A stretch of DNA of 64,000 nt from an uncultured Chloroflexales bacterium (GTDB taxonomy: Bacteria > Chloroflexota > Chloroflexia > Chloroflexales > Chloroflexaceae), in the NCBI GenBank assembly GCA_937918935.1, contig CAKZSI010000004.1:1-64000 (forward strand). Direction: 5' to 3'. The notes under the pieces are model-generated. The model searched no databases and had not been told where the DNA came from. It saw nothing but the letters and a program-made list of their open reading frames with translations. The translations under genes and the position numbers were made by a program. Positions 1 through 64,000 of the stretch are shown one piece after another; the first letter of the stretch is position 1; every line of letters begins with the position of its first letter.

Positions 1-77
1 GGAGGGCTTTGCCCTCCCAGACCCTCCTGTTCGAAAACCTGGCCGATGCAGCACGCAGGCTTCAACCCGGAGGGTTG
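1..77. repeat. Intergenic repeat modules at window edge
   Basis: Bases 1-28 hold the GGAGGGC..GCCCTCCC inverted repeat followed by a GACCCTCC tail. This module recurs in many spacers of the window. Bases 63-77 form a second small hairpin, CAACCC-gga-GGGTTG. Both sit just downstream of the OsmC-like gene, where they could act as 3'-end stabilisers or terminators; there is no T-run. Confidence 0.6.
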
Positions 78-91
78 CACCATGGCGGCGA

Positions 92-514
92 TCACCCCTC
101 GTTGATGGTAAAGCTGTAGCTTATGTCTACCGTTGGGCGCAGCATGGCCCAGACGGGGCAGTAGCGATCGCGCGAGAGTTCGATGGCCCGCTGGCAGGCA
201 GCCGGGTCGAGACCGCTGCCAGTGAAGCGATAGTCGAGGCGAATGGCGGTGTAGACGCGGGGATACTCATCGCGGCGCACGCCCGTGGCGATGACCTCGA
301 GGCCGCGGAGATCCTGGCGTTTCTTGCGCATGATCGAAACCACGTCCATTCCGGAGCAGCCAGCCAGGGTCATCAGCACAGCGGCCATTGGCGATGGAGC
401 GACGCCGGCGCCCTCGCCGGGGCTGTCGAGGTCAATCGTTCGACCGGCGCGATCTTCGCCAACAAAATGCATCCCCTCGGCGAGGCGCAGGGTGACCGTC
501 ACTTCTTCGGACAT
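92..514 (-). CDS. OsmC/Ohr family protein
   Basis: A 140-residue protein of the OsmC family, which are usually thiol-dependent hydroperoxide reductases or relatives. The family's two cysteines are visible: C53 in LAGCSGMDVV and C119 in RYCPVWAML, the pair that forms the peroxidatic site. Length matches stand-alone OsmC proteins. I take the ATG at 514 because an AAAGGAG ribosome site lies 7 nt upstream; the longer reading would need a TTG and lacks such a site. It is cytosolic and lies tail-first after glgA on the same strand. The exact substrate cannot be told. Confidence 0.85.
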   Translation of the reverse strand: MSEEVTVTLRLAEGMHFVGEDRAGRTIDLDSPGEGAGVAPSPMAAVLMTLAGCSGMDVVSIMRKKRQDLRGLEVIATGVRRDEYPRVYTAIRLDYRFTGSGLDPAACQRAIELSRDRYCPVWAMLRPTVDISYSFTINEG

Positions 515-547
515 GCGAACGTCTCCTTTCAACCTTCCACGCCATTC

Positions 548-1774
548 CTACATTTGATGCCGTTCGACCAGCGAACGATACAACTCCAGGGTGCGGTGGG
601 CGATGGCATCCCAGCTAAAATGCTCCTCGACCCGGCGGCGCCCGGCCTGGCCGAAGCGTTGCTGCAAGGCGGGATCGCCGGCCACCCGGTTGATTGCTGC
701 GGCCAGATCGGCGGAGAAACGGGCAGGGTCGAGCGGATCGAAGGTGCCGGGTTTCAAGGTGAGGGGCACCAGGAGACCGGTCTCCTCGGGAACGACGACC
801 TCTTTGATACCCCCCACCGCCGAGGCCACCACGGCAGTTTCGCAGGCCATGGCCTCGAGGTTGATGATGCCAAAAGGCTCGTAGACCGACGGGCAACAGA
901 AGACCGTGGCGTGGGAGTACATCTGGATCACATCGGGGCGGGCGAGCATCTCGCGGATCCAGATGACGCCGGGGCGTCCGGCGCTGACGGCGGCGACACG
1001 CTCCTCCATCTCGCGGCCGATTTCGGGGGTATCGGGCGCACCGGCGCAGAGCACAATCTGGAGGCGCGGGTCAATCTGGGGGATGGCGTTGACCAGGTGG
1101 ATAATGCCCTTCTGGCGAGTGATCCGCCCGACGAACAGCACGTAGGGGCGCGAGGGATCGACGCCGTAGCGGATGAGGGCATCGGTGGCGGTGACGGGGC
1201 GATATTCGGCCAGATCAATGCCATTGTAGATGACGTGGACCTTCTCGGGAGCGATGGAGAAGAGGCGCAGCACATCTTCGCGCGTCTCGCGGGAGACGGC
1301 GATTACGGCATCAGCCTGTTCGATGGCGGTGCGCTCCATCCACGAACTGAGGTGATAGGCGTTGCCGAGTTGCTCGACCTTCCAGGGGCGCAGGGGTTCA
1401 AGCGAGTGGATGGTGAGGACGTAGGGCACGCCCCAGAGCTTGCTGGCCAGGAGACCGCCCATGTCGGTGTACCAGGTGTGGCAATGGACCACACTGGCAT
1501 CGAGGTTGTCCTTGGCCATGAGCAGGGAACGATTGAAGGCGTCCACTGCGCCTACGAAACGGGGATCGGTATTGCGAGTGGTCTCCTCCCAGCGCGGGTA
1601 GCCGCGCACAGTGAGGTTCGGCGCGTCCACGCGCTGGTCGCCGAAGCAGCGCACCTCCACCGGCACCACTTTGCTCAAGGCGCGGCTGAGGTACTCCACG
1701 TGCACGCCGGCGCCGCCGTAGACATTCGGCGGGTATTCGTTGGTGAACAGGGCGACTTTGCGCAGGTCTGGCAT
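548..1774 (-). CDS. glgA: Glycogen synthase, GT4 family (GlgA/GlgM type)
   Basis: A 408-residue GT-B retaining glycosyltransferase. The N-terminus has LFTNEYPPNVYGGAGVHVEY, the sugar-nucleotide binding start of the actinobacterial-type glycogen synthase (GT4, unlike the GT5 enzymes of E. coli). FVGRITRQKG near residue 216 and EPFGIINLEAMA near 302-313 give the E-x7-E donor motif. It should extend alpha-1,4-glucan, or make maltose-1-phosphate as mycobacterial GlgM does, from ADP-glucose. The ATG at 1774 has AGGAA upstream; the frame extends farther but without a good start. An extended -10 TGCTATACT lies about 50 nt upstream. No other glycogen gene is in view. Confidence 0.85.
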   Translation of the reverse strand: MPDLRKVALFTNEYPPNVYGGAGVHVEYLSRALSKVVPVEVRCFGDQRVDAPNLTVRGYPRWEETTRNTDPRFVGAVDAFNRSLLMAKDNLDASVVHCHTWYTDMGGLLASKLWGVPYVLTIHSLEPLRPWKVEQLGNAYHLSSWMERTAIEQADAVIAVSRETREDVLRLFSIAPEKVHVIYNGIDLAEYRPVTATDALIRYGVDPSRPYVLFVGRITRQKGIIHLVNAIPQIDPRLQIVLCAGAPDTPEIGREMEERVAAVSAGRPGVIWIREMLARPDVIQMYSHATVFCCPSVYEPFGIINLEAMACETAVVASAVGGIKEVVVPEETGLLVPLTLKPGTFDPLDPARFSADLAAAINRVAGDPALQQRFGQAGRRRVEEHFSWDAIAHRTLELYRSLVERHQM

Positions 1775-1826
1775 AACGTTTCCTGTTGTTGGCGGCCGGT
1801 GGGTCAGGTAGAGACGGGGCGGAGGT

Positions 1827-1835
1827 AGTATAGCA
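1827..1835 (-). promoter_or_regulatory. Extended -10 promoter of glgA
   Basis: Read on the minus strand this is TGC-TATACT, an extended -10 hexamer about 50 nt before the glgA ATG. No convincing -35 is visible at 17 nt, as expected for extended -10 promoters. The same TGCTA core recurs at several other promoters in the window. Confidence 0.5.
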
Positions 1836-2029
1836 TTTCCGGGGCCAGAGCCCGCAAGGTGCACATGTACAAAGATTTTACTCACCGCAGAGAACGCGGA
1901 GGGACAGGGAGAGTTTCAGAACGCCTGGCCTCTGCGTCTCTTTGGGCGCTCTGCGGTACATCTGAACCACTACCCAACGGCCAGGGGTGGAGGTGTAGAG
2001 CGATAAAGCAAGATTGACGTCCGGAAAGC

Positions 2030-2794
2030 TCACCGCGGCGCCATGCGCAACGCCCCATCAAGGCGGATCACCTCGCCGTTAAGCATCGGGTTCTCGATGA
2101 TGTGCTCGACCAGAGCGGCGTACTCCTCAGGGCGTCCCAGGCGCGGGGGAAAGGGCGCCTGCTGGCCCAGGGAGACACGGGCGGCTTCGGGCAGGCCGGC
2201 CATCATCGCGGTGTCGAAGAGGCCCGGCGCGATGGTCATGACCCGGACGCCAATGCGCGCGAGTTCGCGGGCCGCGGGCAGGGTGAGCGCGGCGACACCA
2301 CCTTTGGAGGCAGCGTAGGCCGCCTGGCCGATTTGCCCATCGAAGGCGGCGATGGAGGCAGTGTTGACAATCACGCCGCGTTCCCCCTCGTGGTTCGGCT
2401 GGTTGCGCGCCATCGCCTCGGCGGCGTACATGAGCATGGTGAAGGTGCCCACCAGATTGATCTCTACCGTGCGCCGGAAGCGGTGCAGGTCGTGGCGCCC
2501 CTCTTTGCCCAGGATGCGCTCGGCCAGGGCGATACCGGCGCAGTTGACCAGAATGTGCAGGCCATCGCCGTGCTCCACCGCGGCCACCACCGCCGCCGCG
2601 CAGGCGGCCTCGTCGGTCACGTCGGTGTGCACAAAGCGCCCGTCGGCCATATCGGCAATCACCTGGTGTCCCGGGCCGGGGTTGAGGTCGGCAACCGTTA
2701 CGCGGGCGCCGAGGGCCGCCAGCCGCCGCGCCGTGGCCGCACCTAAACCCGAAGCTCCGCCGGTAACCAGCGCGCTCGTTCCGCGGATGTCCAT
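2030..2794 (-). CDS. SDR oxidoreductase, HSD10/3-hydroxyacyl-CoA dehydrogenase type
   Basis: A 254-residue classical short-chain dehydrogenase. The cofactor motif TGGASGLG is at 11-18, NCAG at 84-87, and the catalytic Ser147, Tyr160 and Lys164 (YAASK) are all present. D36 after the second strand favours NAD(H). The overall pattern, including the [12 protein letters not shown] segment, is that of the 3-hydroxyacyl-CoA dehydrogenase type 2 group, which oxidises short 3-hydroxyacyl-CoAs. It is monocistronic on the minus strand. A weak TACAAT -10 lies at 2834-2839 on the same strand. The family is certain; the substrate is inferred. Confidence 0.85.
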
Positions 2795-2870
2795 TGTCGG
2801 GCTCCTCTTGTGTATTCAGGCGGTTCAGGAGGTATTGTACACCGCCTGGAACATCAGACAGCGATGCGCC

Positions 2871-2893
2871 CAACCGCGACCCGGAGGGTTGCG
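2871..2893. repeat. CAACC/GGTTG hairpin repeat
   Basis: CAACC followed by CCGGAGGGTTG, a variant of the small hairpin also seen at 63-77, 20721-20737 and 47337-47355. It sits in the spacer between the SDR gene and the M15 peptidase gene. Confidence 0.4.
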
Positions 2894-3034
2894 CTTTCGG
2901 GCAGACCCTCTCGTTCTGGCGAAGTCGCCTGTTATACCCTTTCCTGTTGAACAGAGCGCGTGTCGCATCGCCAGGTTTCACCGGGATGCTGTTTACGGCA
3001 ATCGAAAATCCAAAATCCACAATCCGAAATACTA

Positions 3035-4954
3035 TTAGCGGGCCACGGCCCACTCGAAGTGCATGCCATCGGCGGCGCCTTTGCCGTCGAAGTTCCAGTG
3101 GCCGCCCCAATAGAAGCCGTGGGCGTTGGCCAGGGGCACCAGTTCGCGCACCGATCCCGGTTGCCCCACCAGGGCCGGAACGCGCAACATGCCGTTCCAG
3201 GCGGCGTTGATGTCGAAGGCAGTACCGTAGGCGTGGTTGCTCAGGACGGTGGGATTGAGGCGGATGGTGCGCGGCACCCAGGCGCCATCGAAGGTTTTCA
3301 GCAGGTGTAGCAAACCGGCGGACTCCCAGGCGGCGAAGAGCCGGCGCAGTTGTTCGGCGGCGATGCGGTGGAAGAGCAGCCGCCCGCCGTTGCCCCCGGG
3401 TACGTGGGCAAGCTGGGGTATGAAGACCTCGACGAGATGCTGGCGCTCCCAGCCGTTGGTGATGCGAATGAAATCACCGCTAGCGCGGACCCACTCGATC
3501 CGGCCAAGGACGCGCTCACGGGCGCCGCCGTGATCGGTGAGGATCGAAAAATCGGGGCGCGGCGGCCAGGAAGGGTCTCCAGCACGGGGCGGGCCGGCCT
3601 GGGTGGACGGCTGTAGCGGGGGCAGAGAACCTGGTGGAGGGGCAGGCAGGGGCGGTGGCGCAGCAGGCTTCGGTTTCCATGCCTGCACCTGAGGTGGTTT
3701 CGGCAACTCGTGCATGCGGCGGATCACTCCGTCAGGGCCGGCATAGAGGGTATCGTAGGCCCAGACCTGTAGCTGGTAGCGAACGGCAGTGTGGCTGGTT
3801 TCATAGATGCCGGTAAGCGGCGCGCCGAGTTTCCACTCAAGCGCACACTGATGGAAGGGCGAGGACGGATCGTAGGGCGCACCGGCCACCTTGTAGGTCT
3901 CGTGCCAGATCAGTTCGTAGGCGGGATCGCGCGGATCGGTGGCGCTCAGGCGGCGACAGCCAGCCGGTTCGCTGGCCGGGGTGTAAAGAGTTTCTCCGGC
4001 GAAGACCTGCACTGCATAGGCGCCGTCGGCAGTGCGATAATTGCCGCTGAGGGGCGGGCCGAACCCGGCGTGCCGCGCCACCTGATGAAAGCGCCAGTCG
4101 GGCCGCAGGGTCTCGACGCCAATGACCGGGCCACGAGCCTTGCTCGCCTGGAGCGTCACGCGATAGCTTGCCTCAAGCAACTGGCGGGCCAGGCCGTGCG
4201 CGGGGATCTCGATGCGCCGGGGATCGAACAGGGCGCTCATCTGCTGGACAGCGGCGTAGTCAGTCCCCTCGTTGAAGATCGTGTCGCGGGCAAAGGGCTG
4301 AAAGTTGAAGCGCCGGCCATCCACGACCAGGGGAACTGGCTCGTTGAGACCCACCGGCGCGCCGAGGTTGTAGCGAGCTGCGTGCAAGGCAAAGGCCTGG
4401 CTCAGCTTGAGCGCGCCGCCGCGTGCCCGGTAGGTTTCGCCGAGGAGAAAGACAAAGAGTTCCTGCTCCGGGCTGAGCCCGCTGCCGAGGATCAACTGCT
4501 CCTCGGCCACCGCCGGAGCGGGCGGCAGGTAGGGAACAACCCGCTGATTGCCCGCCAGGGTGGGCGCAAGGGTGACCAGCGCAGACTGGCCCAGATTGTG
4601 GCGCGTCAGCAGCATGTGAAGCAAACGGTGCAGGGACTCGATCTGCGGTTCGGTAGGACCATCGGGGTGCGGTTCGAGACAGACGCTCAGGGCGATGCGG
4701 TCGAGGCGGCGGCGCCGCCCGGCGTGGATAGCCATCCCCAGGGCCGACCCGGCGCACGTGTCGGCGACAAGCTGGAAGACGCGCCCGGATCGGTCAAGGG
4801 CGTAATTGGGCAGCAGCGCGTGGTCAGCGCGGGTGGAGGCAAAGACGCGCCGGTTCGCAATGATAGCGACCAGTTCAATGTCACGACCCGCACGCGACAG
4901 CCCCCTGTGCTCGGGATGGCCAACTGTCTCGATCACATTCACGGTGAGGCTCAT
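3035..4954 (-). CDS. Amidase-like/M15 peptidase modular protein
   Basis: A 639-residue multidomain protein. The first ~150 residues resemble a peptidoglycan amidase/PGRP fold (ADHALLPNYALDRSGRVFQLV). The middle (~250-430) has two repeats built around a genuine 'tYqvQvf..dTLY' pattern (YAVQVFAGETLYTP, YQLQVWAYDTLYAG), followed by a Pro-rich linker near 445-480. The C-terminus is a VanY/M15-type D,D- or L,D-peptidase with SNHAYGTAFDIN (His and Asp zinc ligands), GFYWGGHW and DGMHFEW. It should cut peptide cross-links in cell wall. No clear signal peptide is seen with the ATG at 4954, chosen for its AGGGA site; an upstream ATG at 5026 has none. Export is therefore uncertain. Confidence 0.75.
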   Translation of the reverse strand: MSLTVNVIETVGHPEHRGLSRAGRDIELVAIIANRRVFASTRADHALLPNYALDRSGRVFQLVADTCAGSALGMAIHAGRRRRLDRIALSVCLEPHPDGPTEPQIESLHRLLHMLLTRHNLGQSALVTLAPTLAGNQRVVPYLPPAPAVAEEQLILGSGLSPEQELFVFLLGETYRARGGALKLSQAFALHAARYNLGAPVGLNEPVPLVVDGRRFNFQPFARDTIFNEGTDYAAVQQMSALFDPRRIEIPAHGLARQLLEASYRVTLQASKARGPVIGVETLRPDWRFHQVARHAGFGPPLSGNYRTADGAYAVQVFAGETLYTPASEPAGCRRLSATDPRDPAYELIWHETYKVAGAPYDPSSPFHQCALEWKLGAPLTGIYETSHTAVRYQLQVWAYDTLYAGPDGVIRRMHELPKPPQVQAWKPKPAAPPPLPAPPPGSLPPLQPSTQAGPPRAGDPSWPPRPDFSILTDHGGARERVLGRIEWVRASGDFIRITNGWERQHLVEVFIPQLAHVPGGNGGRLLFHRIAAEQLRRLFAAWESAGLLHLLKTFDGAWVPRTIRLNPTVLSNHAYGTAFDINAAWNGMLRVPALVGQPGSVRELVPLANAHGFYWGGHWNFDGKGAADGMHFEWAVAR

Positions 4955-5342
4955 ACCTGGTTCCCTGGCTGGATCACGAGATGATGCGAGGAGATTCTGT
5001 CCGGCAAGGCCGAGTTTACGAAGCATCGTAACATATAGAGCGAACCAGCTTGCCGGCGAGAGGGGGGAGCAGGCAGATCAGCCGCCTCATGGTCTTTGAA
5101 CATATCATCCGCTCGATGCGCCTCACCCGGCGGCTCAAGGCGCGGGCTAGGGGATGCAAAGCCCGCTGGCATGGGCAAGAGTGGATTCGTTATCAAAAAT
5201 CATAAGAATGACCTGTATAATAAAAAAAGCCAGTGACAGGACAATCTGGTATGGTAGCCAGTTTTTTGCGGGGGGGCTGCACCCTCCCGATCCCCCTCCC
5301 GCCGCATCCATATGACAGCCGACTAGCTCTCTCCAGGGCAAC
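4955..5342. other. Divergent intergenic region
   Basis: No convincing gene. The part 5185-5265 is unusually A+T rich for this window and holds TATAAT at 5216-5221 on the plus strand, a candidate -10 for the hydrolase gene at 5343, without a good -35. A GGGGGGC..CCCTCCC repeat module follows at 5271-5300. Confidence 0.45.
5271..5300. repeat. GGGAGGGC..GCCCTCCC module
   Basis: A GC-rich inverted repeat plus a CCCTCCC tail, matching the spacer module at 1-28 and 6324-6353. It lies between the A+T-rich putative promoter and the hydrolase start, so it would be in the 5' leader. Confidence 0.55.
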
Positions 5343-6233
5343 ATGAACACACCTATTCAAGGCCACGCATTGAGTTACGAGGAGGCCCTGGGCCGGCTGC
5401 GGGCCATCGCCGCGAGCGAGGCCGCGTTGCCGTTGAACCCGGTGGGTCACAGCTTCGCGTTGAACCACGGCGCGACGGCCGAACGCTGCTACCTGCTCAT
5501 TCACGGCTACACCAACTGCCCCCAGCAGTTCCGCGCCTTCGGCGAATTGCTCCATGCGCGGGGCCACAACGTCTACGTTCCGCGCCTGCCCTACCACGGC
5601 CTGGCCGACCGGCTCAACAACGAACACGGGCGTATGAATCGGACCGCGCTGTTACGCTACCTCGACGATGCGCTGGCGGTGGCGCGGGGTCTTGGCCAGC
5701 GAGTGGGGGTGATCGGCATCTCGGCAGGGGCGGTTCTGGCCGCCTACGCCGCGCAGTTCCGCACCGAGGCGGATTACGCCATGCCCATCGCACCGGTGCT
5801 GGGCACGCCGGCCATCCCCCGCTGGGTCACCCTGCCCCTGGCCAACGCGGCCCGTGTACTACCGAACCGCTACCGCTGGTGGGACCCGGTGAACAAAGAC
5901 TCGCGCCGCAGCCCGCCACACTGTTACCCACGTTATGCCACCCGCGTCCTGGGGACCATTACGGGCATGGGGTTCGAGGTGATGCGAGCAGCGCGCCGCC
6001 GCCCACCCTGTGCGCGGGCGATCGTGATGGTGCTGAACGAGGCCGATGAGGCGGTGGACAACCTGCCGAACGAACTCCTGGCGGCCTACTGGCATGCCCA
6101 CGGCGCTAGGTTGCGCCTGCACATGTTCCCCCGCGAGCGCCAGGTGATCCACGACTGTATTGACCCGGCGCAGGAGTTGCAGCAGGTGGATTATGTCTAT
6201 CCGATTCTGCTGGAGCTGGCGGAGTGGGAGTAA
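5343..6233 (+). CDS. Alpha/beta hydrolase
   Basis: A 296-residue alpha/beta hydrolase-fold enzyme. LLIHGYTNCP at 51-60 is the oxyanion-hole HG motif and Ser127 in GISAG is the nucleophile. A late acid (near ADEAVDN) and a His (RQVIHDCID) complete the triad. The sequence resembles serine aminopeptidase/monoacylglycerol lipase-like hydrolases. There is no signal peptide, so it is probably cytosolic. The ATG has an AGGG site 4-5 nt upstream. It is the only plus-strand gene between long minus-strand runs. The substrate is unknown. Confidence 0.85.
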   Translation: MNTPIQGHALSYEEALGRLRAIAASEAALPLNPVGHSFALNHGATAERCYLLIHGYTNCPQQFRAFGELLHARGHNVYVPRLPYHGLADRLNNEHGRMNRTALLRYLDDALAVARGLGQRVGVIGISAGAVLAAYAAQFRTEADYAMPIAPVLGTPAIPRWVTLPLANAARVLPNRYRWWDPVNKDSRRSPPHCYPRYATRVLGTITGMGFEVMRAARRRPPCARAIVMVLNEADEAVDNLPNELLAAYWHAHGARLRLHMFPRERQVIHDCIDPAQELQQVDYVYPILLELAEWE

Positions 6234-6323
6234 TCATGGATTGCTGTAGATGGTGTCCCGATGCGACCAGGAGAATCAACGGCTGCACCATCCCGCTACA
6301 GTCTTTCTGTGCAAAAAGGATGT

Positions 6324-6353
6324 GGGAGGGCTGCACCCTCCCACACCCTCCCT
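6324..6353. repeat. GGGAGGGC..GCCCTCCC module between convergent genes
   Basis: GGGAGGGCTGCACCCTCCC followed by ACACCCTCCC. It sits between the convergent hydrolase and pucC genes, a position where a bidirectional terminator would be useful. No T-run is present on either strand. Confidence 0.55.
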
Positions 6354-6388
6354 CGAGCGGAACAGCGGAGAACCCGGGGTCGCAATCG

Positions 6389-7738
6389 CTATTCGGTGGC
6401 GGTGGCGAGGTTCGCTGTCGGGACAGCGGGCGCGGCGCTGGCGCGGGCGAAGCCGGGCACATCAACGCGGATGATCAGCCAGACGCAGACCGCTAATCCG
6501 ATGGCTTCGAGTAGAAACACCGTGGCATAGGCCAGCGTCAGCGAGCCGGTGGCCAGAAGGGCCAGGTCGCGGATGAAGCCGCCCATGAAGATCCCTACCC
6601 CGCGAAAGACGAGCTGGGCCACCGTCCACAGGCCCAGGTAGGCCCCGGCGCAACGATCGGAGGTCATAGCCATCAGCAGGGACACCGCGCCGACGGTGTA
6701 GATGCCGAAGCCCAGGCCGAAGAGCAATAGCACGGGGATCAACAGGGCACGCACCTCGGTCAGCGCGACCACGCTCAGCAACGCCAGTGGCAGGGCTGTC
6801 AGCAGCAAGCCGAGGACGGTGGTGGGCGTCTGCTCGTGGGCCATGCGGTTGCGAGTGACGATGATCGTGCTGATCAGGCTCACCAGGACCCCGACGCCCC
6901 AGTAGGCATTGAAGCGGGTGGTCTCGCCAGCGGGCAGACCGAAGACATCGCCGCCGAAGGGTTCGAGCACGGCATCCTGAGCGAAGGCGCTCATAGCGCC
7001 GAGGGCCAGGAACAGAAAGAAGCCCCGCGTGCGCCGGTCGGCCCACATCTCGCGCAGGAGGTGCGGCAGGGGCGGGCGCTCCTCGCGATCATTGGCCACG
7101 ATGCCTTTCCCAGGCTGTTCGGCGCGGAAAAGGGCAAACAGAAAGAAGCCGAAAGCGATCGCCATGCCGATCAGAGTAATGCGCCAGAAGGTGGCCGGGT
7201 CGTACACCGGCATCAGCGCGCCGTAGACCACCCCGGCGATGGGAAAGCTCACCACCAGAAAGGTCTGCACGATGCTGAGGGCCTGGCCGCGTTTAGCGGG
7301 CGGGGCGCTGTCGCGCACCAGCGCCAGGTAGGTGCTGCCGGAAAGAAGGGTGCCAATGCCATACACCAGGAAGGCCAGGGTCACCAGTGTCCAGCCGAGG
7401 AGCGAACGCGGATCGGCCGCCAGGAGCACTGTGACGATCGGCAGCAGGGGGAGGGAAAGAACCATCGGCAGGCGCCCGGCCCAGATGTAGGGCAGGCGAT
7501 GCAGGCCGAAGATGGGGCGAGTGTCGGAGCGGTAGCCAGCCCAGATGCTGAGGGGGGCGAGCAGGTAGCGCAGGGCCGAAAGCAGGGCCACCGGCGAGGC
7601 CCAGAGGCCCAGGTCGGTGATCAGCACCCGGTTCAATACGCCCGACGTCAGCAAGTCAACGAACGACGAGCCGATGTGAAAAGTGCCGAGGCGCATGGTT
7701 CGCCAGAGGCTGAAACGCTCAGATGTGTTGGTCTCCAC
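6389..7738 (-). CDS. pucC: PucC/BCH-family MFS transporter
   Basis: A 449-residue polytopic inner-membrane protein, ~12 hydrophobic segments, of the PucC/LhaA (BCH) branch of the major facilitator superfamily. These proteins help assemble or supply bacteriochlorophyll to light-harvesting antennae. Typical are the early ..VDLLTSGVLNRVLITDLG segment and RLPYIWAG after helix 2. The GTG at 7738 was chosen because GGAGAG lies 5-6 nt upstream and the homologous region begins there; the open frame extends 40 codons further without support. It lies 193 nt downstream of a MerR-type regulator on the same strand, and a 9-bp perfect hairpin sits in its leader. This is the best marker of phototrophy in the window. 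Confidence 0.85.
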   Translation of the reverse strand: METNTSERFSLWRTMRLGTFHIGSSFVDLLTSGVLNRVLITDLGLWASPVALLSALRYLLAPLSIWAGYRSDTRPIFGLHRLPYIWAGRLPMVLSLPLLPIVTVLLAADPRSLLGWTLVTLAFLVYGIGTLLSGSTYLALVRDSAPPAKRGQALSIVQTFLVVSFPIAGVVYGALMPVYDPATFWRITLIGMAIAFGFFLFALFRAEQPGKGIVANDREERPPLPHLLREMWADRRTRGFFLFLALGAMSAFAQDAVLEPFGGDVFGLPAGETTRFNAYWGVGVLVSLISTIIVTRNRMAHEQTPTTVLGLLLTALPLALLSVVALTEVRALLIPVLLLFGLGFGIYTVGAVSLLMAMTSDRCAGAYLGLWTVAQLVFRGVGIFMGGFIRDLALLATGSLTLAYATVFLLEAIGLAVCVWLIIRVDVPGFARASAAPAVPTANLATATE

Positions 7739-7757
7739 GGTGACTCTCCAGGCTGCT

Positions 7758-7781
7758 GGTTGGGGCTTATTCGCCCCAACC
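7758..7781 (-). promoter_or_regulatory. Perfect 9-bp hairpin in pucC leader
   Basis: GGTTGGGGC, a 6-nt loop, then GCCCCAACC: a perfect 9-bp stem ending 19 nt before the pucC GTG, just ahead of its GGAGAG site. It could be a protein-binding site or an RNA structure that tunes pucC expression. There is no T-run, so it is not an ordinary terminator. Confidence 0.45.
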
Positions 7782-7883
7782 CCGACTACGAAAGGTTTTT
7801 CCTGAGAGGGCCGCGCCATCCCCGATCCTCCCGCCTCGGGACGGGCGGCCACGCCCACTCACGGGATGGAAAAGAAAGTTCCC

Positions 7884-7914
7884 GGGAGCGTGTAACCCTC
7901 CCGGACCCTCCCGC
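7884..7914. repeat. CCCTCCCGGACCCTCCC module
   Basis: GGGAGCGTGTAACCCTCCC followed by GGACCCTCCC, a copy of the spacer module. It lies 18 nt after the regulator stop codon, between it and pucC. Confidence 0.5.
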
Positions 7915-7931
7915 CCGGGCCTCCGTTCACC

Positions 7932-8549
7932 TCAAGACGACTGTTCGTACGCAGCGGCGACGGCGAGGTGCACCTCATTGGCGACGCGGCTGATGCGGCG
8001 CAGGAGGCGCGCACTGGCCTCGGGGCGCAGGTGAGCCTCCTCGGGCAGACCCATGGCCGACTCCACCAGTGAATCGCGGAAGAACAACGCCGCTTCCAGG
8101 GCGGCGGTAAGGGGCATACCAGCCTGCCGGGCGCGGGCGGCGTATTCGCCCCCGATGCGACGCGCCTCAGCGAGCAGGTCATCATCATCGCGCGGGCTGT
8201 TGATGTAGTGGAGCACCACCCCCATCAGTTGCTGGCCAATGCGGCGCCAGGCGGCGCGCTCTTCATCGCTGATGCTGGCCAGCCAGGCCGGGCGGGGCGA
8301 CGGCGCGGCGAGGTCGTTGCGCGTCTGGGCAAGGGCACGGGCGGCCCAGGCGCTGCCCAGGGCGTGGGCGCTGATGGGCCGGCGCGCTGCCAGGGCCTCG
8401 ATGTCCTTGCGAGCAAAGCGCCGGTGGCCCCCCGGCGTAACATACACCGGCACCGCCCCATCGTCGGCCCAGCGCCGCAGCGTCGTGCTGTGAACACCGA
8501 GGAGCTTGCTGGCGGCGGAGAGAGAGAGATAGTGCGTATCGTCGCCCAT
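7932..8549 (-). CDS. MerR-type HTH regulator with helical sensor domain
   Basis: A 205-residue regulator. The N-terminus (LSLSAASKLLGVHSTTLRRW..PGGHRRFARKDIEAL, about 6-52) is a MerR/excisionase-type winged HTH. The rest is an all-helical domain (~80-205) resembling RsbRD/sensor-type helical bundles. No cysteine or B12-binding motif is seen. The ATG has AAGG 5 nt upstream. The gene has a consensus sigma-70 promoter and a 23-bp palindrome across the expected start site, so autoregulation is likely. It precedes pucC on the same strand, so control of antenna assembly is a reasonable inference, not shown. Confidence 0.8.
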   Translation of the reverse strand: MGDDTHYLSLSAASKLLGVHSTTLRRWADDGAVPVYVTPGGHRRFARKDIEALAARRPISAHALGSAWAARALAQTRNDLAAPSPRPAWLASISDEERAAWRRIGQQLMGVVLHYINSPRDDDDLLAEARRIGGEYAARARQAGMPLTAALEAALFFRDSLVESAMGLPEEAHLRPEASARLLRRISRVANEVHLAVAAAYEQSS

Positions 8550-8558
8550 ACGAACCTT

Positions 8559-8581
8559 ACCAAATCTAGGTGATCTTTGGT
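8559..8581 (-). promoter_or_regulatory. Palindromic operator ACCAAA-N11-TTTGGT
   Basis: Perfect 6-bp arms ACCAAA and TTTGGT separated by 11 nt. It begins 1-2 nt after the -10 of the regulator's promoter and ends 9 nt before its ATG, so it covers the transcription start. This is the classic place for an autorepressor operator. Confidence 0.65.
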
Positions 8582-8582
8582 A

Positions 8583-8612
8583 ATTATAGGTTGCATGGCG
8601 ACGGGCTGTCAA
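8583..8612 (-). promoter_or_regulatory. Consensus sigma-70 promoter of the MerR-type regulator
   Basis: On the minus strand TTGACA (8612-8607) and TATAAT (8588-8583) are separated by 18 nt. Both hexamers are perfect, the best promoter in the window. Such a strong promoter with an overlapping palindrome suggests tight repression when the regulator is bound. Confidence 0.8.
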
Positions 8613-8672
8613 ACATGGAACGACAGGCGATCCCCCGCCTGAGAGGACTTCGCCCTGCGGCGGGCAGGGGTA

Positions 8673-8693
8673 TGGGGAAACCTGGTTTCCCCA
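8673..8693. repeat. GGGGAAACC-N-GGTTTCCCC palindrome
   Basis: A perfect 21-bp palindrome centred on a T: TGGGGAAACC, T, GGTTTCCCCA. It lies 67 nt after the downstream alpha/beta hydrolase stop and before the regulator promoter. It belongs to the dispersed family seen about 18 times here. Confidence 0.75.
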
Positions 8694-8760
8694 CAGCCCT
8701 CCAACCAGCCTGGTAACGCCGGGCGCCTTTTCCCATACCCGCCCGTGGGTAGGGGCGCGG

Positions 8761-9828
8761 TCACGCGCCCTGCAAATGGGCATGCAAGGCCGTGTTGAAC
8801 TCCTCCGGCTTCTCGAGGTAGGGCGTATGGCCACAGTCGGCCAGTTGCACCTCGCGGAAGTGGCCCCCGGCAGCCTCATAACGCTCCAGAAAGCGGCGGA
8901 TCTGCCCGACCATCGGCTGCGGGGGATAGACCTCCTCGCCGGGCCAGTTGGGCAGCACGCCGAGCTTGCCCAGGGTGCCGACGTCGAACAGGCTCGCGTT
9001 GGAGACAATCTGGTCATCGGCGCCGTGCACCCAGAGGATCGGCGGCTTAACGGCGGCGGCCAGGATGCGCCCGGGCATCGCACCGAGGTACTTCGGCGAG
9101 AGGGCGTTATTCGGCCCCAGCACACCGGGGGCGACACCCGGCCAGTTCTCGCTCGGCGTCAGGTCGCCGGGATGGTGGTCGGGACGCACCTTGATGCTCA
9201 GCAGGCCGGAGAGCAACTCTTCTTCGCGGGCGGGGCGAAAGGGCGGCTTCCAGTAGTAGGTGTTCATCACCACCCGGGGGGCGGACTGGGGATTCTCCTC
9301 GCTGCGATCCTGGGCAGCCTCGCGCCGGGCGAACTCCTGGCTCACCAGGCCGGCGCCGGAACCGGCGAAGTCCGGCCAGATTGGCGTCCCGTCTACGTCT
9401 TTGGTGCCGCCGAAGCCGTAGGGCGAGCCGGGAGCGGCCAGGGTAACAGTAATGAGACGCTCGGGGGCGCTGGCGAGCAAGGCCCACGCCACCACGCCGC
9501 CAAGGGAATGGCCAACGACATAGAAGCGCCCGATACCCAGAGCATCGGCGAGGGCCAGCACGTCATCGGCAAAATCATCACACCCGCGCGTGGCGTCCAC
9601 CGGTTTGAACTCGGTATCGCCGTAGCCGCGCAGGTCGGGGGCAATGCCCCGGAAGCCGGCGGGCAGGGCCAGCATGGTCTCTTCCCAGAACGTCGCTGAG
9701 GAGTTGTTCCCGTGGATGAAGATCACGGGAACGCCGTCTTCGGGGCCGCTGAAGCGCACGTGCTGGCGCAGGCGCGGCGTATCAACCATTTGCGAGGTGA
9801 TGCCGGGCAGCAAGGGAATCGTACTCAT
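8761..9828 (-). CDS. Alpha/beta hydrolase (epoxide hydrolase/haloalkane dehalogenase-like)
   Basis: A 355-residue alpha/beta hydrolase. IFIHGNNSSATFW (36-48) is the oxyanion-hole strand, VVGHSLGG has the nucleophile Ser, WVHGADDQIV has the acid, and CGHTPYLEKPEEF has the catalytic His. The nucleophile is Ser, so dehalogenase or epoxide hydrolase chemistry (which uses Asp) is unlikely; esterase or C-C hydrolase activity is more probable. A ~100-residue cap insertion explains the extra length. Its ATG overlaps the stop of the acyl-CoA ligase gene by 4 nt (ATGA), so the two are translationally coupled and probably share a pathway. Confidence 0.85.
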   Translation of the reverse strand: MSTIPLLPGITSQMVDTPRLRQHVRFSGPEDGVPVIFIHGNNSSATFWEETMLALPAGFRGIAPDLRGYGDTEFKPVDATRGCDDFADDVLALADALGIGRFYVVGHSLGGVVAWALLASAPERLITVTLAAPGSPYGFGGTKDVDGTPIWPDFAGSGAGLVSQEFARREAAQDRSEENPQSAPRVVMNTYYWKPPFRPAREEELLSGLLSIKVRPDHHPGDLTPSENWPGVAPGVLGPNNALSPKYLGAMPGRILAAAVKPPILWVHGADDQIVSNASLFDVGTLGKLGVLPNWPGEEVYPPQPMVGQIRRFLERYEAAGGHFREVQLADCGHTPYLEKPEEFNTALHAHLQGA

Positions 9829-11387
9829 GCGCGTTCCTCCTGTGGTGAGGTGACATAGGCGCGAACCAGGGCCTGCTTGTCGATCTTGCCCGCGGCGGTC
9901 TTGGGCAGCGCTTCGGCCCAGATGACCCGGCGGGGGAGCTTGTAGCGGGCGAGCCGCTCTCCGGCAAAGGCCAGCAGGTCGTCGCTATCGAGCGGTTGGC
10001 CGGGACGCGGCGCCACCACGGCCCAGCCCACTTCGCCCCACCTGGGGTCGGGGGCAGCGATGAGCGCCACTTCGGCCACCACGGGGTGGGCGGCCAGTAC
10101 GCTCTCCACCTCGGCGGGATAGATGTTTTCGCCGCCGGAGATAATCACATCTTTCAGCCGGCCAACAATCGTGTAGTAGCCCTCTTCATCGCGCACGGCC
10201 AGATCGCCGGTGTGCAGCCAGCCATCGGCGGTGAAGGCCCTGGCCGTCTCGGCGGGGCGACCCCAGTAGCCCGCGCAGACGTGCGGCCCGCGAATGAGCA
10301 ATTCGCCCACCGTGCCCGGCCCCACCTCGTGACCCTCGGCATCCACCAGTTTGAGGTCAATAAACATCAGCGGATGGCCCACCGCGCCCGGCTTGCGGCG
10401 CACGTCTTCGGGCGGCAGCCAGAAGGTGTTGGGACCGGCCTCGGTGAGACCGTAGCCGGTCTTGAAATCTACGCCCCGGCGCCAGAACTCTTCAAAGACA
10501 GGCATGGGGCAGGGCGCGCCGCCGCTGATCACCAGCTTGAGCCGCGAAAAATCAACCTCGGGCCAGCGGGGGTGCTGTTGCAGGGCGATGAACATGGTTG
10601 GCACGCCGAAGAAGAGGGTCACTACCCCCGAGTTGACCAGATCGAACACCTGGTCAACCTGAAACCCTTTGCAAACGACCGAGGCCCCGCCGACGAGTAC
10701 CAGGGGCGCAGTGAAGACATTCAGTCCGCCGGTGTGAAACAGGGGCGCATTGAGAATGGCGACATCGCGGGCATCGAGGCCCCAGCTCGCCACGGTGTTC
10801 ACAGCGTTCCAGGCGACGTTCCCGTGGGTGAGCACAGCCCCCTTGGGCGTGCCGGTGGTGCCGCCAGTGTAGCAGATCACCCAGGGGGCGTCCCAACTCA
10901 GGGCGAGGGGGGGCACAGGCTCATCGCAGGCATCGCGTTCATCAAAGACGACATCGCTCTCCGCAGCGCGGGTGGCAGCATCGAAGGCCATCCAGACGCG
11001 CACCGAGGGCGCCTGCGGGCGCAGATCGGCGATCAGCGGGGCGAATTCGGGGCCATACACGAAGACGCCGGGAGTGCCATCGGCGACCAGGGCGGCCAGT
11101 TCGGCGGGGGTGAGCCGCCAGTTGAGGGGCTGCATAATCGCGCCGATTTTCCCGCAGGCGAACCACAGATCGAGAAAGGCGACCGAGTTGTAGGCCAGCA
11201 CCGCCACCCGTTCGCCGCGGGCCACACCGAGGCGCCGCAGCAGCGCCGCCGCACGGGTAGCCTGGGCATCCCAGGCGGCGTAGGTGATCGGTCGCATGCC
11301 GCATTCGGCATCGTAGAGGGCGGTCCTGTCAGGGGTCAGCCGGGCGCGCCGGCCGAGCCAGTCACCGAGATACATTTCCATAGGCAC
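9825..11387 (-). CDS. Acyl-CoA synthetase (AMP-forming)
   Basis: A 520-residue ANL-superfamily ligase that activates a carboxylic acid, probably a fatty acid, through an acyl-adenylate to its CoA thioester. CYTGGTTGTPKGAVLTH is the P-loop, TGYGLTEAG the adenylate-binding motif, GWLHTGD the hinge region, and KTAAGKIDK carries the C-terminal catalytic lysine. Length and motif order are normal for FadD/MenE-like acyl-CoA ligases. It is the first gene of a two-gene unit with the downstream alpha/beta hydrolase (4-nt overlap). A KAS III-like gene lies upstream on the same strand after 358 nt, suggesting linked acyl metabolism. Confidence 0.88.
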   Translation of the reverse strand: MPMEMYLGDWLGRRARLTPDRTALYDAECGMRPITYAAWDAQATRAAALLRRLGVARGERVAVLAYNSVAFLDLWFACGKIGAIMQPLNWRLTPAELAALVADGTPGVFVYGPEFAPLIADLRPQAPSVRVWMAFDAATRAAESDVVFDERDACDEPVPPLALSWDAPWVICYTGGTTGTPKGAVLTHGNVAWNAVNTVASWGLDARDVAILNAPLFHTGGLNVFTAPLVLVGGASVVCKGFQVDQVFDLVNSGVVTLFFGVPTMFIALQQHPRWPEVDFSRLKLVISGGAPCPMPVFEEFWRRGVDFKTGYGLTEAGPNTFWLPPEDVRRKPGAVGHPLMFIDLKLVDAEGHEVGPGTVGELLIRGPHVCAGYWGRPAETARAFTADGWLHTGDLAVRDEEGYYTIVGRLKDVIISGGENIYPAEVESVLAAHPVVAEVALIAAPDPRWGEVGWAVVAPRPGQPLDSDDLLAFAGERLARYKLPRRVIWAEALPKTAAGKIDKQALVRAYVTSPQEERA

Positions 11388-11624
11388 GTTCCTGTGTCAG
11401 GCCCTTGTTCAACGTCGGCCATTCCGCCGGATGGTCGGACGAAACCAGATCTTTCAGCTATGGTTCAGGCCGGAGTTACAGTGGCAAAGAGCCTCTCGCG
11501 GCTCCCCTTCCACCCGCTGCGGGCGCGCCCTGGCGGCGCCTGCACGTGTCCGCTGCGAGCAGAACCAGCGTGGTCCTTGCGGGGAGTCCCTCGTCATTAC
11601 TGGTCCGTGAAGTAAGGTCTCTTG

Positions 11625-11726
11625 CATTTCCCCCCCCCTCCCAGCCTCCCCCCGTTGGGGGGAGGAGCCGGACGCCCTCCCCCAACGGGGGGAGGGTTGG
11701 GGAGGGGAAAGCGCTGTTCCGCCAGA
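11625..11726. repeat. Large GC-rich inverted repeat
   Basis: Two ~35-bp arms of the form TTTCCCC..CTCCC.NCCTCCCCCCGTTGGGGG face each other with a short centre. The same arm sequence recurs at 21861-21941 and, shorter, at 41767-41833. The spacer 11388-11745 holds nothing else recognisable. It lies between the KAS III-like and acyl-CoA ligase genes and could form a long cruciform or RNA hairpin. Confidence 0.65.
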
Positions 11727-11745
11727 CCTTCCGGTCCGGCAATAC

Positions 11746-12774
11746 TCAGCCTCTGTGGGGCTCGCCCCAGGCCACGCAGGCGGCAGCCCAGGCGTAACCG
11801 ATGCCCGCGGCGGCCATCACCATCAGATCACCATCGCGCAGACGGCCAGGCTCCAGGCCCCGGCGGATCAGAAACATCTGGTCCTGCTGGCCAACGTGCC
11901 CAAGGTCGCTAAGGTAGCAACTCCGGTCCTCGCGCAGCCCCAGGGCCTCCAGGATGGCCCGGTGGGCGGAGCGTTTCATGTGCAGCAGGTTGAGATAGCC
12001 AATGTCGGCGCGGGTCCTGCCGCTGCGGGCGAGCGCCTCGTCAATCACGGCCAGGAAGTTGGGCATGGAAACTGCATCCAGGCGCTGCTTCATACCTTCG
12101 GGATCGGGCACGTCAATATAGTTGCGGCGCGCCGCGAGCGCCTCGGGGGTCAGCGGCTCGACGGTGCCGCCGGCAGGCACGATCACATCGAGGGAGAAGG
12201 ACCCGTCGGTGATGATGCTGATGCCCAGCAGGTGATTGCGCGAGTGGCCCCGGCGCAGGATGAGCGCGCCGCCGCCGCAACTCAGCCCGATCAGGAAGCG
12301 CGAGCGCGGATTGGCATAATCCACCAGGTCACCGTTGCGATAGCCGCCGGCGATCAACACCGTCTCCACGCCGGGGTCGGCGACCATCAGCCCGCGGGCG
12401 AGTTGCAATGCGGCGATGGTGGCGCCGCAGCGCAGTTGGACATCCATGGCCCATGCGCGGCGAGCGCCGAGGTCGTAGGCCAGCTTGATCCCCGCCGTCC
12501 AGAGAGGATACTCCTTCCATTCCTCGGTAGTGCAGAGCACAACGTCGATGTCCTCGGGGCGAGTGCCGGAGCGCTCCAGGGCATCGCTGGCGGCGCGAAG
12601 GGCCATCGCATTGGTATGGTCGTCGGGGCCGGGTATGGGCTTGCGCTCAATCCCGAATCTGGTGATCAGCACCTCTTCAGGAATGCCGCTACGGCGGGCG
12701 ATCTCCGCCGCGGTGATGGAGGCGGCCGGCACATAGGTGCCCACCTCGACGATACCGATGGGAGCGCTGTTCAT
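11746..12774 (-). CDS. 3-oxoacyl-ACP synthase III-like condensing enzyme
   Basis: A 342-residue thiolase-fold protein of the KAS III/FabH group. The active-site Cys is C116 (VQLRCGATIAALQLA) and His265 lies in LNLLHMKRS. Where FabH has its catalytic Asn (NxGN), this protein reads SDLGHVGQQDQ, with His293. It is therefore probably a specialised acyl-condensing or acyl-transfer enzyme rather than the housekeeping FabH. The ATG at 12774 is preferred because the family homology starts right after it; an upstream TTG gives 15 extra residues. The ribosome site is weak. Downstream on the same strand are an acyl-CoA ligase and a hydrolase. Confidence 0.75.
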   Translation of the reverse strand: MNSAPIGIVEVGTYVPAASITAAEIARRSGIPEEVLITRFGIERKPIPGPDDHTNAMALRAASDALERSGTRPEDIDVVLCTTEEWKEYPLWTAGIKLAYDLGARRAWAMDVQLRCGATIAALQLARGLMVADPGVETVLIAGGYRNGDLVDYANPRSRFLIGLSCGGGALILRRGHSRNHLLGISIITDGSFSLDVIVPAGGTVEPLTPEALAARRNYIDVPDPEGMKQRLDAVSMPNFLAVIDEALARSGRTRADIGYLNLLHMKRSAHRAILEALGLREDRSCYLSDLGHVGQQDQMFLIRRGLEPGRLRDGDLMVMAAAGIGYAWAAACVAWGEPHRG

Positions 12775-12902
12775 ACACCCGGCGTCCAACGACGGAATGT
12801 CCCGATCAATCCGCTTCAAAGGGAGCGCCTGTAGTCAGCACGTGATCACCGCCATTATAACGGTTCGCGCAGATCGGCGCGCAAACCCGGACGCCCGCCG
12901 GT

Positions 12903-13691
12903 TCACATCCTCTGGCGCAACTGGTTGAGCCAGGTCCGCTCTTCCGCTGAAAGCGGCGGCGGCGGAGGGTCCTGTTGATAATCAATTGAGAGATCATAGG
13001 CCGCTTCATCGTAGACCTCGCGCAGCGCCAGACCCAGGTCCAGCACCACGTCGTCATCAGGGGGCAGGAGCGGAACGGGAACGATCGGCAGAGGATCATG
13101 CAGGCGCAGAGGCCACACGTCGGTCGTGGCGGTCTGCGCGCGTGTCAGGGCGATGAGGTACGGCGTCTCTGGCAGTGTAGCATGAAAGATAGGACGCATG
13201 CCGCGCCGCAGCAGATCGAGTTCGAGCAGATGTACGCCGGCCTGATAGAGACGCTGGCGCTTGCGGCGATAGGCGCTCAGACCTGGTTCACGCTTGTTAA
13301 CCGGGGAGATGATCTCGATTGACGTCACCAGTTGATTGCGGGCCGTATCGCGGATCTCGACATTGGGGATCTGCACTTCGACCGGCAGAAGCATCGGGAT
13401 GGTCACGGCAGCCGGGGTAGTCGTCCGGGCCTCGCGGCGCAGCGGCTCGGTCGCAGTGGCGCTGGTCTCCGCCGGACGCTGCGCGCGCATGACCTCAACA
13501 TCGGGGTACATCACCCCCAGATCACTTTCGGGCGTGGTATCCTCGACGACGTAGACGCTCAGACGCGCCGTATAGCGCGGGCGCAGGAGCGGGGTTAACA
13601 CCTGCCGAATCTTGGCCGCCAGGGCATTATGCACATCGGGCCAGAGATAGCCTTCGAGGTAGGGGTCCATGCCTGGAAATGGGGAGGGCAT
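12903..13691 (-). CDS. DUF4058 family protein
   Basis: A 262-residue protein with the hallmark N-terminus MPSPFPGMDPYLE..LWPDVHNALA of DUF4058, a family common in cyanobacteria, planctomycetes and Chloroflexota. EVQIPNVEIRD and VTSIEIISPVNKREPG in the middle resemble a PD-(D/E)XK-like arrangement with acidic and Lys residues, but no function is established. There is no signal peptide or membrane segment. The start and leader are partially duplicated just upstream (13745-13776), hinting at a lost tandem copy. Confidence 0.85.
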   Translation of the reverse strand: MPSPFPGMDPYLEGYLWPDVHNALAAKIRQVLTPLLRPRYTARLSVYVVEDTTPESDLGVMYPDVEVMRAQRPAETSATATEPLRREARTTTPAAVTIPMLLPVEVQIPNVEIRDTARNQLVTSIEIISPVNKREPGLSAYRRKRQRLYQAGVHLLELDLLRRGMRPIFHATLPETPYLIALTRAQTATTDVWPLRLHDPLPIVPVPLLPPDDDVVLDLGLALREVYDEAAYDLSIDYQQDPPPPPLSAEERTWLNQLRQRM

Positions 13692-13776
13692 AGGCGTGGT
13701 CCTTCATAGATAAGAGCCGCGCTGACGGCTGTTCCAGAGCTTGAGAGGGCACAGGCGTGCGCCTTCATAGCATAAG
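13684..13776. repeat. Imperfect direct duplication of the DUF4058 start region
   Basis: 13684-13714 and 13745-13776 share GAGGGCA.AGGCGTG..CCTTCATAG..AAG at a 61-bp offset. The first copy contains the DUF4058 start codon; in the second the ATG has become GTG on the coding strand. It is best read as the scar of a tandem DUF4058 gene or of a slipped duplication. Confidence 0.6.
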
Positions 13777-13814
13777 CGCCTCAGACAGGCGTCAGCAAGG
13801 GCTGCGTAGGCGTG

Positions 13815-13823
13815 TGGTATACT
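13815..13823 (+). promoter_or_regulatory. Extended -10 promoter of the GT2 gene
   Basis: TGG-TATACT lies 45 nt before the ATG at 13869. No good -35 is seen. It reads toward the GT2/WbaP pair. Confidence 0.45.
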
Positions 13824-13868
13824 GCCCGTGGCGATCAGACGACGCGGGCCAGGCCGCCCGGAGGAGCT

Positions 13869-14765
13869 ATGTCGAGCCTCGCCGTCGTTATTCTAAACTA
13901 CAATCGCGCCGATCTGCTGGCGGATTGCCTGAAGTCGATCTATTCCGCGCCGACGCGCTGCGCGCTGACGGTCTGGGTGGTGGACAACGCCTCGACCGAT
14001 GGCAGTGCGGAAATGGTGCAGACACGCTTTCCGCAGGCTCAATTGATCATCAGCCCGGTGAACGGCGGGTTTGCCTACGGGAACAACCTGGCCCTGCGGG
14101 CCATTCTCGCCGGCCCCCGGGTAAGTTACGTGCTTCTGCTCAACAACGACACCGTGGTGCCGCCCGGGGCGCTCGATGGGCTGGTGGAGTACCTGGAGCG
14201 CCACCCGGATGTGGGCGTGGTTGGCCCCAAACTGCTCCTGCCCGACGGCTCGCTCGATCTGGCCTGCCGGCGCAGCTTTCCCAGCCCCGAAGTCGCGTTC
14301 TATCGCATGGCGGGGCTGGCGCGGCTCTTTCCGCGCCACCCGCGCTTCGCCCGCTACAACCTGACCTACCTGGACCCGGATGTGGAGACGGACGTGGACG
14401 CAGTGGTCGGGGCCTGTATGCTGCTGCGCGAGAGCGTGATCCGCGAGGTGGGCCTGCTTGACGAGCGGTTTTTCATGTACGGCGAGGATCTAGACTGGGC
14501 CTACCGCATCAAGCAGTACGGCTGGCGAGTCGTCTACTACCCGCGGGTGGTGGTGTACCACTACAAACGCGCCGCGAGCAGCCGGCGACCCATTCCGTCC
14601 ATCCACGCCTTTTACGACGCGATGCGCATCTTTCATCGGAAGCACTATCGCGCGATAACGCCGGCCCTGCTCAACGCGCTGATTGAGAGCGGCATTACCG
14701 CGAAGGAGTTGCTGGCGCTTGGCCGTAATCTCCTCCTCCCCCCGGCGGCGCGCCGAGTCGGTTAG
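13869..14765 (+). CDS. Glycosyltransferase family 2 (rhamnosyltransferase-like)
   Basis: A 298-residue inverting GT-A glycosyltransferase. VVILNYNR at the N-terminus, VVDNASTDGS, NNDT (the DxD-equivalent metal site) and FFMYGEDLDWAYRIK (catalytic base region) are the pattern of WcaA/rhamnosyltransferase-type GT2 enzymes that add sugars to lipid-linked O-antigen or exopolysaccharide units. The ATG follows GGAGGAG at 4-5 nt, a clear start. The gene overlaps the next one, a sugar-phosphate transferase, so the pair probably builds one surface polysaccharide. Confidence 0.88.
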   Translation: MSSLAVVILNYNRADLLADCLKSIYSAPTRCALTVWVVDNASTDGSAEMVQTRFPQAQLIISPVNGGFAYGNNLALRAILAGPRVSYVLLLNNDTVVPPGALDGLVEYLERHPDVGVVGPKLLLPDGSLDLACRRSFPSPEVAFYRMAGLARLFPRHPRFARYNLTYLDPDVETDVDAVVGACMLLRESVIREVGLLDERFFMYGEDLDWAYRIKQYGWRVVYYPRVVVYHYKRAASSRRPIPSIHAFYDAMRIFHRKHYRAITPALLNALIESGITAKELLALGRNLLLPPAARRVG

Positions 14766-16203
14766 GGCGCGCCCGGCCCTGCGGCCCCGCACCTGGCGCG
14801 CTTTGCTGCGCCTCGGGTTGATCCTCTGCGACCTGGTGGCGCTCAACGGCGCGGTCGTGGGCGTGTTCCTCTATTTTCGCTCGACGATCGAGGCCGCGGG
14901 CGATCGCCTGCCTTCCAACCCCATGGACGTGGCACGCTTCGCCTTGCTCTTCAACCTGACCGCCCTGATCATCTTCGCCGCCAATGGTCTCTACGAGATG
15001 CGCCGGGGCGCCTCACGGGTTGACGAGGCTTTCAAAGTGGTTACGGCAGTGTCGCTGGTGGCCGTGGCGGGGATCGTCATCAACACCCTGCTCCCGCAAC
15101 TGGGCCGCCAGGATCTGCCAATCACCCGCGACGTGCTGGTGTGGAGCTGGGCGATCGCCATCGGCGCGGCGGTGCTGCTCCGCGGCCTGCACCGCGGCGT
15201 GGTGTACTGGCTGCGCCGCCACGGCATCGACACCCGCCGGGTGGTGCTGGTCGGCGCCCGCGAGCCAGGTCAACTCGTCTGGCGCACCATTCGCCGGCGT
15301 CCGGCCCTGGGGTATCGCGTGCAGGGCTTCGTGAGCGACACGGCCCCGGTCGGCAGCGAAGTCGAAGGCTTGCCCGTCCTCGGACGCACCAGCCAGCTCG
15401 GGCGGGTGGTGCGAGCCACCCAGGCCGACGAGGTGATCATCGCCCTGTCGGGGCGCTCTACCCAGGACCTGCTGGAGATCATCAGCCTGGCCGAGGATGA
15501 GTCGGTCGAGATCAAGGTCTATCCCGACACCTTCCAACTGATCACCAACAACGATATTTCGATCGGTGATCTGAGTGACCTGCCGCTGGTATCGGTCAAG
15601 AATGCTGCGCTCGACAACCCCTGGAACCGGGCTCTCAAGCGCGCCCTGGACATCGTGGTGGCGACCACCGTGCTGCTGCTCGGCGCCCCGGTGCTGCTGC
15701 TCATTGCCCTGGCCATCCGCCTGGAGTCGCCCGGACCGGTGTTCTTCCTCCAGGAACGGGTGGGGATGGACCAGCAACCCTTCTGGATGATCAAGTTTCG
15801 CACCATGCGCGTGGACGCCGAGCAACTCGGCGCCTGGACCACGCCCAACGATCCCCGCGTGACGCGAGTAGGGCGCTTCCTGCGCCGCACCAGTCTCGAT
15901 GAATTGCCCCAGTTGATCAACGTACTGCTGGGCGAGATGAGCATCGTCGGCCCGCGCCCCGAACAGCCGCGCTGGGTCGAGCAGTTCAGCCAGCAGATTC
16001 CCCGCTACATGCGCCGTCACAAGGAAAAAGCCGGTCTCACCGGCTGGGCCCAGGTCAACGGGCTGCGCGGCGACACCAGCATCGAGGAACGCACGCGCTA
16101 CGATCTGTACTATATTGAAAACTGGTCGCTACTGTTCGACATCAAGATCATTCTGCGAACGGTCGTCAATTTTCTCACCGGAAAGCAAGAAAACGCATAT
16201 TGA
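14719..16203 (+). CDS. Polyprenyl-phosphate hexose-1-phosphate transferase (WbaP/WcaJ-like)
   Basis: A ~494-residue initiating transferase for exopolysaccharide synthesis. The first half has four hydrophobic segments and a CoA-binding-like Rossmann domain (RRVVLVGAREPGQLV). The C-terminal half is the bacterial sugar-transferase domain with a membrane hairpin, KRALDIVVATTVLLL, PVFFLQERVGMD, FWMIKFRTM, RTSLDELPQLINVL, SIVGPRPE and the end GLTGWAQVNGLRGDT. It would move a hexose-1-phosphate from a UDP-sugar to undecaprenyl phosphate. The start is uncertain: a TTG at 14719 has AAGGAG 10 nt upstream, while a TTG at 14683 has none. It overlaps the upstream GT2. Confidence 0.87.
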   Translation: MAVISSSPRRRAESVRARPALRPRTWRALLRLGLILCDLVALNGAVVGVFLYFRSTIEAAGDRLPSNPMDVARFALLFNLTALIIFAANGLYEMRRGASRVDEAFKVVTAVSLVAVAGIVINTLLPQLGRQDLPITRDVLVWSWAIAIGAAVLLRGLHRGVVYWLRRHGIDTRRVVLVGAREPGQLVWRTIRRRPALGYRVQGFVSDTAPVGSEVEGLPVLGRTSQLGRVVRATQADEVIIALSGRSTQDLLEIISLAEDESVEIKVYPDTFQLITNNDISIGDLSDLPLVSVKNAALDNPWNRALKRALDIVVATTVLLLGAPVLLLIALAIRLESPGPVFFLQERVGMDQQPFWMIKFRTMRVDAEQLGAWTTPNDPRVTRVGRFLRRTSLDELPQLINVLLGEMSIVGPRPEQPRWVEQFSQQIPRYMRRHKEKAGLTGWAQVNGLRGDTSIEERTRYDLYYIENWSLLFDIKIILRTVVNFLTGKQENAY

Positions 16204-16228
16204 CGCTCGCGGACAGGGGGTGTATAAT
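16200..16228 (+). promoter_or_regulatory. Strong promoter TTGACG-17-TATAAT
   Basis: TTGACG at 16200-16205 and TATAAT at 16223-16228 with a 17-nt spacer, starting at the last codon of the WbaP-like gene. The next protein gene starts 700 nt later, and an intrinsic terminator occurs at 16564-16591. The promoter therefore appears to drive a separate non-coding unit. Confidence 0.75.
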
Positions 16229-16591
16229 GCACCCTCGGCTGAGCCAATCAGCCATAGTACTCGCGCCCCCCGTTACGTTTTGGTGACGGGTTTCGCGTTC
16301 CGGGAAGGCACCCGGCACAGCGCAACACGCAACACCGAACACGAAACGGATGTCGTCATCACGGCGGTCGCTGTTGACCTCCTCTCTTTCTGATGGCGCC
16401 GGGCGGGCTTTTGTGAGGTTTTATGGACGTCTGCCAACAACTGCGCGCACCTGCGCTGCGCATTGCGAACAGCATCGCCATGCGGCTTGCGGCTGGGCAG
16501 GCGTTTCATTGGCCTGCCTCTGGATAGTTACGCCTCGCGCGTCGTTCCTCTCTGGTTCTCCGCAAGCCCTTGCCGAGGCAGGGGCTTTTTT
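16229..16591 (+). ncRNA. Candidate structured non-coding RNA
   Basis: A 360-nt segment bounded by a strong promoter and an intrinsic terminator, with no credible ORF. Local hairpins are visible: GGCTGA-gccaa-TCAGCC, CCCGTTAC-loop-GTGACGGG, and a nested arrangement in 16400-16515 in which GGGCGGGC pairs with GCCTGCCT and ACGTCTGCC pairs with GGCAGGCGT around an internal bubble. That bubble-between-stems shape recalls 6S RNA, but I see no conserved 6S sequence. RNase P, tmRNA and SRP RNA core motifs were looked for and not found. Confidence 0.4.
16564..16591 (+). terminator. Intrinsic terminator
   Basis: AAGCCCTTGC, a 4-nt loop, then GCAGGGGCTT followed by TTTT: a 10-bp stem with one G-T pair and a T-run. 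It ends the candidate non-coding unit. Confidence 0.8.
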
Positions 16592-16773
16592 GATCCCCCA
16601 GCGCAGCGCACCACCGCCTGTTCCAGTCGGACTGTGAGGATGCACCTCACGGTTTGAATCCGTGCGCGCTAGAGCGCAATGCCGCCCCCTCGGGGCGGTG
16701 ATCTGACCGTGCGGTTCGATCACCGTCGTTGGATGCGGGAGCGTCCGGCGCTCCGGGGCTGGTCGGAGGAGGA

Positions 16774-16890
16774 TGGGGAAACTTTGTCTCCCCACGCCCC
16801 GCCAGACGGCCCGGAAGGGTGCGGGGAAACGAGGTTTCCCTGCACTCCCGTCGGACGGCCCGGAAGGGTTCGGGGAAACCCGATTTCCCC
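16774..16890. repeat. Three tandem 49-bp palindrome repeats
   Basis: Variants of the GGGGAAAC..GGTTTCCCC palindrome start at 16774, 16823 and 16872, exactly 49 bp apart, with a conserved GACGGCCCGGAAGGGT linker between them. The last copy ends 38 nt before the GTG of the PLP decarboxylase. The regular spacing suggests recent tandem amplification or a multi-site regulatory array. Confidence 0.75.
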
Positions 16891-16928
16891 TGGAAGATTG
16901 CATGGCACCTGGGAGGGATCGATAGAAC

Positions 16929-18488
16929 GTGAATCAGCAAACCTACGCCGACTATATGCGGGACCACTTCGGTTTTACGGGTGAGGGCCAACTGACCGAC
17001 TTTTTGAGCCGCGAGGGCGGCGAGTTGATGCTGGGCGGCCGGTTGAACCTGTCCGAGCTGGCGCGGAGCCGCGGCGCTCCCCTGGAGGTCGTTTACACCC
17101 CGCAGATCAGCACCCAGATCGCCCGGATGCGACACTGGGCCAGGGGGGCGCGGCGGCGCGCCGAGTATGCAGGGCGCTTTCTCTACGCCTACGCCACCAA
17201 GGCCAACTTCGCCGCCGAGGCAGTGCAAACGGCGCTGCAAGCCGGCGCGCACTACGAGACATCCGCCGCGGCTGATGTGGTGATCGCCCATGGACTGTTT
17301 CGACAGGGGTTGCTTCCCCACGATCGGCTGATCTTCTGCAACGGCTCGAAGGAAGCGGGCTACCTGGAGGCGATCCGCAACCTGCGCCATGCGGGCTGCG
17401 CCAACGTGATCCCGGTGCTCGACGATCTGGACGAACTGGAGGCGCTGCTCGACAATCCGGCGGCGCTGCAATTCGGGGTGCGCGAGCGCGCCGCGGGCAA
17501 CCGCGACGGGACCCATCCGGGCAACGATCGTTTTGGCCTGACCGCCGAGGAGATCGAGCGGGCCGCCGCGCGCATCGCCGGCAGCAGGCATCAACTGGTG
17601 CTCTACCACGCTATGATCGGCAGCCAGGTAGAAGATGAGGCCCACTTCCTGGCAACCCTGCGCGAGTCGGTGGAGAACTACGCGCGCCTGCGGCGCGTCA
17701 CCCCCACGTTGCGCTACTTCAACTTCGGCGGGGGGATGCCAACGTCGGGCTACCGCCTGGGGTTCAGCTTCGATTACGAGGGCTTTCTGACCCGGCTGAT
17801 GGTCACCATTCGCGATACCTGCGCCGCGCATGGCGTACCCATGCCGGATCTGATCGGCGAGTTTGGACGCTACACCGTGGCGACCCACAGCGTCGTGTTG
17901 CTCGAGGTCGGCGCGGTGAAGCGAGGCCAGCCGGGCGCGCCCGACTGGTACCTGGTCAACGGAAGCATGATGGTCACCCTGCCAGACTCGCTGCTGGTTG
18001 ACGGGCAAGAGTTCGTGATCCTGCCGTTGAGCGACTGGGAGCGCCCGGCGCGCCCGGTGCGGCTGGGAGGGCGCCGCACCTGCGACAGCGATGATGTCTA
18101 CCCGCGCCCAGACCGCGCACCGCTGATGTTGCCCGACACCGGCGCGGGCCTGGTGCTGGCGATCTTCGGCGTGGGCGCCTACCAGCAGATGATCTCGGGG
18201 CGCGGCGGGGCACACCACTGCCTGAGCCCCGAACCGGCGCGGGTCATCGTCACCGAGCGCGAGGGCCGGCTCGTCTCGCGCTACGTGCCCCAGCAGGATC
18301 AGGCGACGATCACCCGGCTGCTCGGCTACCAGCCACACCTCACGTCACTGGCGGAACCGGCGCCGGCCACCGTGGCCGCCCGCCCGCCGCGGGTCGCGCC
18401 GCTGGTGATGCGACCGGCAGGCAACCAGCGCCGGCGCGGCTATCCGCGGCAGCCGCGGATAAGCCGTGTTGTCGCGGCAGGGGATTAA
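16929..18488 (+). CDS. PLP-dependent amino-acid decarboxylase, probably arginine decarboxylase
   Basis: A 519-residue fold-type III (alanine-racemase-like) decarboxylase. YAYATKAN places the PLP Schiff-base Lys at 91. FNFGGGMP binds the cofactor phosphate, and CDSDDVY near 381 is the substrate-contacting Cys/Asp segment, closest to biosynthetic arginine decarboxylase. GAYQQMISG completes the site. It is shorter than SpeA (about 630-660) and ends in an Ala/Pro/Arg-rich tail of some 50 residues. It would make agmatine for polyamines, or an equivalent diamine. The start is GTG with GGGAGGG 11-12 nt upstream. Three palindromic repeats lie just before it. Confidence 0.78.
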   Translation: MNQQTYADYMRDHFGFTGEGQLTDFLSREGGELMLGGRLNLSELARSRGAPLEVVYTPQISTQIARMRHWARGARRRAEYAGRFLYAYATKANFAAEAVQTALQAGAHYETSAAADVVIAHGLFRQGLLPHDRLIFCNGSKEAGYLEAIRNLRHAGCANVIPVLDDLDELEALLDNPAALQFGVRERAAGNRDGTHPGNDRFGLTAEEIERAAARIAGSRHQLVLYHAMIGSQVEDEAHFLATLRESVENYARLRRVTPTLRYFNFGGGMPTSGYRLGFSFDYEGFLTRLMVTIRDTCAAHGVPMPDLIGEFGRYTVATHSVVLLEVGAVKRGQPGAPDWYLVNGSMMVTLPDSLLVDGQEFVILPLSDWERPARPVRLGGRRTCDSDDVYPRPDRAPLMLPDTGAGLVLAIFGVGAYQQMISGRGGAHHCLSPEPARVIVTEREGRLVSRYVPQQDQATITRLLGYQPHLTSLAEPAPATVAARPPRVAPLVMRPAGNQRRRGYPRQPRISRVVAAGD

Positions 18489-18699
18489 TGGGATTCTGGA
18501 TTGCCGTATGTGGCGTCCCAATGCGACCTGGCGATCATGTGCGTGCAGCGTGTTTAACAGGAACTGGTATGAGGTTCTGGTAACAAGCCTCAACCTCTAC
18601 TCGGGGGCGGCGTGGCCGCCCCAAACCCACGGCCTCCAGCAGCCGTCACACCAATCCCGGCCGGAGGGATGAAAGCCATTTCGCCCCTCCGGCCTGAAC

Positions 18700-18708
18700 T
18701 GGTATAAT
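18700..18708 (+). promoter_or_regulatory. Extended -10 immediately upstream of a start codon
   Basis: TGG-TATAAT ends only 10 nt before the ATG at 18719. Transcription would begin about 4 nt before the ATG, giving a leaderless or nearly leaderless message. No Shine-Dalgarno sequence is seen. Confidence 0.55.
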
Positions 18709-18718
18709 GGCCGGCGCT

Positions 18719-20719
18719 ATGCGTAGAATTGTCGCCGACCTGATAGCCCTGCTTCTGGTTCTGACGACCGCCTTCTTCGGCCTCGGCCTGGTCTATTCTG
18801 GCCAGCGCAGCGCCGCCTTCGATGTTATGGCCCTGCCCGCGATGCTGCCCACCTCGGGGTTGCACGCAGTTGAAACCCTGGCCGATCGGCCGGGCTTCTT
18901 TCGCTGGACTATGGGGGAAGGGGTGCTGCAACCGCCCAATCCCGGCGGGCGCCTGGTCCTGCGCATGCGTCTCTCCAGCGGGATCGATGGCCCTACGCGC
19001 CTCGAACTTGCCGCGCGCGGCCTGTCACAACACTTTGTCGTGCATCCGGGCCTCCGTAAGTACTATGTGTTGCTGCCGCCGCACCCTGGTGAACGGCTCA
19101 CTCTTATCCTCCGCTCGCCACCTTTTGAGATCAAGGGACGCCAGCTTGGCGTGGTGGTGCAGAGCCTGCTGGTAAGCGGCCAGGAGCGCCCGCCAGCGGT
19201 TCTCTTTGCCGCGCTCTTCTTCGCCACGGTGAGCTGGTACGCGCTCCTGCGCCGTGCCGGGCTTTCCGCACCCCTGGCCGCCGCCGGGGTGCTCGGTTTG
19301 CAGATCGCCGCCTGCGCCTGGCAGGCCGCCGGGGCCTGGCGCTATGCCCTCCTCGGTAACCTGCTCTTCCTTGGCGGAAGCGGCGCCGTCGGCGCCCTGC
19401 TGATCGGGCGCTTCTGGCCGCCCCTGCCGCCGCCGATCTGGCCGCCGCTTGCCTGGAGCCGCCAGGACAGGCTGGCGTCTGGCGGGTTGCTGGCGCTGGC
19501 CCTGGCCTGCTGTCTGCCCTGGCTCACGGCGCCCGACCCGGTGGGCGATCTGGAGCTGTCGGCGCGCTGGATGGGCTTTATGATGGAGGGCCGCTTCGCC
19601 GATCTCTCGTACTATGGGTGCGACTACCTGCCTATCAACCTGGCCACGCTCTGGCTGCTCGGCCCGCTGGTATCGCTCCTGGGGGGCACATACTACGATC
19701 CGCTGCCGGCGGTCACCCGCGTCATCGTCAAACTGCCCAGCCTGGTGGCCTTGTTGTTCAGCGTGGCGCTGATCTACCACTGGGCGCGCCGGCACGGCGG
19801 TGTGGCGCGAGCGGCGCTGTTCGGCGCGCTCTACATCGTGGCGCCGCCGGTGTGGATCAACGTGGCCTGGTGGGGTCAGGTGGACGTGCTGCTGACCCTG
19901 CCGATGGCGGCGGCGGTCATCTGGCTCGACCGCTGGCAGGGGCGCGGGAGCTGGCTGGCCTGGGCCACGGGGCTACTGATCAAGGCCCAGGCGATCGTCC
20001 TGGCGCCCTTGATCTACGCGGCCACCCTGCGGCGCTACGGCCCCCGCGGCTTCGTCGAGGGCATAGTGATCGCCCTCAGCCTGATCGTCGCCCTCAGTAC
20101 GCCGCTGGTGCTGCTCGGTGAAGGACCGGGGCTGTACCAGACTGTAGTGGGATCGGTGGGGCGCTTTCCGCAGGTGACCAACCGGGCCTACAACCTGTGG
20201 TGGCTGGTGGTTGGCGATCAGCGCGTCTCTGACCTGACAGAGTGGGCGGGGATGAGCTATCGCACCCTGGGCTTTCTGCTCGTTGGCACGGCGGCGCTGC
20301 TGGTGATGCTGGCCGTGCTGCGCCATCCCCATCCGCACACCTACCTGGTAGGCGCGGCAGCGCTGGGGCTGGCCTTTTTTACCCTGCCGACGCAGATCCA
20401 CGAACGCTACGCCTTCTTTGCCCTGCCCTTCCTCCTTCTGGCCTCCGCCGTCGATCCACGCCTGCTGCTGCCCTACGCGGTGCTGGTGCTCAACGCAACG
20501 ATCAACATCTTTGGCGCCATTGGCAGCTTCACGCCGGATCTCATGCCGCTGATCCGCGACAGCGCGTTGCCGGAAGTGGTGGCCTGGGTGAACCTGGCAA
20601 CCCTGATAGGATTACTGATCTATCTTTATATCGCTCCACAGGGTAGCACCGTCTCCCAGAGGTGGGACAATGACGGGCAAACCAGGTTTCCCCGCGCCCC
20701 TGCCGGCAGAATTTCGTAG
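18719..20719 (+). CDS. GT-C-type membrane glycosyltransferase
   Basis: A 666-residue multi-pass membrane protein with about a dozen hydrophobic segments after an N-terminal signal-anchor and a ~120-residue extracytoplasmic domain. WWGQVDVLLTLPM and QIHERYAFFALPF are typical of polyprenyl-sugar-dependent GT-C enzymes of the mannosyltransferase/GT39-GT87 clan. It probably moves a sugar from a lipid carrier onto a surface glycan. The ATG at 18719 lies 10 nt after a TATAAT. The last ~20 codons read through a copy of the dispersed palindrome (20674-20694), so the natural C-terminus may have been extended by repeat insertion. Confidence 0.75.
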   Translation: MRRIVADLIALLLVLTTAFFGLGLVYSGQRSAAFDVMALPAMLPTSGLHAVETLADRPGFFRWTMGEGVLQPPNPGGRLVLRMRLSSGIDGPTRLELAARGLSQHFVVHPGLRKYYVLLPPHPGERLTLILRSPPFEIKGRQLGVVVQSLLVSGQERPPAVLFAALFFATVSWYALLRRAGLSAPLAAAGVLGLQIAACAWQAAGAWRYALLGNLLFLGGSGAVGALLIGRFWPPLPPPIWPPLAWSRQDRLASGGLLALALACCLPWLTAPDPVGDLELSARWMGFMMEGRFADLSYYGCDYLPINLATLWLLGPLVSLLGGTYYDPLPAVTRVIVKLPSLVALLFSVALIYHWARRHGGVARAALFGALYIVAPPVWINVAWWGQVDVLLTLPMAAAVIWLDRWQGRGSWLAWATGLLIKAQAIVLAPLIYAATLRRYGPRGFVEGIVIALSLIVALSTPLVLLGEGPGLYQTVVGSVGRFPQVTNRAYNLWWLVVGDQRVSDLTEWAGMSYRTLGFLLVGTAALLVMLAVLRHPHPHTYLVGAAALGLAFFTLPTQIHERYAFFALPFLLLASAVDPRLLLPYAVLVLNATINIFGAIGSFTPDLMPLIRDSALPEVVAWVNLATLIGLLIYLYIAPQGSTVSQRWDNDGQTRFPRAPAGRIS

Positions 20720-20737
20720 CGCAACCTTCCCGGTTGC
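20674..20737. repeat. Palindrome within a gene 3' end plus GCAACC hairpin
   Basis: CGGGCAAACCAGGTTTCCCCG at 20674-20694 (one mismatch in the arms) lies inside the end of the GT-C coding sequence. The hairpin GCAACC-ttccc-GGTTGC at 20721-20737 follows the stop codon directly. A near-identical hairpin sits at 47337 after rph. Confidence 0.65.
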
Positions 20738-20750
20738 ACCCACATGGCCC

Positions 20751-21785
20751 ATGCTGCCTGAGGAGTCGCTCAAGGAGGGGATCGCGGCCCTGCGCCGCGG
20801 TGAGCGCGATCAGGCCCGCACGAGCCTGATCGCCGCGCTGCGCGCCGACCCGGGCGACGCCAGGGCCTGGCTCTGGCTCTCAGGAGCGGTTGATAATCCG
20901 GCGGAACAACGTTACTGTCTGGAGCGAGCCCTGGCCCTTGACCCCCGGTGCGCTCCGGCCCGGCAGGGAATGGCCGTGCTGCGCGGGATCACCGCCGCAC
21001 CGCCGGCGTGGGTGGCCGATCTGCCCGGCGCCGGGGCCATCTTTCACGGCCCCACGCCCGGGGCGGCGCCGTCCGGGGATGCCGCGCGATCCGCCCCGGC
21101 CAGGGGCCAGGCCCGCGCCGCTGCGTTGCCGGTTCAGGGTAAGCTGCCCCCCGCAGCGGACGCGGAGGCGCCCCGCGACCCGTGGCGGGCGATCTGGCGG
21201 CGGCCACGGGCGGCGCTGCGAGCCGCCGCTCTTGCTCACGCCCCCGGGCCGACCGTGTTGCGGTCGGCGCTGGCGGGTGTCAGCGCCGTGTTCGCCTGGG
21301 CGGCATGGCACGGCCTGGGTGCAGAAGCGCGTCCGTGGGAAGTGCTGGCGGTCGCGCTGGTGGCCGGGCCGCCCCTGGGACTGGCGGCGCTGATCTGCTG
21401 CGGGGTGTTGTTACGCACCAGTGGGCGCTGGCTGGGCGGTCGGGCCGAGGCGCGGCAGGTGCGGGCCGTCCTGGCGCTGGCCACCACGCCGGTGATCGCC
21501 GGGCTGCTGCTCTGGCTGGCGCAACTGGCCCTCTTTCCGGCGGCCAGTTTCGGCAGGCCGACGGCGGCGATACCGCTGAGCAGCCTCTTCTGGCTCATCC
21601 ACGGCATGCTCTGGCTCTGGGCCGGCGGATTGAGTGTGGCCGGGCTGGCCGAGGCGCATGGCATCAGCCTCTGGCGGGCGGGGGCGACGTGGGTCCTGGC
21701 CGGGCTGCTCGTGGTGGGCGGGGGCTTAGTGGTGCTCTGGGGCGCGGGGGTGGTGATCGGGATCATCAATCTTATTGGCCAGTAA
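20751..21785 (+). CDS. TPR-containing membrane protein (Yip1-like)
   Basis: A 344-residue protein. Residues ~5-75 hold tetratricopeptide repeats (EGIAALRRGERDQARTSLIAALRADPGDARAWLWLS). A long Ala/Pro-rich linker follows, and the C-terminal ~190 residues contain five hydrophobic segments resembling a Yip1/DUF1282-type membrane domain. It is likely an inner-membrane protein with a cytosolic TPR arm. The ATG at 20751 is the first in frame after the spacer hairpin; no strong ribosome site is visible, and an earlier in-frame start at 20670 would translate the repeat. The function is unknown. Confidence 0.7.
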   Translation: MLPEESLKEGIAALRRGERDQARTSLIAALRADPGDARAWLWLSGAVDNPAEQRYCLERALALDPRCAPARQGMAVLRGITAAPPAWVADLPGAGAIFHGPTPGAAPSGDAARSAPARGQARAAALPVQGKLPPAADAEAPRDPWRAIWRRPRAALRAAALAHAPGPTVLRSALAGVSAVFAWAAWHGLGAEARPWEVLAVALVAGPPLGLAALICCGVLLRTSGRWLGGRAEARQVRAVLALATTPVIAGLLLWLAQLALFPAASFGRPTAAIPLSSLFWLIHGMLWLWAGGLSVAGLAEAHGISLWRAGATWVLAGLLVVGGGLVVLWGAGVVIGIINLIGQ

Positions 21786-21860
21786 TTGACCGCCACGCTG
21801 GCGGCGCACATGTTAGCGAGCCATACGGCTCAGTAGTCTGGGAACTACGTTTCCTTGCCT

Positions 21861-21941
21861 TTCCGCCCCCTCCCCGACCCTCCCCCGCCGGGGGAGAGAG
21901 TCCGGATCTTCCCCCCGAACGGGGGATGCCGGGGAGGGAAA
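21861..21941. repeat. Large GC-rich inverted repeat (second copy)
   Basis: TTTCC..CCTCCCCGACCCTCCCCCG faces its inverted partner CGGGGGATGCCGGGGAGGGAAA. Arm sequence and layout match 11625-11726. It lies between convergent genes, the TPR protein and the circularly permuted ATP-grasp gene. Confidence 0.65.
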
Positions 21942-21952
21942 TACCACGAAAC

Positions 21953-23395
21953 TCACTTTACAGACCACTCAGAATCCTCAGCGGAACTCATTTCGGTCAG
22001 CGCGCTAAACCCCTGGCCCTGTTCCAACACAAAGACCGGAACCGTGGAACCACCGCCAGCGGTGACATTGAGCAGCGTCATGGTGGAGAGGCGACAGAGA
22101 CAGCCATCAACGTCGAGGCCGAAGAGAAAGGGGTCGCTATCCACCAACCGCTCGCTCACCACCACCTGGCCATCCACCAGGGTGGGGTAGGGTTCGTAGG
22201 CAATACGTACCCGCTCCTGTACCACAAAGGGCGCCTCCAGGGCCGCCCGCAGCGCCGCATCCCAGCCAGCGGCATCGGTCTCCCAGCCAATGGTGATCCC
22301 CCGCCCGCCATAGTCATCGTTGGGCTTGAGCACCAGCCGTTCGCGGTTGGCACGGGCGAAGGCCAGCAGGTCAACGCGCTCACCCTGGTAGATCGTCTCG
22401 CCGGGGCGAACGACGCGGGTCCAGGGCACGTGGGCGACCAGGGCGGCGCGTTCCTCGGCGCCAAGGGGGTCGTGGAAGCGTTCATCGGAAAGCAGGGCGA
22501 AGAGCGACTTCTTGTGCAGCAACTTCGCGCGGAAGTTATTGACCAGCACGCAGGCTCCGGCAGTGTAAGCCTGGACAAGGGGATGATCGAGGGCCGCCGC
22601 GCCGTAGTGGGTGAGCAATTCGCTGGTGAGCACGCGCTTGAAGACGATAGTCACGGGGGTGACGGAGCCATCGAGTTCGGCGAGCAGGCACCCATCGCGG
22701 AAGCGCAGATCATCGGGAGCGCAGATCAGGGCGCGAAGGCCGTGTTCGGCGAAGTAGGCGGCGAACAACTCAAACTCAGTGGCGGTGGGCAGGTCACGCC
22801 AGTCCACGATGGCCACCACCGGTTCGCCGCCTGGCGCGCCGGCCTCGTGCCAGGCGGCGAGGAGCGTCTCCAGCAGCCGCCGGCGAGCGGGCAGGGGACG
22901 CAGGGGAAAACGGCGCACGAACTCCTGCATCACCGGCATGGCGAGGAAGGCCTCGGCGAGGAGATCCTGGTAGGCAATCGCGGCCGGACTTTCGGCATTG
23001 TACTCAACGAACTGGAGCGAGGAGCCATCGAGGGTGAGGAACGTGTCCATGCGTGAGTGGGCGCCTGGCTCGGCATAGCCGGGGTGCCGGGCGACCAGGG
23101 CCTCCTCGTGCGGCGTGAGCAGCAACACCTGGCGCACCGCCTCGCCGTCGGGGCCCGGGTCAAGGGCAGGGGCGACGACCTTGCGCGCCGCGGCGGCGAC
23201 GGCGCCAACGGCGCGTTGCAGGAGGGCGTACTGTTCGGCGGCGAGCAGGCGGGGGCGCAGCACGGTTGCCAGGGGGCGTTCACCGAAGTAGAGCCGGCGG
23301 GCGCGCATCTCTTCGCTGAGACGGGCCCAGGAGGCCGTCGCCGCCTCGGGGGTTAGCAGGGTATGGTAGTATTCGATGGCCGCAAGGAGGCTCAT
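21953..23395 (-). CDS. Circularly permuted ATP-grasp protein
   Basis: A 480-residue enzyme of the circularly permuted type-2 ATP-grasp group. FVEYNAESPAAIAYQDLL around 130 and RLVLKPNDDYGGRGI around 345 are the signature segments; the latter includes the ATP-binding Lys and the Gly-rich loop. Such enzymes form amide bonds between a carboxylate and an amine. The ATG at 23395 begins 4 nt after the stop of the upstream ATP-grasp gene, so the two are co-translated. No precursor peptide or transporter is seen nearby. The substrate is unknown. Confidence 0.8.
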   Translation of the reverse strand: MSLLAAIEYYHTLLTPEAATASWARLSEEMRARRLYFGERPLATVLRPRLLAAEQYALLQRAVGAVAAAARKVVAPALDPGPDGEAVRQVLLLTPHEEALVARHPGYAEPGAHSRMDTFLTLDGSSLQFVEYNAESPAAIAYQDLLAEAFLAMPVMQEFVRRFPLRPLPARRRLLETLLAAWHEAGAPGGEPVVAIVDWRDLPTATEFELFAAYFAEHGLRALICAPDDLRFRDGCLLAELDGSVTPVTIVFKRVLTSELLTHYGAAALDHPLVQAYTAGACVLVNNFRAKLLHKKSLFALLSDERFHDPLGAEERAALVAHVPWTRVVRPGETIYQGERVDLLAFARANRERLVLKPNDDYGGRGITIGWETDAAGWDAALRAALEAPFVVQERVRIAYEPYPTLVDGQVVVSERLVDSDPFLFGLDVDGCLCRLSTMTLLNVTAGGGSTVPVFVLEQGQGFSALTEMSSAEDSEWSVK

Positions 23396-23399
23396 AGGA

Positions 23400-24335
23400 C
23401 TATCCAATCATCTGACTCCAGGGGTACTCGGCGGGCGTCTGGCGGCCTTGCAGGGCCAGTTCGATGGTAAAATCGGCCATCGTCTTCACCACCCAGTCGA
23501 AATAGTAGGGTGTGAGGGAGTTCACGTCGAAGTCAGGGGCGGGGTTGGTAAAATCAATCGCGTAGGGCACGCCCCCCTTGAGGGCGAACTCGACCGTGTT
23601 CATGTCGTAGCCGAGGGCCTGGTTGATACGCAGCGCGTAGTCAGTGACCTGGCGGCCCTCGTCCGGCGTCAGATAGTGGTCATCGCGGAAGTAGCGATGG
23701 GGCCAGGGAGCGTTGGCATCGAACTTAATGGTCATGATATGCCGGCGCCCGATCACAATACAGCGCACATACTTTTCCCAGGCGATATACTCCTGGAGCA
23801 TCATGCACTCGGTGCCAGTCTCATTGTAGGCGCGCCAGAGTTCTTCAAAGCTGTGGACCTTGTAGACCTGTTTGAAACCGCCGCCCCAGGCCGGCTTGAG
23901 AATGACGGGAAAGCCGCCAACATACTCCACGTGCTCTTTCCAGGGCAGGGGGTAGCGCAGGTTCCGCAACGACTCCTCAACCACGCCTTCGATGTAGGAG
24001 TGCGAGGGCAAGGCGACGGTCCGGGGATGAGGAATGCCGAGCCGCATGCAGAGACTGGCGCCGAAGAACTTATCATCGGCGCTCCACCAGAAGGGGTTGT
24101 TCACCACCCGCGTGCCCGAAAGGGCCGCTGTTTTGAGAAAGGTTCGATAGTACGGGATCTCATGGCTAATACGATCCACAATGACATCGTATTCGCAAGG
24201 TTCGGCCATGCGCGTGCCGCCGAGCTTGACGAATTCGGCAATAACGCCCGCCTTCCGCCGGTTCACCTCCTCGATGAACGCAGGAGGCCAGGACCACTCG
24301 CGACCTACGATAACGCCAATCTTCCTGGTATCCAC
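23400..24335 (-). CDS. ATP-grasp ligase (RimK/glutathione-synthetase-like)
   Basis: A 311-residue ATP-grasp protein. GGFPVILKPAWGGGFKQV (~145-163) is the ATP-binding strand-loop, MMLQEYIAW the next ATP contact, and YAIDFTNPAPDFDV near the C-terminus carries the Mg-binding Asp and Asn. It likely ligates an amino group to an acyl phosphate. The GTG at 24335 has an AGGA site 6-7 nt upstream; the longer frame to 24707 has no family similarity. It is first in a two-gene unit with a permuted ATP-grasp enzyme and is divergent from yihY. Confidence 0.8.
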   Translation of the reverse strand: MDTRKIGVIVGREWSWPPAFIEEVNRRKAGVIAEFVKLGGTRMAEPCEYDVIVDRISHEIPYYRTFLKTAALSGTRVVNNPFWWSADDKFFGASLCMRLGIPHPRTVALPSHSYIEGVVEESLRNLRYPLPWKEHVEYVGGFPVILKPAWGGGFKQVYKVHSFEELWRAYNETGTECMMLQEYIAWEKYVRCIVIGRRHIMTIKFDANAPWPHRYFRDDHYLTPDEGRQVTDYALRINQALGYDMNTVEFALKGGVPYAIDFTNPAPDFDVNSLTPYYFDWVVKTMADFTIELALQGRQTPAEYPWSQMIG

Positions 24336-24461
24336 AGCGATTCCTGCCGTGAGAGCAACGGCCGCCCCACCGGCGCGCCATTTCGAGTTTGCCCGTGCGT
24401 AGCCGGGATTGTACCATAGCTCCGCTATTGCGAGCGAAACCGCATCGTAGGAGAGAAGGGC

Positions 24462-25340
24462 ATGACCAATCATCCCCTGGTGCGCCTGATCCGCCTGACC
24501 GTTGACAAATACCAGTGTGATCGCGTCGGTGACATGGCCGCAGGAGTAGCCTACTTCGCGATTTTCTCGATCTTCCCGATGCTGCTGGTCGTCATCAGCA
24601 TCGTCGGATTCGTGGTTGACCCGCAGCAACTGAACGTGCAGACGCTCCTCCTGCAAGTCGTTGGATCGGCGGAGATTGCCGAGTTGATCAGCCAGACCCT
24701 GAGCCACTTTTCCAAAACCCGCGTAGGCACGGGATTGCTGGGTATCGGGACGCTGCTCTTTGCCGCCACCGGCCTGCTGGGCGCGTTGAGCCGGGCATTA
24801 CAGCAGATCTGGAACGTGCAACCCAACGCGAACGGGGGCGGTTTGAAGACTGCGGTGGTTACCATGGTGATGGACCGCCTGACCTTGTTCGCACTGCTGC
24901 TGGGCGTGTCGGCGCTCATTCTCGCCGCCGTGCTGGGCAACCTGGCCCTCTCACTGCTGACGGTCTACACCGACTGGCTGCCGCTCAACAGTCTGCTGCT
25001 GCAAGTGGCCCAGACAGCGTTGTTCGTCGCCTTGCTGACCGTCGGCTTCGCGACGCTCTACAAAGTGCTGGCCAGCCCGCTGCCACGCTGGGGTGACGTC
25101 TGGCCGGCGGCCCTGGTGGCGGCGATCGCCTTCACCGTGCTTCAGCGCCTGGCGGAGTTGATTTTCGCGCGGGTGAACTTCTCGTCCTTCGGAGTGCTGG
25201 GGGCCGCGATGACCCTGCTGCTGTGGATTTTCATCTCGGCGCAGATCCTGTTGTTCGGCGGCGAACTGTCATACGCGTGGAGCCGGGTGTTCGGCAGCCA
25301 GCGCGAAGACAAGCCGCTCGCCGCAGAGGCGCGGGCGTGA
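24462..25340 (+). CDS. YihY/virulence factor BrkB family membrane protein
   Basis: A 292-residue inner-membrane protein with six predicted helices. DMAAGVAYFAIFSIFPMLLV near 24-43 and the late ASPLPRWGDVWPAALVAAIAF segment are hallmarks of the YihY/BrkB family. The older name 'RNase BN' for the family is a misassignment. The function is unresolved; some members are proposed transporters. Transcribed divergently from the ATP-grasp pair across a 126-nt spacer. Confidence 0.9.
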   Translation: MTNHPLVRLIRLTVDKYQCDRVGDMAAGVAYFAIFSIFPMLLVVISIVGFVVDPQQLNVQTLLLQVVGSAEIAELISQTLSHFSKTRVGTGLLGIGTLLFAATGLLGALSRALQQIWNVQPNANGGGLKTAVVTMVMDRLTLFALLLGVSALILAAVLGNLALSLLTVYTDWLPLNSLLLQVAQTALFVALLTVGFATLYKVLASPLPRWGDVWPAALVAAIAFTVLQRLAELIFARVNFSSFGVLGAAMTLLLWIFISAQILLFGGELSYAWSRVFGSQREDKPLAAEARA

Positions 25341-25361
25341 AGGAGAGGCGGCCTGGCACCT

Positions 25362-25390
25362 TTGACGCTGCCGCACCCTGATGCTACAAT
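25362..25390 (+). promoter_or_regulatory. Promoter of coaBC (TTGACG-17-TACAAT, extended)
   Basis: TTGACG at 25362-25367, a 17-nt spacer and TACAAT at 25385-25390 preceded by TGC. The leader of about 85 nt to the coaBC ATG contains a short tandem GATTGTA repeat. Confidence 0.7.
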
Positions 25391-25480
25391 GCCAGGACGG
25401 GCACGCGCGATTGTAGATTGTAGATTGGGCACGGGGTGGCTTTGTTACCCAGGAAACCTTCAACCTGGACTAGCTTTTAG

Positions 25481-26698
25481 ATGGATATCCTTAGCGGAAA
25501 GAAGTTGCTCCTGGGGGTCTGCGGCAGCATCGCGGCCTATAAGGTGGCCCAACTGGCGCGCGACCTGACCCTCGCCGGGGCGCAGGTTGATGTGGTGCTG
25601 ACCGCGGCGGCGGAGCGTTTTGTGGGCGCGGCAACGTTCCAGGCCCTCACCGGGCGAGCGGTGCTCAGCGATATGTGGGAACTGCCCGAAGACGGGGTGA
25701 TCGGCCACGTGAGCCTCGGCGCGCAGGCCGACGCAATCATTGTGGCGCCAGCCACGGCCCACACCATCGCGCGGATCGCTGCCGGCATGGCCGATGATCT
25801 CCTGACCACGACGATCCTCGCCGCCACGGGGCCGGTGCTCATCGCCCCGGCTATGAACCCGCTGATGTACGCCAATCCCGCCACCCGGGCGAACGTCGCC
25901 ACCCTCCGCGCCAGGGGCCTCACCGTGCTGGAGCCGGAAGAGGGCCGTATGGCCGAGCACGTGTCGGGCAAAGGGCGCCTGCCCGAACCGGCCAGGCTCG
26001 AAGGGGAGATCCGGGCGCTGCTGGGGCGGCATAGCGGGCCGCTGCGCGGGCAGCGGGTGGTGGTGACCGCTGGCGGCACCCGCGAGCCGATCGATCCGGT
26101 GCGCTTCGTCGGCAACCGCTCCTCGGGACAGATGGGCTATGCCCTGGCCGCTCGCGCGCGCGACCTGGGGGCAGGCGTGACGCTGGTGAGCGGTCCCACG
26201 GCCCTGCCCGCTCCGGCGGCGGTGAACGTGGTGCAGGTCGAAACGGCCCTGCAAATGCGCGACGCGGTGCAGACCGCCTGCGAGCACGCGAATATGCTGA
26301 TCATGAACGCCGCCGTGGCCGACTTCCGCCCGGCTGCGGCCGCCGAGAGCAAGATCAAGAAGCGCGGTGACGGAGGGCTGATCCTCGAACTGGTTCCCAA
26401 TCCCGACATCGTCGCCGGGTTCGCCCAGCGGCGCGATCTGTTCAAGGTGGGCTTCGCCGCCGAGACCGATGATTTGCTGGCAAATGCGCAGGGCAAACTG
26501 GAACGCAAGGGCCTCGATCTGATCGTCGCCAATGACGCGGTCGCCAGCATTGGGCGCCCGGACATCGCTCTGTACCTGGTTGACCACGAGGGTATCACCC
26601 CGCTGCCGCGCCAGCCGAAGACTGAGGCCGCGGCGGCCCTGCTCGACGCGATCGTGGCGCGCTACACAGCCTGGCGGGCCAACCGGACGCAAGCCTGA
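25481..26698 (+). CDS. coaBC: Bifunctional phosphopantothenoylcysteine decarboxylase/phosphopantothenate-cysteine ligase
   Basis: A 405-residue fusion enzyme for coenzyme A synthesis. The N-terminal flavoprotein half (CoaC, ~1-180) has LLGVCGSIAAYK, GHVSLGAQADA with the active His, and IAPAMNPLMY, the PXMNxxMW-type substrate motif. The C-terminal half (CoaB) has VVVTAGGTREPIDPVRFVGN followed by the RSSGQMGYALA motif, then the CTP-site segment SKIKKRGDG. Length and order are normal. It converts 4'-phosphopantothenate plus cysteine to 4'-phosphopantetheine. Its own promoter lies just upstream. Confidence 0.95.
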   Translation: MDILSGKKLLLGVCGSIAAYKVAQLARDLTLAGAQVDVVLTAAAERFVGAATFQALTGRAVLSDMWELPEDGVIGHVSLGAQADAIIVAPATAHTIARIAAGMADDLLTTTILAATGPVLIAPAMNPLMYANPATRANVATLRARGLTVLEPEEGRMAEHVSGKGRLPEPARLEGEIRALLGRHSGPLRGQRVVVTAGGTREPIDPVRFVGNRSSGQMGYALAARARDLGAGVTLVSGPTALPAPAAVNVVQVETALQMRDAVQTACEHANMLIMNAAVADFRPAAAAESKIKKRGDGGLILELVPNPDIVAGFAQRRDLFKVGFAAETDDLLANAQGKLERKGLDLIVANDAVASIGRPDIALYLVDHEGITPLPRQPKTEAAAALLDAIVARYTAWRANRTQA

Positions 26699-26746
26699 GG
26701 CAAGGTTTCGGAACGGCGCTGCTTCCATTACCGTCTGACGCCGAAC

Positions 26747-26820
26747 CGCCCCCTCCCTGACCCTCTCCTGGCAGGGGCGTGGCCAAACCTGGTTGCCCCA
26801 CCCTCCTCCAACCAGCGGTG
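26747..26820. repeat. Composite repeat, module plus palindrome
   Basis: CCCCCTCCCTGACCCTC, then GGCAGGGGCG, then the palindrome variant TGGCCAAACCTGGTTGCCCC (26780-26800) and CCCTCCTCCAACC. It shows the usual order of the composite element, downstream of coaBC. Confidence 0.6.
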
Positions 26821-26867
26821 AGTGAGGTGTCTGGAAAGGCTCTGACAACCGCGATGACAGGTTACCA

Positions 26868-28001
26868 ATGACGACCGAGCGACAGGAACCGCTTGAGACA
26901 AATAGCGCCCCGGCTGGCGCCACGGGCAATACGCCCTCCGGCAGAGTGTACGGCGCGCCGCCTCAGGCAACCCGGCGTCTGAGCAGTACCACGGGTCGTC
27001 AGCGCGCATCGCGGGCCGGACGCGGCGGCCCGTCGCGCGAGCACATCGAGGCGCTCATTCACGCGCTCGGCGATACTGGCCACCCGCTCCACACCGTCGC
27101 GGTTGACGAACTGGCCGCCATTGGAGCGCCGGCGGCGCCGGCGCTCAACGCGGTGATGGCCCCCAATCAGCCCTGGCTGACGATCTATCGCGCCGCCGAG
27201 GCCGCCGGCAGGATCGGGGACGCTCGCACCGTCGGCCCGCTCATCCAGGCGCTGAACCATCCCAACAGCAACGTTCGCTGGAGCGCCGTCCGCGCCCTGA
27301 GCCAGATCGGGGACGTGCGCGCCCTGTTGGAGTTGCGACGGATCGCCCAGACTGACCAGGGGCGAACGAGTTGGGGCGAGCCGGTTGCCGATACGGCCCG
27401 CAGCGCCCTCGACGAGATTCGCCGCCGCAGTGTGTGGGGGCAGGGGCTTGAATTGATTAAGACCGCGGTCGTTGCGGTGCTGATGATCTTCGCCCTGGCA
27501 CTGGCCTTCAGCGTGGTCAGCGCCTTGCGCGAAGAACTGGCCGGCTTTGGCCGGGTCATCCCCGGGCAAACCCAGATTCCCCAGTTCAGCCTGCCCACGG
27601 TGGCGCCAACGCCCGCCCTTGCCGCACCTACATCGGCGCCTGCGCAGGCACTGGCCACCGCCGTACCGACCATGGAACCCATCCTTGCGCCGACGACGGG
27701 AAGCGTCGCCACGAATGTAGTGACCGGCACGGTGCGCCAGGATGCCAATGTGCGGCCCTTCCCCGGCACCGACAACCAGCCGATCGGGCGGGTCAGCCTG
27801 GGTGACGAGATCATTTTCGTCGGGCGCAGCCAGAACAGCCAGTGGTACCTGATCCGCCTGGGGAGCCGGCGAAGCCCGGCCTCGGTGATCAACAGTCCCG
27901 ACGGCGCCGGCTGGGTCAACCAGGCCCTGCTCAGCCCGCCAACGGGTGACGTGCCCGTGCGCCAGCCGGAGGCGACGCCCGTTCCGACCGCCAGTCCATG
28001 A
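26868..28001 (+). CDS. HEAT-repeat, single-TM, SH3-domain protein
   Basis: A 377-residue protein. After a disordered N-terminus, residues ~58-190 form HEAT/PBS-lyase-type repeats (DELAAIGAPAAPALNAVM, EAAGRIGDARTVGPLIQAL, RALSQIGDVRALLEL). A membrane segment lies at ~203-225 (TAVVAVLMIFALALAFSVV), then a Pro/Ala/Thr-rich stalk, and a bacterial SH3-like domain at ~290-355 (VRQDANVRPFPGTDNQPIGRV). Orientation is probably HEAT inside, SH3 outside, where SH3 could bind cell wall. An adaptor role is inferred. Confidence 0.78.
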   Translation: MTTERQEPLETNSAPAGATGNTPSGRVYGAPPQATRRLSSTTGRQRASRAGRGGPSREHIEALIHALGDTGHPLHTVAVDELAAIGAPAAPALNAVMAPNQPWLTIYRAAEAAGRIGDARTVGPLIQALNHPNSNVRWSAVRALSQIGDVRALLELRRIAQTDQGRTSWGEPVADTARSALDEIRRRSVWGQGLELIKTAVVAVLMIFALALAFSVVSALREELAGFGRVIPGQTQIPQFSLPTVAPTPALAAPTSAPAQALATAVPTMEPILAPTTGSVATNVVTGTVRQDANVRPFPGTDNQPIGRVSLGDEIIFVGRSQNSQWYLIRLGSRRSPASVINSPDGAGWVNQALLSPPTGDVPVRQPEATPVPTASP

Positions 28002-28145
28002 GGTTCTGATTTTTTACCGCAAAGGACGGGGAGAGCAGCAGAGTCTGTTCAGGTCTGCGTATCTACGGCCAGAGCGCAGCGGATTCGGTCAGAAAAACCG
28101 GTTCATGAATCACACCAACGCCGAACCGGTCCTCTGGAACTGCAC

Positions 28146-30629
28146 TTGAAACACGCCCTTCAGACCAGGCGCTCGCTCCTAGCTCGCGCGCCAGCGCGCT
28201 TCGTTCCGGCCCTGACCCGGGCCGCGCTCGGTGTGTTTCTGATCGTGCTGCTCTCGCAGATCCCGGTCACCCACGTGGTCAATGTCGGCGGCGTTGACGC
28301 GGCCTACACTCAGGGCTTTTTCGACGCCGAGCGGCCCGGCGATCCCGGCGGTTCGCGCCCGTACCTGGAGGACGCCGAGGGCGGGGCCCGATGGAGCGGC
28401 GCGTCGGCGGCCCTGATCTTCCCTCAGGCGGGCCTGCCCGGCGAGGTCAGCCTGCGTTTGCGTGGCTGGCGCGAGAGCGGCCCACCTCCTCAGGTCATTC
28501 TGCTGCTGAATGGAGTTACAGAACTCGACCGCTTCCAGGCCAGTGGCGCATGGGAGGAGCGCCAGGTCCCCATCCGCGGCGGGTGGCTCAAGGCCACCGA
28601 CTTCTTCATCGAGATCCGCGCCGACACGACGCGCCTCGCCGATGGACGCGAGGCGGGCGTGCTGGTTGACCGGGCAATCTATCGCGTCGGGCCGGGCCTG
28701 ATCGCGCCCTATCCTGCCCAGGTCGCTTATGCCGCCGCGGTGGGCGCACTGCTCTGGGCGCTGTTGCGAGCCGGCGCCAACGCGCGGCGGGAGCGGATGG
28801 GACTCGGCCCCGTCGCCGCTCTGCTGGCCTACGGCCTGGCCTGGCTGCTGCTCTACCGCCTCCAGCCGCCACTCTACCCCTATCCGCTGCGGGTGCTGCC
28901 GCCGCTCACCGTGCTGACCCTCGGCGGCTTGCTGGCCCTGCGCGAGGGGCCGGCCCTGGCTGCACGCTGGCCGCGGCTTGTCAGCGTCGCGGCCCCCATC
29001 GCTGTGATCGGACTGTGGACCGCAGCGACCCTGGTCCTCGCCCAACGGCACGTCACCCTCTCCCGTCCAGGGGTGGAGAACGATTTTCGCGTCTTTGCCA
29101 CGCGCGACACACTGGCCGGCGTCTTCCAGGCCGACGGGTTCTACAACCTGGGGTACCCGCTGTTGCTCTGGCTGGCGCGGCCGTTCTTCGAGGGCAACGC
29201 CTTTCTGGCGGGCCGCTTCCTGGCGGCGTTGAGCGGGACGGCGCTGCTCGCTGCGGGGTACTGGCTCGCCCGGGTTATGCTGCCGCCCGGCCCGGCCCTG
29301 CTGGCCCTGCTGGCCCTGGCGCTGAACGGCCTGGTGGCGCGGTACGGGCTGTACCTGGGCAGCGACATGCCCTTTGCCGCCTGCGTGACCCTGAGCGTGG
29401 CAGCCCTGGCAGCCGCGCTCGGGAAGGGATCAAACCTGTATACCAATGCGCCCCTGACCTCCTCGCCTTCCCAACGTCACGAACCGATTATGTGGAGAGA
29501 AGGTAAAGCGAGCATCGCCGACCCTGAACCAGGCCAGACGACGAGCGAACCGGATGGACGCGCCACGCTGTGGCTCGCCGCCGTTGCCGGTCTTGCCGGG
29601 GGACTGGCCTTCTTGATGCGCCACCCCGGGCTGATCCTGCTGCCCTGGGGCGCCATCGCGCTGCTGCTGACAGCCCGCTCGCGCCCCAGCAGGCTGGCGG
29701 CGGTCTTCGCCGGCGCGATGCTCGCCGCCATGCTGCCGCAACTCATCGTCAACACGATCGGGACCGGCAACCCGCTCTACAATCAACAGGCCAAGAACAT
29801 CTGGCTGGCAGTGTACGGCAACACCGACTGGAGGCGCTGGGAGGAAGCGCCCAACGACATCGGGTTGACCGAGGTGGTGCTGCGCGACCCGGCGCGCTTT
29901 CTGGAAAACTGGTGGCGCAACGTGATCGGCTACACCGGCAGCGGGGCCGAAGACACCAGCGAGTTTGGGCGCGCCTGGCAACTGCGCCTGCTCGGCTGGC
30001 CGGCCAACTGGCTCGCCGCGGGGGGGCTGCTGGGCTGGCTGTTGCTGCTGATCCGGCGGAGTGACCAGGATCTGCGGGGACCCGCGGCGTTGCTGATCCT
30101 CATCGCCGGATACGTCACACTGGTCAGTACAGCTTTCAGCCTGCAGCGCTTCTTTCTGCCGCTGGCGCCGATCTACGCCGTCGCGGCTGGCTGGAGCTTG
30201 TGGCGGCTGGCGCGCGGCGGTCGGTTGCTGCTCGGCACGAGCCTGACGCTGGTTGTGGTACTATGGGGCGGTTACGAAAGCGGGGCGCGCTACGTCCTGG
30301 CACAGCAACCTGCCGAGGAGGTTGCGGCGATCCGCATGGTGGAAGCGGCAACCGCCCCCGGCAACCCGATTGCCGCGCGGGTGTCGGAGCGGCTGCCCCT
30401 GGCCAAGTATTCGGCCATTGCCCATCGCGTGGTTGACTGGCCCCCGCACGTCATGGCCGGAGCGGCAATAGGCGCCGAGGATGTCGCCGCGGTACGTGCC
30501 GCGGGAGCGCGCTACCTGCTATGGGATGAGACGGCGGGGCCTCCGCCGCTGCCCGATCTGGACGCGGCGCGGCTGAGCGCGAGTGGGCGGTATGGGTTGT
30601 ACCACCTGGGAACGGGAGCGGGAGACTGA
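28146..30629 (+). CDS. GT-C family membrane glycosyltransferase (GT39/83-like)
   Basis: An ~827-residue protein with an N-terminal signal-anchor, an extracytoplasmic region of about 130 residues, and ten or more membrane helices. Residues ~310-420 (TLAGVFQADGFYNLGYPLLLWLARPFF.. and the helices after it) are typical of the ArnT/PMT clan that uses polyprenyl-phosphate sugars. A hydrophilic, lower-GC insertion at ~430-470 interrupts the helices. The start is uncertain: TTG at 28146 with no clear ribosome site. It heads a glycan-assembly run that continues to 35018. Confidence 0.72.
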   Translation: MKHALQTRRSLLARAPARFVPALTRAALGVFLIVLLSQIPVTHVVNVGGVDAAYTQGFFDAERPGDPGGSRPYLEDAEGGARWSGASAALIFPQAGLPGEVSLRLRGWRESGPPPQVILLLNGVTELDRFQASGAWEERQVPIRGGWLKATDFFIEIRADTTRLADGREAGVLVDRAIYRVGPGLIAPYPAQVAYAAAVGALLWALLRAGANARRERMGLGPVAALLAYGLAWLLLYRLQPPLYPYPLRVLPPLTVLTLGGLLALREGPALAARWPRLVSVAAPIAVIGLWTAATLVLAQRHVTLSRPGVENDFRVFATRDTLAGVFQADGFYNLGYPLLLWLARPFFEGNAFLAGRFLAALSGTALLAAGYWLARVMLPPGPALLALLALALNGLVARYGLYLGSDMPFAACVTLSVAALAAALGKGSNLYTNAPLTSSPSQRHEPIMWREGKASIADPEPGQTTSEPDGRATLWLAAVAGLAGGLAFLMRHPGLILLPWGAIALLLTARSRPSRLAAVFAGAMLAAMLPQLIVNTIGTGNPLYNQQAKNIWLAVYGNTDWRRWEEAPNDIGLTEVVLRDPARFLENWWRNVIGYTGSGAEDTSEFGRAWQLRLLGWPANWLAAGGLLGWLLLLIRRSDQDLRGPAALLILIAGYVTLVSTAFSLQRFFLPLAPIYAVAAGWSLWRLARGGRLLLGTSLTLVVVLWGGYESGARYVLAQQPAEEVAAIRMVEAATAPGNPIAARVSERLPLAKYSAIAHRVVDWPPHVMAGAAIGAEDVAAVRAAGARYLLWDETAGPPPLPDLDAARLSASGRYGLYHLGTGAGD

Positions 30630-30750
30630 AGGGAGTCCTGGTCCTCACCCAGCCCCTTCTGGTTCCGCCTGCGGTAAAGGGGGAGGGAGCGCCGAGCGCA
30701 ACAAGGTGAGAGCGCGTGAGGAGCGGCATCCCACTGCCAGTTGGAGAGGT

Positions 30751-30773
30751 GTGGGGAAACCAGTCTTTCCCAC
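30751..30773. repeat. Dispersed palindrome copy
   Basis: GTGGGGAAACC then AGTCTTTCCCAC, a diverged copy of the GGGGAAACC/GGTTTCCCC palindrome between the two GT-C genes. Confidence 0.55.
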
Positions 30774-30806
30774 GTCCTGGCCTACAGAGAACGTCGAAGT
30801 AATGGC

Positions 30807-33089
30807 ATGCACACGGCACATGCAACAACCTCTGGAGGCAAGGTAAGCGGAGCGACCCGCGGCATAGCGGTGGCCTTGCCGCGCGTTTCGGCCACTGCGC
30901 TGTACCTGGCGGCGCTGGTGCTGCTGGGACTGGGCTTGCGGCTCTGGTTCATCGCCGTCAACGACATCGATCCGCGCTTCTCGGCGGCCGATGATGGCGA
31001 CTACTACCAGCGGGCGCTGCGCCTGGCCGCCACCGGGGAATACCTGGACAACTCGTGGCTGATCCGGCCGCCCGGCCACGTCTTTTTCTTCGCCGCGATG
31101 CTGAAGACAGCGATGATTCTGGGCGATCCGCCCCTGGGCATCGCCATGATCCGCGGCATGCAGGTGGCCCTGTCGCTGCTGCTCGTTCCCGTGGGCTACG
31201 ACATGGCCCGGCGCCTGTTCAGCCGGGAGGCGGGACTGATCTTCGCCACGGTGCTGGCGGTCTGGTTTCCGCTGGTGGAACTGCCGGCGCTGATCCTGAG
31301 CGAACCGCTCTTCTTCTTCGCCCTGGTGCTGAGTTGCTGGGCGCTGGTGCGCTGGCGCGACAGCCGGCGCTGGCCCTGGCTGGCCGGCGCGGGCGCGACG
31401 CTGGCGGTGGCGGCCCTGGCGCGCTCGCCGGCCCTCTACGCCGCGGTCTTTGTGCTGGGGTTCCTGCTGTGGGAAACGGCCCGCGGCGACCAGCGCCCGT
31501 CTGGCCGGCGCGCGGCGCGGCTGCGCTCCTGGCTGCGGCGCTTCGTGGTCGCCGCGGCGATCTTTTTGCTGCCCTTCGCGGCGATCATCGCCCCGTGGAC
31601 GGTACGGAACTACGTCACCTATAACCGCTTGATCATCATTGACACCCTGGGGCCGGTGAACCTGTGGATGGCCATGAGCGACGCGGTGAACTCGGGCCGG
31701 GGCGAAGGCGAGGCCAAGGCCATTCTGGCCGCCATTCCCCAGGAGGAGCGGCAGGACTTCGTGAGCGCCGACATCCGGCGTATTCTGAACGAAGAGCCGT
31801 GGCGGCTCACGCGCAATTTCTGGCCCCATTTTCAGCACATCTGGAAGGCGCAGTTCATCGAGGATTACTTCGTCAAGGTCAGTTTCTTCACCCGGCCGCT
31901 GCGCGAGGTGTGGATCATCGGCGCCGTGGGGGATGTGCTCTGGCTGATCTTCAGCACGGCGAGCGTGTTTGCCCTGGCCGCGCGCCCGCGGGAGGGCGGC
32001 TTCCGGCTGCTGGCCCTGGGCTGGATCGCCTACTCGTGCCTGACGGTGATGCTCATCCATGTCGAACCGCGCTACCTGCTGCCGATCTGGCTGTTCATGG
32101 CCCTCTACGGCGCGGCGACGCCGGGGGCGCTGTGGAACTGGCTGGTGCTCCGGCGGCGCGACGGGGCGGCAGCGCGCGCTGAGGCCCGGGCCTACCTGCG
32201 CTCACCGTGGGGCGTGGCGGGCATGCTCCTCTGCGCGGCCTTCCTGTTCCTGGTCTTCAGCTATCGCGACTACCCGCGCATCATCGCCGCGGGCGCGCAG
32301 CGGGAGTGGCACCGCGCCGCCGCCCTGAATGCCTACCGCCAGGGCGACTACTCTGGCGCGATCGCGGCCTACGAGCGCATGCTCGCTGCCGACCCCGACT
32401 TCGTTGATGGGCGCACCGAACTGGCCCTGCTCTACCTGGAACTGGGCGACTACGATCGGGGCTGGGAGGTCCTCGGCACGCGCCACACCCACCGTGGCGA
32501 CGTGGTGCGCGGAGCGCTGGCGCGGGCACAGGGCAACCACGAACTGGCGCGTTTTTTCTTTGAAGATGCCGAGGTGCGCGCCGGCGAGGACGTGCAGAAA
32601 CTGGCCATGGAGTGGCTGCACCCCGCGCCGCTCACTGCCCTGCGCCTGGGCAATGGGCTTGACTTCGGCTATCTCGATGGCTTCTCCTTCGGGGAAGCGT
32701 TGCCCGCGGGCGAGGGCGGGCCACGCACCTACCGCTGGCTGCAGAACCGGGGCATCATTCGTTTGCCCCTGCCTGAACCGTTAAGCGCGGGCGCGGTGCT
32801 CCGGCTGCGGCTGGCGGGCGGTCTGCCCGGTGATACGCCATTGAGCCTGATGGTCGGCGAGGAGCGCATGACCCTGCCGGCGCGTGGGGGCGAGTGGCGC
32901 GTCTATCGCGTCGCGGTGCCCGGCAGCCTGAACGGGGCCAGCCAGTTGGAGATCCGGCTGGCGGCTCCGACCTTCATTCCGGTGCAGCGCAACCGCGCCA
33001 GCGGCGACGCGCGCATGCTCAGCGTGATGATCAGCGACGTGGCCGTAGAACAACCGGCCCCCACGCCCACCGCGCAGGAACAGCCATGA
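30807..33089 (+). CDS. GT-C membrane glycosyltransferase with TPR and beta-rich C-terminal domains
   Basis: A 760-residue protein. Residues ~20-480 are a PMT/GT39-like membrane domain: DDGDYYQRALRL gives the first-loop acidic motif and IRPPGHVFFFAAML follows. After the last helix (~475) come TPR-like repeats (~495-560, AALNAYRQGDYSGAIAAYERMLAADPDFVDGRTELALLY). A beta-rich domain (~600-755) resembles jelly-roll carbohydrate-binding modules. The ATG at 30807 is the first in frame before the membrane domain; its ribosome site is weak. The stop overlaps the next gene's ATG (ATGA), giving coupling to a Dpm-like GT2. Confidence 0.78.
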   Translation: MHTAHATTSGGKVSGATRGIAVALPRVSATALYLAALVLLGLGLRLWFIAVNDIDPRFSAADDGDYYQRALRLAATGEYLDNSWLIRPPGHVFFFAAMLKTAMILGDPPLGIAMIRGMQVALSLLLVPVGYDMARRLFSREAGLIFATVLAVWFPLVELPALILSEPLFFFALVLSCWALVRWRDSRRWPWLAGAGATLAVAALARSPALYAAVFVLGFLLWETARGDQRPSGRRAARLRSWLRRFVVAAAIFLLPFAAIIAPWTVRNYVTYNRLIIIDTLGPVNLWMAMSDAVNSGRGEGEAKAILAAIPQEERQDFVSADIRRILNEEPWRLTRNFWPHFQHIWKAQFIEDYFVKVSFFTRPLREVWIIGAVGDVLWLIFSTASVFALAARPREGGFRLLALGWIAYSCLTVMLIHVEPRYLLPIWLFMALYGAATPGALWNWLVLRRRDGAAARAEARAYLRSPWGVAGMLLCAAFLFLVFSYRDYPRIIAAGAQREWHRAAALNAYRQGDYSGAIAAYERMLAADPDFVDGRTELALLYLELGDYDRGWEVLGTRHTHRGDVVRGALARAQGNHELARFFFEDAEVRAGEDVQKLAMEWLHPAPLTALRLGNGLDFGYLDGFSFGEALPAGEGGPRTYRWLQNRGIIRLPLPEPLSAGAVLRLRLAGGLPGDTPLSLMVGEERMTLPARGGEWRVYRVAVPGSLNGASQLEIRLAAPTFIPVQRNRASGDARMLSVMISDVAVEQPAPTPTAQEQP

Positions 33090-34009
33090 GCCTGGCCATC
33101 CCAGAGGCAACCACCCGGCCCGAGACGCCGCAAACCTACCCCTTCAGCGTCAGCGTGGTGATTCCCGCCTTCAACGAGTCCCACAACATCGGCGCCGTGG
33201 TACAGCGCGTCCGCGCCGCCCTGCCCGACGCCGAGATCCTGGTAGTGGACGATGCTTCCCAGGACGGGACGGCCGCTGCGGCGCTGGCCGCCGGGGCGCG
33301 TGTCGAACGCCATCCCGTCAATCGGGGCAACGGCGCCGCCGTCAAGACGGGCATCCGCAGGGCCAGCGGCGAGGTAATCCTGCTGATGGACGCCGATGGC
33401 CAGATGGACCCGCGCTACATCCCCGACCTCCTCGGCGGCATCGCCGCCGGCTACGATATGGTCGTCGGCGCGCGCAGCCGCGAGACCCAGGGCGACACCC
33501 TGGCACGCCGCCTCGGCAACCGCGCCCTGGACGCGCTCGGGGCCTACCTGGTCGAAGCCGAGGTGCGCGACCTGACCAGCGGCTATCGGGCCATGCGCCG
33601 TGAGGTGATCATGGAGTTCCTGCACCTGCTCCCGAACCGGTACTCCTACCCGACCACCAGCACCCTGAGCCTGCTCAAGGCCGGCTACTGCGTGGGCTTT
33701 GTGAGCATCGAGGGCCAGCGGCGGCGAGGCGGACGGAGCGGCCAGAAACTCTTCAAGAACGGGGTCCGGTTCGGGCTGATCATCCTGCGGATCATCTCCC
33801 TGTTCGCGCCCCTGCGGGTCTACTTTCCGATTGCGCTGGGCATGTTCTTGTTGAGCCTGCTGGCCTACATCGCCAGCGTGGCGGTCAGCGGCGTCTGGCT
33901 GAAGATCCCCAACGCTACGGCTGCCCTGTTCGTTGGCGGCATTATCGTCTTTATGTTCGGCCTGCTCGCCGAACAGATCGCCGCGCTGCGGTTCCAGCGG
34001 CGCGAGTGA
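33086..34009 (+). CDS. GT2 polyprenyl-phosphate sugar synthase (Dpm1-like)
   Basis: A 307-residue GT-A enzyme: VVIPAFNESHNIGAVV, VVDDASQDGT, LLMDADGQMDP (DxD) and DLTSGYRAMRR mark the dolichol-phosphate mannose synthase group. Two hydrophobic segments at the C-terminus anchor it. It would load a sugar onto polyprenyl phosphate, making the donor that the neighbouring GT-C enzymes need. Start and upstream stop overlap by 4 nt, and the next gene begins 4 nt after its stop, so this is one operon. Confidence 0.87.
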   Translation: MSLAIPEATTRPETPQTYPFSVSVVIPAFNESHNIGAVVQRVRAALPDAEILVVDDASQDGTAAAALAAGARVERHPVNRGNGAAVKTGIRRASGEVILLMDADGQMDPRYIPDLLGGIAAGYDMVVGARSRETQGDTLARRLGNRALDALGAYLVEAEVRDLTSGYRAMRREVIMEFLHLLPNRYSYPTTSTLSLLKAGYCVGFVSIEGQRRRGGRSGQKLFKNGVRFGLIILRIISLFAPLRVYFPIALGMFLLSLLAYIASVAVSGVWLKIPNATAALFVGGIIVFMFGLLAEQIAALRFQRRE

Positions 34010-34013
34010 GCGC

Positions 34014-35018
34014 ATGAAAAAGTATCTCCCCCTCCTGCTGCGCCTGCTCGGTCCCGCACTGCTCATACTCTTCCTGGCCAACGCCAACCTTGAGCAGCTC
34101 TGGGACAGCCTGCGTACTGCGCGGGCCTGGCCCATCGCCCTCTCGCTCCTGCTCATGCCCCCCTTCGTGCTGATCAAGTCCTGGCGCTGGCTGCGGATCA
34201 TGCGCGAAGCAGGGCTGCACCTCGACTTCCGTACCGCCTGCGGCCTCTACACCGTCGGGCTGTTCTACGGCGCCACCACACCCGGACAGGCCGGCGACCT
34301 GCTCAAGGGCGTCTACCTGCACGACCGGGGGCAACCGCTGGCGCCGGCGATGCTGAGCGTGGTGCTCGATCGCCTGTTCGACCTGCTGGTGATGGCCGCG
34401 TTCGGCACGCTGGGCATCTTCGCGCTGGGCCGCCTGCTGCCCAGCCGCGAGTTGCAAACCGCGCTGGTGCTGGCCATGGCCCTGGGCCTGGCGGCGCTGA
34501 CGGTGGTGCTGGTTGCGCGGGGACCACGAACATGGATGCTGACGGTCGCGCTGCCCCGCTTCGCCCCGGGCTTCACTGCCACCCTGAGCCGCTGGAACAG
34601 CCAGCTCCACGGCCTCAGTCTGCGCCCGGCGTTGATTATCGAGCTAACACTGCTCTCCCTCGGCTCGGCGGCCTTCACCTTCCTGCGCCTCTGGCTGCTC
34701 TTCCTGGCCCTGGGGCTTGATCGCGTACCCTTGCCGGTGGTGGTGGGCGTCTCGGCGCTGATCGCCGTGCTCCAGGTCCTGCCAATCTCGATTGCCGGCG
34801 TGGGCGTGCGCGACGCGGCGCTGATCGCTGTGCTCCTGCCATATGGATACCAGACCGAGCAGGCCCTGGCGCTCTCGGCGCTCTTTCTGCTGATCAATGT
34901 GCAGCATATTGCGGCAGGCTTTATTGTCTCCTTCTGGTACCCCCTGGCTCAGCGGCCCGCACCGGCAACTGACTCTGCGCGCGATGGCAACGCCGCGGCG
35001 GGATCGAGCGAACGGTAA
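34014..35018 (+). CDS. Lysylphosphatidylglycerol synthase-like membrane protein (UPF0104)
   Basis: A 334-residue protein with about eight helices, of the AglD/LPG-synthase transmembrane (UPF0104) family. GLFYGATTPGQAGDLLKGVYL and the late VLPISIAGVGVRDAALI are the family's two best motifs. Only the membrane part is present; the soluble aminoacyltransferase domain of MprF is absent. In glycan loci such proteins are suspected lipid flippases or accessory factors. It lies 4 nt after the Dpm-like gene and closes the operon. Confidence 0.85.
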   Translation: MKKYLPLLLRLLGPALLILFLANANLEQLWDSLRTARAWPIALSLLLMPPFVLIKSWRWLRIMREAGLHLDFRTACGLYTVGLFYGATTPGQAGDLLKGVYLHDRGQPLAPAMLSVVLDRLFDLLVMAAFGTLGIFALGRLLPSRELQTALVLAMALGLAALTVVLVARGPRTWMLTVALPRFAPGFTATLSRWNSQLHGLSLRPALIIELTLLSLGSAAFTFLRLWLLFLALGLDRVPLPVVVGVSALIAVLQVLPISIAGVGVRDAALIAVLLPYGYQTEQALALSALFLLINVQHIAAGFIVSFWYPLAQRPAPATDSARDGNAAAGSSER

Positions 35019-35037
35019 TAACCGGCGGAAGAGGGCA

Positions 35038-35046
35038 TGCTACAAT
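35038..35046 (+). promoter_or_regulatory. Extended -10 promoter TGC-TACAAT
   Basis: TGCTACAAT lies 142 nt before the methyltransferase ATG and just after the glycan operon. A palindrome copy (35076-35098) lies in the resulting leader. Confidence 0.5.
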
Positions 35047-35075
35047 GAGAAAAGAGTGATAGCGAGATTAGAGAG

Positions 35076-35098
35076 GTGGGTAAACCGGGGTTCCTCAC
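35076..35098. repeat. Dispersed palindrome copy
   Basis: GTGGGTAAACC..GGTTCCTCAC, a diverged copy of the palindrome family, placed in the leader of the methyltransferase gene. Confidence 0.5.
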
Positions 35099-35187
35099 TC
35101 CTCGGCTCGCCGGGAGGGCTTCGCTTTCCACCACGGTTGTGCGGCCGGTCAGCACCGGCCAGACAGGCAAGCGCCGACCAGGCATGT

Positions 35188-35958
35188 ATGAACGAGGACG
35201 GCTTCAGTCCACCCTACGAGCGCTACGCCCCGCTGTACGACCAGAGCGGCCAGATGCGCTTCGCCGTACTGGTGCATCTCTACCTGGGCGACCTGTTGCG
35301 CCAGCATCCGGTCAAGGGCCGGCGGGCGCTCGATCTTGCCTGTGGCACGGGCACCCTGGCGCTGCTGCTGGCCGCTGATGGATGGGAGGTCACCGGTCTT
35401 GACCGGTCGGCGGCGATGCTCGACCAGGCTGCTGCCAGGGCCGCCGGCGCGGACGAACAGGCGCGCTTTGTGCAGGGCGACATGCGCGATCTTGAGGGCC
35501 TGCTGCCGGCGACGGCCTTTGATCTGGTGACATGCACCTATGACAGTCTGAATTACCTGCCCACCGAGGCCGACCTGGCGGCCTGCTTCCACGCCGTCGC
35601 CAGCGTACTGGCCTCCGGGGGGCTGTATGTAGCGGATATGAATACGCGCCACTTCCTGGAGTACGACTGGGGTGAGTGCGTGATCCAGGAGTACGACGGT
35701 TACGTGCAGATCGAACGGAGCCATTTCGATAGCGCGTCGGAACAGAACATCATGGTGCTGACCGGCTTTGTGGGCGATGACGACCAGGGCTACGAACGCT
35801 TCGACGAACTACATATCGAGCGCGCCTATCCCCCTGAAACGGTCACTGCGTTGATGGAGCGGGCGGGGCTGCGCGTTGAAGCCCTGTATGACAGTTTCAC
35901 CCTGCAGCCGCCCGGCCCGGACACCCAGCGTATTTTCTGGGTCGCGCGCAAGCCCTGA
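35188..35958 (+). CDS. Class I SAM-dependent methyltransferase
   Basis: A 256-residue Rossmann-fold methyltransferase. ALDLACGTGTLALLLA is motif I for SAM, VTGLDRSAAML the acidic loop, and FDLVTCTYDSLNYLPT the motif IV region. The substrate is not evident. The ATG at 35188 fits the start of the domain; the longer frame passes through a spacer repeat. It lies 12 nt upstream of menG, in the same operon, so a role near quinone or cell-envelope metabolism is possible but not shown. Confidence 0.85.
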   Translation: MNEDGFSPPYERYAPLYDQSGQMRFAVLVHLYLGDLLRQHPVKGRRALDLACGTGTLALLLAADGWEVTGLDRSAAMLDQAAARAAGADEQARFVQGDMRDLEGLLPATAFDLVTCTYDSLNYLPTEADLAACFHAVASVLASGGLYVADMNTRHFLEYDWGECVIQEYDGYVQIERSHFDSASEQNIMVLTGFVGDDDQGYERFDELHIERAYPPETVTALMERAGLRVEALYDSFTLQPPGPDTQRIFWVARKP

Positions 35959-35970
35959 GTGAGGAGTACC

Positions 35971-36687
35971 GTGAGCGTACTGCCAACCCTTGATGAGAAA
36001 GCCGAATACGTCGAGCGTATGTTCACCCGCATCGCACCAGGTTATGACCGGGTGAACCGGGTGATGACCTTTGGGCTGGATCAGCGCTGGCGCAGACGAG
36101 TCGTCGAGCAGGTCGCTCCCCCGGTTGGTGGCCGGGCCCTCGATGTAGGCACCGGGACAGGGGATTTTTTGCTTGAACTCGCGGCCTGGACCCGCGAGGG
36201 CATCGCGGTTGGAGTGGACTTCACCGTGCCAATGATGGCCGCCGGTCGGGAGAAACTCGCCGGGCTTGAGGGCCGGCGGGCGGCCTTCGTGGGCGGCGAT
36301 GCCCTGCGGCTGCCCTTTCCCGATAATTCCTTCGATGCCATCACTACCGGCTTTGTCATGCGCAATGTAACCGACATTCCGCAGGCCCTGCGCGAAATGT
36401 ACCGCGTGGCCCGCCCGGGCGGCGTCATGGCCTGCCTGGAAGTCGCGCGCCCGAAGCATGCGCTGGTACGGCTGGGGCACCGGGTGTACTTCGAGAGCGT
36501 TGTGCCCTGGATCGGGCAGTTCCTCGGCGGGGATCGCCGGGCCTATACTTACCTGCCGCAGTCGGCGCGCGCCTTTCCGTCACCGGAACGTCTGGCGGCG
36601 ATGATGCGGGAGGCTGGCTGGCGCCATGTGACGTATCGGCTCCACAGCCTGGGGGCAGTGGCCATCCACGTCGGCGCAAAAGTGTAA
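35971..36687 (+). CDS. menG: Demethylmenaquinone methyltransferase
   Basis: A 238-residue MenG/UbiE enzyme, last step of menaquinone synthesis. ALDVGTGTGDFLLELA is the SAM motif I, and the family-specific FDAITTGFVMRNVTDIPQAL and REMYRVARPGGVMACLEV follow. YVERMFTRIAPGYDRVNRVMTFGLDQRWR at the N-terminus is also typical. The GTG at 35971 has AGGAG 4 nt upstream and is preferred over a GTG at 35959. Menaquinone as quinone fits Chloroflexales. A terminator-like hairpin follows at 36746. Confidence 0.92.
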   Translation: MSVLPTLDEKAEYVERMFTRIAPGYDRVNRVMTFGLDQRWRRRVVEQVAPPVGGRALDVGTGTGDFLLELAAWTREGIAVGVDFTVPMMAAGREKLAGLEGRRAAFVGGDALRLPFPDNSFDAITTGFVMRNVTDIPQALREMYRVARPGGVMACLEVARPKHALVRLGHRVYFESVVPWIGQFLGGDRRAYTYLPQSARAFPSPERLAAMMREAGWRHVTYRLHSLGAVAIHVGAKV

Positions 36688-36745
36688 GTCGTTTGTGAAT
36701 TAACTCTACGTTGTCAGTTGCTGCAGTTTCCGCTGCCAGTAGTTT

Positions 36746-36772
36746 CGGAGGGGCTAAAACCCTCCGAGTTTT
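36746..36772 (+). terminator. Terminator-like hairpin after menG
   Basis: CGGAGGG, a 7-nt loop GCTAAAA, CCCTCCG, then AGTTTT. A 7-bp stem with a short T-run 59 nt after the menG stop. Confidence 0.55.
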
Positions 36773-36775
36773 CCT

Positions 36776-36814
36776 CTCCCTGTGCGGCGCGGCTTCGACG
36801 CGCCGCACAGGGAG
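36776..36814. repeat. Perfect 16-bp hairpin
   Basis: CTCCCTGTGCGGCGCG, loop GCTTCGA, CGCGCCGCACAGGGAG: 16 perfect pairs. No T-run follows on either strand. It lies 94 nt before the DUF4230 gene, and another long perfect hairpin lies after that gene (37848-37884). Confidence 0.7.
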
Positions 36815-36907
36815 GGAAGATTTTCGGCGGCCTGCGGCCCTCGCAACCCCCGCCACGGGCAAAGTGACAAAACAGGTTCTATGTAGTGATGAAAAGGATT
36901 GAAACTA

Positions 36908-37750
36908 ATGCCAGATCGTGAATATGACTTGCCGCCCCCGCGGGAAAACATGATGCAGCGGCGCCTGCGGAAGGCGCGTGGCGAACCGATTGATGATGAA
37001 TTTGATGATCTGTTCTACGACCCGCCCATGTTGCCACACCGGAACTCTGGCAACTACGGGTATGGCGGCTGCGCCCAGGCAAGCCTGTATCTTGTCCTCG
37101 GGGGTCTCGCGGCGCTACTGATCGGGATCTTTGCCTTCAATCAGTTTGTGACCGGCCTCGGACGCTTCTTCCAACCACCCGATCTGGGCCAGATCATCGC
37201 CACCCCGACGCCCACCGTACTCTCCAGCGCCACCGTGGTCCAGCGCATCCAGGCCCTGAGCCGGCTCGAGACTGCGTCATACACCGTGCAGACGGTGATC
37301 GAGGTGCAGCAGAGCCAGGGGAACCCGCTGTTTGATTTCTTTGCCGGCGATGCGCTGCTGCTCATCGCCCGCGGCTCGGTTGTAGCGGGGATCGATCTGG
37401 GTGAGGTTGAAGCTGACGACGTCACCCTTTCCCCCGATGGACGGACCATCACCGTGCAGTTGCCGCCTGCGCGGATCTTCAGCAGTAACCTCGACAATGC
37501 AGGAACGCGGGTCTATAGCCGCAATCGGGGCTGGTTCGCCCCCGAGAACAAAGATCTGGAAACGCTGGCGCGGCAGGAGGCGGAAGCGCAGATCCTGCGC
37601 ACCGCTTGTGAAGATGGCGTGTTGAGCAAGGCCACGGAACACGCCGAAGCGACGCTGCAAAAATTTCTGGGCCTGATGGAAGGAGTAACGATCATTATTC
37701 AGACCGCCCCCCCTGACGTGTGTCCGGGGTCAGCAACCCCGTCAGCATAG
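36908..37750 (+). CDS. DUF4230 family membrane-anchored protein
   Basis: A 280-residue protein: an acidic/basic cytosolic N-terminus (~1-55), one membrane helix (~60-80, SLYLVLGGLAALLIGIFAFN), and an extracytoplasmic DUF4230 domain (SRLETASYTVQTVIEVQQ.. to DLETLARQEAEAQIL). No enzymatic role is known for DUF4230. The ATG at 36908 has an AAAGGA site 9-10 nt upstream, better than the in-frame TTG 9 nt earlier. It stands alone between two strong hairpins. Confidence 0.85.
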   Translation: MPDREYDLPPPRENMMQRRLRKARGEPIDDEFDDLFYDPPMLPHRNSGNYGYGGCAQASLYLVLGGLAALLIGIFAFNQFVTGLGRFFQPPDLGQIIATPTPTVLSSATVVQRIQALSRLETASYTVQTVIEVQQSQGNPLFDFFAGDALLLIARGSVVAGIDLGEVEADDVTLSPDGRTITVQLPPARIFSSNLDNAGTRVYSRNRGWFAPENKDLETLARQEAEAQILRTACEDGVLSKATEHAEATLQKFLGLMEGVTIIIQTAPPDVCPGSATPSA

Positions 37751-37847
37751 CCAGGGGGCAAGCTCTGGCTTCCCCGATGCTGCTTGTTCCGCTGGCGACA
37801 GACTCGTCCGCGCTTCGCCAGGGCGCGCGCCCGCCACGAGCGAAACG

Positions 37848-37884
37848 GGAGGTGCGCGGGGTCCAGTCCTCCCCGCGCACCTCC
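37848..37884. repeat. Perfect 14-bp hairpin
   Basis: GGAGGTGCGCGGGG, 9-nt loop, CCCCGCGCACCTCC: 14 perfect pairs, 98 nt after the DUF4230 stop. Its sequence differs from the hairpin at 36776. No T-run is present. Confidence 0.7.
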
Positions 37885-38022
37885 AGAGCGTAACAGAGGC
37901 AAGAGGAACGCCAGGTATTCCCTGTTTCCAGGTCGTGTATCATTGAAGTACGGAACCACGAGAGATGTGGCTGTCATCTGTAACCCTGGCGCCAGTATGG
38001 CTCAGTAGGTAAGACTTCGTCT

Positions 38023-38715
38023 ATGACCTCACCTGCCAGCATTCTCATCTCCGGTCTCGGCGAGACGACGCACGACTATCTCCTGCCGCGCCTGATACAA
38101 GAGGGTTATCGGGTAAGTCTGGTGATCGGCTTGCAGCAAACCCTTGAAAAGCTGCACAGCCGAACTGACCTCGTGCTACTAGACCTGCCCTCGGCCGAGG
38201 AGGTGATCCATGTTCCAACCATCCGCGCAGCCTGTTCGGCAACGATGATTGTCATCGGCCCGGCGCGCAATGATCGGCTGGTGGTCAGCGCGCTGGAACT
38301 GGGCGCTGACGATTATGTCCAGCGTCCCTTTCGCACTGAAGAACTGCTGGCACGCATTCGCGCCCAGCTCCGGCGCCGCGACGTACAATCCGGCACGCTG
38401 GTGTTTGGCCTGCTGAGCCTGGAACCGCAAGGACGCCGGGCCACCCATGCTGGAAAGCCGGTTGAACTGCGGCCCGAGGCGTTCACCCTCCTGACCTTGC
38501 TGGCCAACCGTCCCGGCCATCCCTATCCCGGTCCCGGGCTGGCGCAACGTCTGTGGGGATCAGGCGACCAGGCCAGCCTGGCGCGCCTCGCGGATACGGT
38601 GGCGTACCTGCGCACCCTGATCGAGCTTGATCCCCGTGCACCTGTCGTTCTCTGCGGGGACATCGAGCAAGGGTTCTGGCTTAGCCATATGGCGCAGGCG
38701 CGTAACGCAGACTAA
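38023..38715 (+). CDS. OmpR-like response regulator with degenerate receiver
   Basis: A 230-residue protein. Residues ~1-120 look like a receiver domain: LVLLDLPS has an Asp in the phosphorylation-site place and GADDYVQRPFRTEELLARIRAQLRR is the alpha5 end. The acidic pair after strand 1 is missing (ILISGLGETT), and the conserved Lys is Arg in QRPF. Residues ~125-230 are a winged helix with poor recognition-helix conservation. Phosphorylation control is doubtful, so it may be a constitutive or ligand-tuned regulator. No kinase gene is beside it. The ATG lacks a clear ribosome site. Confidence 0.75.
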   Translation: MTSPASILISGLGETTHDYLLPRLIQEGYRVSLVIGLQQTLEKLHSRTDLVLLDLPSAEEVIHVPTIRAACSATMIVIGPARNDRLVVSALELGADDYVQRPFRTEELLARIRAQLRRRDVQSGTLVFGLLSLEPQGRRATHAGKPVELRPEAFTLLTLLANRPGHPYPGPGLAQRLWGSGDQASLARLADTVAYLRTLIELDPRAPVVLCGDIEQGFWLSHMAQARNAD

Positions 38716-38930
38716 CGCCGCTCTACGGCAGTCGCCACGTTCATGAGGTAGGTAACACGCACCGTATCGCCGGGACGCGGATCGGCGTAGATGCTCTCGG
38801 CGCCGATCCGCGCCTGGCGTGCCTGCGACTCGCCTACGTGGGTGTAGACCAGATCGTAGAGAAGCGTGCCGTGAATGCTGATGGGTTGAACGACGTTCAG
38901 GATCGCTTCCTTTGTGCCGCTGACAATCAT
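38712..38930 (-). CDS. Small conserved-looking hypothetical protein (72 aa)
   Basis: A 72-residue protein starting at the ATG at 38930, with GAGG 6 nt upstream. The predicted sequence (ILNVVQPISIHGTLLYDLVYTHV.., DPRPGDTVRVTYLMNVATAVERR) is beta-rich and soluble. Its PRPGDTVRVTYL segment hints at a small barrel, but I do not recognise the family. The frame extends upstream to 39185 only through spacer repeats. Its stop overlaps the end of the convergent response-regulator gene by 4 nt. Confidence 0.6.
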   Translation of the reverse strand: MIVSGTKEAILNVVQPISIHGTLLYDLVYTHVGESQARQARIGAESIYADPRPGDTVRVTYLMNVATAVERR

Positions 38931-39029
38931 CGTAACCTCGTCAGTTCGCAATAGCGCCGCCCCGCACAGGGGGCCGAGAGCCGCAGGCCCCCGGAAAGAG
39001 ACTCTATTTCCTTTTGTCTGGGAAGAGCT

Positions 39030-39190
39030 ACACCCTCCCGGACCCTTCTCCTCAGGGCGAGGGCGTGAGGAAACCTGGTTTCCCCACCCTCTCCAGGCGA
39101 CCGAGGACAGAGCGTTCGTGGAAGGACCGCGCCCTCCCGGACCCTGCTCCTCAGGCAGGGGCGTGGAACAACCTGGTTTCCCCACCGTTC
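39030..39190. repeat. Two tandem composite repeat units
   Basis: Two ~98-bp units each consist of a CCCTCCCGGACCCT..CTCCTCAGG module followed by the palindrome: TGAGGAAACC-T-GGTTTCCCCA at 39066-39086 and TGGAACAACC-T-GGTTTCCCCA at 39164-39184. They lie between the small protein gene and the M16 gene and best show the whole composite element. Confidence 0.75.
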
Positions 39191-40460
39191 AGCCCGCCGG
39201 GGGGCCGGCTACCGCCAGCACGTACCGCTCGGTGGACAGGTAGCGCCGGGCGACGTCAACGATCTGGTCGGCAGTGATGGCACCAATGATCACCGGGTAG
39301 CGTTCGATAAAATCGATCCCCAGCCCGAAGCGCTCGATCGCCAGCAGCGCGGCGGCAATGCCATCGTTGGTTTCCAGGCTCAACACCAGGCTGCCGGTGA
39401 GATAGTCGCGCGCGTCGGCGACCTCCTGGGGGAGGGGGCCTTGCTCAACGAAGTTGGCCACTTCGTGTACCAGCGCCTCAATGGCCCGTTCCACATTGGC
39501 CGGGTTGACCCCCGCCACCGCCGACCAGGGGCCGGCGCCCACGTCGGCGTCGAGGTTGCTGTAGCAGTAGTAGGCCATCCCCTGCTCCTCGCGCACATTC
39601 TCGCCGAGTCGCCCCCCGATGCCCAGGCGCCCGAGGATCATGTTGGCCATCATGGCCGGGTAGTAGTCCGGGTCGGTCCGGCGCAGGCCGTGCACGGCCC
39701 AGACGATGTCGGACTGGATCTTGCCGCTCATGGGCACGTCGCGGCGGAGGATGGCCTCCAGCGGAGGCGCTGGCGGGAGATCCAGGGTAGGTGGCGCACC
39801 CGCGGGCGGCCAGGCGCCCAGGGAGGACTCCAGGAGGGCAATGACCGCCTCTGGCTCAACGTCGCCCACGATCGCCACGGTAGTGGCGGCGGGATGGTAA
39901 CGCTGGTGGAAGCGCACGAGATCCTCGCGCGTCAGGGCCTGCACCGTCTCGATGGCGCCGCTGGTAAGGCGACTGTAGGGATGTTCGGGGGGGTAGAGCA
40001 AAGCCCGCGCGGCGCGCCAGGCCTGCGTGCCGGTCTCCTGTTCGCTCTCGCGCAGGCTGGTGAGAAACTGGCCGCGCAGCTTCTCAACTTCGTGGGGAGG
40101 AAAGGCTGGCCGGGCCAGCATGTCGGCAAGAACGGCAAGGATGAGCGGCAGATCTTCTACCAGGGCCTTGCCGGCAAAGCCGCTGGTGTGCAAGCCGCCA
40201 GCGGCATTGACGCTGCAACCGCGCTCCTCCGTCTCAGCGACGATCTGCTGAAAGGTGCGTTCGCCGGCCCCGCGGATCAGGGCCGCGCCGGTAAACACGG
40301 CCAGCCCATTCTGCGCCGCTGTCTCGTGCACCGCGCCCACCCGCACCTCGCCGCGCACGCTCACCGTCGGCGCGCTCGGATTACGCTGGATCAGGGCCAC
40401 CAGGCCGTTTGAGGCGACATAGCGCGTCGCCCCGGCAATGCCACGCGCTTCAGGCGCCAT
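39189..40460 (-). CDS. M16 family peptidase-like protein, non-catalytic subunit
   Basis: A 423-residue M16 (pitrilysin/MPP-like) protein that lacks the zinc motif: where HxxEH should be, it reads AAQNGLAVFTGAALIRG. The Arg/Tyr pair of the C-terminal M16 half is present (..GRLGENVREEQGMAYYCYSN). Bacterial M16B enzymes often work as a pair of one catalytic and one non-catalytic protein, like mitochondrial processing peptidase. It overlaps the end of the catalytic gene by 11 nt. The ATG at 40460 has GGAG about 7 nt upstream. Confidence 0.85.
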   Translation of the reverse strand: MAPEARGIAGATRYVASNGLVALIQRNPSAPTVSVRGEVRVGAVHETAAQNGLAVFTGAALIRGAGERTFQQIVAETEERGCSVNAAGGLHTSGFAGKALVEDLPLILAVLADMLARPAFPPHEVEKLRGQFLTSLRESEQETGTQAWRAARALLYPPEHPYSRLTSGAIETVQALTREDLVRFHQRYHPAATTVAIVGDVEPEAVIALLESSLGAWPPAGAPPTLDLPPAPPLEAILRRDVPMSGKIQSDIVWAVHGLRRTDPDYYPAMMANMILGRLGIGGRLGENVREEQGMAYYCYSNLDADVGAGPWSAVAGVNPANVERAIEALVHEVANFVEQGPLPQEVADARDYLTGSLVLSLETNDGIAAALLAIERFGLGIDFIERYPVIIGAITADQIVDVARRYLSTERYVLAVAGPPAG

Positions 40461-41745
40461 CCTCCTGCTCCTCCGTTGGAATAAAGTGGCCCACCACCCG
40501 GCGCCGTTCGGTGAGATAGGTCCGGGCGACCCGCCGGACATCCTCGGGGGTCACCGCGGCCAGTTCCTCCGGCAACGTCTCGACACGCCCGAAGCTGTCG
40601 AGCACCTCCCACATGCCGATCTGCAGGGCCTGGTCGGTCACGCTCTCGTTGTTGTAGGCGATCTGCGCGCGCACCTGTTTGAGCACCCTGGCCAGTTCCT
40701 CGGGTGTGACGCCGCCCTGCTGGATTTTCTCGATCTCTGTCAGCAGAGCCGCCTCGACAGCCGCGGCGTCGCGGCCCTCGCGCACGGTGGCGCTCAGTTC
40801 AAAGAGAAAGGGGTCGCGGGTGGGGGCGTAGGAGCTCCAGGCCGCCGCGGCCAGTTCGGTTTCCACCAGCGCCTTGTAGATCCGCGCGCTGCGGTTGGTC
40901 TGCGCGCCGCCACCCATGAAACTGAGGGGCCGCGCGCCGCTGAGCACCGCGTCGAGCACCGCCAGCGGCGCGAAGTCCGGGCTGCGGCAATCGGGGGCCA
41001 GGTAGGCGATCTGCACATACTGGGCCGGCCCGGGCCTGCGAATGGTCACCCGGCGCTCGCCCTGCGGCTCCGGCTCTACCGCGCGCACCGCGGGCAGGGC
41101 GGGGCCACGCGGCAGGGGGCCAAAGTACTGCTCCACCTGCCGCAGGAGCGTGTCGGTGTCGAAGTCGCCCACCAGCACCAGCACGGCGTTGTTCGGGGTG
41201 TAGAAGGTGTGGTAGTAGGTATACAACTCATCACGGGTCATCGCCAGCAGGTCGCTCTTGTAACCAATGACCGGGTGGTGGTAGGGATGCACGGTAAAGG
41301 CCATGGCCTTTACGGCCTCGTCGAGCCAGGTTTCGGGGTAATTGGCGTAGCCCTCAAGCTCAGAGATGATAACCGTTCGCTCGCTCTCCACCTCGGACGG
41401 GTCAAAGAGGGCGTTGACCATGCGGTCGCTTTCAATCCGCAGCCCCAGTTCGATGCGATCGGCGGGCAGGGTCTCGTAGTAGGCGGTATAGTCAATCCAG
41501 GTGAAGCCATTGAAAACGCCGCCATTGCGAGCGATCAGTCGGTCCAGTTCGCCGCGCGGCATGCTGGGGGTGCCTTTGAAGAGCATATGTTCGACCCAGT
41601 GGCTGATGCCGGTCTCGCCGCCGGGTTCGTTGCGGCTGCCCACGCGATACCAGATCCAGCTCGTGGCGACGGGGGCGCTGTGCACCTCCCTGGTGAGCAC
41701 CAGCAGGCCGTTGGCAAGGGTATGGGCATGGATGGGTGTTGACAT
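40450..41745 (-). CDS. M16 family zinc metallopeptidase, catalytic subunit
   Basis: A 431-residue M16B peptidase. GISHWVEHMLFKGT gives the inverted zinc motif H49-W-V-E52-H53, with the third ligand Glu in SERTVIISELEGY near 129. Length matches processing-peptidase beta-like proteins. It should degrade or trim peptides in the cytosol or periphery; no signal peptide is visible. The gene is followed at once by a non-catalytic partner (11-nt overlap), so a heterodimer is likely. Confidence 0.92.
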   Translation of the reverse strand: MSTPIHAHTLANGLLVLTREVHSAPVATSWIWYRVGSRNEPGGETGISHWVEHMLFKGTPSMPRGELDRLIARNGGVFNGFTWIDYTAYYETLPADRIELGLRIESDRMVNALFDPSEVESERTVIISELEGYANYPETWLDEAVKAMAFTVHPYHHPVIGYKSDLLAMTRDELYTYYHTFYTPNNAVLVLVGDFDTDTLLRQVEQYFGPLPRGPALPAVRAVEPEPQGERRVTIRRPGPAQYVQIAYLAPDCRSPDFAPLAVLDAVLSGARPLSFMGGGAQTNRSARIYKALVETELAAAAWSSYAPTRDPFLFELSATVREGRDAAAVEAALLTEIEKIQQGGVTPEELARVLKQVRAQIAYNNESVTDQALQIGMWEVLDSFGRVETLPEELAAVTPEDVRRVARTYLTERRRVVGHFIPTEEQEDGA

Positions 41746-41766
41746 GGGCGATCCTGAGTGTTCAAG

Positions 41767-41833
41767 TCCTCACCCTCCCCCAACCCCCCTCTGCACCTGC
41801 GGTGGAGCGGGAGGGGGTTGGGGAGGATGAGGA
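41767..41833. repeat. GC-rich inverted repeat (third copy)
   Basis: TCCTCACCCTCCCCCAACC.. and its inverted partner ..GGTTGGGGAGGATGAGGA form a ~25-bp imperfect stem around a 17-nt centre. It is related to the repeats at 11625 and 21861. It lies between the alpha/beta hydrolase and the M16 pair. Confidence 0.65.
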
Positions 41834-41914
41834 ACGGCGACCCATTGCCGCCTGGTGGAGGGCGGAACACGTAACTCCCCCACGCCCTGACCCGTTGGCG
41901 CGGGTGTATCCTCA

Positions 41915-42874
41915 TCAGCGAGTATGCACCACCCCCGAAGCCGCCCGCGCCACCGGGGCGCCAAGGCGCTGCCGGGCGAAACAGCGCACGAAGCGCACCA
42001 CGGCGCGGGGGCGCTCGTACTGCGGCAGGTGACCGCAGCGCCGGAGCACCAGCACATCGGCCCCCGGCAGATTGTCGCGGAAGAACTCGAACGAGCCGTC
42101 GGGCAGAAAGCGATCACGGTCGCCCCAGATGAGACCGACCGGCAGGCTGATCTGGCGCAACTCCTCAGCAGTGAAAAACTCGTCCTCGCTGGCCACGGCC
42201 ACGAACTGCTGCACCGGGTCGCGCAGGAAGAGCGACTGAAAGGCGCGCTGGGCGAAGTAGAGCGGCAGCGGCACACGCCCGTACATCTGGCGGTAGATGC
42301 GCCGGACGGCGCGCAAATCGGGCGCGGTCACCACCTCAACAAAGGGTTGCCAGGAGGCGCGCCCATTGAGCAGCGCACCGCCGGGGTCGAGCAACAGCAG
42401 GCCCCGCACCAGCTCAGCGTGCAGTTGCGCGAGACGCAGGGAGATCCAGCCGCCCATCGAGTTGCCCACCAGTAAAGCCGGACGCCCGAGCACCTCGCGC
42501 AGCAGCGCAGCCAGCACCTGGGTGTGCTCGGCAATCGTGGTGTAGCGCCGGCCCGGCGGGAAGCCGCTCAGCCCGAACCCCGGCAGGTCGAGTGCATAGA
42601 CCGGACCGATGCGGGCCATGCCGCGCATCGTGAAGGCCCAGGTCAGCGCGCTGTCGGCGATGCCGTGGACGAGCACCACGGGCAACTCCGGATCGCTGCC
42701 CCGGCGCCCCGGAACGTGGTACCAGTGGGTTCTGATGCCCGCGAGGCGGCGCTCTACGCTCACCGCGCCGGACCGCAGCAGCATCTTGCGCCGTAACCCC
42801 AGGACCAGGGGGATCAGCACCGGCGAGAACGGCCCGCCCAGGTCGAGTTGGCGTCGAAGAACCTGTTCGCTCAT
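41915..42874 (-). CDS. Alpha/beta hydrolase
   Basis: A 319-residue alpha/beta hydrolase. VVLVHGIADSALTW is the oxyanion-hole segment, LLVGNSMGGW has the nucleophile Ser, IWGDRDRFLP the acid and LRRCGHLPQYERP the His. It belongs to the large MhpC/BphD-like group; the substrate cannot be told. The ATG at 42874 has GAGGGA 3-4 nt upstream, better than the extended reading to 42922. It is a single gene on the minus strand, upstream of the M16 pair. Confidence 0.85.
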   Translation of the reverse strand: MSEQVLRRQLDLGGPFSPVLIPLVLGLRRKMLLRSGAVSVERRLAGIRTHWYHVPGRRGSDPELPVVLVHGIADSALTWAFTMRGMARIGPVYALDLPGFGLSGFPPGRRYTTIAEHTQVLAALLREVLGRPALLVGNSMGGWISLRLAQLHAELVRGLLLLDPGGALLNGRASWQPFVEVVTAPDLRAVRRIYRQMYGRVPLPLYFAQRAFQSLFLRDPVQQFVAVASEDEFFTAEELRQISLPVGLIWGDRDRFLPDGSFEFFRDNLPGADVLVLRRCGHLPQYERPRAVVRFVRCFARQRLGAPVARAASGVVHTR

Positions 42875-43000
42875 TGATCCCTCGTTTTCCTTCCAGGCTT
42901 CGTCGCCGGGTTGCGCTGGCAAGGCCGAAGCATGGACATAGCCAGTGCTTCGGCCTTACCGGGGGAGAGCCAACCCACGCGATGGACCCGGACGGAGAGC

Positions 43001-43100
43001 GTGAGCCCTCCCGGACCCACCCCGCGCGGTTGGGCCGTGCCCCACCGGTCCACGTATTTCTGCCCTCCCGGACCCTCCCCTGCGAGGGCTACGTCTTCCC
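43001..43100. repeat. Two repeat modules before galK end
   Basis: GAGCCCTCCCGGACCCACCCC and, about 60 nt later, TGCCCTCCCGGACCCTCCCC, both copies of the spacer module. No palindrome partner is present here. The rest of the 42875-43137 spacer holds no gene. Confidence 0.5.
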
Positions 43101-43137
43101 GGACCGCCACTGGCGGCTGCGTCGCGCCACATCTTCC

Positions 43138-44301
43138 TCAAAACACGGCCACCCGGCTCACGCCTTCGGAGGGAGTGCAGACCAGCACCTGGGCCTCGCG
43201 CCCCAGCCGCTCACGGTAGCCGGCGACCAGATCGGCGGCGAAGCGATCGACGGCCCCCTCCTCCACCAGGCTGACCGTGCTGCCGCCAAACCCGCCGCCG
43301 GTGAGGCGCGAGCCGTAGCAACCAGGCAGGCGCCGGGCGATCTCCACCAGCGTGTCAAGCTCGGGGATGCTCACCTCGTAATCGTCGCGCAGGCTGGCGT
43401 GCGAAGCGTCCATCAGCGCCCCGAAGTGCGCCAGATCGCCGCGCTCAAGGGCCGCGGCGGCCGCCAGGGTGCGCTCAATCTCGCTCACCACGTGGCGGGC
43501 GCGCCGGTGGACCACCGGCGGCAACAGATCGGCATTGGCCTCGAGTTGCGCGGAGGTCACGTCGCGCAGGGCGGAGATCCGCGGCAGACGGGCGCGCAGC
43601 AGTTGCACCGCCTGTTCGCAAGCGGCGCGGCGTTCATTATACTCCGAAGCCACCAGACTGTGACGCACGCCGCTATCGCACACCACTACCCGCGCCCGCA
43701 GCGGGATGGGGATGGGCCGGTAGCTCAGGTCGCGGCAATCGAGAAGCAGGGCGTGCCCGGCACGACCCAGGGCAGCCATGAACTGATCCATGATCCCGCA
43801 CTGCATCCCCACGAAGCTCTGCTCGGCGCCCTGCGCCAGCAGGGCCAGTTCCTCGCCCAGCAGATCAAGATCGTTGAGCAGTTGCAGCGCGTAGGCCACC
43901 GCCACCTCGAGAGCCGCCGATGAGGAGAGACCGGCGCCGAGCGGCACCTGGCTGTCAATGAGCAGATCGGCGCCGCTCAGGGGCAGATCGCGGGAGCGTA
44001 TGGCTTTCACCACTCCGCGCACGTAGTTGCTCCAGGGCTGATCAGGGTTGTGCTCGATCCGGTCGAGGGAGAACCGATCCTCGACGTCGAGCTGGGCGCT
44101 GTGGACCCGGATGGTCCGATCCACGCGCGCCCGCGCCGCGACGAAGGTGGCGCGATCGATCGCGATGGGCAGCACGAAGCCCTCGTTGTAGTCGGTATGC
44201 TCGCCGATCAGGTTCACGCGCCCGGGGGCGCGCACGACAAACGCCGGGGGCGCGCCGAAGCGCGTCGCGAAGGCGTCGTGCAACTGGCGCAGGTTGAGCA
44301 T
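43138..44301 (-). CDS. galK: Galactokinase
   Basis: A 387-residue GHMP kinase. [24 protein letters not shown] is the galactokinase signature, [14 protein letters not shown] the ATP-binding GHMP motif, and [14 protein letters not shown] the C-terminal motif 3. It phosphorylates galactose at C1 for the Leloir pathway. The ATG at 44301 has GGAG about 9 nt upstream; the longer frame runs through a spacer repeat. No galT or galE is in the window. An upstream TACACT-like -10 is weak. Confidence 0.94.
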
Positions 44302-44376
44302 TGCCGAACTCCACCGGGATAGCGGGCAAGATGCGAAGAAAAGCAGGGTAAGTGTACCACACTCCGTGGCAGGGGG

Positions 44377-44466
44377 GATGGGGAAAGCCAATCGCCCCAT
44401 CACCCCCCAACCGGCGAGGGCAACGCCTGCCAGGACGGCATGAGAACGGGGAAACCAGATTTCCCC
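44377..44466. repeat. Two dispersed palindromes between galK and selB
   Basis: GATGGGG..CCCCATC at 44377-44401 (degenerate centre) and GGGGAAACCAGATTTCCCC at 44448-44466 (one mismatch). They lie just after the selB stop, about 70 nt apart. Confidence 0.6.
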
Positions 44467-44474
44467 ATTCTCCT

Positions 44475-46346
44475 TCAAACCAGCACCCTGCCCTCGCCCT
44501 CGCGCCGGGTGATTTTGCGTTCGTCGAGGTGTTCGAGGAAGGCCACGGCATACTTGCGGCTGCTGCCGAAGCGATCGCGCAGCATAGCGACGCTCACACT
44601 GCCCTCGGCCGCGACGGTGGCGCGGACCCACGCCAGCAACTCGGCATAGGTCTCCGGCAGCAGAAAGACATCGGGAGCCAGGCGCACCACGAGACCCTGT
44701 TCGAGGGTCCAGGCCAGCAGTTCCTCATCGAGGGCGGGGGCCGGCGGCCCGTAAGGAGCCTGGCGCATCGCCGCCAGGGCCGCCTCGATCGCCGCCCATT
44801 GCTCAGACAAAGGCCGCGGATCGTGACCCGCCAGCCAGACGCGCGACTCATCCAGCGCCACGAGGCCGCGTCGCGCAGCTTCGTCGAGCACCGCGCCCAG
44901 CGCCCGCGCCGGGAGGCGCAGCTTCTGGCGCGCTTCTTCGCGCGGCATGCCGCGCCGCAGGGGGTAGCGGCCGTGGTAGGCGCGCAACGCCGGGAGCAGC
45001 CGCGCCTCCAGGCGCGCCCAACCCGCGACCGAAACCAGCCAGCCATCGTCGGCCACGTCCGGCTGGTCCGGCGGCGCGCCGAGCAAGAGCACCCGCCCCG
45101 CGGCCATCAGGGGAGCGAGGGAGCGCCAGTCGAGCAGCCCGGTCTCGGCACGCACCTCGGCCCAGGAAAGCGGCGGGCCATCTCCCAGGGCCTGGAGCAG
45201 CAACTCCTGGGGATCGCCCCGCAGGCGCGCCTCCAGACCGGCGATCACCTCGGGGCGGAAGCGCCGGTGCCGGGGCGGGTGCGGATCAACCACGACGCCG
45301 CCAGCCACGGTGCGGCTGGGCGAGGCCACGCGCAGGATGCCACGGTCGCCGCGCATCGCCGCCACGGGGCGCTCCAGGCGCAGTTGGGCCCAGCCGCTGC
45401 TCCCGGGGGCCAGCACCTCGGCGTCGAGCAGCGTCAGGCGACAACGCACCTCGGCCGCGCCGATGAACAGGTCCAGCGCGGTGTTCTGTTCGAGCGGCCC
45501 CGGGGCATCGCCCAGCACCCGCAGATGCATGTCGAGCAAGCTGGTTGGGCGCAGGGCGCCGGGCAGCGCCAGCACATCGCCGCGGGCCACCTCGGTATGG
45601 TGCACCCCGGCCAGGTTCACTGCCACCCGCGTGCCCGGCAGCGCCGTCTCGCAACGCTGTTTGTGGGTCTGCAAGCCTCGCACACGGGCGACGCGCCCCG
45701 CAGGCAGGACCACCACCTCCTGGCCGACCCGCAGCGGCCCATCGAGCAAGGTGCCGGTCACCACCGTACCGAAACCGCCGATGGTAAAGGCCCGATCCAC
45801 CGGCAGGCGCGGTGCGCCGATCGCGGCCGCGCGCGAAGGGGTGGCGTCGAGCACCCGGTCAAGCACGGCCACCAGCGTATCAAGGCCCTGCTCGGTGCGC
45901 GCCGAGACGGCGACGATCGGCGCATTTTCCAGGCTGGTGTCCTTCAGACAGGCGCGCACCTCCTCCTCCACCAGTGCAAGCCACTCCGCGTCCACCAGGT
46001 CGATCCTGGTCAGCACGACCACCCCGTGACGCACCTCAAGCAGATCAAGAATGGCCAGGTGCTCGACGGTTTGCGGCATCACCGACTCATCGGCGGCGAT
46101 GACCAGCAACGCCGCATCGAGACCGCCCACGCCCGCCAGCATGTTCTTGATGAAGCGCTCATGACCGGGCACATCGATCAGGCTGACGTTGCGCCCCGAG
46201 GGCAATGTCAGCCAGGCAAAGCCGAGGTCGATAGTCATCTCCCGGCGTTGCTCCTCCTCCCAGCGATCGGGGTCAATCCCGGTCAACGCCTTGACCAGGG
46301 TTGACTTCCCGTGGTCTACGTGGCCAGCCGTGCCAACAACGTACAT
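44475..46346 (-). CDS. selB: Selenocysteine-specific elongation factor SelB
   Basis: A 623-residue GTPase that brings Sec-tRNA to UGA codons. [13 protein letters not shown] is G1, DVPGHERF G3, and LTRIDLVD G4. EF-Tu-like domains II-III follow, then four winged helices (~390-623) that bind the SECIS RNA ([29 protein letters not shown] is the last). Length and domain set match bacterial SelB. No selA, selC, selD or Sec-containing gene is in this window, so the rest of the pathway must be elsewhere. The start is the ATG at 46346. Confidence 0.93.
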
Positions 46347-46371
46347 ACGCGCCTCATCGCAGACAGGACAT

Positions 46372-46461
46372 CGGGGAAACCCGGTTTCCCCGGGCCCCTG
46401 CCCATAGGAGAGCGGCGGCTCCGCCGCAGGTTAGATGGGGGCAGGGAAACCAGGTTTCCCC
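46372..46461. repeat. Two palindromes in the selB-rph divergent spacer
   Basis: CGGGGAAACC-C-GGTTTCCCCG at 46372-46392 is a perfect 21-bp palindrome; GGGAAACC-A-GGTTTCCC at 46444-46460 is a second copy. The GGGGC-rich run to 46545 contains GCCCCTGCCC repeats. Confidence 0.7.
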
Positions 46462-46564
46462 GCCCCCCTGCCCGAAGGGGCGGTTTGCCCGTTGGCGGCT
46501 CGTTTGGAGACGCCGCCAACCCGCGCCCCTGCCCGGAGGGGCGGTTTTTCATCGCCTCTACACC

Positions 46565-46594
46565 TTGTCCGAAGTGAAAAGCCCATGCTATGAT
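46565..46594 (+). promoter_or_regulatory. rph promoter TTGTCC-18-TATGAT, extended
   Basis: TTGTCC at 46565-46570, an 18-nt spacer and TATGAT at 46589-46594 preceded by TGC. The rph ATG is 26 nt downstream of the -10, with an AGGAGC ribosome site between. Confidence 0.7.
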
Positions 46595-46620
46595 ACAGCC
46601 ACACGGGCCAGGAGCAAGCC

Positions 46621-47334
46621 ATGATACGCCAGGATGGGCGCCGGCCGGACCAGTTGCGTCCCGTAGAAATTATCCCCAACGCGGCCCCCTATGCCGAAGG
46701 ATCGGCGCTGATCATCTGCGGCGACACCCGGGTCCTGTGCGCCGCCAGCGTCGAAGAGAGCATCCCGGCGTGGCTGCGGGGGCAGGGGCGCGGCTGGGTG
46801 ACCGCCGAGTACGCCCTGCTGCCACGCTCCACCCTGACCCGCACGCGACGCGAGCGCAGCGGGGCCAGCGGACGCACCCAGGAGATCCAGCGGCTGATCG
46901 GGCGCTCCCTGCGTGCTGCCGTGGCGCTGGAGGAACTGGGCGAACGACTGATCACCGTTGACTGCGACGTGCTGCAAGCCGACGGGGGCACCCGGACGGC
47001 GGCAATTACCGGCGGTTACGTGGCGCTGGCCCTGGCTTGCAGGCGCCTGGTTGCTGGGGGCCTCCTGGCCCGCTCGCCGCTGATCCGCGCCATCGCCGCC
47101 GTGAGCGTGGGCAGCGTCGGCGGCGACCTGCTCCTCGATCTAGATTATAGCGAGGACAGCCGCGCCGACATGGACTGCAATGTGGTTATGACCGACGGCG
47201 GCGAGTTTGTGGAGGTGCAGGGCACCGCCGAGGGAGCGCCGATCCCCCGGCAGCGCCTCAACGCCCTGGTTGATCTGGCTGCGGAGGGCATCGGCGAACT
47301 GCTGGCGATCCAGCGGCGGGTGCTGGGGTCGTAG
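46621..47334 (+). CDS. rph: Ribonuclease PH
   Basis: A 237-residue phosphorolytic 3'-5' exoribonuclease that trims tRNA 3' ends. [17 protein letters not shown] at the start, [14 protein letters not shown], the [20 protein letters not shown] arginine-rich loop and [21 protein letters not shown] (phosphate/active-site strand) are all diagnostic. Length is normal. It has its own promoter, and a GCAACC-tggaa-GGTTGC hairpin follows the stop. Confidence 0.96.
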
Positions 47335-47336
47335 CG

Positions 47337-47385
47337 CAACCTGGAAGGTTGCGGGCGCACCGGAACAACCGGGGTTCCCCACGTC
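47337..47385. repeat. GCAACC hairpin and degenerate palindrome
   Basis: GCAACC-tggaa-GGTTGC lies right after the rph stop, followed by GGAACAACC..GGTTCCCC, a decayed palindrome copy. The hairpin resembles the one after the GT-C gene at 20721. Confidence 0.5.
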
Positions 47386-47413
47386 TCGCCAATCGGAACC
47401 GCAGGAATGAGCG

Positions 47414-48646
47414 ATGAACGAACCGCACAACCGCTCAGAAGCGCTGCGTCATCTTCAACTCGGCATGGCCCTGGAACGGGCCAACCGGCTCAACGAGGCC
47501 GTGGCCCACTACCGCCGGGCCATCGCGGCCGATCCGCTGCAAGCCGAGGCTCACAATGCCCTTGGCTTCTACTACCAGCGCGCGGGGCTCCTGGCCAAAG
47601 CCGTTGAGGAGTTTCGCCTGGTTGCCAGTCTTGAGGGCAGCTTTCTTGCCTATTTCAACCTCGGCTACGTGCTGGTTGAGCTTGAACGCTACGACGAAGC
47701 CCTTGACGCCTTCGAGCACTGCCTCAAACTCGCCCCTGATGACCCGGCGGCCCACTTCGAACTGGCGCTGATCCATCTCGCGCGCCACGAATATGCCCAA
47801 GCGCTGGCCCATCTCGACCTGCCGTTGCAGAGCTACCCGCAGGATTGGGAGGTGCATAACCTGCACGGCCGCTGCCTGCTTGGCCTGCGCCGCTACGACG
47901 AGGCCACCGCCGCCTTCGGGCGTGCCCTGTTGCTGGCCAATTCGCCGGCCGCGATGGCCGAGGTGGTTGACAACCTCACCAGCGTCGAACGCCACCGCGA
48001 ATTTCGCAGCCTGGCCAATATCAAGGATCAGTTGTATGCCGAAGACGGGGTGATCTACCTCGGCTCAACCGGCGACGACGGGTTGCAACTCCGCGAGACT
48101 CAGGATTACCACTTCACCTATCCTAACATTGGCACCACCCTGCAACGGCTGATCGCCCTGGTTGCCAGCACCGACTGGCGCTTCAGCGCCGTCGTCGCCG
48201 CCGACGGCCTCGCCCGGCCACTGGCAGGCGCGCTCGCCGAATTGCTCCAGATTCCGCTCCGCAGCGCCGAAGAACTCAGTGCCGACGACCGGGCCCTGCT
48301 CGTCTTCGCCGTGGCACGCGACGTCGAACTGCTCCTGCTCAGCGTCGAACGGCTGCCCTGCGCCGTCACCGCCTTCTGCCTGGGTCTCAACTGGAACCGC
48401 CACACCAAAGTGTTGCCCGACGTCGTCGGCATTGCCGCCCGCGGCGCCTGCAGCGTGCCCTGGGAAGCGACGCTACGGCGCCTGCGGGCCGAAGGCGCGC
48501 CGCAGCCAGCGATTGCCGCCTGCGTCGCCGAGGCCGCCGCGGCCATCATTACCGCCGTGCGCGAAACGCCCCTTGATACCAATCTCCCTCGCCAGATCCG
48601 CTACTACACCCGCAACCACCGCCGCGTTAACCTCGGCGGTCGCTGA
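47414..48646 (+). CDS. TPR protein with unrecognised C-terminal domain
   Basis: A 410-residue soluble protein. Residues ~10-190 hold five TPR units (LQLGMALERANRLNEAVAHYRRAIAADP.., AEAHNALGFYYQRAGLLAKAVEEFRLVA..). The C-terminal ~200 residues (IYLGSTGDDGLQLRETQDYHFT.., WRFSAVVAADGLARPLAGALAE, LGLNWNRHTKVLPDVVGIAAR) form an alpha/beta domain I do not recognise. Its VVAADGLARPLAGALAELL stretch is slightly phosphoribosyltransferase-like. The ATG at 47414 is chosen; an in-frame alternative is not obvious. Confidence 0.75.
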   Translation: MNEPHNRSEALRHLQLGMALERANRLNEAVAHYRRAIAADPLQAEAHNALGFYYQRAGLLAKAVEEFRLVASLEGSFLAYFNLGYVLVELERYDEALDAFEHCLKLAPDDPAAHFELALIHLARHEYAQALAHLDLPLQSYPQDWEVHNLHGRCLLGLRRYDEATAAFGRALLLANSPAAMAEVVDNLTSVERHREFRSLANIKDQLYAEDGVIYLGSTGDDGLQLRETQDYHFTYPNIGTTLQRLIALVASTDWRFSAVVAADGLARPLAGALAELLQIPLRSAEELSADDRALLVFAVARDVELLLLSVERLPCAVTAFCLGLNWNRHTKVLPDVVGIAARGACSVPWEATLRRLRAEGAPQPAIAACVAEAAAAIITAVRETPLDTNLPRQIRYYTRNHRRVNLGGR

Positions 48647-48650
48647 GATT

Positions 48651-48670
48651 GAGGAAACCAGGTTTCCCCG
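48651..48670. repeat. Dispersed palindrome copy
   Basis: GAGGAAACC-A-GGTTTCCCCG, starting 4 nt after the TPR gene stop. A diverged GGGAGAACT..GCCCTCC module follows at 48754. Confidence 0.6.
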
Positions 48671-48927
48671 CGCCCCCGGCCCGTGGAAGTCTTTCGGCGA
48701 ACCCGCCCGATAGCAGTTGCCGAATACACGTTTTCGTGTTAGCATGGAGAGGTCCGGGAGAACTCAGCCCTCCACGATCCGCTGGTTCCGCCTGCAGCGG
48801 CAGACGTGTCCCGGGTTGGCTGGAACGCGCGCCGCGGGAGAAACGGGATTGCGGGGAGGCTATGCCTCTCCGCGCCCCGCCAACGGCGCCTCAGGTGTGA
48901 AGCATGATTAGCAAGCAAGGGTCACAG

Positions 48928-49860
48928 ATGATCCGCCTGGGCTTCGGCGGGCGCATGGTTGGGCAGCCCGAAGCGAGCACGCCCGGACACGGGACAACCT
49001 CGCATCTGAGCCTGACCCTCGCTCGCCTTGGCGACACGCTTACCCACCTCGAACGGCTGGATGTGCGCTACTACCGCCTCGGGCTGGCACTTGATACACG
49101 CGAGATCTACGCGCAACTCGCGGAGTGCGCGGCGCTGCTGGAGGTGCTGGCCGAGCGTGTCGCCGCGGCCGGAGTGCGCCTCTGCTGCCACCTGGCGCCG
49201 GGGCTTGACCTGGGCGTGCCCGACGACGTGGCGGCGGCGGAGGCCCTGGCCGAGGTCGAGGCGTATACAGCACTGCTCGCGGCCCTCGACGCACGGCAGG
49301 GGGCCGGCCCGCCGGAAGGCACTGTGGTTGCCCATCTCAGCTCGGCGGCCGCCGACGAACAGGCCGGCGCGCGCTTCGCGGCCCGCTACGCCGCCCTCTC
49401 GCCACGGGCGCGGGCGCGCCTGGCGCTGGAACATGGCCACGCCGGGCCGAGCCTGGGGCGCCTGCTGGCGGTGCATCAGCGCTGCGGGGCGCCCATCGTC
49501 TTCGACATGCTGCACTGGGAACTGCATAACCCCGAGGGGCTGCCGTTGCCCCTGGCCCTGGGGCTGGCTCTGGCCACCTGGCCCCGCGGTCTGCGGCCCG
49601 AGGTGCACCTCAGCAGCCAGCGGAGCGAGGCCCACCTGCTGCCGCCGCGCCCGCCCAGACCCGCACGTATCCTGCCGCCCCGCCCCGGGCAGCACGCCGA
49701 TTTTGTCGCCATCGGCGACCTCGAACGCCTGCTGCGCGCCGCTGCCGGCCTGCCGCCGTTTGACCTGATGATCGAGGCCCGCGCCGGTGAACTGGCGTTG
49801 CTGCGCCTGCGCGCCGAAATCAGCCGTCACGCGCCCGCCCTGGCGGCCATGCTCGGGTAA
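48928..49860 (+). CDS. UvsE-like UV damage endonuclease
   Basis: A 310-residue TIM-barrel protein related to UVDE/UvsE, which nicks 5' of UV photoproducts. Metal-ligand positions of the family can be matched: LCCHLAPG, VVAHLSSAAADE, LALEHGH (Glu), IVFDMLHWELHNPEG (Asp and His) and RPEVHLSSQRSE, with a late Glu in LMIEARAG. It is slightly divergent. The ATG at 48928 has AAGGG 6 nt upstream; an in-frame ATG at 48904 is less supported. UV repair without light fits a sunlit mat-dwelling phototroph. Confidence 0.78.
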   Translation: MIRLGFGGRMVGQPEASTPGHGTTSHLSLTLARLGDTLTHLERLDVRYYRLGLALDTREIYAQLAECAALLEVLAERVAAAGVRLCCHLAPGLDLGVPDDVAAAEALAEVEAYTALLAALDARQGAGPPEGTVVAHLSSAAADEQAGARFAARYAALSPRARARLALEHGHAGPSLGRLLAVHQRCGAPIVFDMLHWELHNPEGLPLPLALGLALATWPRGLRPEVHLSSQRSEAHLLPPRPPRPARILPPRPGQHADFVAIGDLERLLRAAAGLPPFDLMIEARAGELALLRLRAEISRHAPALAAMLG

Positions 49861-49898
49861 GGGCCTATCTGGATAACCAGAGCATCCGATTGCTTTCT

Positions 49899-50040
49899 GG
49901 GAGGGCTGCGCCTTCTCAGACCCTCCCCTGACGCAGGGTGGGGAAACCAGGTTTCCCCACCCCCTCCGAACGTTAAAGTGGGGGAGAACCATGTCTTAAG
50001 GAGCATCCCTGGGAGGACGGCGCCCTCCCGGACCCTCCCC
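49899..50040. repeat. Composite repeat with perfect palindrome, plus a second module
   Basis: GGGAGGGCTGCGCCTTCTC, GACCCTCCCC, then the perfect palindrome TGGGGAAACC-A-GGTTTCCCCA at 49939-49959. A further module (GGGAGGACGGCGCCCTCCC, GACCCTCCCC) is at 50011-50040. It lies between uvsE and the cyclophilin gene and is one of the cleanest copies. Confidence 0.75.
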
Positions 50041-50081
50041 GTGCGGGGCCGCGGTCCCCCCGGCGCAGCGATGCCGCGCCG

Positions 50082-50090
50082 TGCTATAAT
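50082..50090 (+). promoter_or_regulatory. Extended -10 promoter TGC-TATAAT
   Basis: A perfect TATAAT preceded by TGC, 58 nt before the cyclophilin GTG. No strong -35 is present. Confidence 0.65.
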
Positions 50091-50148
50091 GCAGCCACGT
50101 TGTCGCATTCGCCATCGCCGCGCCTGTCCGGCATAGTGAGGAACGCAC

Positions 50149-50892
50149 GTGAGCCAGTCTCGTTCCAAAGGTAAAACAACTGCTTCCCCGGCCAGCCCCG
50201 TGCCGGGCATTATTTCCGCGGTGGTCGTGCTGCTGATCCTCGGCCTGGTTGCTGGCCTGCTCATCAGCCGCGCGCGGACGCTCGAAGTCGCTGCGCCAAC
50301 CGTCGCCCCCGCCATCACACCTGCCGCCGCACCCGCCGCAGCGCCGGCGCCGGGCGCCCTGCCCACCGCCACGACCTACACCTTCAGCGCACCACCGCCA
50401 ATGACGATCGATCCCGCCCGGCGCTACGAGGCGACGATCCTCACCCCCCGCGGCGAGATCGTCATCGAACTGCTGCCCGAGATCGCCCCGCAAACGGTCA
50501 ACAACTTCGTGTTCCTGGCCCGCAACAACTTCTACAACGGCCTTACCTGGCACCGCGTGCTGCCCAACTTCATGGCTCAGGGCGGCGACCCCCTCGGCGA
50601 CGGCACCGGCGGCCCCGGTTACAGCATCCCCGCCGAGTTCACCGATAAACTGGCCTTCGACCAGCCGGGCATCGTCGCTATGGCCCGCTCCGCCGACCCC
50701 GATAGCGCCGGTTCGCAGTTCTTCATCACCACCGGCCCGGCCGACTGGCTCAACGGGCAGTACACGATCTTCGGTCGGGTGATCGAGGGCCAGGAGATTG
50801 TGGATGGCATCCCTCTGCGCGACCCGGAGAACCCCGCCGATCGCGCCCGGCCCGGCGAGACCATTCTGGGGATTATCATCACCGAGTCGTAG
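50149..50892 (+). CDS. Membrane-anchored cyclophilin-type peptidyl-prolyl isomerase
   Basis: A 247-residue protein. A signal-anchor helix (~20-40, GIISAVVVLLILGLVAGLLI) is followed by an Ala/Pro linker and a cyclophilin domain (~95-247). TPRGEIVIELLPEIAPQTVNNFVFLA, YNGLTWHRVLPNFMAQGGDP (catalytic Arg and Phe) and SAGSQFFITTGPADWLNGQYTIFGRV are the core motifs. It would help proteins fold outside the membrane. The GTG start has AGGA 6 nt upstream and its own extended -10 promoter. Confidence 0.94.
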   Translation: MSQSRSKGKTTASPASPVPGIISAVVVLLILGLVAGLLISRARTLEVAAPTVAPAITPAAAPAAAPAPGALPTATTYTFSAPPPMTIDPARRYEATILTPRGEIVIELLPEIAPQTVNNFVFLARNNFYNGLTWHRVLPNFMAQGGDPLGDGTGGPGYSIPAEFTDKLAFDQPGIVAMARSADPDSAGSQFFITTGPADWLNGQYTIFGRVIEGQEIVDGIPLRDPENPADRARPGETILGIIITES

Positions 50893-50939
50893 CTTTTTCT
50901 CCTGGTTTATCTCACGTGAACGTAGCTATCCGCAGGGCG

Positions 50940-50960
50940 TGGGGAAACCCGGTTTCCCCA
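50940..50960. repeat. Perfect dispersed palindrome
   Basis: TGGGGAAACC-C-GGTTTCCCCA, 48 nt after the cyclophilin stop, between convergent genes. Confidence 0.7.
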
Positions 50961-51054
50961 CGCCTCTCTCCATCGGCAACCGCGGCCCGCCTCACCCCCA
51001 GAGCCGTGTGGAGAACTCCGCTTTCCCCTTGCCCGCAGGACAATTCCAATTTTG

Positions 51055-53019
51055 TCATTTTGTCACCAACCGAATGTCATCAATCAACAACTGAAAGGCC
51101 TCGAAACGATCTGCTGGCGTAATAATCAGATTTTCGATCTGGGTACGCGCGGTCTCCCAGCGGATCGTCTGACCCACGCCAGCGGGTTGGAGCAGTGAGA
51201 AGGGTATGTAGAGCGTCATCCACTCGGGCGGCGCGACAAGCACCAGTTGATACTGACGGTCGTCCTTAATCGTCGCCGAGGTGAAACGCAACAGGTAGTT
51301 CTGGCCGTCGGTCCGCAGGCTGAGTTCGATGCCCGCATAGTCGCTCAGGTCAAGCGTCTGTCCGGCGGGCGCCAGCGGCAGACCCATCCCCAGGTACGAT
51401 TCGCCCCAGGGGTTGTTGAATGAACCGCGAAAACGCAGCGCCAGACCGTTATCCCGGGGAACGACCGCCAGTTCGGCCACCGAAGAACCGCCGATCTGCC
51501 GGTCACTGTAGGTAAACCACTCCGTATCCAGGACGGAGCGCAGGTCACCGTCCTCAAAGTCGTCAATCAGCGGCAGGGCTGGCCGGAGCACGGTTGGACG
51601 TACAGGGCCACGAATAAGCGCCAGGTCATCCAGATCGAGGAAGCCGGTCTGCGGGGCGCGGGCTGGGCGCACTTCGATGCGAGTGGCGGCGCTGAGACCG
51701 GTTTCCAGCGCAACGCCGTCAGCATTGCGCAACTCGCTGACGGGAATCTCGATCCAGGTCCAGTCGCCGGGGGCGGCGAAGGTGGCAATAAAGGGCTTAT
51801 CGCTGAAGGCGCTGTTGAGGCGCAACTGGTAGCGCCCGCTTCCCCGCGCCCAGAAGCCAATGCCCGTGACGCCGCGCAGGTCGCGCGGGCCGTCCCCTGG
51901 CGTCAGGTTAACGGCGAGGGCGGCGAAGTTCACCGGGCCGGTGTCGGCCAGGGCGTAGTCGAAGCGCATAGCCTGCACGCTCGCGGCGGCGCCGGGGGTG
52001 ATGAGACGGTTACTGGCGACCGAGGAACCGCCACTACCGCGATCGTCGAAACTGAACCAGTAGTTGCCACTCAACGCCTGCTCGCCGTTCTCGAAATGGG
52101 CCAGCAGTTCCTCCTGGCGCGCCGAGCGCGGCTGAACGCCGCCGTAGCGCCAGAGATAGTAGTGCAGCCCCGCGTTGCCCATCTCCACCTCGGCGCCAGG
52201 GGGATTAAGCGGGTTGTAGGTCAGCACCCGCCGCTCGAAGAGTTGCACCAGCACCGGCGTCACCTGTGCGTTAAGCTGCAAATCGGTCCAATAGGCCTCG
52301 CTGATCGGGCGACCAACCACGGTGAGCGGGTCAATGATCTGCTCGACCCGCCGCCCGCGCGGCGTCTCGACCAGGCCGCGACGTTCGAGAAAGGCCGTAA
52401 ACACCCGCGGCACGTTATGGCCGGTGACGGGGTCATAGGCGTCGTAGACGGTTTCAGGATGCACGGCGGCCAGCTCCGGACGGGCGCGCAGCGCGCCACC
52501 GCGGTCGAGCGACTCGCTTGGACGATCGGCGCGCCGTGGCGCCGGACCGGTCAGACGCGCAAAGGCGGCGTAGGTCGGCGCCAGGGGATCGTTGAGGTCT
52601 CCAGCAACGGGGATCAGGGCGGGAGGGCCGGGATCGAGCCGTTGCGAACCAAGTTGCACATTGCCGCTCACCATCTCGGCAACCAGGCGCCCGAAGCTCG
52701 TCTGGCTTGCGGCGCGGGCGCCGGCCAGCGGCAGGGGCAACTCCATGCGGCCCTTATCGTAGTAGACCGCCAGGCGCCGGCCGCCGGGAGCGTCGTCGTC
52801 GCGTTCGAGCAGCGGCGCGCTCCGCGGGGCCGGCCCCCAGTACCAGCTATAATCGGCGCGGCCCTCGGCCACCAGCGCATCGGTGCGGCGCCACTGGTCG
52901 CGAAAGGCCTCGGCCGCGAACACGCGCTGATCCGAGGCGCGCAACACCAGGGGGAGGGTCACAAGCGCCGTACATCCCAGTACCATCAGTAGCGACCAGA
53001 GCGTTGTTCGGTATCGCAT
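51055..53019 (-). CDS. Secreted protein with two CIA30/CBM11-like domains
   Basis: A 654-residue exported protein. An N-terminal signal helix (~7-28) is followed by an unrecognised domain (~35-310) with a WSKxxxV-like LVETPRGRRVEQIIDPLTVVG segment. Two related beta-jelly-roll domains follow (~325-480 and ~495-654): LSGNYWFSFDDRGSGGSSVAS and DTEWFTYSDRQIGGSSVAE begin each. They match CIA30/CBM11-type domains, which in secreted proteins often bind beta-glucans. It is divergent from the processive GT2 gene. A glucan-binding surface role is inferred. Confidence 0.75.
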   Translation of the reverse strand: MRYRTTLWSLLMVLGCTALVTLPLVLRASDQRVFAAEAFRDQWRRTDALVAEGRADYSWYWGPAPRSAPLLERDDDAPGGRRLAVYYDKGRMELPLPLAGARAASQTSFGRLVAEMVSGNVQLGSQRLDPGPPALIPVAGDLNDPLAPTYAAFARLTGPAPRRADRPSESLDRGGALRARPELAAVHPETVYDAYDPVTGHNVPRVFTAFLERRGLVETPRGRRVEQIIDPLTVVGRPISEAYWTDLQLNAQVTPVLVQLFERRVLTYNPLNPPGAEVEMGNAGLHYYLWRYGGVQPRSARQEELLAHFENGEQALSGNYWFSFDDRGSGGSSVASNRLITPGAAASVQAMRFDYALADTGPVNFAALAVNLTPGDGPRDLRGVTGIGFWARGSGRYQLRLNSAFSDKPFIATFAAPGDWTWIEIPVSELRNADGVALETGLSAATRIEVRPARAPQTGFLDLDDLALIRGPVRPTVLRPALPLIDDFEDGDLRSVLDTEWFTYSDRQIGGSSVAELAVVPRDNGLALRFRGSFNNPWGESYLGMGLPLAPAGQTLDLSDYAGIELSLRTDGQNYLLRFTSATIKDDRQYQLVLVAPPEWMTLYIPFSLLQPAGVGQTIRWETARTQIENLIITPADRFEAFQLLIDDIRLVTK

Positions 53020-53912
53020 CGCCTGCTCCCACCATTGCAGACCCGTATGTGTTTATTCTATTCTGCACACGAACATATATCTATCACATGTGTCATTCTG
53101 GCAGGCAAGTACAGAAACCTGCGGTGTGAAAGGGGATCGTCTGTGCAACTGCATGTCAGTTCCAGGCTTCATGTCTACTGTTGATTGGTCTCGCCCCATA
53201 GACAGAATGGCAATCTGGATCATCTCGGGAGAACTCCGCCCTCACACGCCAGGAGCATTTCCCTCCAATGATGACGATCGGCCCAAGTATATGAACGTTC
53301 CCAGGATCGGATTGTCGCGATGCTACCTGGCCGGATCATGTACCTGCCTCCGCGCCAGGGAGAGGAACGAATAAACCCGGGAATGATGCAAGGTCCGTTC
53401 TTCCGCAGTGGGGTTATGGATCGGCCAGGCCGCCCTGCACGGCGTTTTGGGGCCTGACCCGGAGACGACGCATCAGCCCCGATAGACGATCCGCCCGCGC
53501 CGCTGCTGCGCAGCAGAGAAACCCGGGAGACATGACCTTTCCCCCATTGTGCTCAGCATAAACAATGTATCATTGGCACGACACATTATCGTTAAGCACA
53601 ACCCATCGCTGGCCGTAGACCGATCTCACGATCGGGTTTCAGATGGTCTAACCGGCATTCGCCCGCCGATCGAGCGCCAGCACACACGCCCCCGGTCCAG
53701 ACGAGGTTTCATAAGTAATCTGTCACATTAATACACGATCCGGTCATCGCTTCTTGATGGGCCACTGTTATGCTTGCCTTGCTCTGGAGCCCACCACCCA
53801 TGCAGCCTCATCCCAACCAGGACCGGTGGTAATTCAGTGTCAGGATTAGCGGCGAACCATCTCCGGTGTCTCCAGGGTATTGGTGTGCCGTGGAATGCAG
53901 GCAAGGAAAACG
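53020..53912. other. Long divergent intergenic region
   Basis: Nearly 900 nt of lower-GC DNA between the CIA30 protein and the GT2 gene, with no convincing ORF. It contains one degenerate repeat module (GGGAGAACTCCGCCCTC at 53228) and an inverted repeat CATTGT-N11-ACAATG at 53545-53567. No clear promoter could be placed. It is the largest spacer of the window and a likely control region for the polysaccharide genes. Confidence 0.5.
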
Positions 53913-55187
53913 ATGACAGCATTCGAAGCAACCCTTATTATCATTTCACTCCTCTTGCTGGGGCAGGTCTCATTTAGCACCTATCTGATGCTCTACGCCT
54001 GGAACGATGCGCGGCGCGGCAACATCTTTGCCGCGCCGAAGGAGTTTGCGCCGCCACAGAAGAGCTTTACGGTGCTGCTGCCCGCGCGTCACGAAGAAGC
54101 GGTGATCCAGCACACGATCGAGGGCGTGCTGCGCGCCAACTACCCGCGTGAGTTGCTGGAGATTGTGGTGATCTGCCGCATTGATGATCCGGGCACCATC
54201 GAGAAAGTGCAGGAGAAGATCGTCGAACTGGTGCAGCGCGACATTCACAATGTGCGCCTGATCGTGTTCCAGGATGTGCCGATCAACAAGCCCCACGGGC
54301 TGAATATCGGCTTCCGCAACACCCGCAATGACGTCGTGACGATCTTCGACTCGGAAGACGAAATCCACCCCGATGTGTTCAACGTGGTCAACACGGTGAT
54401 GGTCACCGAAGGGGTCAACGTAGTCCAGTCCGGCGTGCAGTTGATGAACTTCGACTCAACCTGGTTTTCGGCGCTGAACGTGCTGGAATACTTCTTCTGG
54501 TTCAAGAGCCGGCTGCACTACCACGCCGAAGTGGGCATCATTCCCCTGGGGGGCAACACAGTGTTCTTCACCCGCGAGATTCTCAACAAGATCGGCGGAT
54601 GGAACGAGCACTGTCTGACTGAAGACGCTGACATTGGCATCCGCTTGAGCCAGATAGGCGAGCGTATTCGCGTGGTCTACGAAGATCAATTTGTCACTAA
54701 GGAAGAGACCCCTCCCACTGTCGGGCAGTTTATCAAGCAGCGCACGCGCTGGAACCAGGGCTTTCTGCAGGTGCTGCAATCGGGCGCCTACTGGTCGCTG
54801 CCAAAGCTGAGCCAGCGGCTCCTGGCGGTCTTCACCCTGGCCTCTCCGGTGCTGCAAGCCTTTACGACATTATACATTCCAGTGTCGCTCTACACGATGT
54901 TCTTTGTGCGAATGCCGCCACTGGTGGCGCTGATCCTCTGGTTGCCCGCGTATATGCTGATTGGCCAGTATGTCTTGAACTGGATCGGGCTACGTGAGTT
55001 CGTGCGCGCCCACAATCTAACGATGCCGCCGCTGATGTGGCTGCGCCTGCTCATTGCCTTCTACCCGTTCCAGATCTTGCTGGGCATTGGCGCCATTCGC
55101 GGGGTGTACCGCCACCTGCGCGGCACGAACAACTGGGAAAAGACCCGGCATGTCAACGCCCACCGCAGCCCTGCTGCGTCACCATAG
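53913..55187 (+). CDS. Processive GT2 glycosyltransferase (cellulose/glucan synthase-like)
   Basis: A 424-residue membrane GT2. One N-terminal helix (~5-27), then the GT-A domain: VLLPARHEEAV, TIFDSEDEIHPD (the D,D site), CLTEDADIGIRL (TED catalytic base) and QRTRWNQGF, the Q(Q/R)xRW motif of processive enzymes such as cellulose and hyaluronan synthase. Three to four C-terminal helices follow. It should polymerise and extrude a beta-linked glycan. The ATG at 53913 has AAGGAA 4-5 nt upstream. It sits directly before the GT-C::GH8-like gene. Confidence 0.87.
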   Translation: MTAFEATLIIISLLLLGQVSFSTYLMLYAWNDARRGNIFAAPKEFAPPQKSFTVLLPARHEEAVIQHTIEGVLRANYPRELLEIVVICRIDDPGTIEKVQEKIVELVQRDIHNVRLIVFQDVPINKPHGLNIGFRNTRNDVVTIFDSEDEIHPDVFNVVNTVMVTEGVNVVQSGVQLMNFDSTWFSALNVLEYFFWFKSRLHYHAEVGIIPLGGNTVFFTREILNKIGGWNEHCLTEDADIGIRLSQIGERIRVVYEDQFVTKEETPPTVGQFIKQRTRWNQGFLQVLQSGAYWSLPKLSQRLLAVFTLASPVLQAFTTLYIPVSLYTMFFVRMPPLVALILWLPAYMLIGQYVLNWIGLREFVRAHNLTMPPLMWLRLLIAFYPFQILLGIGAIRGVYRHLRGTNNWEKTRHVNAHRSPAASP

Positions 55188-55284
55188 GCAGGCATGGGGC
55201 GCCTCGAGTTCCCCACCCGCTTCCAACCTGTGGCCAGCGGAGGAGAGTGCGCTTTTCCATAACCTCACGGCCACGAACGAGGGT

Positions 55285-55320
55285 TCCTGGGAGAACTACG
55301 CCCTCCCGGACTGCCCGGAG
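55285..55320. repeat. GGGAGAACT..GCCCTCCC module
   Basis: CTGGGAGAACTACGCCCTCC then CGGACTGCCCGG, a copy of the spacer module between the GT2 and the fusion gene. A sister copy at 53228 shares the GGAGCATT tail. Confidence 0.5.
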
Positions 55321-55370
55321 CCTGGAGCATTCAAGAATATTTAGCGTGCATACCCCCGAGGAGATCACAG

Positions 55371-57968
55371 ATGAGCGTCAGCCTTGCTCCAGCCGCACTG
55401 CCCGACGTGCGGCCGCGAAAGGCGATCTGGTCGAGCCTGATAACCCTCGCTCTGGTCTGCGTAGCCGCCCTGGTGCACAGCTACAACATGTTTGGCTTTC
55501 CCCTCTACCTGGGTGACGAGGGGATCTACATGGCCCAGGCCTACGCAGTCGCCAGACTGGGGAACATTACTCCCTATGCGTACTGGTACGACCATGCGCC
55601 CGCTGGCTGGATCTTGATTGCGCTGTGGACGATGGTGACCGGTGGCTTTCACACCTTCGGCACAGCGATCGACAGTGGTCGCACCCTGATGCTACTGTTG
55701 CATATCATCTCGCTGGTACTGGTTTTCCGCATCGTGTTGCACCTGACGGGGAGCAATCTGGCCGCCGCCATCGGTGGGTTGTGCTACGCGCTCTCGCCGC
55801 TGACGGTAGTCTACGGGCGTATGGTGTTGCTCGACAACATTATGATCGTCTTCGTGCTCGTCGGCACGCTGCTGCTGGTGAACTACGACGGGCTGCTGTG
55901 GCGCCTGTTTCTGGGCAGTCTGCTTATTGGCATCGGGGTGCTCTCCAAAGAAAGCGCCATTGCGCTCCTGCCAGTGCTGCTCATCGGCGCCTAGACGCTG
56001 GCGCATGCCCAGCACCGTCCCTTTGCCCGCGGGGTGTGGCTCTTTGGCTTGCTGGCGACGCTCTCGCTGTATCCGCTTTACGCGGCACTGCGCGGCGAGT
56101 TGTTGAACTTCTCGTTCTCTTCCCCGCTCAACGGCGATGGCAGTGGCGTGACCCTGCTGGGCGCGGTGCTGTGGCAGCTCAGTCGCAGCGGCGGCGCACC
56201 CTGGGATCCGCAGGGCGATTTTATACGCGCGCTGACCGGGGCCTGGCTCGCGCGCGATCCGTGGCTGCTGGGTGTGGGCCTGATTGCCACAATCTGGAAC
56301 CTGGCGCGGGGGGATGGGCGCACCCGTCTGATCGCCGGGCTTGGCCTGGTCGCCTGCCTCAGCCTGATGCGCGGCGGGCCGGTGCTCGAATTCTACATCA
56401 TCGGCGTACTACCCTTTCTGGCGCTCAACGTCGGGCTAGCCGCCGCGCGGCTCGCCGAACTGACACGCATGCCCGGCATACTCCTGGCGCTGCTGATCAG
56501 CGTCGGGGTGCTTGGGTTCAACAATCTCAATCGCCAGAATGAAATCTTCACCCTCAACATGACCACCACCCAGCGGCAGGCCCTGGCCTGGGTGCGAGAG
56601 CATGTGCCCACCGATGCGCAGATCGTCATTGACGATGATCTCTGGGTGGATCTGCGGGACGGCCCCAGGGGCCAGCCGAGCTTCCCCGGCGCCCACTCGC
56701 ACTGGAAAGTGGCCAATGACCCCGCAGTGTACCGCGATCTGTTCAACAACGACTGGCAGAACATTGACTACCTGATCACGACGCCAGGTCTGGAAGAGAT
56801 TTTCAAGCAAAACCCGGAGAAGTTGCCCTATCAGGCCTGGAGCAATTCGACCCCGGTGGCCCGTTTCAATGTTGGCGACGCAGCCATCGAGGTGCGCCGG
56901 GTGAACCATGCCGGCATCGCCGTCAAAGATACGGTACGCGCCGGTTACACCAGCTTTGTGGCCAACTACGTGCAGGATGGACGGGTCGTCGGCACGGGCG
57001 CCTACACCGATGTTCGCGACCAGACCAGCGCCATGCTCATGGCCGTGTGGCAGAACGACCAGGCCACCTTCGACGCCCTGTGGAGCTGGGCGCAACTGCG
57101 GCTGCGGGCGCCCGAGGGTCACCTGCTGCACACCAATGAGCCGGGGATCGCCCTGCACACCTATGCTGACGCCAACGCCGAAGCGGCCCTGGCTTTACTT
57201 CTGGCCGAGCGGCGCTGGAACGATGCCAGCTATGGACGAGAGGGGTTGCGGATCGCCCGCGCGCTATGGGAGCGTTGCGTGGTCGAGATTGACGGTCGTC
57301 CCTATCTGGCTGCGGGCGACTGGGCGATCGAAGATGATCGCATCATCTTCGCGCCGGGAAGCTTCGTGCCCTACGCTATCCGCATGTTCGCCGAGGTGGA
57401 CACGGAGCACAACTGGTGGTGGCTGCTTGACAACACCTATCCTCTGCTGGAGCGGGTCAGCGCCATCAACCTGGGCGAGGAGCGCAGTGCAGGGTTGCCG
57501 CCCACCTACGTGGCCCTCGACCGTGCGACGGGCGCGATCCGGCCCGACCAGCGCGGGCTTCCCGGCATGGGGACCGCTTTTGGGGATGAAGCCGCGCTCA
57601 CCTACTGGCGCATTGCTCTGGATGCGCGCTGGTTCGAGGATGAACGCTCCGAACGATATTTGCGCAACGCAGCATTTCTCTTCGACGAATGGCAGCGCAA
57701 CGGCGCGCTCGCCGGGCGTTACGGCCACAATGGCACGGCGCAGAGCGATGAGGAGAGCCTGCTCCTCTACAGCGCCGTACTACCGGTGTTCCTGATGGAG
57801 AACGAACCGGCGGGCCATGCCCTCTACGCCACCAGAATCGCCACCGCCTATACCAACACCCCCGACGGGGTGCGCTGGGGCAACGGCAGGAGCGTGGCCG
57901 AGCAACGCTGGGCGTGGCTCAGTAGCGCCTTCTACCTCGACATACTGGATTACACCTGGGAGCATTGA
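55371..57968 (+). pseudogene. GT-C membrane glycosyltransferase fused to GH8-like domain, interrupted by in-frame TAG
   Basis: One continuous reading frame of 865 codons, broken only by TAG at 55992-55994 (codon 208). Upstream is an ArnT/GT39-like membrane start: YLGDEGIYMAQAYAV with the first-loop acidic pair, then HAPAGWILIALWTM. Downstream in the same frame come more helices, then from about residue 530 a GH8-like domain (AERRWNDASYGREGLRIARALWE, GSFVPYAIRMFA, SDEESLLLYSAVLPVFL). No frameshift is present. A GTG at 56034 could restart translation but has no ribosome site. It may be a true pseudogene, a readthrough gene or a base error. The C-terminal half keeps good coding character, which suggests recent or tolerated interruption. 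Confidence 0.75.
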
Positions 57969-58152
57969 TTGGCACGAATATCAGCTACAGGAAAGCGGGG
58001 TTCTCGAATCCTCTACGGTCACAGGCAGCGGGGGCCCGGGCAACGCCAGCGTCCCCGCCTTCCTCCACCCGAGCCTACAGGCGCCAGACGCCCTCTCATG
58101 GGCAGAGGTATGGGAAGTAATCATTTCTCTCGTGTTCACGGAGTAACATCGT

Positions 58153-59475
58153 ATGCACTCACATATACTCTTCACCGATGTGGTCAATCGAGCGGAGCAG
58201 CAAGATTACCGCGACCGCGTAAATGTGGAAAGCGGCTTTCAGGCCCTGCTGGAGCGCGATGTGGTCATTCGCCGCCTGCAAGCTGAAGCCGCCGCCAACC
58301 CACGCATTCGGAGCTGGTTCATCAATGAGATCAAGACCCTCGCCACGTTGAGCCACCACGCCTTTATCCGGGTCTACGACGCGGGGATGCGCGACGAGGC
58401 GCCCTTCGCGGTCTGCGAGCGGTTGCGTGGAGTCACGGTTCAACATCGCCTCGACCTGCTGGCCGATCAGCATGAGCGGATGAGTTTCGATCAGGCCATC
58501 CACATCGTACAGAGCGTGGCCGAGGGCCTGGAGTATGCCCAGGGACGCGGCATTCGAGTGTATGATCTGACACCGGGGAATATTGTGCTTGCCGAGGATC
58601 GGCGGGTCGTGCTGACCAGCCTCGGCCAACCTTTGCCCGATAACCTGCTGGAGGCTGCACCCGTAACCCTGGCCTATGCGTCGCCCGAACAACTCTTTGG
58701 GGGGCCGAACGAAGGGACGAGCACAATCTACGGCCTGGGGGTTTTGCTGGCGCACCTGATCTGGGGCCGGCCACCCTTCGAGGGCGGCGCACTCAGCGTG
58801 CTGGCGCAGAAGCAGCGCTCAGGCAGCCTGCCGGTACTTGAGGATGTGCGGGCAAACCTGGTGTGCCCGTACCCGCTGGCCATGGTTATCCACCGCGCCA
58901 CGCTCGCCCACCCTGCCGAGCGTTATGACACTATTAGATCGTTCCGGGCGGCGTTGCGTGAGAGCCTGACGGGCCGGCAAGTGCAGACGTCTATCGGCCC
59001 TCGCCAGGGCATGTATACCCTTTCGTTTTCCGAGATGCCCGCGATAGAAACAGAGAAGGCAGTGGCACAGGCGTATGCCCTCGAAGCGGAGCAACCCGGC
59101 GTCTGGCAAGCGTCGACTCCGGCGCCCTACGCCGACGAACCCGTTCGCAGCACCCCGGACACCCTGGCCAATGTGACCACGATGGCGAAACCGGCGCGCC
59201 CTCAACCCGATGTGATGGTCGTGGCGGAAGAACAGCCGTGCGCGTCAGCCGCGCCTGCGGCAGAGACCGTCCAGGTCCCGGGGGCGGAGAAGCCGGAGTT
59301 GCAGGCGGCATTGCCCTACACCCTGCTCATTCCCCTTCCCGATGATCAGGCGGAAGTTGCACCGCCGACGCCAGAGCGTCCTGCGCTGCGCCAGACCCTG
59401 ATCAGCCCGGTGCACCTGGCGATGTTGATGATCCTGGGGGTGCTTGCCATCGGGGCGGCGCTGATGTTTGGCTGA
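58153..59475 (+). CDS. Ser/Thr pseudokinase with C-terminal membrane anchor
   Basis: A 440-residue protein with a kinase-like domain (~25-275) lacking key residues. The ATP Lys region reads VVIRR (37-41); helix-C Glu59 is kept; HRDLKPxN reads VYDLTPGN (Asp138 and Asn143 kept, Lys lost); the DFG is replaced by TSLG near 155-158. LAYASPEQLFG and IYGLGVLLAHLIWGRPPF match subdomains VIII-IX. A Pro/Ala-rich linker and one membrane helix (~418-438) follow. It is likely a signalling scaffold at the membrane rather than an active kinase. It lies after the polysaccharide genes. Confidence 0.8.
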   Translation: MHSHILFTDVVNRAEQQDYRDRVNVESGFQALLERDVVIRRLQAEAAANPRIRSWFINEIKTLATLSHHAFIRVYDAGMRDEAPFAVCERLRGVTVQHRLDLLADQHERMSFDQAIHIVQSVAEGLEYAQGRGIRVYDLTPGNIVLAEDRRVVLTSLGQPLPDNLLEAAPVTLAYASPEQLFGGPNEGTSTIYGLGVLLAHLIWGRPPFEGGALSVLAQKQRSGSLPVLEDVRANLVCPYPLAMVIHRATLAHPAERYDTIRSFRAALRESLTGRQVQTSIGPRQGMYTLSFSEMPAIETEKAVAQAYALEAEQPGVWQASTPAPYADEPVRSTPDTLANVTTMAKPARPQPDVMVVAEEQPCASAAPAAETVQVPGAEKPELQAALPYTLLIPLPDDQAEVAPPTPERPALRQTLISPVHLAMLMILGVLAIGAALMFG

Positions 59476-59766
59476 TGAGCTGTGGCGGCGTAACCCGCCG
59501 GGTTGCACCCGGCGGGAAAAGAGAACGACCGGCGCCTCCGCTAGATAAGGAGCGTCCGGGACAACACCTCTTTCCGGCGCGCCAGGGCGTCGTCTGGCTG
59601 CGCCGGAAGGGCAAATCGAGCCGGCGTCACCCAACCCTTTCCCTCGGCGAGACGAAGTCGCGTTGGGGTAGGGGTCGCCAGCAGGATGAAGGTACCGTTG
59701 TCCGTGTAACCGTCGTAGGCATAGACTGCAACTGACGTTCGATGAACATCGTGTCAGGAAAGGTCT

Positions 59767-61704
59767 ATGCTGCACCCAACCCTGCGACGTTCCACGCACA
59801 TCCTGATCGCGCTGATGGTCCTGGCAACGTTACCTTCCCTTCCCGTTGCGCGCGCCGCCCCAACGATTGTCGGCGATGGCACGCCCGGCAGTTGCACCGA
59901 AGCAAGCCTGCGCGCGGCGCTGGTGGGCGGCGGCAGCATCAGTTTCAACTGCGGGGGCGCACCGGTGAGCATTACGGTCAGCGCGCCCTTCGAGATCACC
60001 GCGCCCGAGACGACGATTGACGGGGGCGGGCTGATTACCCTGCGGGGCCAGAATAGCCGTATCATCGCCCATCGCACCACCGGCGCGCAGGGAAGCAGCA
60101 CACTCACCCTGCGGAACCTCACGATCACCGGCGGGCGGGCCAGCGGCGCCAATGACGCCGCCAACGGCGGCGCCATCGCCAGCATCTTTGCCGCTGCCAA
60201 TCCGGCCTTCAAACCGGCGCTCGTCGTGGAACATGTCACCTTCGAAGATAACGATTCCACGGTCACCAGCCTGACGCGCGGCGACGCCTATGACTACGGG
60301 GGCGGGGCGATCTACTCTCAGGGCGGATCGGTGACGGTGCGGAACTGTCGCTTCATCGGCAACGACGCCAACAACGCCGCCGGCGGCGCGATCCACGTCC
60401 TCCAGAGCGGTCTGGTGATTGAGGACAGCGAATTCAACAACAACAGCGCCATCGGCACGCGGCCGCAGGACAGCCTGGGCGGCGCGATCTACATTGACGG
60501 TCTGGGCGGCGAGAACGGCCTGTTCCGGGTGGTGCGCAGCGACTTTACCAACAACCGCGCCTACAACTCGGGCGGCGCGATCTACGTGAACATGTACGAG
60601 AACAGCAGCCGCGCCGAAGTGCTGGACAGCGCGTTTGTCGAAAACGCGGTGATCGGCGGCGAGCGCGCCCAGGGCGGGGCCATCGGCGGCGGCGGATCGA
60701 GCCTGGGCGGGGCGACCGGCAACCCCGCCATCGTGATCGAGCGCAGCCTCTTCAGCGCCAACAGCGTCCGGCGCACGCCCGGGGCGGGCGGCAATCCCAA
60801 CGAAGACGGTTCGGGCGGGGCGCTGGCCTTTCCCCAACGGGCGCGGCTGCGGATCGTCAACAGCACCTTCGCAGGCAACCGGGCCGCCGGCGCGAGCTTC
60901 AACGCTAACGGCGGCGCACTTTACGTGGTGAACCACAGCGACCCCTTCGAAATCGTCAACAGCACCTTCGCCAATAACAGCGCCGGCTGGGTCGGCGGGG
61001 CGATCAGCAATAGCCAGATCAACGGCCAGCCCGGCGGCCGGGTGCGCAATACGCTCTTCGTCAACAACACTGCCGATAACGGCCCCAACGACTGGAACAT
61101 TCAGCAGCACTGCTCCTCGGAACTGGCCCACGATGACCGGAGCCTGCAGTTCCCCCCACGCCTGACCGGGGGCAACTTCTTCAACGACGTGACCTGCTTC
61201 CAGGGCAAGAGCGCACCCAACCAGACGGGCGATCCCCAGTTCCGCGACCCGCAACTGCAGGCCCTGGCCGACAATGGCGGCCCGACCCGGACCATGGCCA
61301 TCACCGCCGCCAGCCCGGCCTTCAACGCCGGGGCCGATTGCCCGCCGACCGACCAGCGCGGCGTCGCCCGCCCGCAGGGGGCAGGCTGCGACCTGGGGGC
61401 CTTTGAGGTGATTGCGGCCCTGGCGGTGGCGCCGGGGCTGATCGGCGTCAATGCCGCCAATCCCGCCCTCGACGTGCGGGGCGACGGCTTCACGGCCAGC
61501 AGCGTCGTACAGGTCAACGGCGCCGACCGCCCGACGACTTTCATCAGCCCCCTGGCGCTTCGGGTTGACCTCGCGCCCGCCGACGTAGCTGCTCCCGGCG
61601 CGCTCCGCATCAGCGTGCGCGGACCCGGGGAAAGCCTGGCTGGCGCCGAGGTGCGCGTGGTGGAGGAACTGCGGCGCGTCCATCTGCCGCTGGTGCGGCG
61701 CTGA
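59767..61704 (+). CDS. Secreted beta-helix protein with choice-of-anchor Q domain
   Basis: A 645-residue exported protein. Signal peptide at ~1-30 (HILIALMVLATLPSLPVARAA), then a right-handed parallel beta-helix with many GGAI(Y/H) and F.NN.A turns (~45-450). The NGGPTRTMAITAASPAFNAG and GVARPQGAGCDLGAFE segments are the choice-of-anchor Q/Pmp-like signature, and an IPT/TIG-like Ig domain (~555-630) follows. It ends in HLPLVRR, a tail common in exported Chloroflexota proteins. It is probably a cell-surface or sheath protein. The ATG at 59767 has AGGAAAGG about 4-8 nt upstream. Confidence 0.85.
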   Translation: MLHPTLRRSTHILIALMVLATLPSLPVARAAPTIVGDGTPGSCTEASLRAALVGGGSISFNCGGAPVSITVSAPFEITAPETTIDGGGLITLRGQNSRIIAHRTTGAQGSSTLTLRNLTITGGRASGANDAANGGAIASIFAAANPAFKPALVVEHVTFEDNDSTVTSLTRGDAYDYGGGAIYSQGGSVTVRNCRFIGNDANNAAGGAIHVLQSGLVIEDSEFNNNSAIGTRPQDSLGGAIYIDGLGGENGLFRVVRSDFTNNRAYNSGGAIYVNMYENSSRAEVLDSAFVENAVIGGERAQGGAIGGGGSSLGGATGNPAIVIERSLFSANSVRRTPGAGGNPNEDGSGGALAFPQRARLRIVNSTFAGNRAAGASFNANGGALYVVNHSDPFEIVNSTFANNSAGWVGGAISNSQINGQPGGRVRNTLFVNNTADNGPNDWNIQQHCSSELAHDDRSLQFPPRLTGGNFFNDVTCFQGKSAPNQTGDPQFRDPQLQALADNGGPTRTMAITAASPAFNAGADCPPTDQRGVARPQGAGCDLGAFEVIAALAVAPGLIGVNAANPALDVRGDGFTASSVVQVNGADRPTTFISPLALRVDLAPADVAAPGALRISVRGPGESLAGAEVRVVEELRRVHLPLVRR

Positions 61705-61713
61705 TTTGTCTCG

Positions 61714-61722
61714 TGCTATAAT
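61714..61722 (+). promoter_or_regulatory. leuS promoter, extended -10 TGC-TATAAT
   Basis: A perfect TATAAT preceded by TGC. Transcription from here gives a leader of about 375 nt before leuS, containing two composite repeats and a 35-codon ORF. Confidence 0.65.
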
Positions 61723-61775
61723 ACGTAGAGCTTTTTCGCAAGCCGGCACGGCTTCGCGGTACAACGAGACGGCCA

Positions 61776-61960
61776 GGGGTTCCAGGATGGGCTGCGCTCT
61801 CCTGGCTCCTCCCCTCAGACAGGGGCGTGGGGAACCCAGAGTTCACCACGCTCCTCCGACCGAGCGACGAACGCGGGTTCCTGGGAAGGCCGGGTCCTTC
61901 CGGACCAGTCCCTCAAGCAGGGGGATGGGGAAACCTGGTTTCTCCATCCCCTGCCAACCG
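61776..61960. repeat. Two composite repeat units in the leuS leader
   Basis: Unit 1 (61776-61860): GGGCTGCGCTCTCC, CTCCTCCCCTCAGACAGGGG, and a degenerate palindrome GGGGAACC..GTTCACC. Unit 2 (61881-61960): GGGAAGGCCGGGTCCTTCC, GGACCAGTCCCTCAAGCAGG, then the palindrome GGGGAAACCTGGTTTCTCC extended outward by GGGGAT/ATCCCC to 31 bp with one mismatch (61921-61951). Both would be transcribed into the leader RNA. Confidence 0.75.
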
Positions 61961-62005
61961 GATGGGTTCACAAAAGAGGTATGGCTCTGAAAGGAGGTGA
62001 GCACC

Positions 62006-62113
62006 ATGTCAGACCCTGATCTTAGTGGCCTTCGCGCCTGGATGTTGCAGTTATGCCTGGCACCTGGCCTGCCAGCCGTGCTCATCTCCCGAGGAGCAGA
62101 CCTGTATGAGTGA
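62006..62113 (+). CDS. Leucine-rich small ORF overlapping leuS start (putative leader peptide)
   Basis: A 35-codon ORF with the best ribosome site in the window, AAAGGAGGTGA, 5 nt before the ATG. It encodes MSDPDLSGLRAWMLQL.. with eight Leu in 35 residues, including codons that are rare in this GC-rich genome (CTT, CTT, TTG, TTA). Its TGA overlaps the leuS start by 8 nt. A CTGGCA/TGCCAG hairpin (62057-62075) lies where a ribosome stalled at Leu codons 14-18 would disrupt it, and CTCC-cga-GGAG (62086-62096) covers the leuS ribosome site. A leader peptide for leucine- or Leu-tRNA-responsive control is inferred. Confidence 0.55.
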   Translation: MSDPDLSGLRAWMLQLCLAPGLPAVLISRGADLYE

Positions 62114-64000
62114 CCCGAAATCTGAGAAAACCCACACCGAGCGCTACGATCCCGCCGCGATTGAAAAGAAGTGGCAGGACCGTTGGGCCGCCGATGACCT
62201 GTACCGGACCGGCCCCGCCGACAGCCGCCCCAAGTACTACGTTCTGGACTTCTACCCCTACCCCTCCGGCGAGGGGTTGAGCGTCGGCCACTGCCGCAAC
62301 TACATCCCCACCGATGTAGTGGCCCGCTACTACCGCATGCGCGGCTACAATGTGCTTCACCCGATGGGGTGGGACGCCTTTGGCCTGCCCACCGAAAACC
62401 AGGCCATCAAGACGAAGACCAACCCGGCCCTGCTGACCCGGCGCTACGCGGCCAACTACAAGCGCCAGATGAACCTGATCGGGGTCAGCTACGACTGGAG
62501 CCGCGAAATCACCTCCTCCGAGCCCGACTACTACCACTGGACGCAGTGGATCTTCCTGCGCCTGTACGACCACTGGTACGACCGGCGGGTGGATCGGGCG
62601 CGGCCCATCGCGGAACTGGAGGCCGAACTGGCAGTCAGCGGGACCGGTCGCCTCGATCTGCCACTGTCGGAGCGGCGGATCAGCGCCGATGAGTGGAACG
62701 CCTACACGCCCCTGGAGCGCCAGGAGTTCCTGCGGCGCTTCCGCCTGGCCTACCGCGGCGAAGCCACCGTCAACTGGGACCCGGTGGATAAGACGGTTAT
62801 CGCCAACGAAGAGGTCGGCCCCGACGGGCGGGCCTGGCGCAGCGGCGCCCTGGTGGAACGCAAGGTCCTCAAGCAATGGTTCTTCCGCATCACCGCCTAC
62901 GCCGACCGGCTGGATCGCGACCTGGATACGGTGGACTGGCCCCCGCAGATTGTCACCATGCAGCGCAACTGGATCGGGCGTTCGCGGGGGGCAGAGGTGG
63001 TCTTTCACACCGAAGAGGGCGACCCGATCGTGGTCTTTACCACTCGCCCCGATACGCTCTGGGGAGCCACCTTCATGGTGCTGGCGCCGGAGCATCCCCT
63101 GGTGCAGAAGGTGACCACCAGCGAGCAGCAGGCGGCGGTGGCGGCGTATGTCGAGCAGGCCCGGGCGCAGAGCGGCGTGGTCGCCCCGGTTGAAGAGAAG
63201 GACAAGACCGGGGTCTTTACCGGCGGGTATGCTATCAATCCGGTCAACGGCGCGCGCATTCCGATCTGGATCGCCGACTACGTGCTGATGGGTTATGGCA
63301 CGGGCGCGATTATGGCCGTGCCTGCCCATGATGAGCGCGACTTCGCCTTCGCCCTCAAGTACGGCCTGCCAATCGTGCCGGTGATCAATCGTCCCGATGA
63401 CGCCGCGCGTTCGGTGCTGCGCGCCGGCGCCTACCGCTCCGAACTGCGCGAGGCGCTGCGGGCAGCGGGCTACTCGTTCGGCGAGGAGGACGGCGAACTG
63501 ATCGTGGAACTGCGCGGCGCCCAGGCGGAAGCCTATGCCGATCTGGTGCGCCCCTACCTGGTGGAAGGATGGACCGAGGTGGCCGGTTCGGGCTGGCTGG
63601 CGATCTTCCCCGACGCGGTCATTCCCTTCGACAGCGTCGAGGCCGATGCGCGCATCGCCAGCCGCATCCGCACCGAACTGCGGGTGGACGCCATCCCCAC
63701 CTATATGGCCTACCTGGTGACGACGCCCGCCTACCGCGAGATCGTCTACCACGACGAGTATGGCGCGCCCATCCACTCGGGGCCGATCAACGGCGTGCCC
63801 GGCGCCGAGGCGGTTGATCGCGCTATCGCCTACCTGGAGGAACACGGGCTGGGCAAAGGGCGCATGAACTACAAGATGCGCGACTGGCTGATCAGCCGCC
63901 AGCGGTACTGGGGCACGCCCATCCCCATCATTCACGCCGAGGACGGCATGGAAGTGATGCTGTCGGACGATGAACTGCCGCTGACCCTGCCCGGCGTCGA
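62106..64000 (+). CDS. leuS: Leucyl-tRNA synthetase (partial, runs off the window)
   Basis: The first ~631 residues of a class I leucyl-tRNA synthetase; no stop before the window end. YVLDFYPYPSGEGLSVGHCRNYIPTDVV holds a HIGH variant (SVGH), MGWDAFGLPTENQA the active-site strand, and NWDPVDKTVIANEEV the zinc/insertion region. The editing domain follows: VFTTRPDTLWGATFMVLAPEHP and MGYGTGAIMAVPAHDERDFAFA (threonine-rich motif and the catalytic Asp of editing). The KMSKS motif is beyond the edge. The ATG at 62106 has GAGGAG 9 nt upstream, located inside the leader ORF. Confidence 0.97.
   Translation, partial: MSDPKSEKTHTERYDPAAIEKKWQDRWAADDLYRTGPADSRPKYYVLDFYPYPSGEGLSVGHCRNYIPTDVVARYYRMRGYNVLHPMGWDAFGLPTENQAIKTKTNPALLTRRYAANYKRQMNLIGVSYDWSREITSSEPDYYHWTQWIFLRLYDHWYDRRVDRARPIAELEAELAVSGTGRLDLPLSERRISADEWNAYTPLERQEFLRRFRLAYRGEATVNWDPVDKTVIANEEVGPDGRAWRSGALVERKVLKQWFFRITAYADRLDRDLDTVDWPPQIVTMQRNWIGRSRGAEVVFHTEEGDPIVVFTTRPDTLWGATFMVLAPEHPLVQKVTTSEQQAAVAAYVEQARAQSGVVAPVEEKDKTGVFTGGYAINPVNGARIPIWIADYVLMGYGTGAIMAVPAHDERDFAFALKYGLPIVPVINRPDDAARSVLRAGAYRSELREALRAAGYSFGEEDGELIVELRGAQAEAYADLVRPYLVEGWTEVAGSGWLAIFPDAVIPFDSVEADARIASRIRTELRVDAIPTYMAYLVTTPAYREIVYHDEYGAPIHSGPINGVPGAEAVDRAIAYLEEHGLGKGRMNYKMRDWLISRQRYWGTPIPIIHAEDGMEVMLSDDELPLTLPGV

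Follow-up and report, generated by a model that had tools for sequence, protein, structure and literature searches.

What is the palindromic sequence that recurs between the genes of this Chloroflexales genome, and how did it get there? The window (the whole 64-kb stretch of DNA analysed here) carries at positions 39,030 to 39,190 two neighbouring copies of a composite palindrome, and relatives of it are found throughout the remainder. REP-like repeats are among the commonest repeats of bacteria, and the mode of their spread is still largely inferred.

Two hairpin modules, alone and combined

The first of two modules, module B, has the form GGGGAAACC-N-GGTTTCCCC. It occurs 19 times in the window at up to three mismatches, where 0.01 copies are expected from dinucleotide shuffles of the 64 kb. 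Its own genome (G000; 4.60 Mb in 85 contigs, 99.99% complete) contains 187 exact copies and none of a reversed-pattern control. The multi-copy palindrome proposed from the letters of the window is thus real, and the copy number is far from the near-random figure elsewhere in the genome that had been named as evidence against it. Module A had been described with a one-base loop, in which form it is not enriched (2 copies versus 2.15 expected). With a three-base loop, GGGAGGGC-NNN-GCCCTCCC, it is a genuine family of 172 exact copies in the same genome (control 0). The loop of module B is one or three bases long. In the 852-kb sample of the genome (window included) and in the sister genomes, perfect palindromes with 9-bp arms exceed the background at odd spacers only, with B and A foremost among their families. 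The sample holds 134 copies of B at up to two mismatches, and 106 of its 506 spacers (21%) contain B at this threshold. About 18 of some 38 window spacers carry A and/or B at up to three mismatches, which agrees with the earlier estimate of nearly every second spacer.

The arms had been said to vary together and the central base to be free, and both statements hold. Among two-mismatch copies in the own genome, compensated pairs number 7 versus 1.0 expected for B (p = 7e-5) and 9 versus 1.3 for A (p = 7e-6), in tests that take the copies as independent where descent may be shared, above all in the high-copy genome. Pairing continues outside the B core: at positions 10-12 from the centre it amounts to 0.51, 0.55 and 0.43, whereas column composition predicts 0.40, 0.40 and 0.27. 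A compensated change can be seen directly at window position 48651, with AAACCAGGTTT here and AAGCCAGGCTT in the ortholog of G003 (an A-T to G-C stem pair). All four bases are found in the loop of B in G000 (A 11, C 10, T 8, G 6). Moreover, the loop base was unlike in all 11 aligned orthologous pairs from G000 and G002, two of which come from tandem sites, so that it is not certain which copies correspond. Loop hypermutation or inversion would account for these differences.

For 28 of the 134 B copies, module A lies upstream at a centre-to-centre distance of 38-50 bp, compared with 2 at the control distance. The spacing in the composite is about 43 bp and its oriented consensus reads TTCCTGGGAGGGC-NNN-GCCCTCCCAGACCCTCCCC..AGGCAGGGG-nnT-GGGGAAACC-N-GGTTTCCCC-Ann-CCCCTGCC. 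Tandem copies are found at 49, 69-70 and 98 bp, and the highest-copy genome contains tandem units of 69-70 bp. Further mosaic modules stand beside the element in loci L016-L093 of SRR5214706_bin.4. They comprise GGTTCGACAGGCTCACCGC between the outer stem and the core, a hairpin CATGCGGCTGCGCCGCACAACGCC whose stem sequence varies while pairing is kept, and CCCTCCCCC-NNN-GGGGGAGGG. A further dispersed repeat, TATACCAATTACCGTTGATGATGCCGCATTGC...GGCAATCCACAATCCAAAATCTAAAATC, is about 100 bp long and unrelated to A and B (L050, L176, G004 C50).

Copies in the window

The copies are listed below by window position, with the strand (+) where one is assigned.

6324..6342, module A without B, 1 mismatch (pattern match)
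8674..8692, module B, exact core; folds with a 9-bp stem and 3-base loop, z -2.2
16775..16890, three B copies at 48-49 bp spacing (16775, 16823, 16872; pattern match)
20675..20693, module B, 1 mismatch, within the final 45 bp of the gene stopping at 20719 (pattern match and gene call)
26781..26799, module B, 3 mismatches, degenerate A just upstream (pattern match; families D1, D7)
30753..30771, module B, 3 mismatches (pattern match)
35078..35096, module B, 3 mismatches, degenerate A at 35112 (pattern match)
39021..39085, +, decayed A-B composite: A 39021-39039 (3 mismatches), B 39067-39085 (1 mismatch)
39120..39183, +, decayed A-B composite: A 39120-39138 (2 mismatches), B 39165-39183 (3 mismatches)
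44448..44466, module B, 1 mismatch (pattern match)
46373..46461, two B copies in a divergent spacer: 46373 exact, 46443 one mismatch (pattern match)
48651..48669, +, module B, 1 mismatch, 4 bp past the TGA stop (CTGA) of gene 47414-48646
49899..49958, +, A-B composite: A 49899-49917 (2 mismatches), B 49940-49958 (exact); fold z -3.7
50011..50029, module A, 1 mismatch (pattern match)
50941..50959, module B, exact, convergent spacer (pattern match)
55289..55307, module A without B, 2 mismatches (pattern match)
61883..61945, +, A-B composite in a convergent spacer: A 61883-61901 (3 mismatches), B 61927-61945 (1 mismatch); fold z -3.1

All copies singled out by the sequence-only reading are present: those at 8674, 46373, 49940 and 50941 are exact, those at 39067 and 61927 have one mismatch, and the one at 39165 is decayed, with three. 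At the focal locus the composite 39120..39183 is a second copy, tandem to 39021..39085 at 98 bp, and the focal pair (39030-39190) has no folding advantage over shuffled sequences (z +0.8 and -0.3). The B copies at 46373 and 46443 are both conserved in sister species, with differing centre bases. Since the copy at 20675-20693 provides the final codons of the gene that stops at 20719, the C-terminus of a host protein is written by the repeat here. A different kind of repetition is found at 60141-60587, where gene 59767-61704 contains imperfect 39-bp repeats with GGAI-type units as in beta-helix surface proteins.

Distribution and turnover among sister species

Module B is restricted almost entirely to a single Chloroflexota genus. 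Its exact core occurs 9, 135, 187, 282 and 1306 times in five sister species, a more than 100-fold difference between genomes of similar size, all of them drafts whose assembly may lose repeats, so that recent copies may be under-represented. The five species rank alike for exact module A (7, 85, 172, 293 and 1095), which is also present at 16-80 copies in a few other Chloroflexaceae genera. Among 82 genomes of the order, the inner 15 bp of the B core are found 11, 188, 265, 343 and 1470 times in the five species of the genus, 17 times in one genome of another genus and 0-3 times elsewhere. A scan of named genomes led to the Chloroflexota, with matches in Chloroflexaceae bacterium SKW209 and SRR5214706_bin.4 and a few copies in Candidatus Viridilinea; viral contigs gave no match. 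The copy numbers and the restriction to the genus, in which A and B behave alike, speak for a mobile family. We favour, with a probability of roughly 0.68, a family of short mobile repeats that is confined to the genus, is non-autonomous, has hairpin ends and works in a REP/BIME- or PATE-like manner.

Comparison of orthologous spacers adds a view of turnover. Between the own genome and G002, in which the flanking genes are 88% identical, 165 spacers could be paired. Of the 40 that carry B here, 25 lack the core in G002 when as many as four mismatches are allowed, and the element-free orthologous spacers that the sequence-only reading had marked out as a check thus exist. A self-BLAST of 788 kb of the own genome revealed local duplications only and no dispersed repeat above about 180 bp, which excludes a long autonomous or full-length element from that part and, since no long dispersed repeats remain, indicates that the copies are old. 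Clean single insertions were likewise sought in the own species and given up: orthologous spacers do differ, but the junctions are blurred because of the age of the copies. The highest-copy genome, by comparison, has dispersed stretches of 100-430 bp that share 80-96% identity. Most copies are thus old and decaying in the species of the window and young in its highest-copy sister.

Could the palindromes instead be dyads to which a nucleoid or regulatory protein binds and which selection keeps in place, with the 19-bp core as the site of a dimer and the central base as a spacer? The pattern of divergence suits such a role, as orthologous G000/G002 copies are 91% identical in the stem and 64% in the flanks and the central base differs in every one of the 11 pairs. 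A binding site would, however, hardly range from 9 to 1306 copies within one genus of similar genome sizes, be present or absent at orthologous spacers, multiply in parallel with a second module, or possess the sharp end 15 bp beyond the core that young copies display (see below). In addition, the excess of compensated core variants preserves symmetry yet alters the site itself. We consider this explanation improbable.

Placement relative to genes

Using gene calls from a simple codon-usage script, 132 of the 134 B copies of the sample are intergenic, though genes make up 82% of the 852 kb. The repeat accounts for much of the intergenic DNA of these genomes and is for that reason relevant to their annotation. 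Convergent, co-directional and divergent spacers all contain it, with a slightly higher density per kb in the convergent ones. Stop codons have 15 copies of B at a distance of up to 10 bp where 7.2 are expected, and start codons have none at this distance where 5.6 are expected. The preference for gene ends noted in the window is accordingly confirmed; it is modest in the own genome and striking in the young copies of the highest-copy genome.

Both this preference and the slight excess in convergent spacers, together with the fact that intact hairpins fold well, would be expected of RNA elements, namely hairpins of the transcript that originated or multiplied behind genes as intrinsic terminators or as stabilisers of the 3' end. 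Selection at the RNA level should nevertheless favour G-U over A-C on the sense strand, and the comparison was negative (198 versus 161 for B, p = 0.06; 63 versus 56 for A). Moreover, the orientation of the A-B composite relative to transcription is random (9 versus 9), 27% of the divergent spacers carry B, and a search of Rfam gave no match. RNA function as the origin of the family is, on this evidence, very unlikely.

The sharp end and the proposed insertion site

The young copies also speak for the mobile-family reading. In these, conservation starts abruptly at the C of CTGA-N-GTGAAMATA-N-GGGGAAACC, 15 bp ahead of hairpin B, as read from loci of SRR5214706_bin.4 (which probably represents the species of G004) and from one locus of G004. 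The base just outside the CTGA is random in 44 copies with a unique flank, taken from loci that had been chosen for their exact cores. An identical end precedes a second type of body, which begins with a CCCGC hairpin and has module A inside; the other end of the element has no sharp definition. The remnants of this end are still visible in G000, where CTGA stands exactly 13 bp before the core nine times against about one expected (e.g. CTGATATGGCTGT and CTGAGGTGAGCGT).

Among loci chosen for carrying exact cores, gene frames that enter the end in sense stop there in 16 of 16 cases, eight at the first TGA, eight at the second and none in the open third frame, for which the calculated chance is about 0.0015. 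In this way the repeat supplies stop codons to host genes. A small peptide encoded at the end motif (GAGGTGA followed by ATG) was a by-eye reading that we abandoned, as many copies have no ATG.

Orthologous positions in three sister genomes were located with a concatenated query. At 12 of 40 such positions the tetranucleotide agrees with CTGA in at least three bases (five are CTGA itself), where a uniform model predicts about two; conserved stop codons may provide part of the matches, and some of the 'empty' sites hold an older copy. Sites 13 and 22 are clear element-free examples. The data are suggestive of a CTGA that pre-exists at insertion sites, and, if it is indeed the target, landing on TGA stop codons would follow from it. 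At four sites both flanks could be aligned; there the high-copy genome carries inserts of about 140-420 bp, with junctions that are not base-exact, and no target duplication is evident at these four sites, given the blurred junctions. Given 9-1306 exact copies in one genus, the defined end of the young ones and matched sites that have no element, the rule of insertion is directly testable.

Spread without a transposase, through template switching during replication, gene conversion and tandem duplication, would agree with the tandem copies at 49, 69-70 and 98 bp, with the identification of no cognate enzyme and, via template-switch correction of quasi-palindromes, with compensated stems and a highly variable loop base, but we give it little credence because it leaves unexplained the dispersal over hundreds of unlinked spacers, the constant terminal motif followed by unique flank and the CTGA at pre-insertion sites.

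Comparison with known element classes

The elements were initially described as REP/BIME-like or MITE-like. The first part of that description stands, as they are short, extragenic, palindromic and mosaic with compensated stems, whereas a MITE in the strict sense, with terminal inverted repeats and a target duplication, receives little support: the defined end of young copies is a subterminal hairpin with a terminal tetranucleotide, and no duplication was visible at the few, blurred junctions that could be aligned on both sides. More specifically, the general definition of a REP describes them well (a short palindrome in 187 exact copies, with 132 of 134 intergenic), as does that of a BIME (the A-B composite at 38-50 bp and the 69-70 bp tandem units of the high-copy genome). 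With the REP/BIME elements that are associated with RAYT proteins they share extragenic palindromes of 20-40 bp, hundreds of copies and short loops, and also mosaic arrays, compensated stem variants and a strain-variable copy number (PMC3733652, PMC2817692, PMC6006769). In contrast to these, there are two unlike hairpins in the composite, no foot tag, no REPtron and an end motif CTGA-N-GTGAAMATA. GTAG, GTGG and CGTC tags at 0-3 nt from both hairpins were at or below expectation in three genomes, and no REPtron, i.e. a tnpA-REP gene flanked by copies, was found among the RAYT-like genes of five genomes. Within the Chloroflexota, Thermomicrobium roseum has GTAG-23 REPs and hundreds of GC-rich short palindromes tied to them (PMC3733652), which resembles the situation here; their consensus CCGSSCC(n3,4)GGSSCGG is another sequence, however, and the GTAG tag is absent from our family.

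The PATEs of Haloquadratum are IS605-derived elements that contain no transposase; they have a palindrome close to the end and, at the terminus itself, a conserved oligonucleotide (PMC3119063). The likeness seems to extend to this oligonucleotide acting as a pre-existing target, to the lack of a duplication and to the heterogeneous bodies (PMC3119063). The differences are the host, a bacterial Chloroflexota genus, the number of up to 1306 exact cores per genome, the second end that is not sharp and the unrelated sequence. Similarly, IS608 of the IS200/IS605 group has a subterminal hairpin and inserts 3' of a tetranucleotide, TTAC, that stays on the left flank (PMC5934647), whereas the tetranucleotide would be CTGA here and no autonomous copy was found. 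Considering the failed tag test, the missing REPtron and the PATE-like anatomy at one end, we file the family as a REP/PATE-like variant outside the tagged REP superfamilies.

RAYT-like genes and the candidate enzyme

The subterminal hairpin, the seemingly pre-existing tetranucleotide and the absence of a duplication together make up the anatomy of single-strand transposition by Y1 HUH enzymes. By this mechanism the hairpin would be recognised as single-stranded DNA by an HUH (Y1) tyrosine transposase acting in trans, and the strand would insert 3' of CTGA (often a TGA stop preceded by C) with no target duplication. Local tandem duplication and loss of modules may afterwards have produced the mosaics. 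A more far-reaching proposal is that of a new lineage of single-strand-transposed hairpin elements, which would have CTGA as their target, would thereby land on TGA stops and replace the stop of the host gene, and would be mobilised by split-domain RAYT-like proteins of the genus; taken as a whole we regard it as tentative and rather unlikely.

The search for a RAYT-like transposase, suggested from the window alone, had a mixed outcome: the genus does have distant RAYT-like genes, but copies of the element flank none of them. PF01797 gave no match in four of the five genomes, whereas NF047646 detected split RAYT-like proteins or fragments in all five (full-length proteins score 61-64 bits, with a cut-off of 80), so that an initial statement that the genus has no RAYT was dropped. 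G003 and G004 have two each (full length where read) and G000, G001 and G002 have fragments, that of G000 being cut by a contig edge. Full-length genes thus occur in the two top-copy species; the other three yielded fragments only. The flanking DNA that was read contains neither A nor B nor the end motif, except for two degenerate B copies at a distance of about 2 kb from the fragment of G002 (L288). From the anatomy of the element and the correlation over the five genomes we infer that a RAYT-like protein mobilises it in trans.

Other sources of the enzyme were also considered. Y1_Tnp matched the split RAYT-like genes only, which have no element ends, and neither a parent transposon nor a matching or autonomous IS605-type element was found. 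A search for an IS91-like Y2 transposase gave no match, which carries no information, as control genomes gave none either. The RAYT-like Y1 HUH proteins themselves (L282:727-1329, L280:853-1692, L285:967-1764 and L286) contain in-frame insertions between the HUH and tyrosine motifs, which hide them from the Pfam Y1_Tnp model. These insertions encode perfect hairpins of other families: GGCGGGTTTGAAACCCGCC, GGGACGCAGCGCGCTGCGTCCC and GACGGCCCGGCGGGCCGTC.
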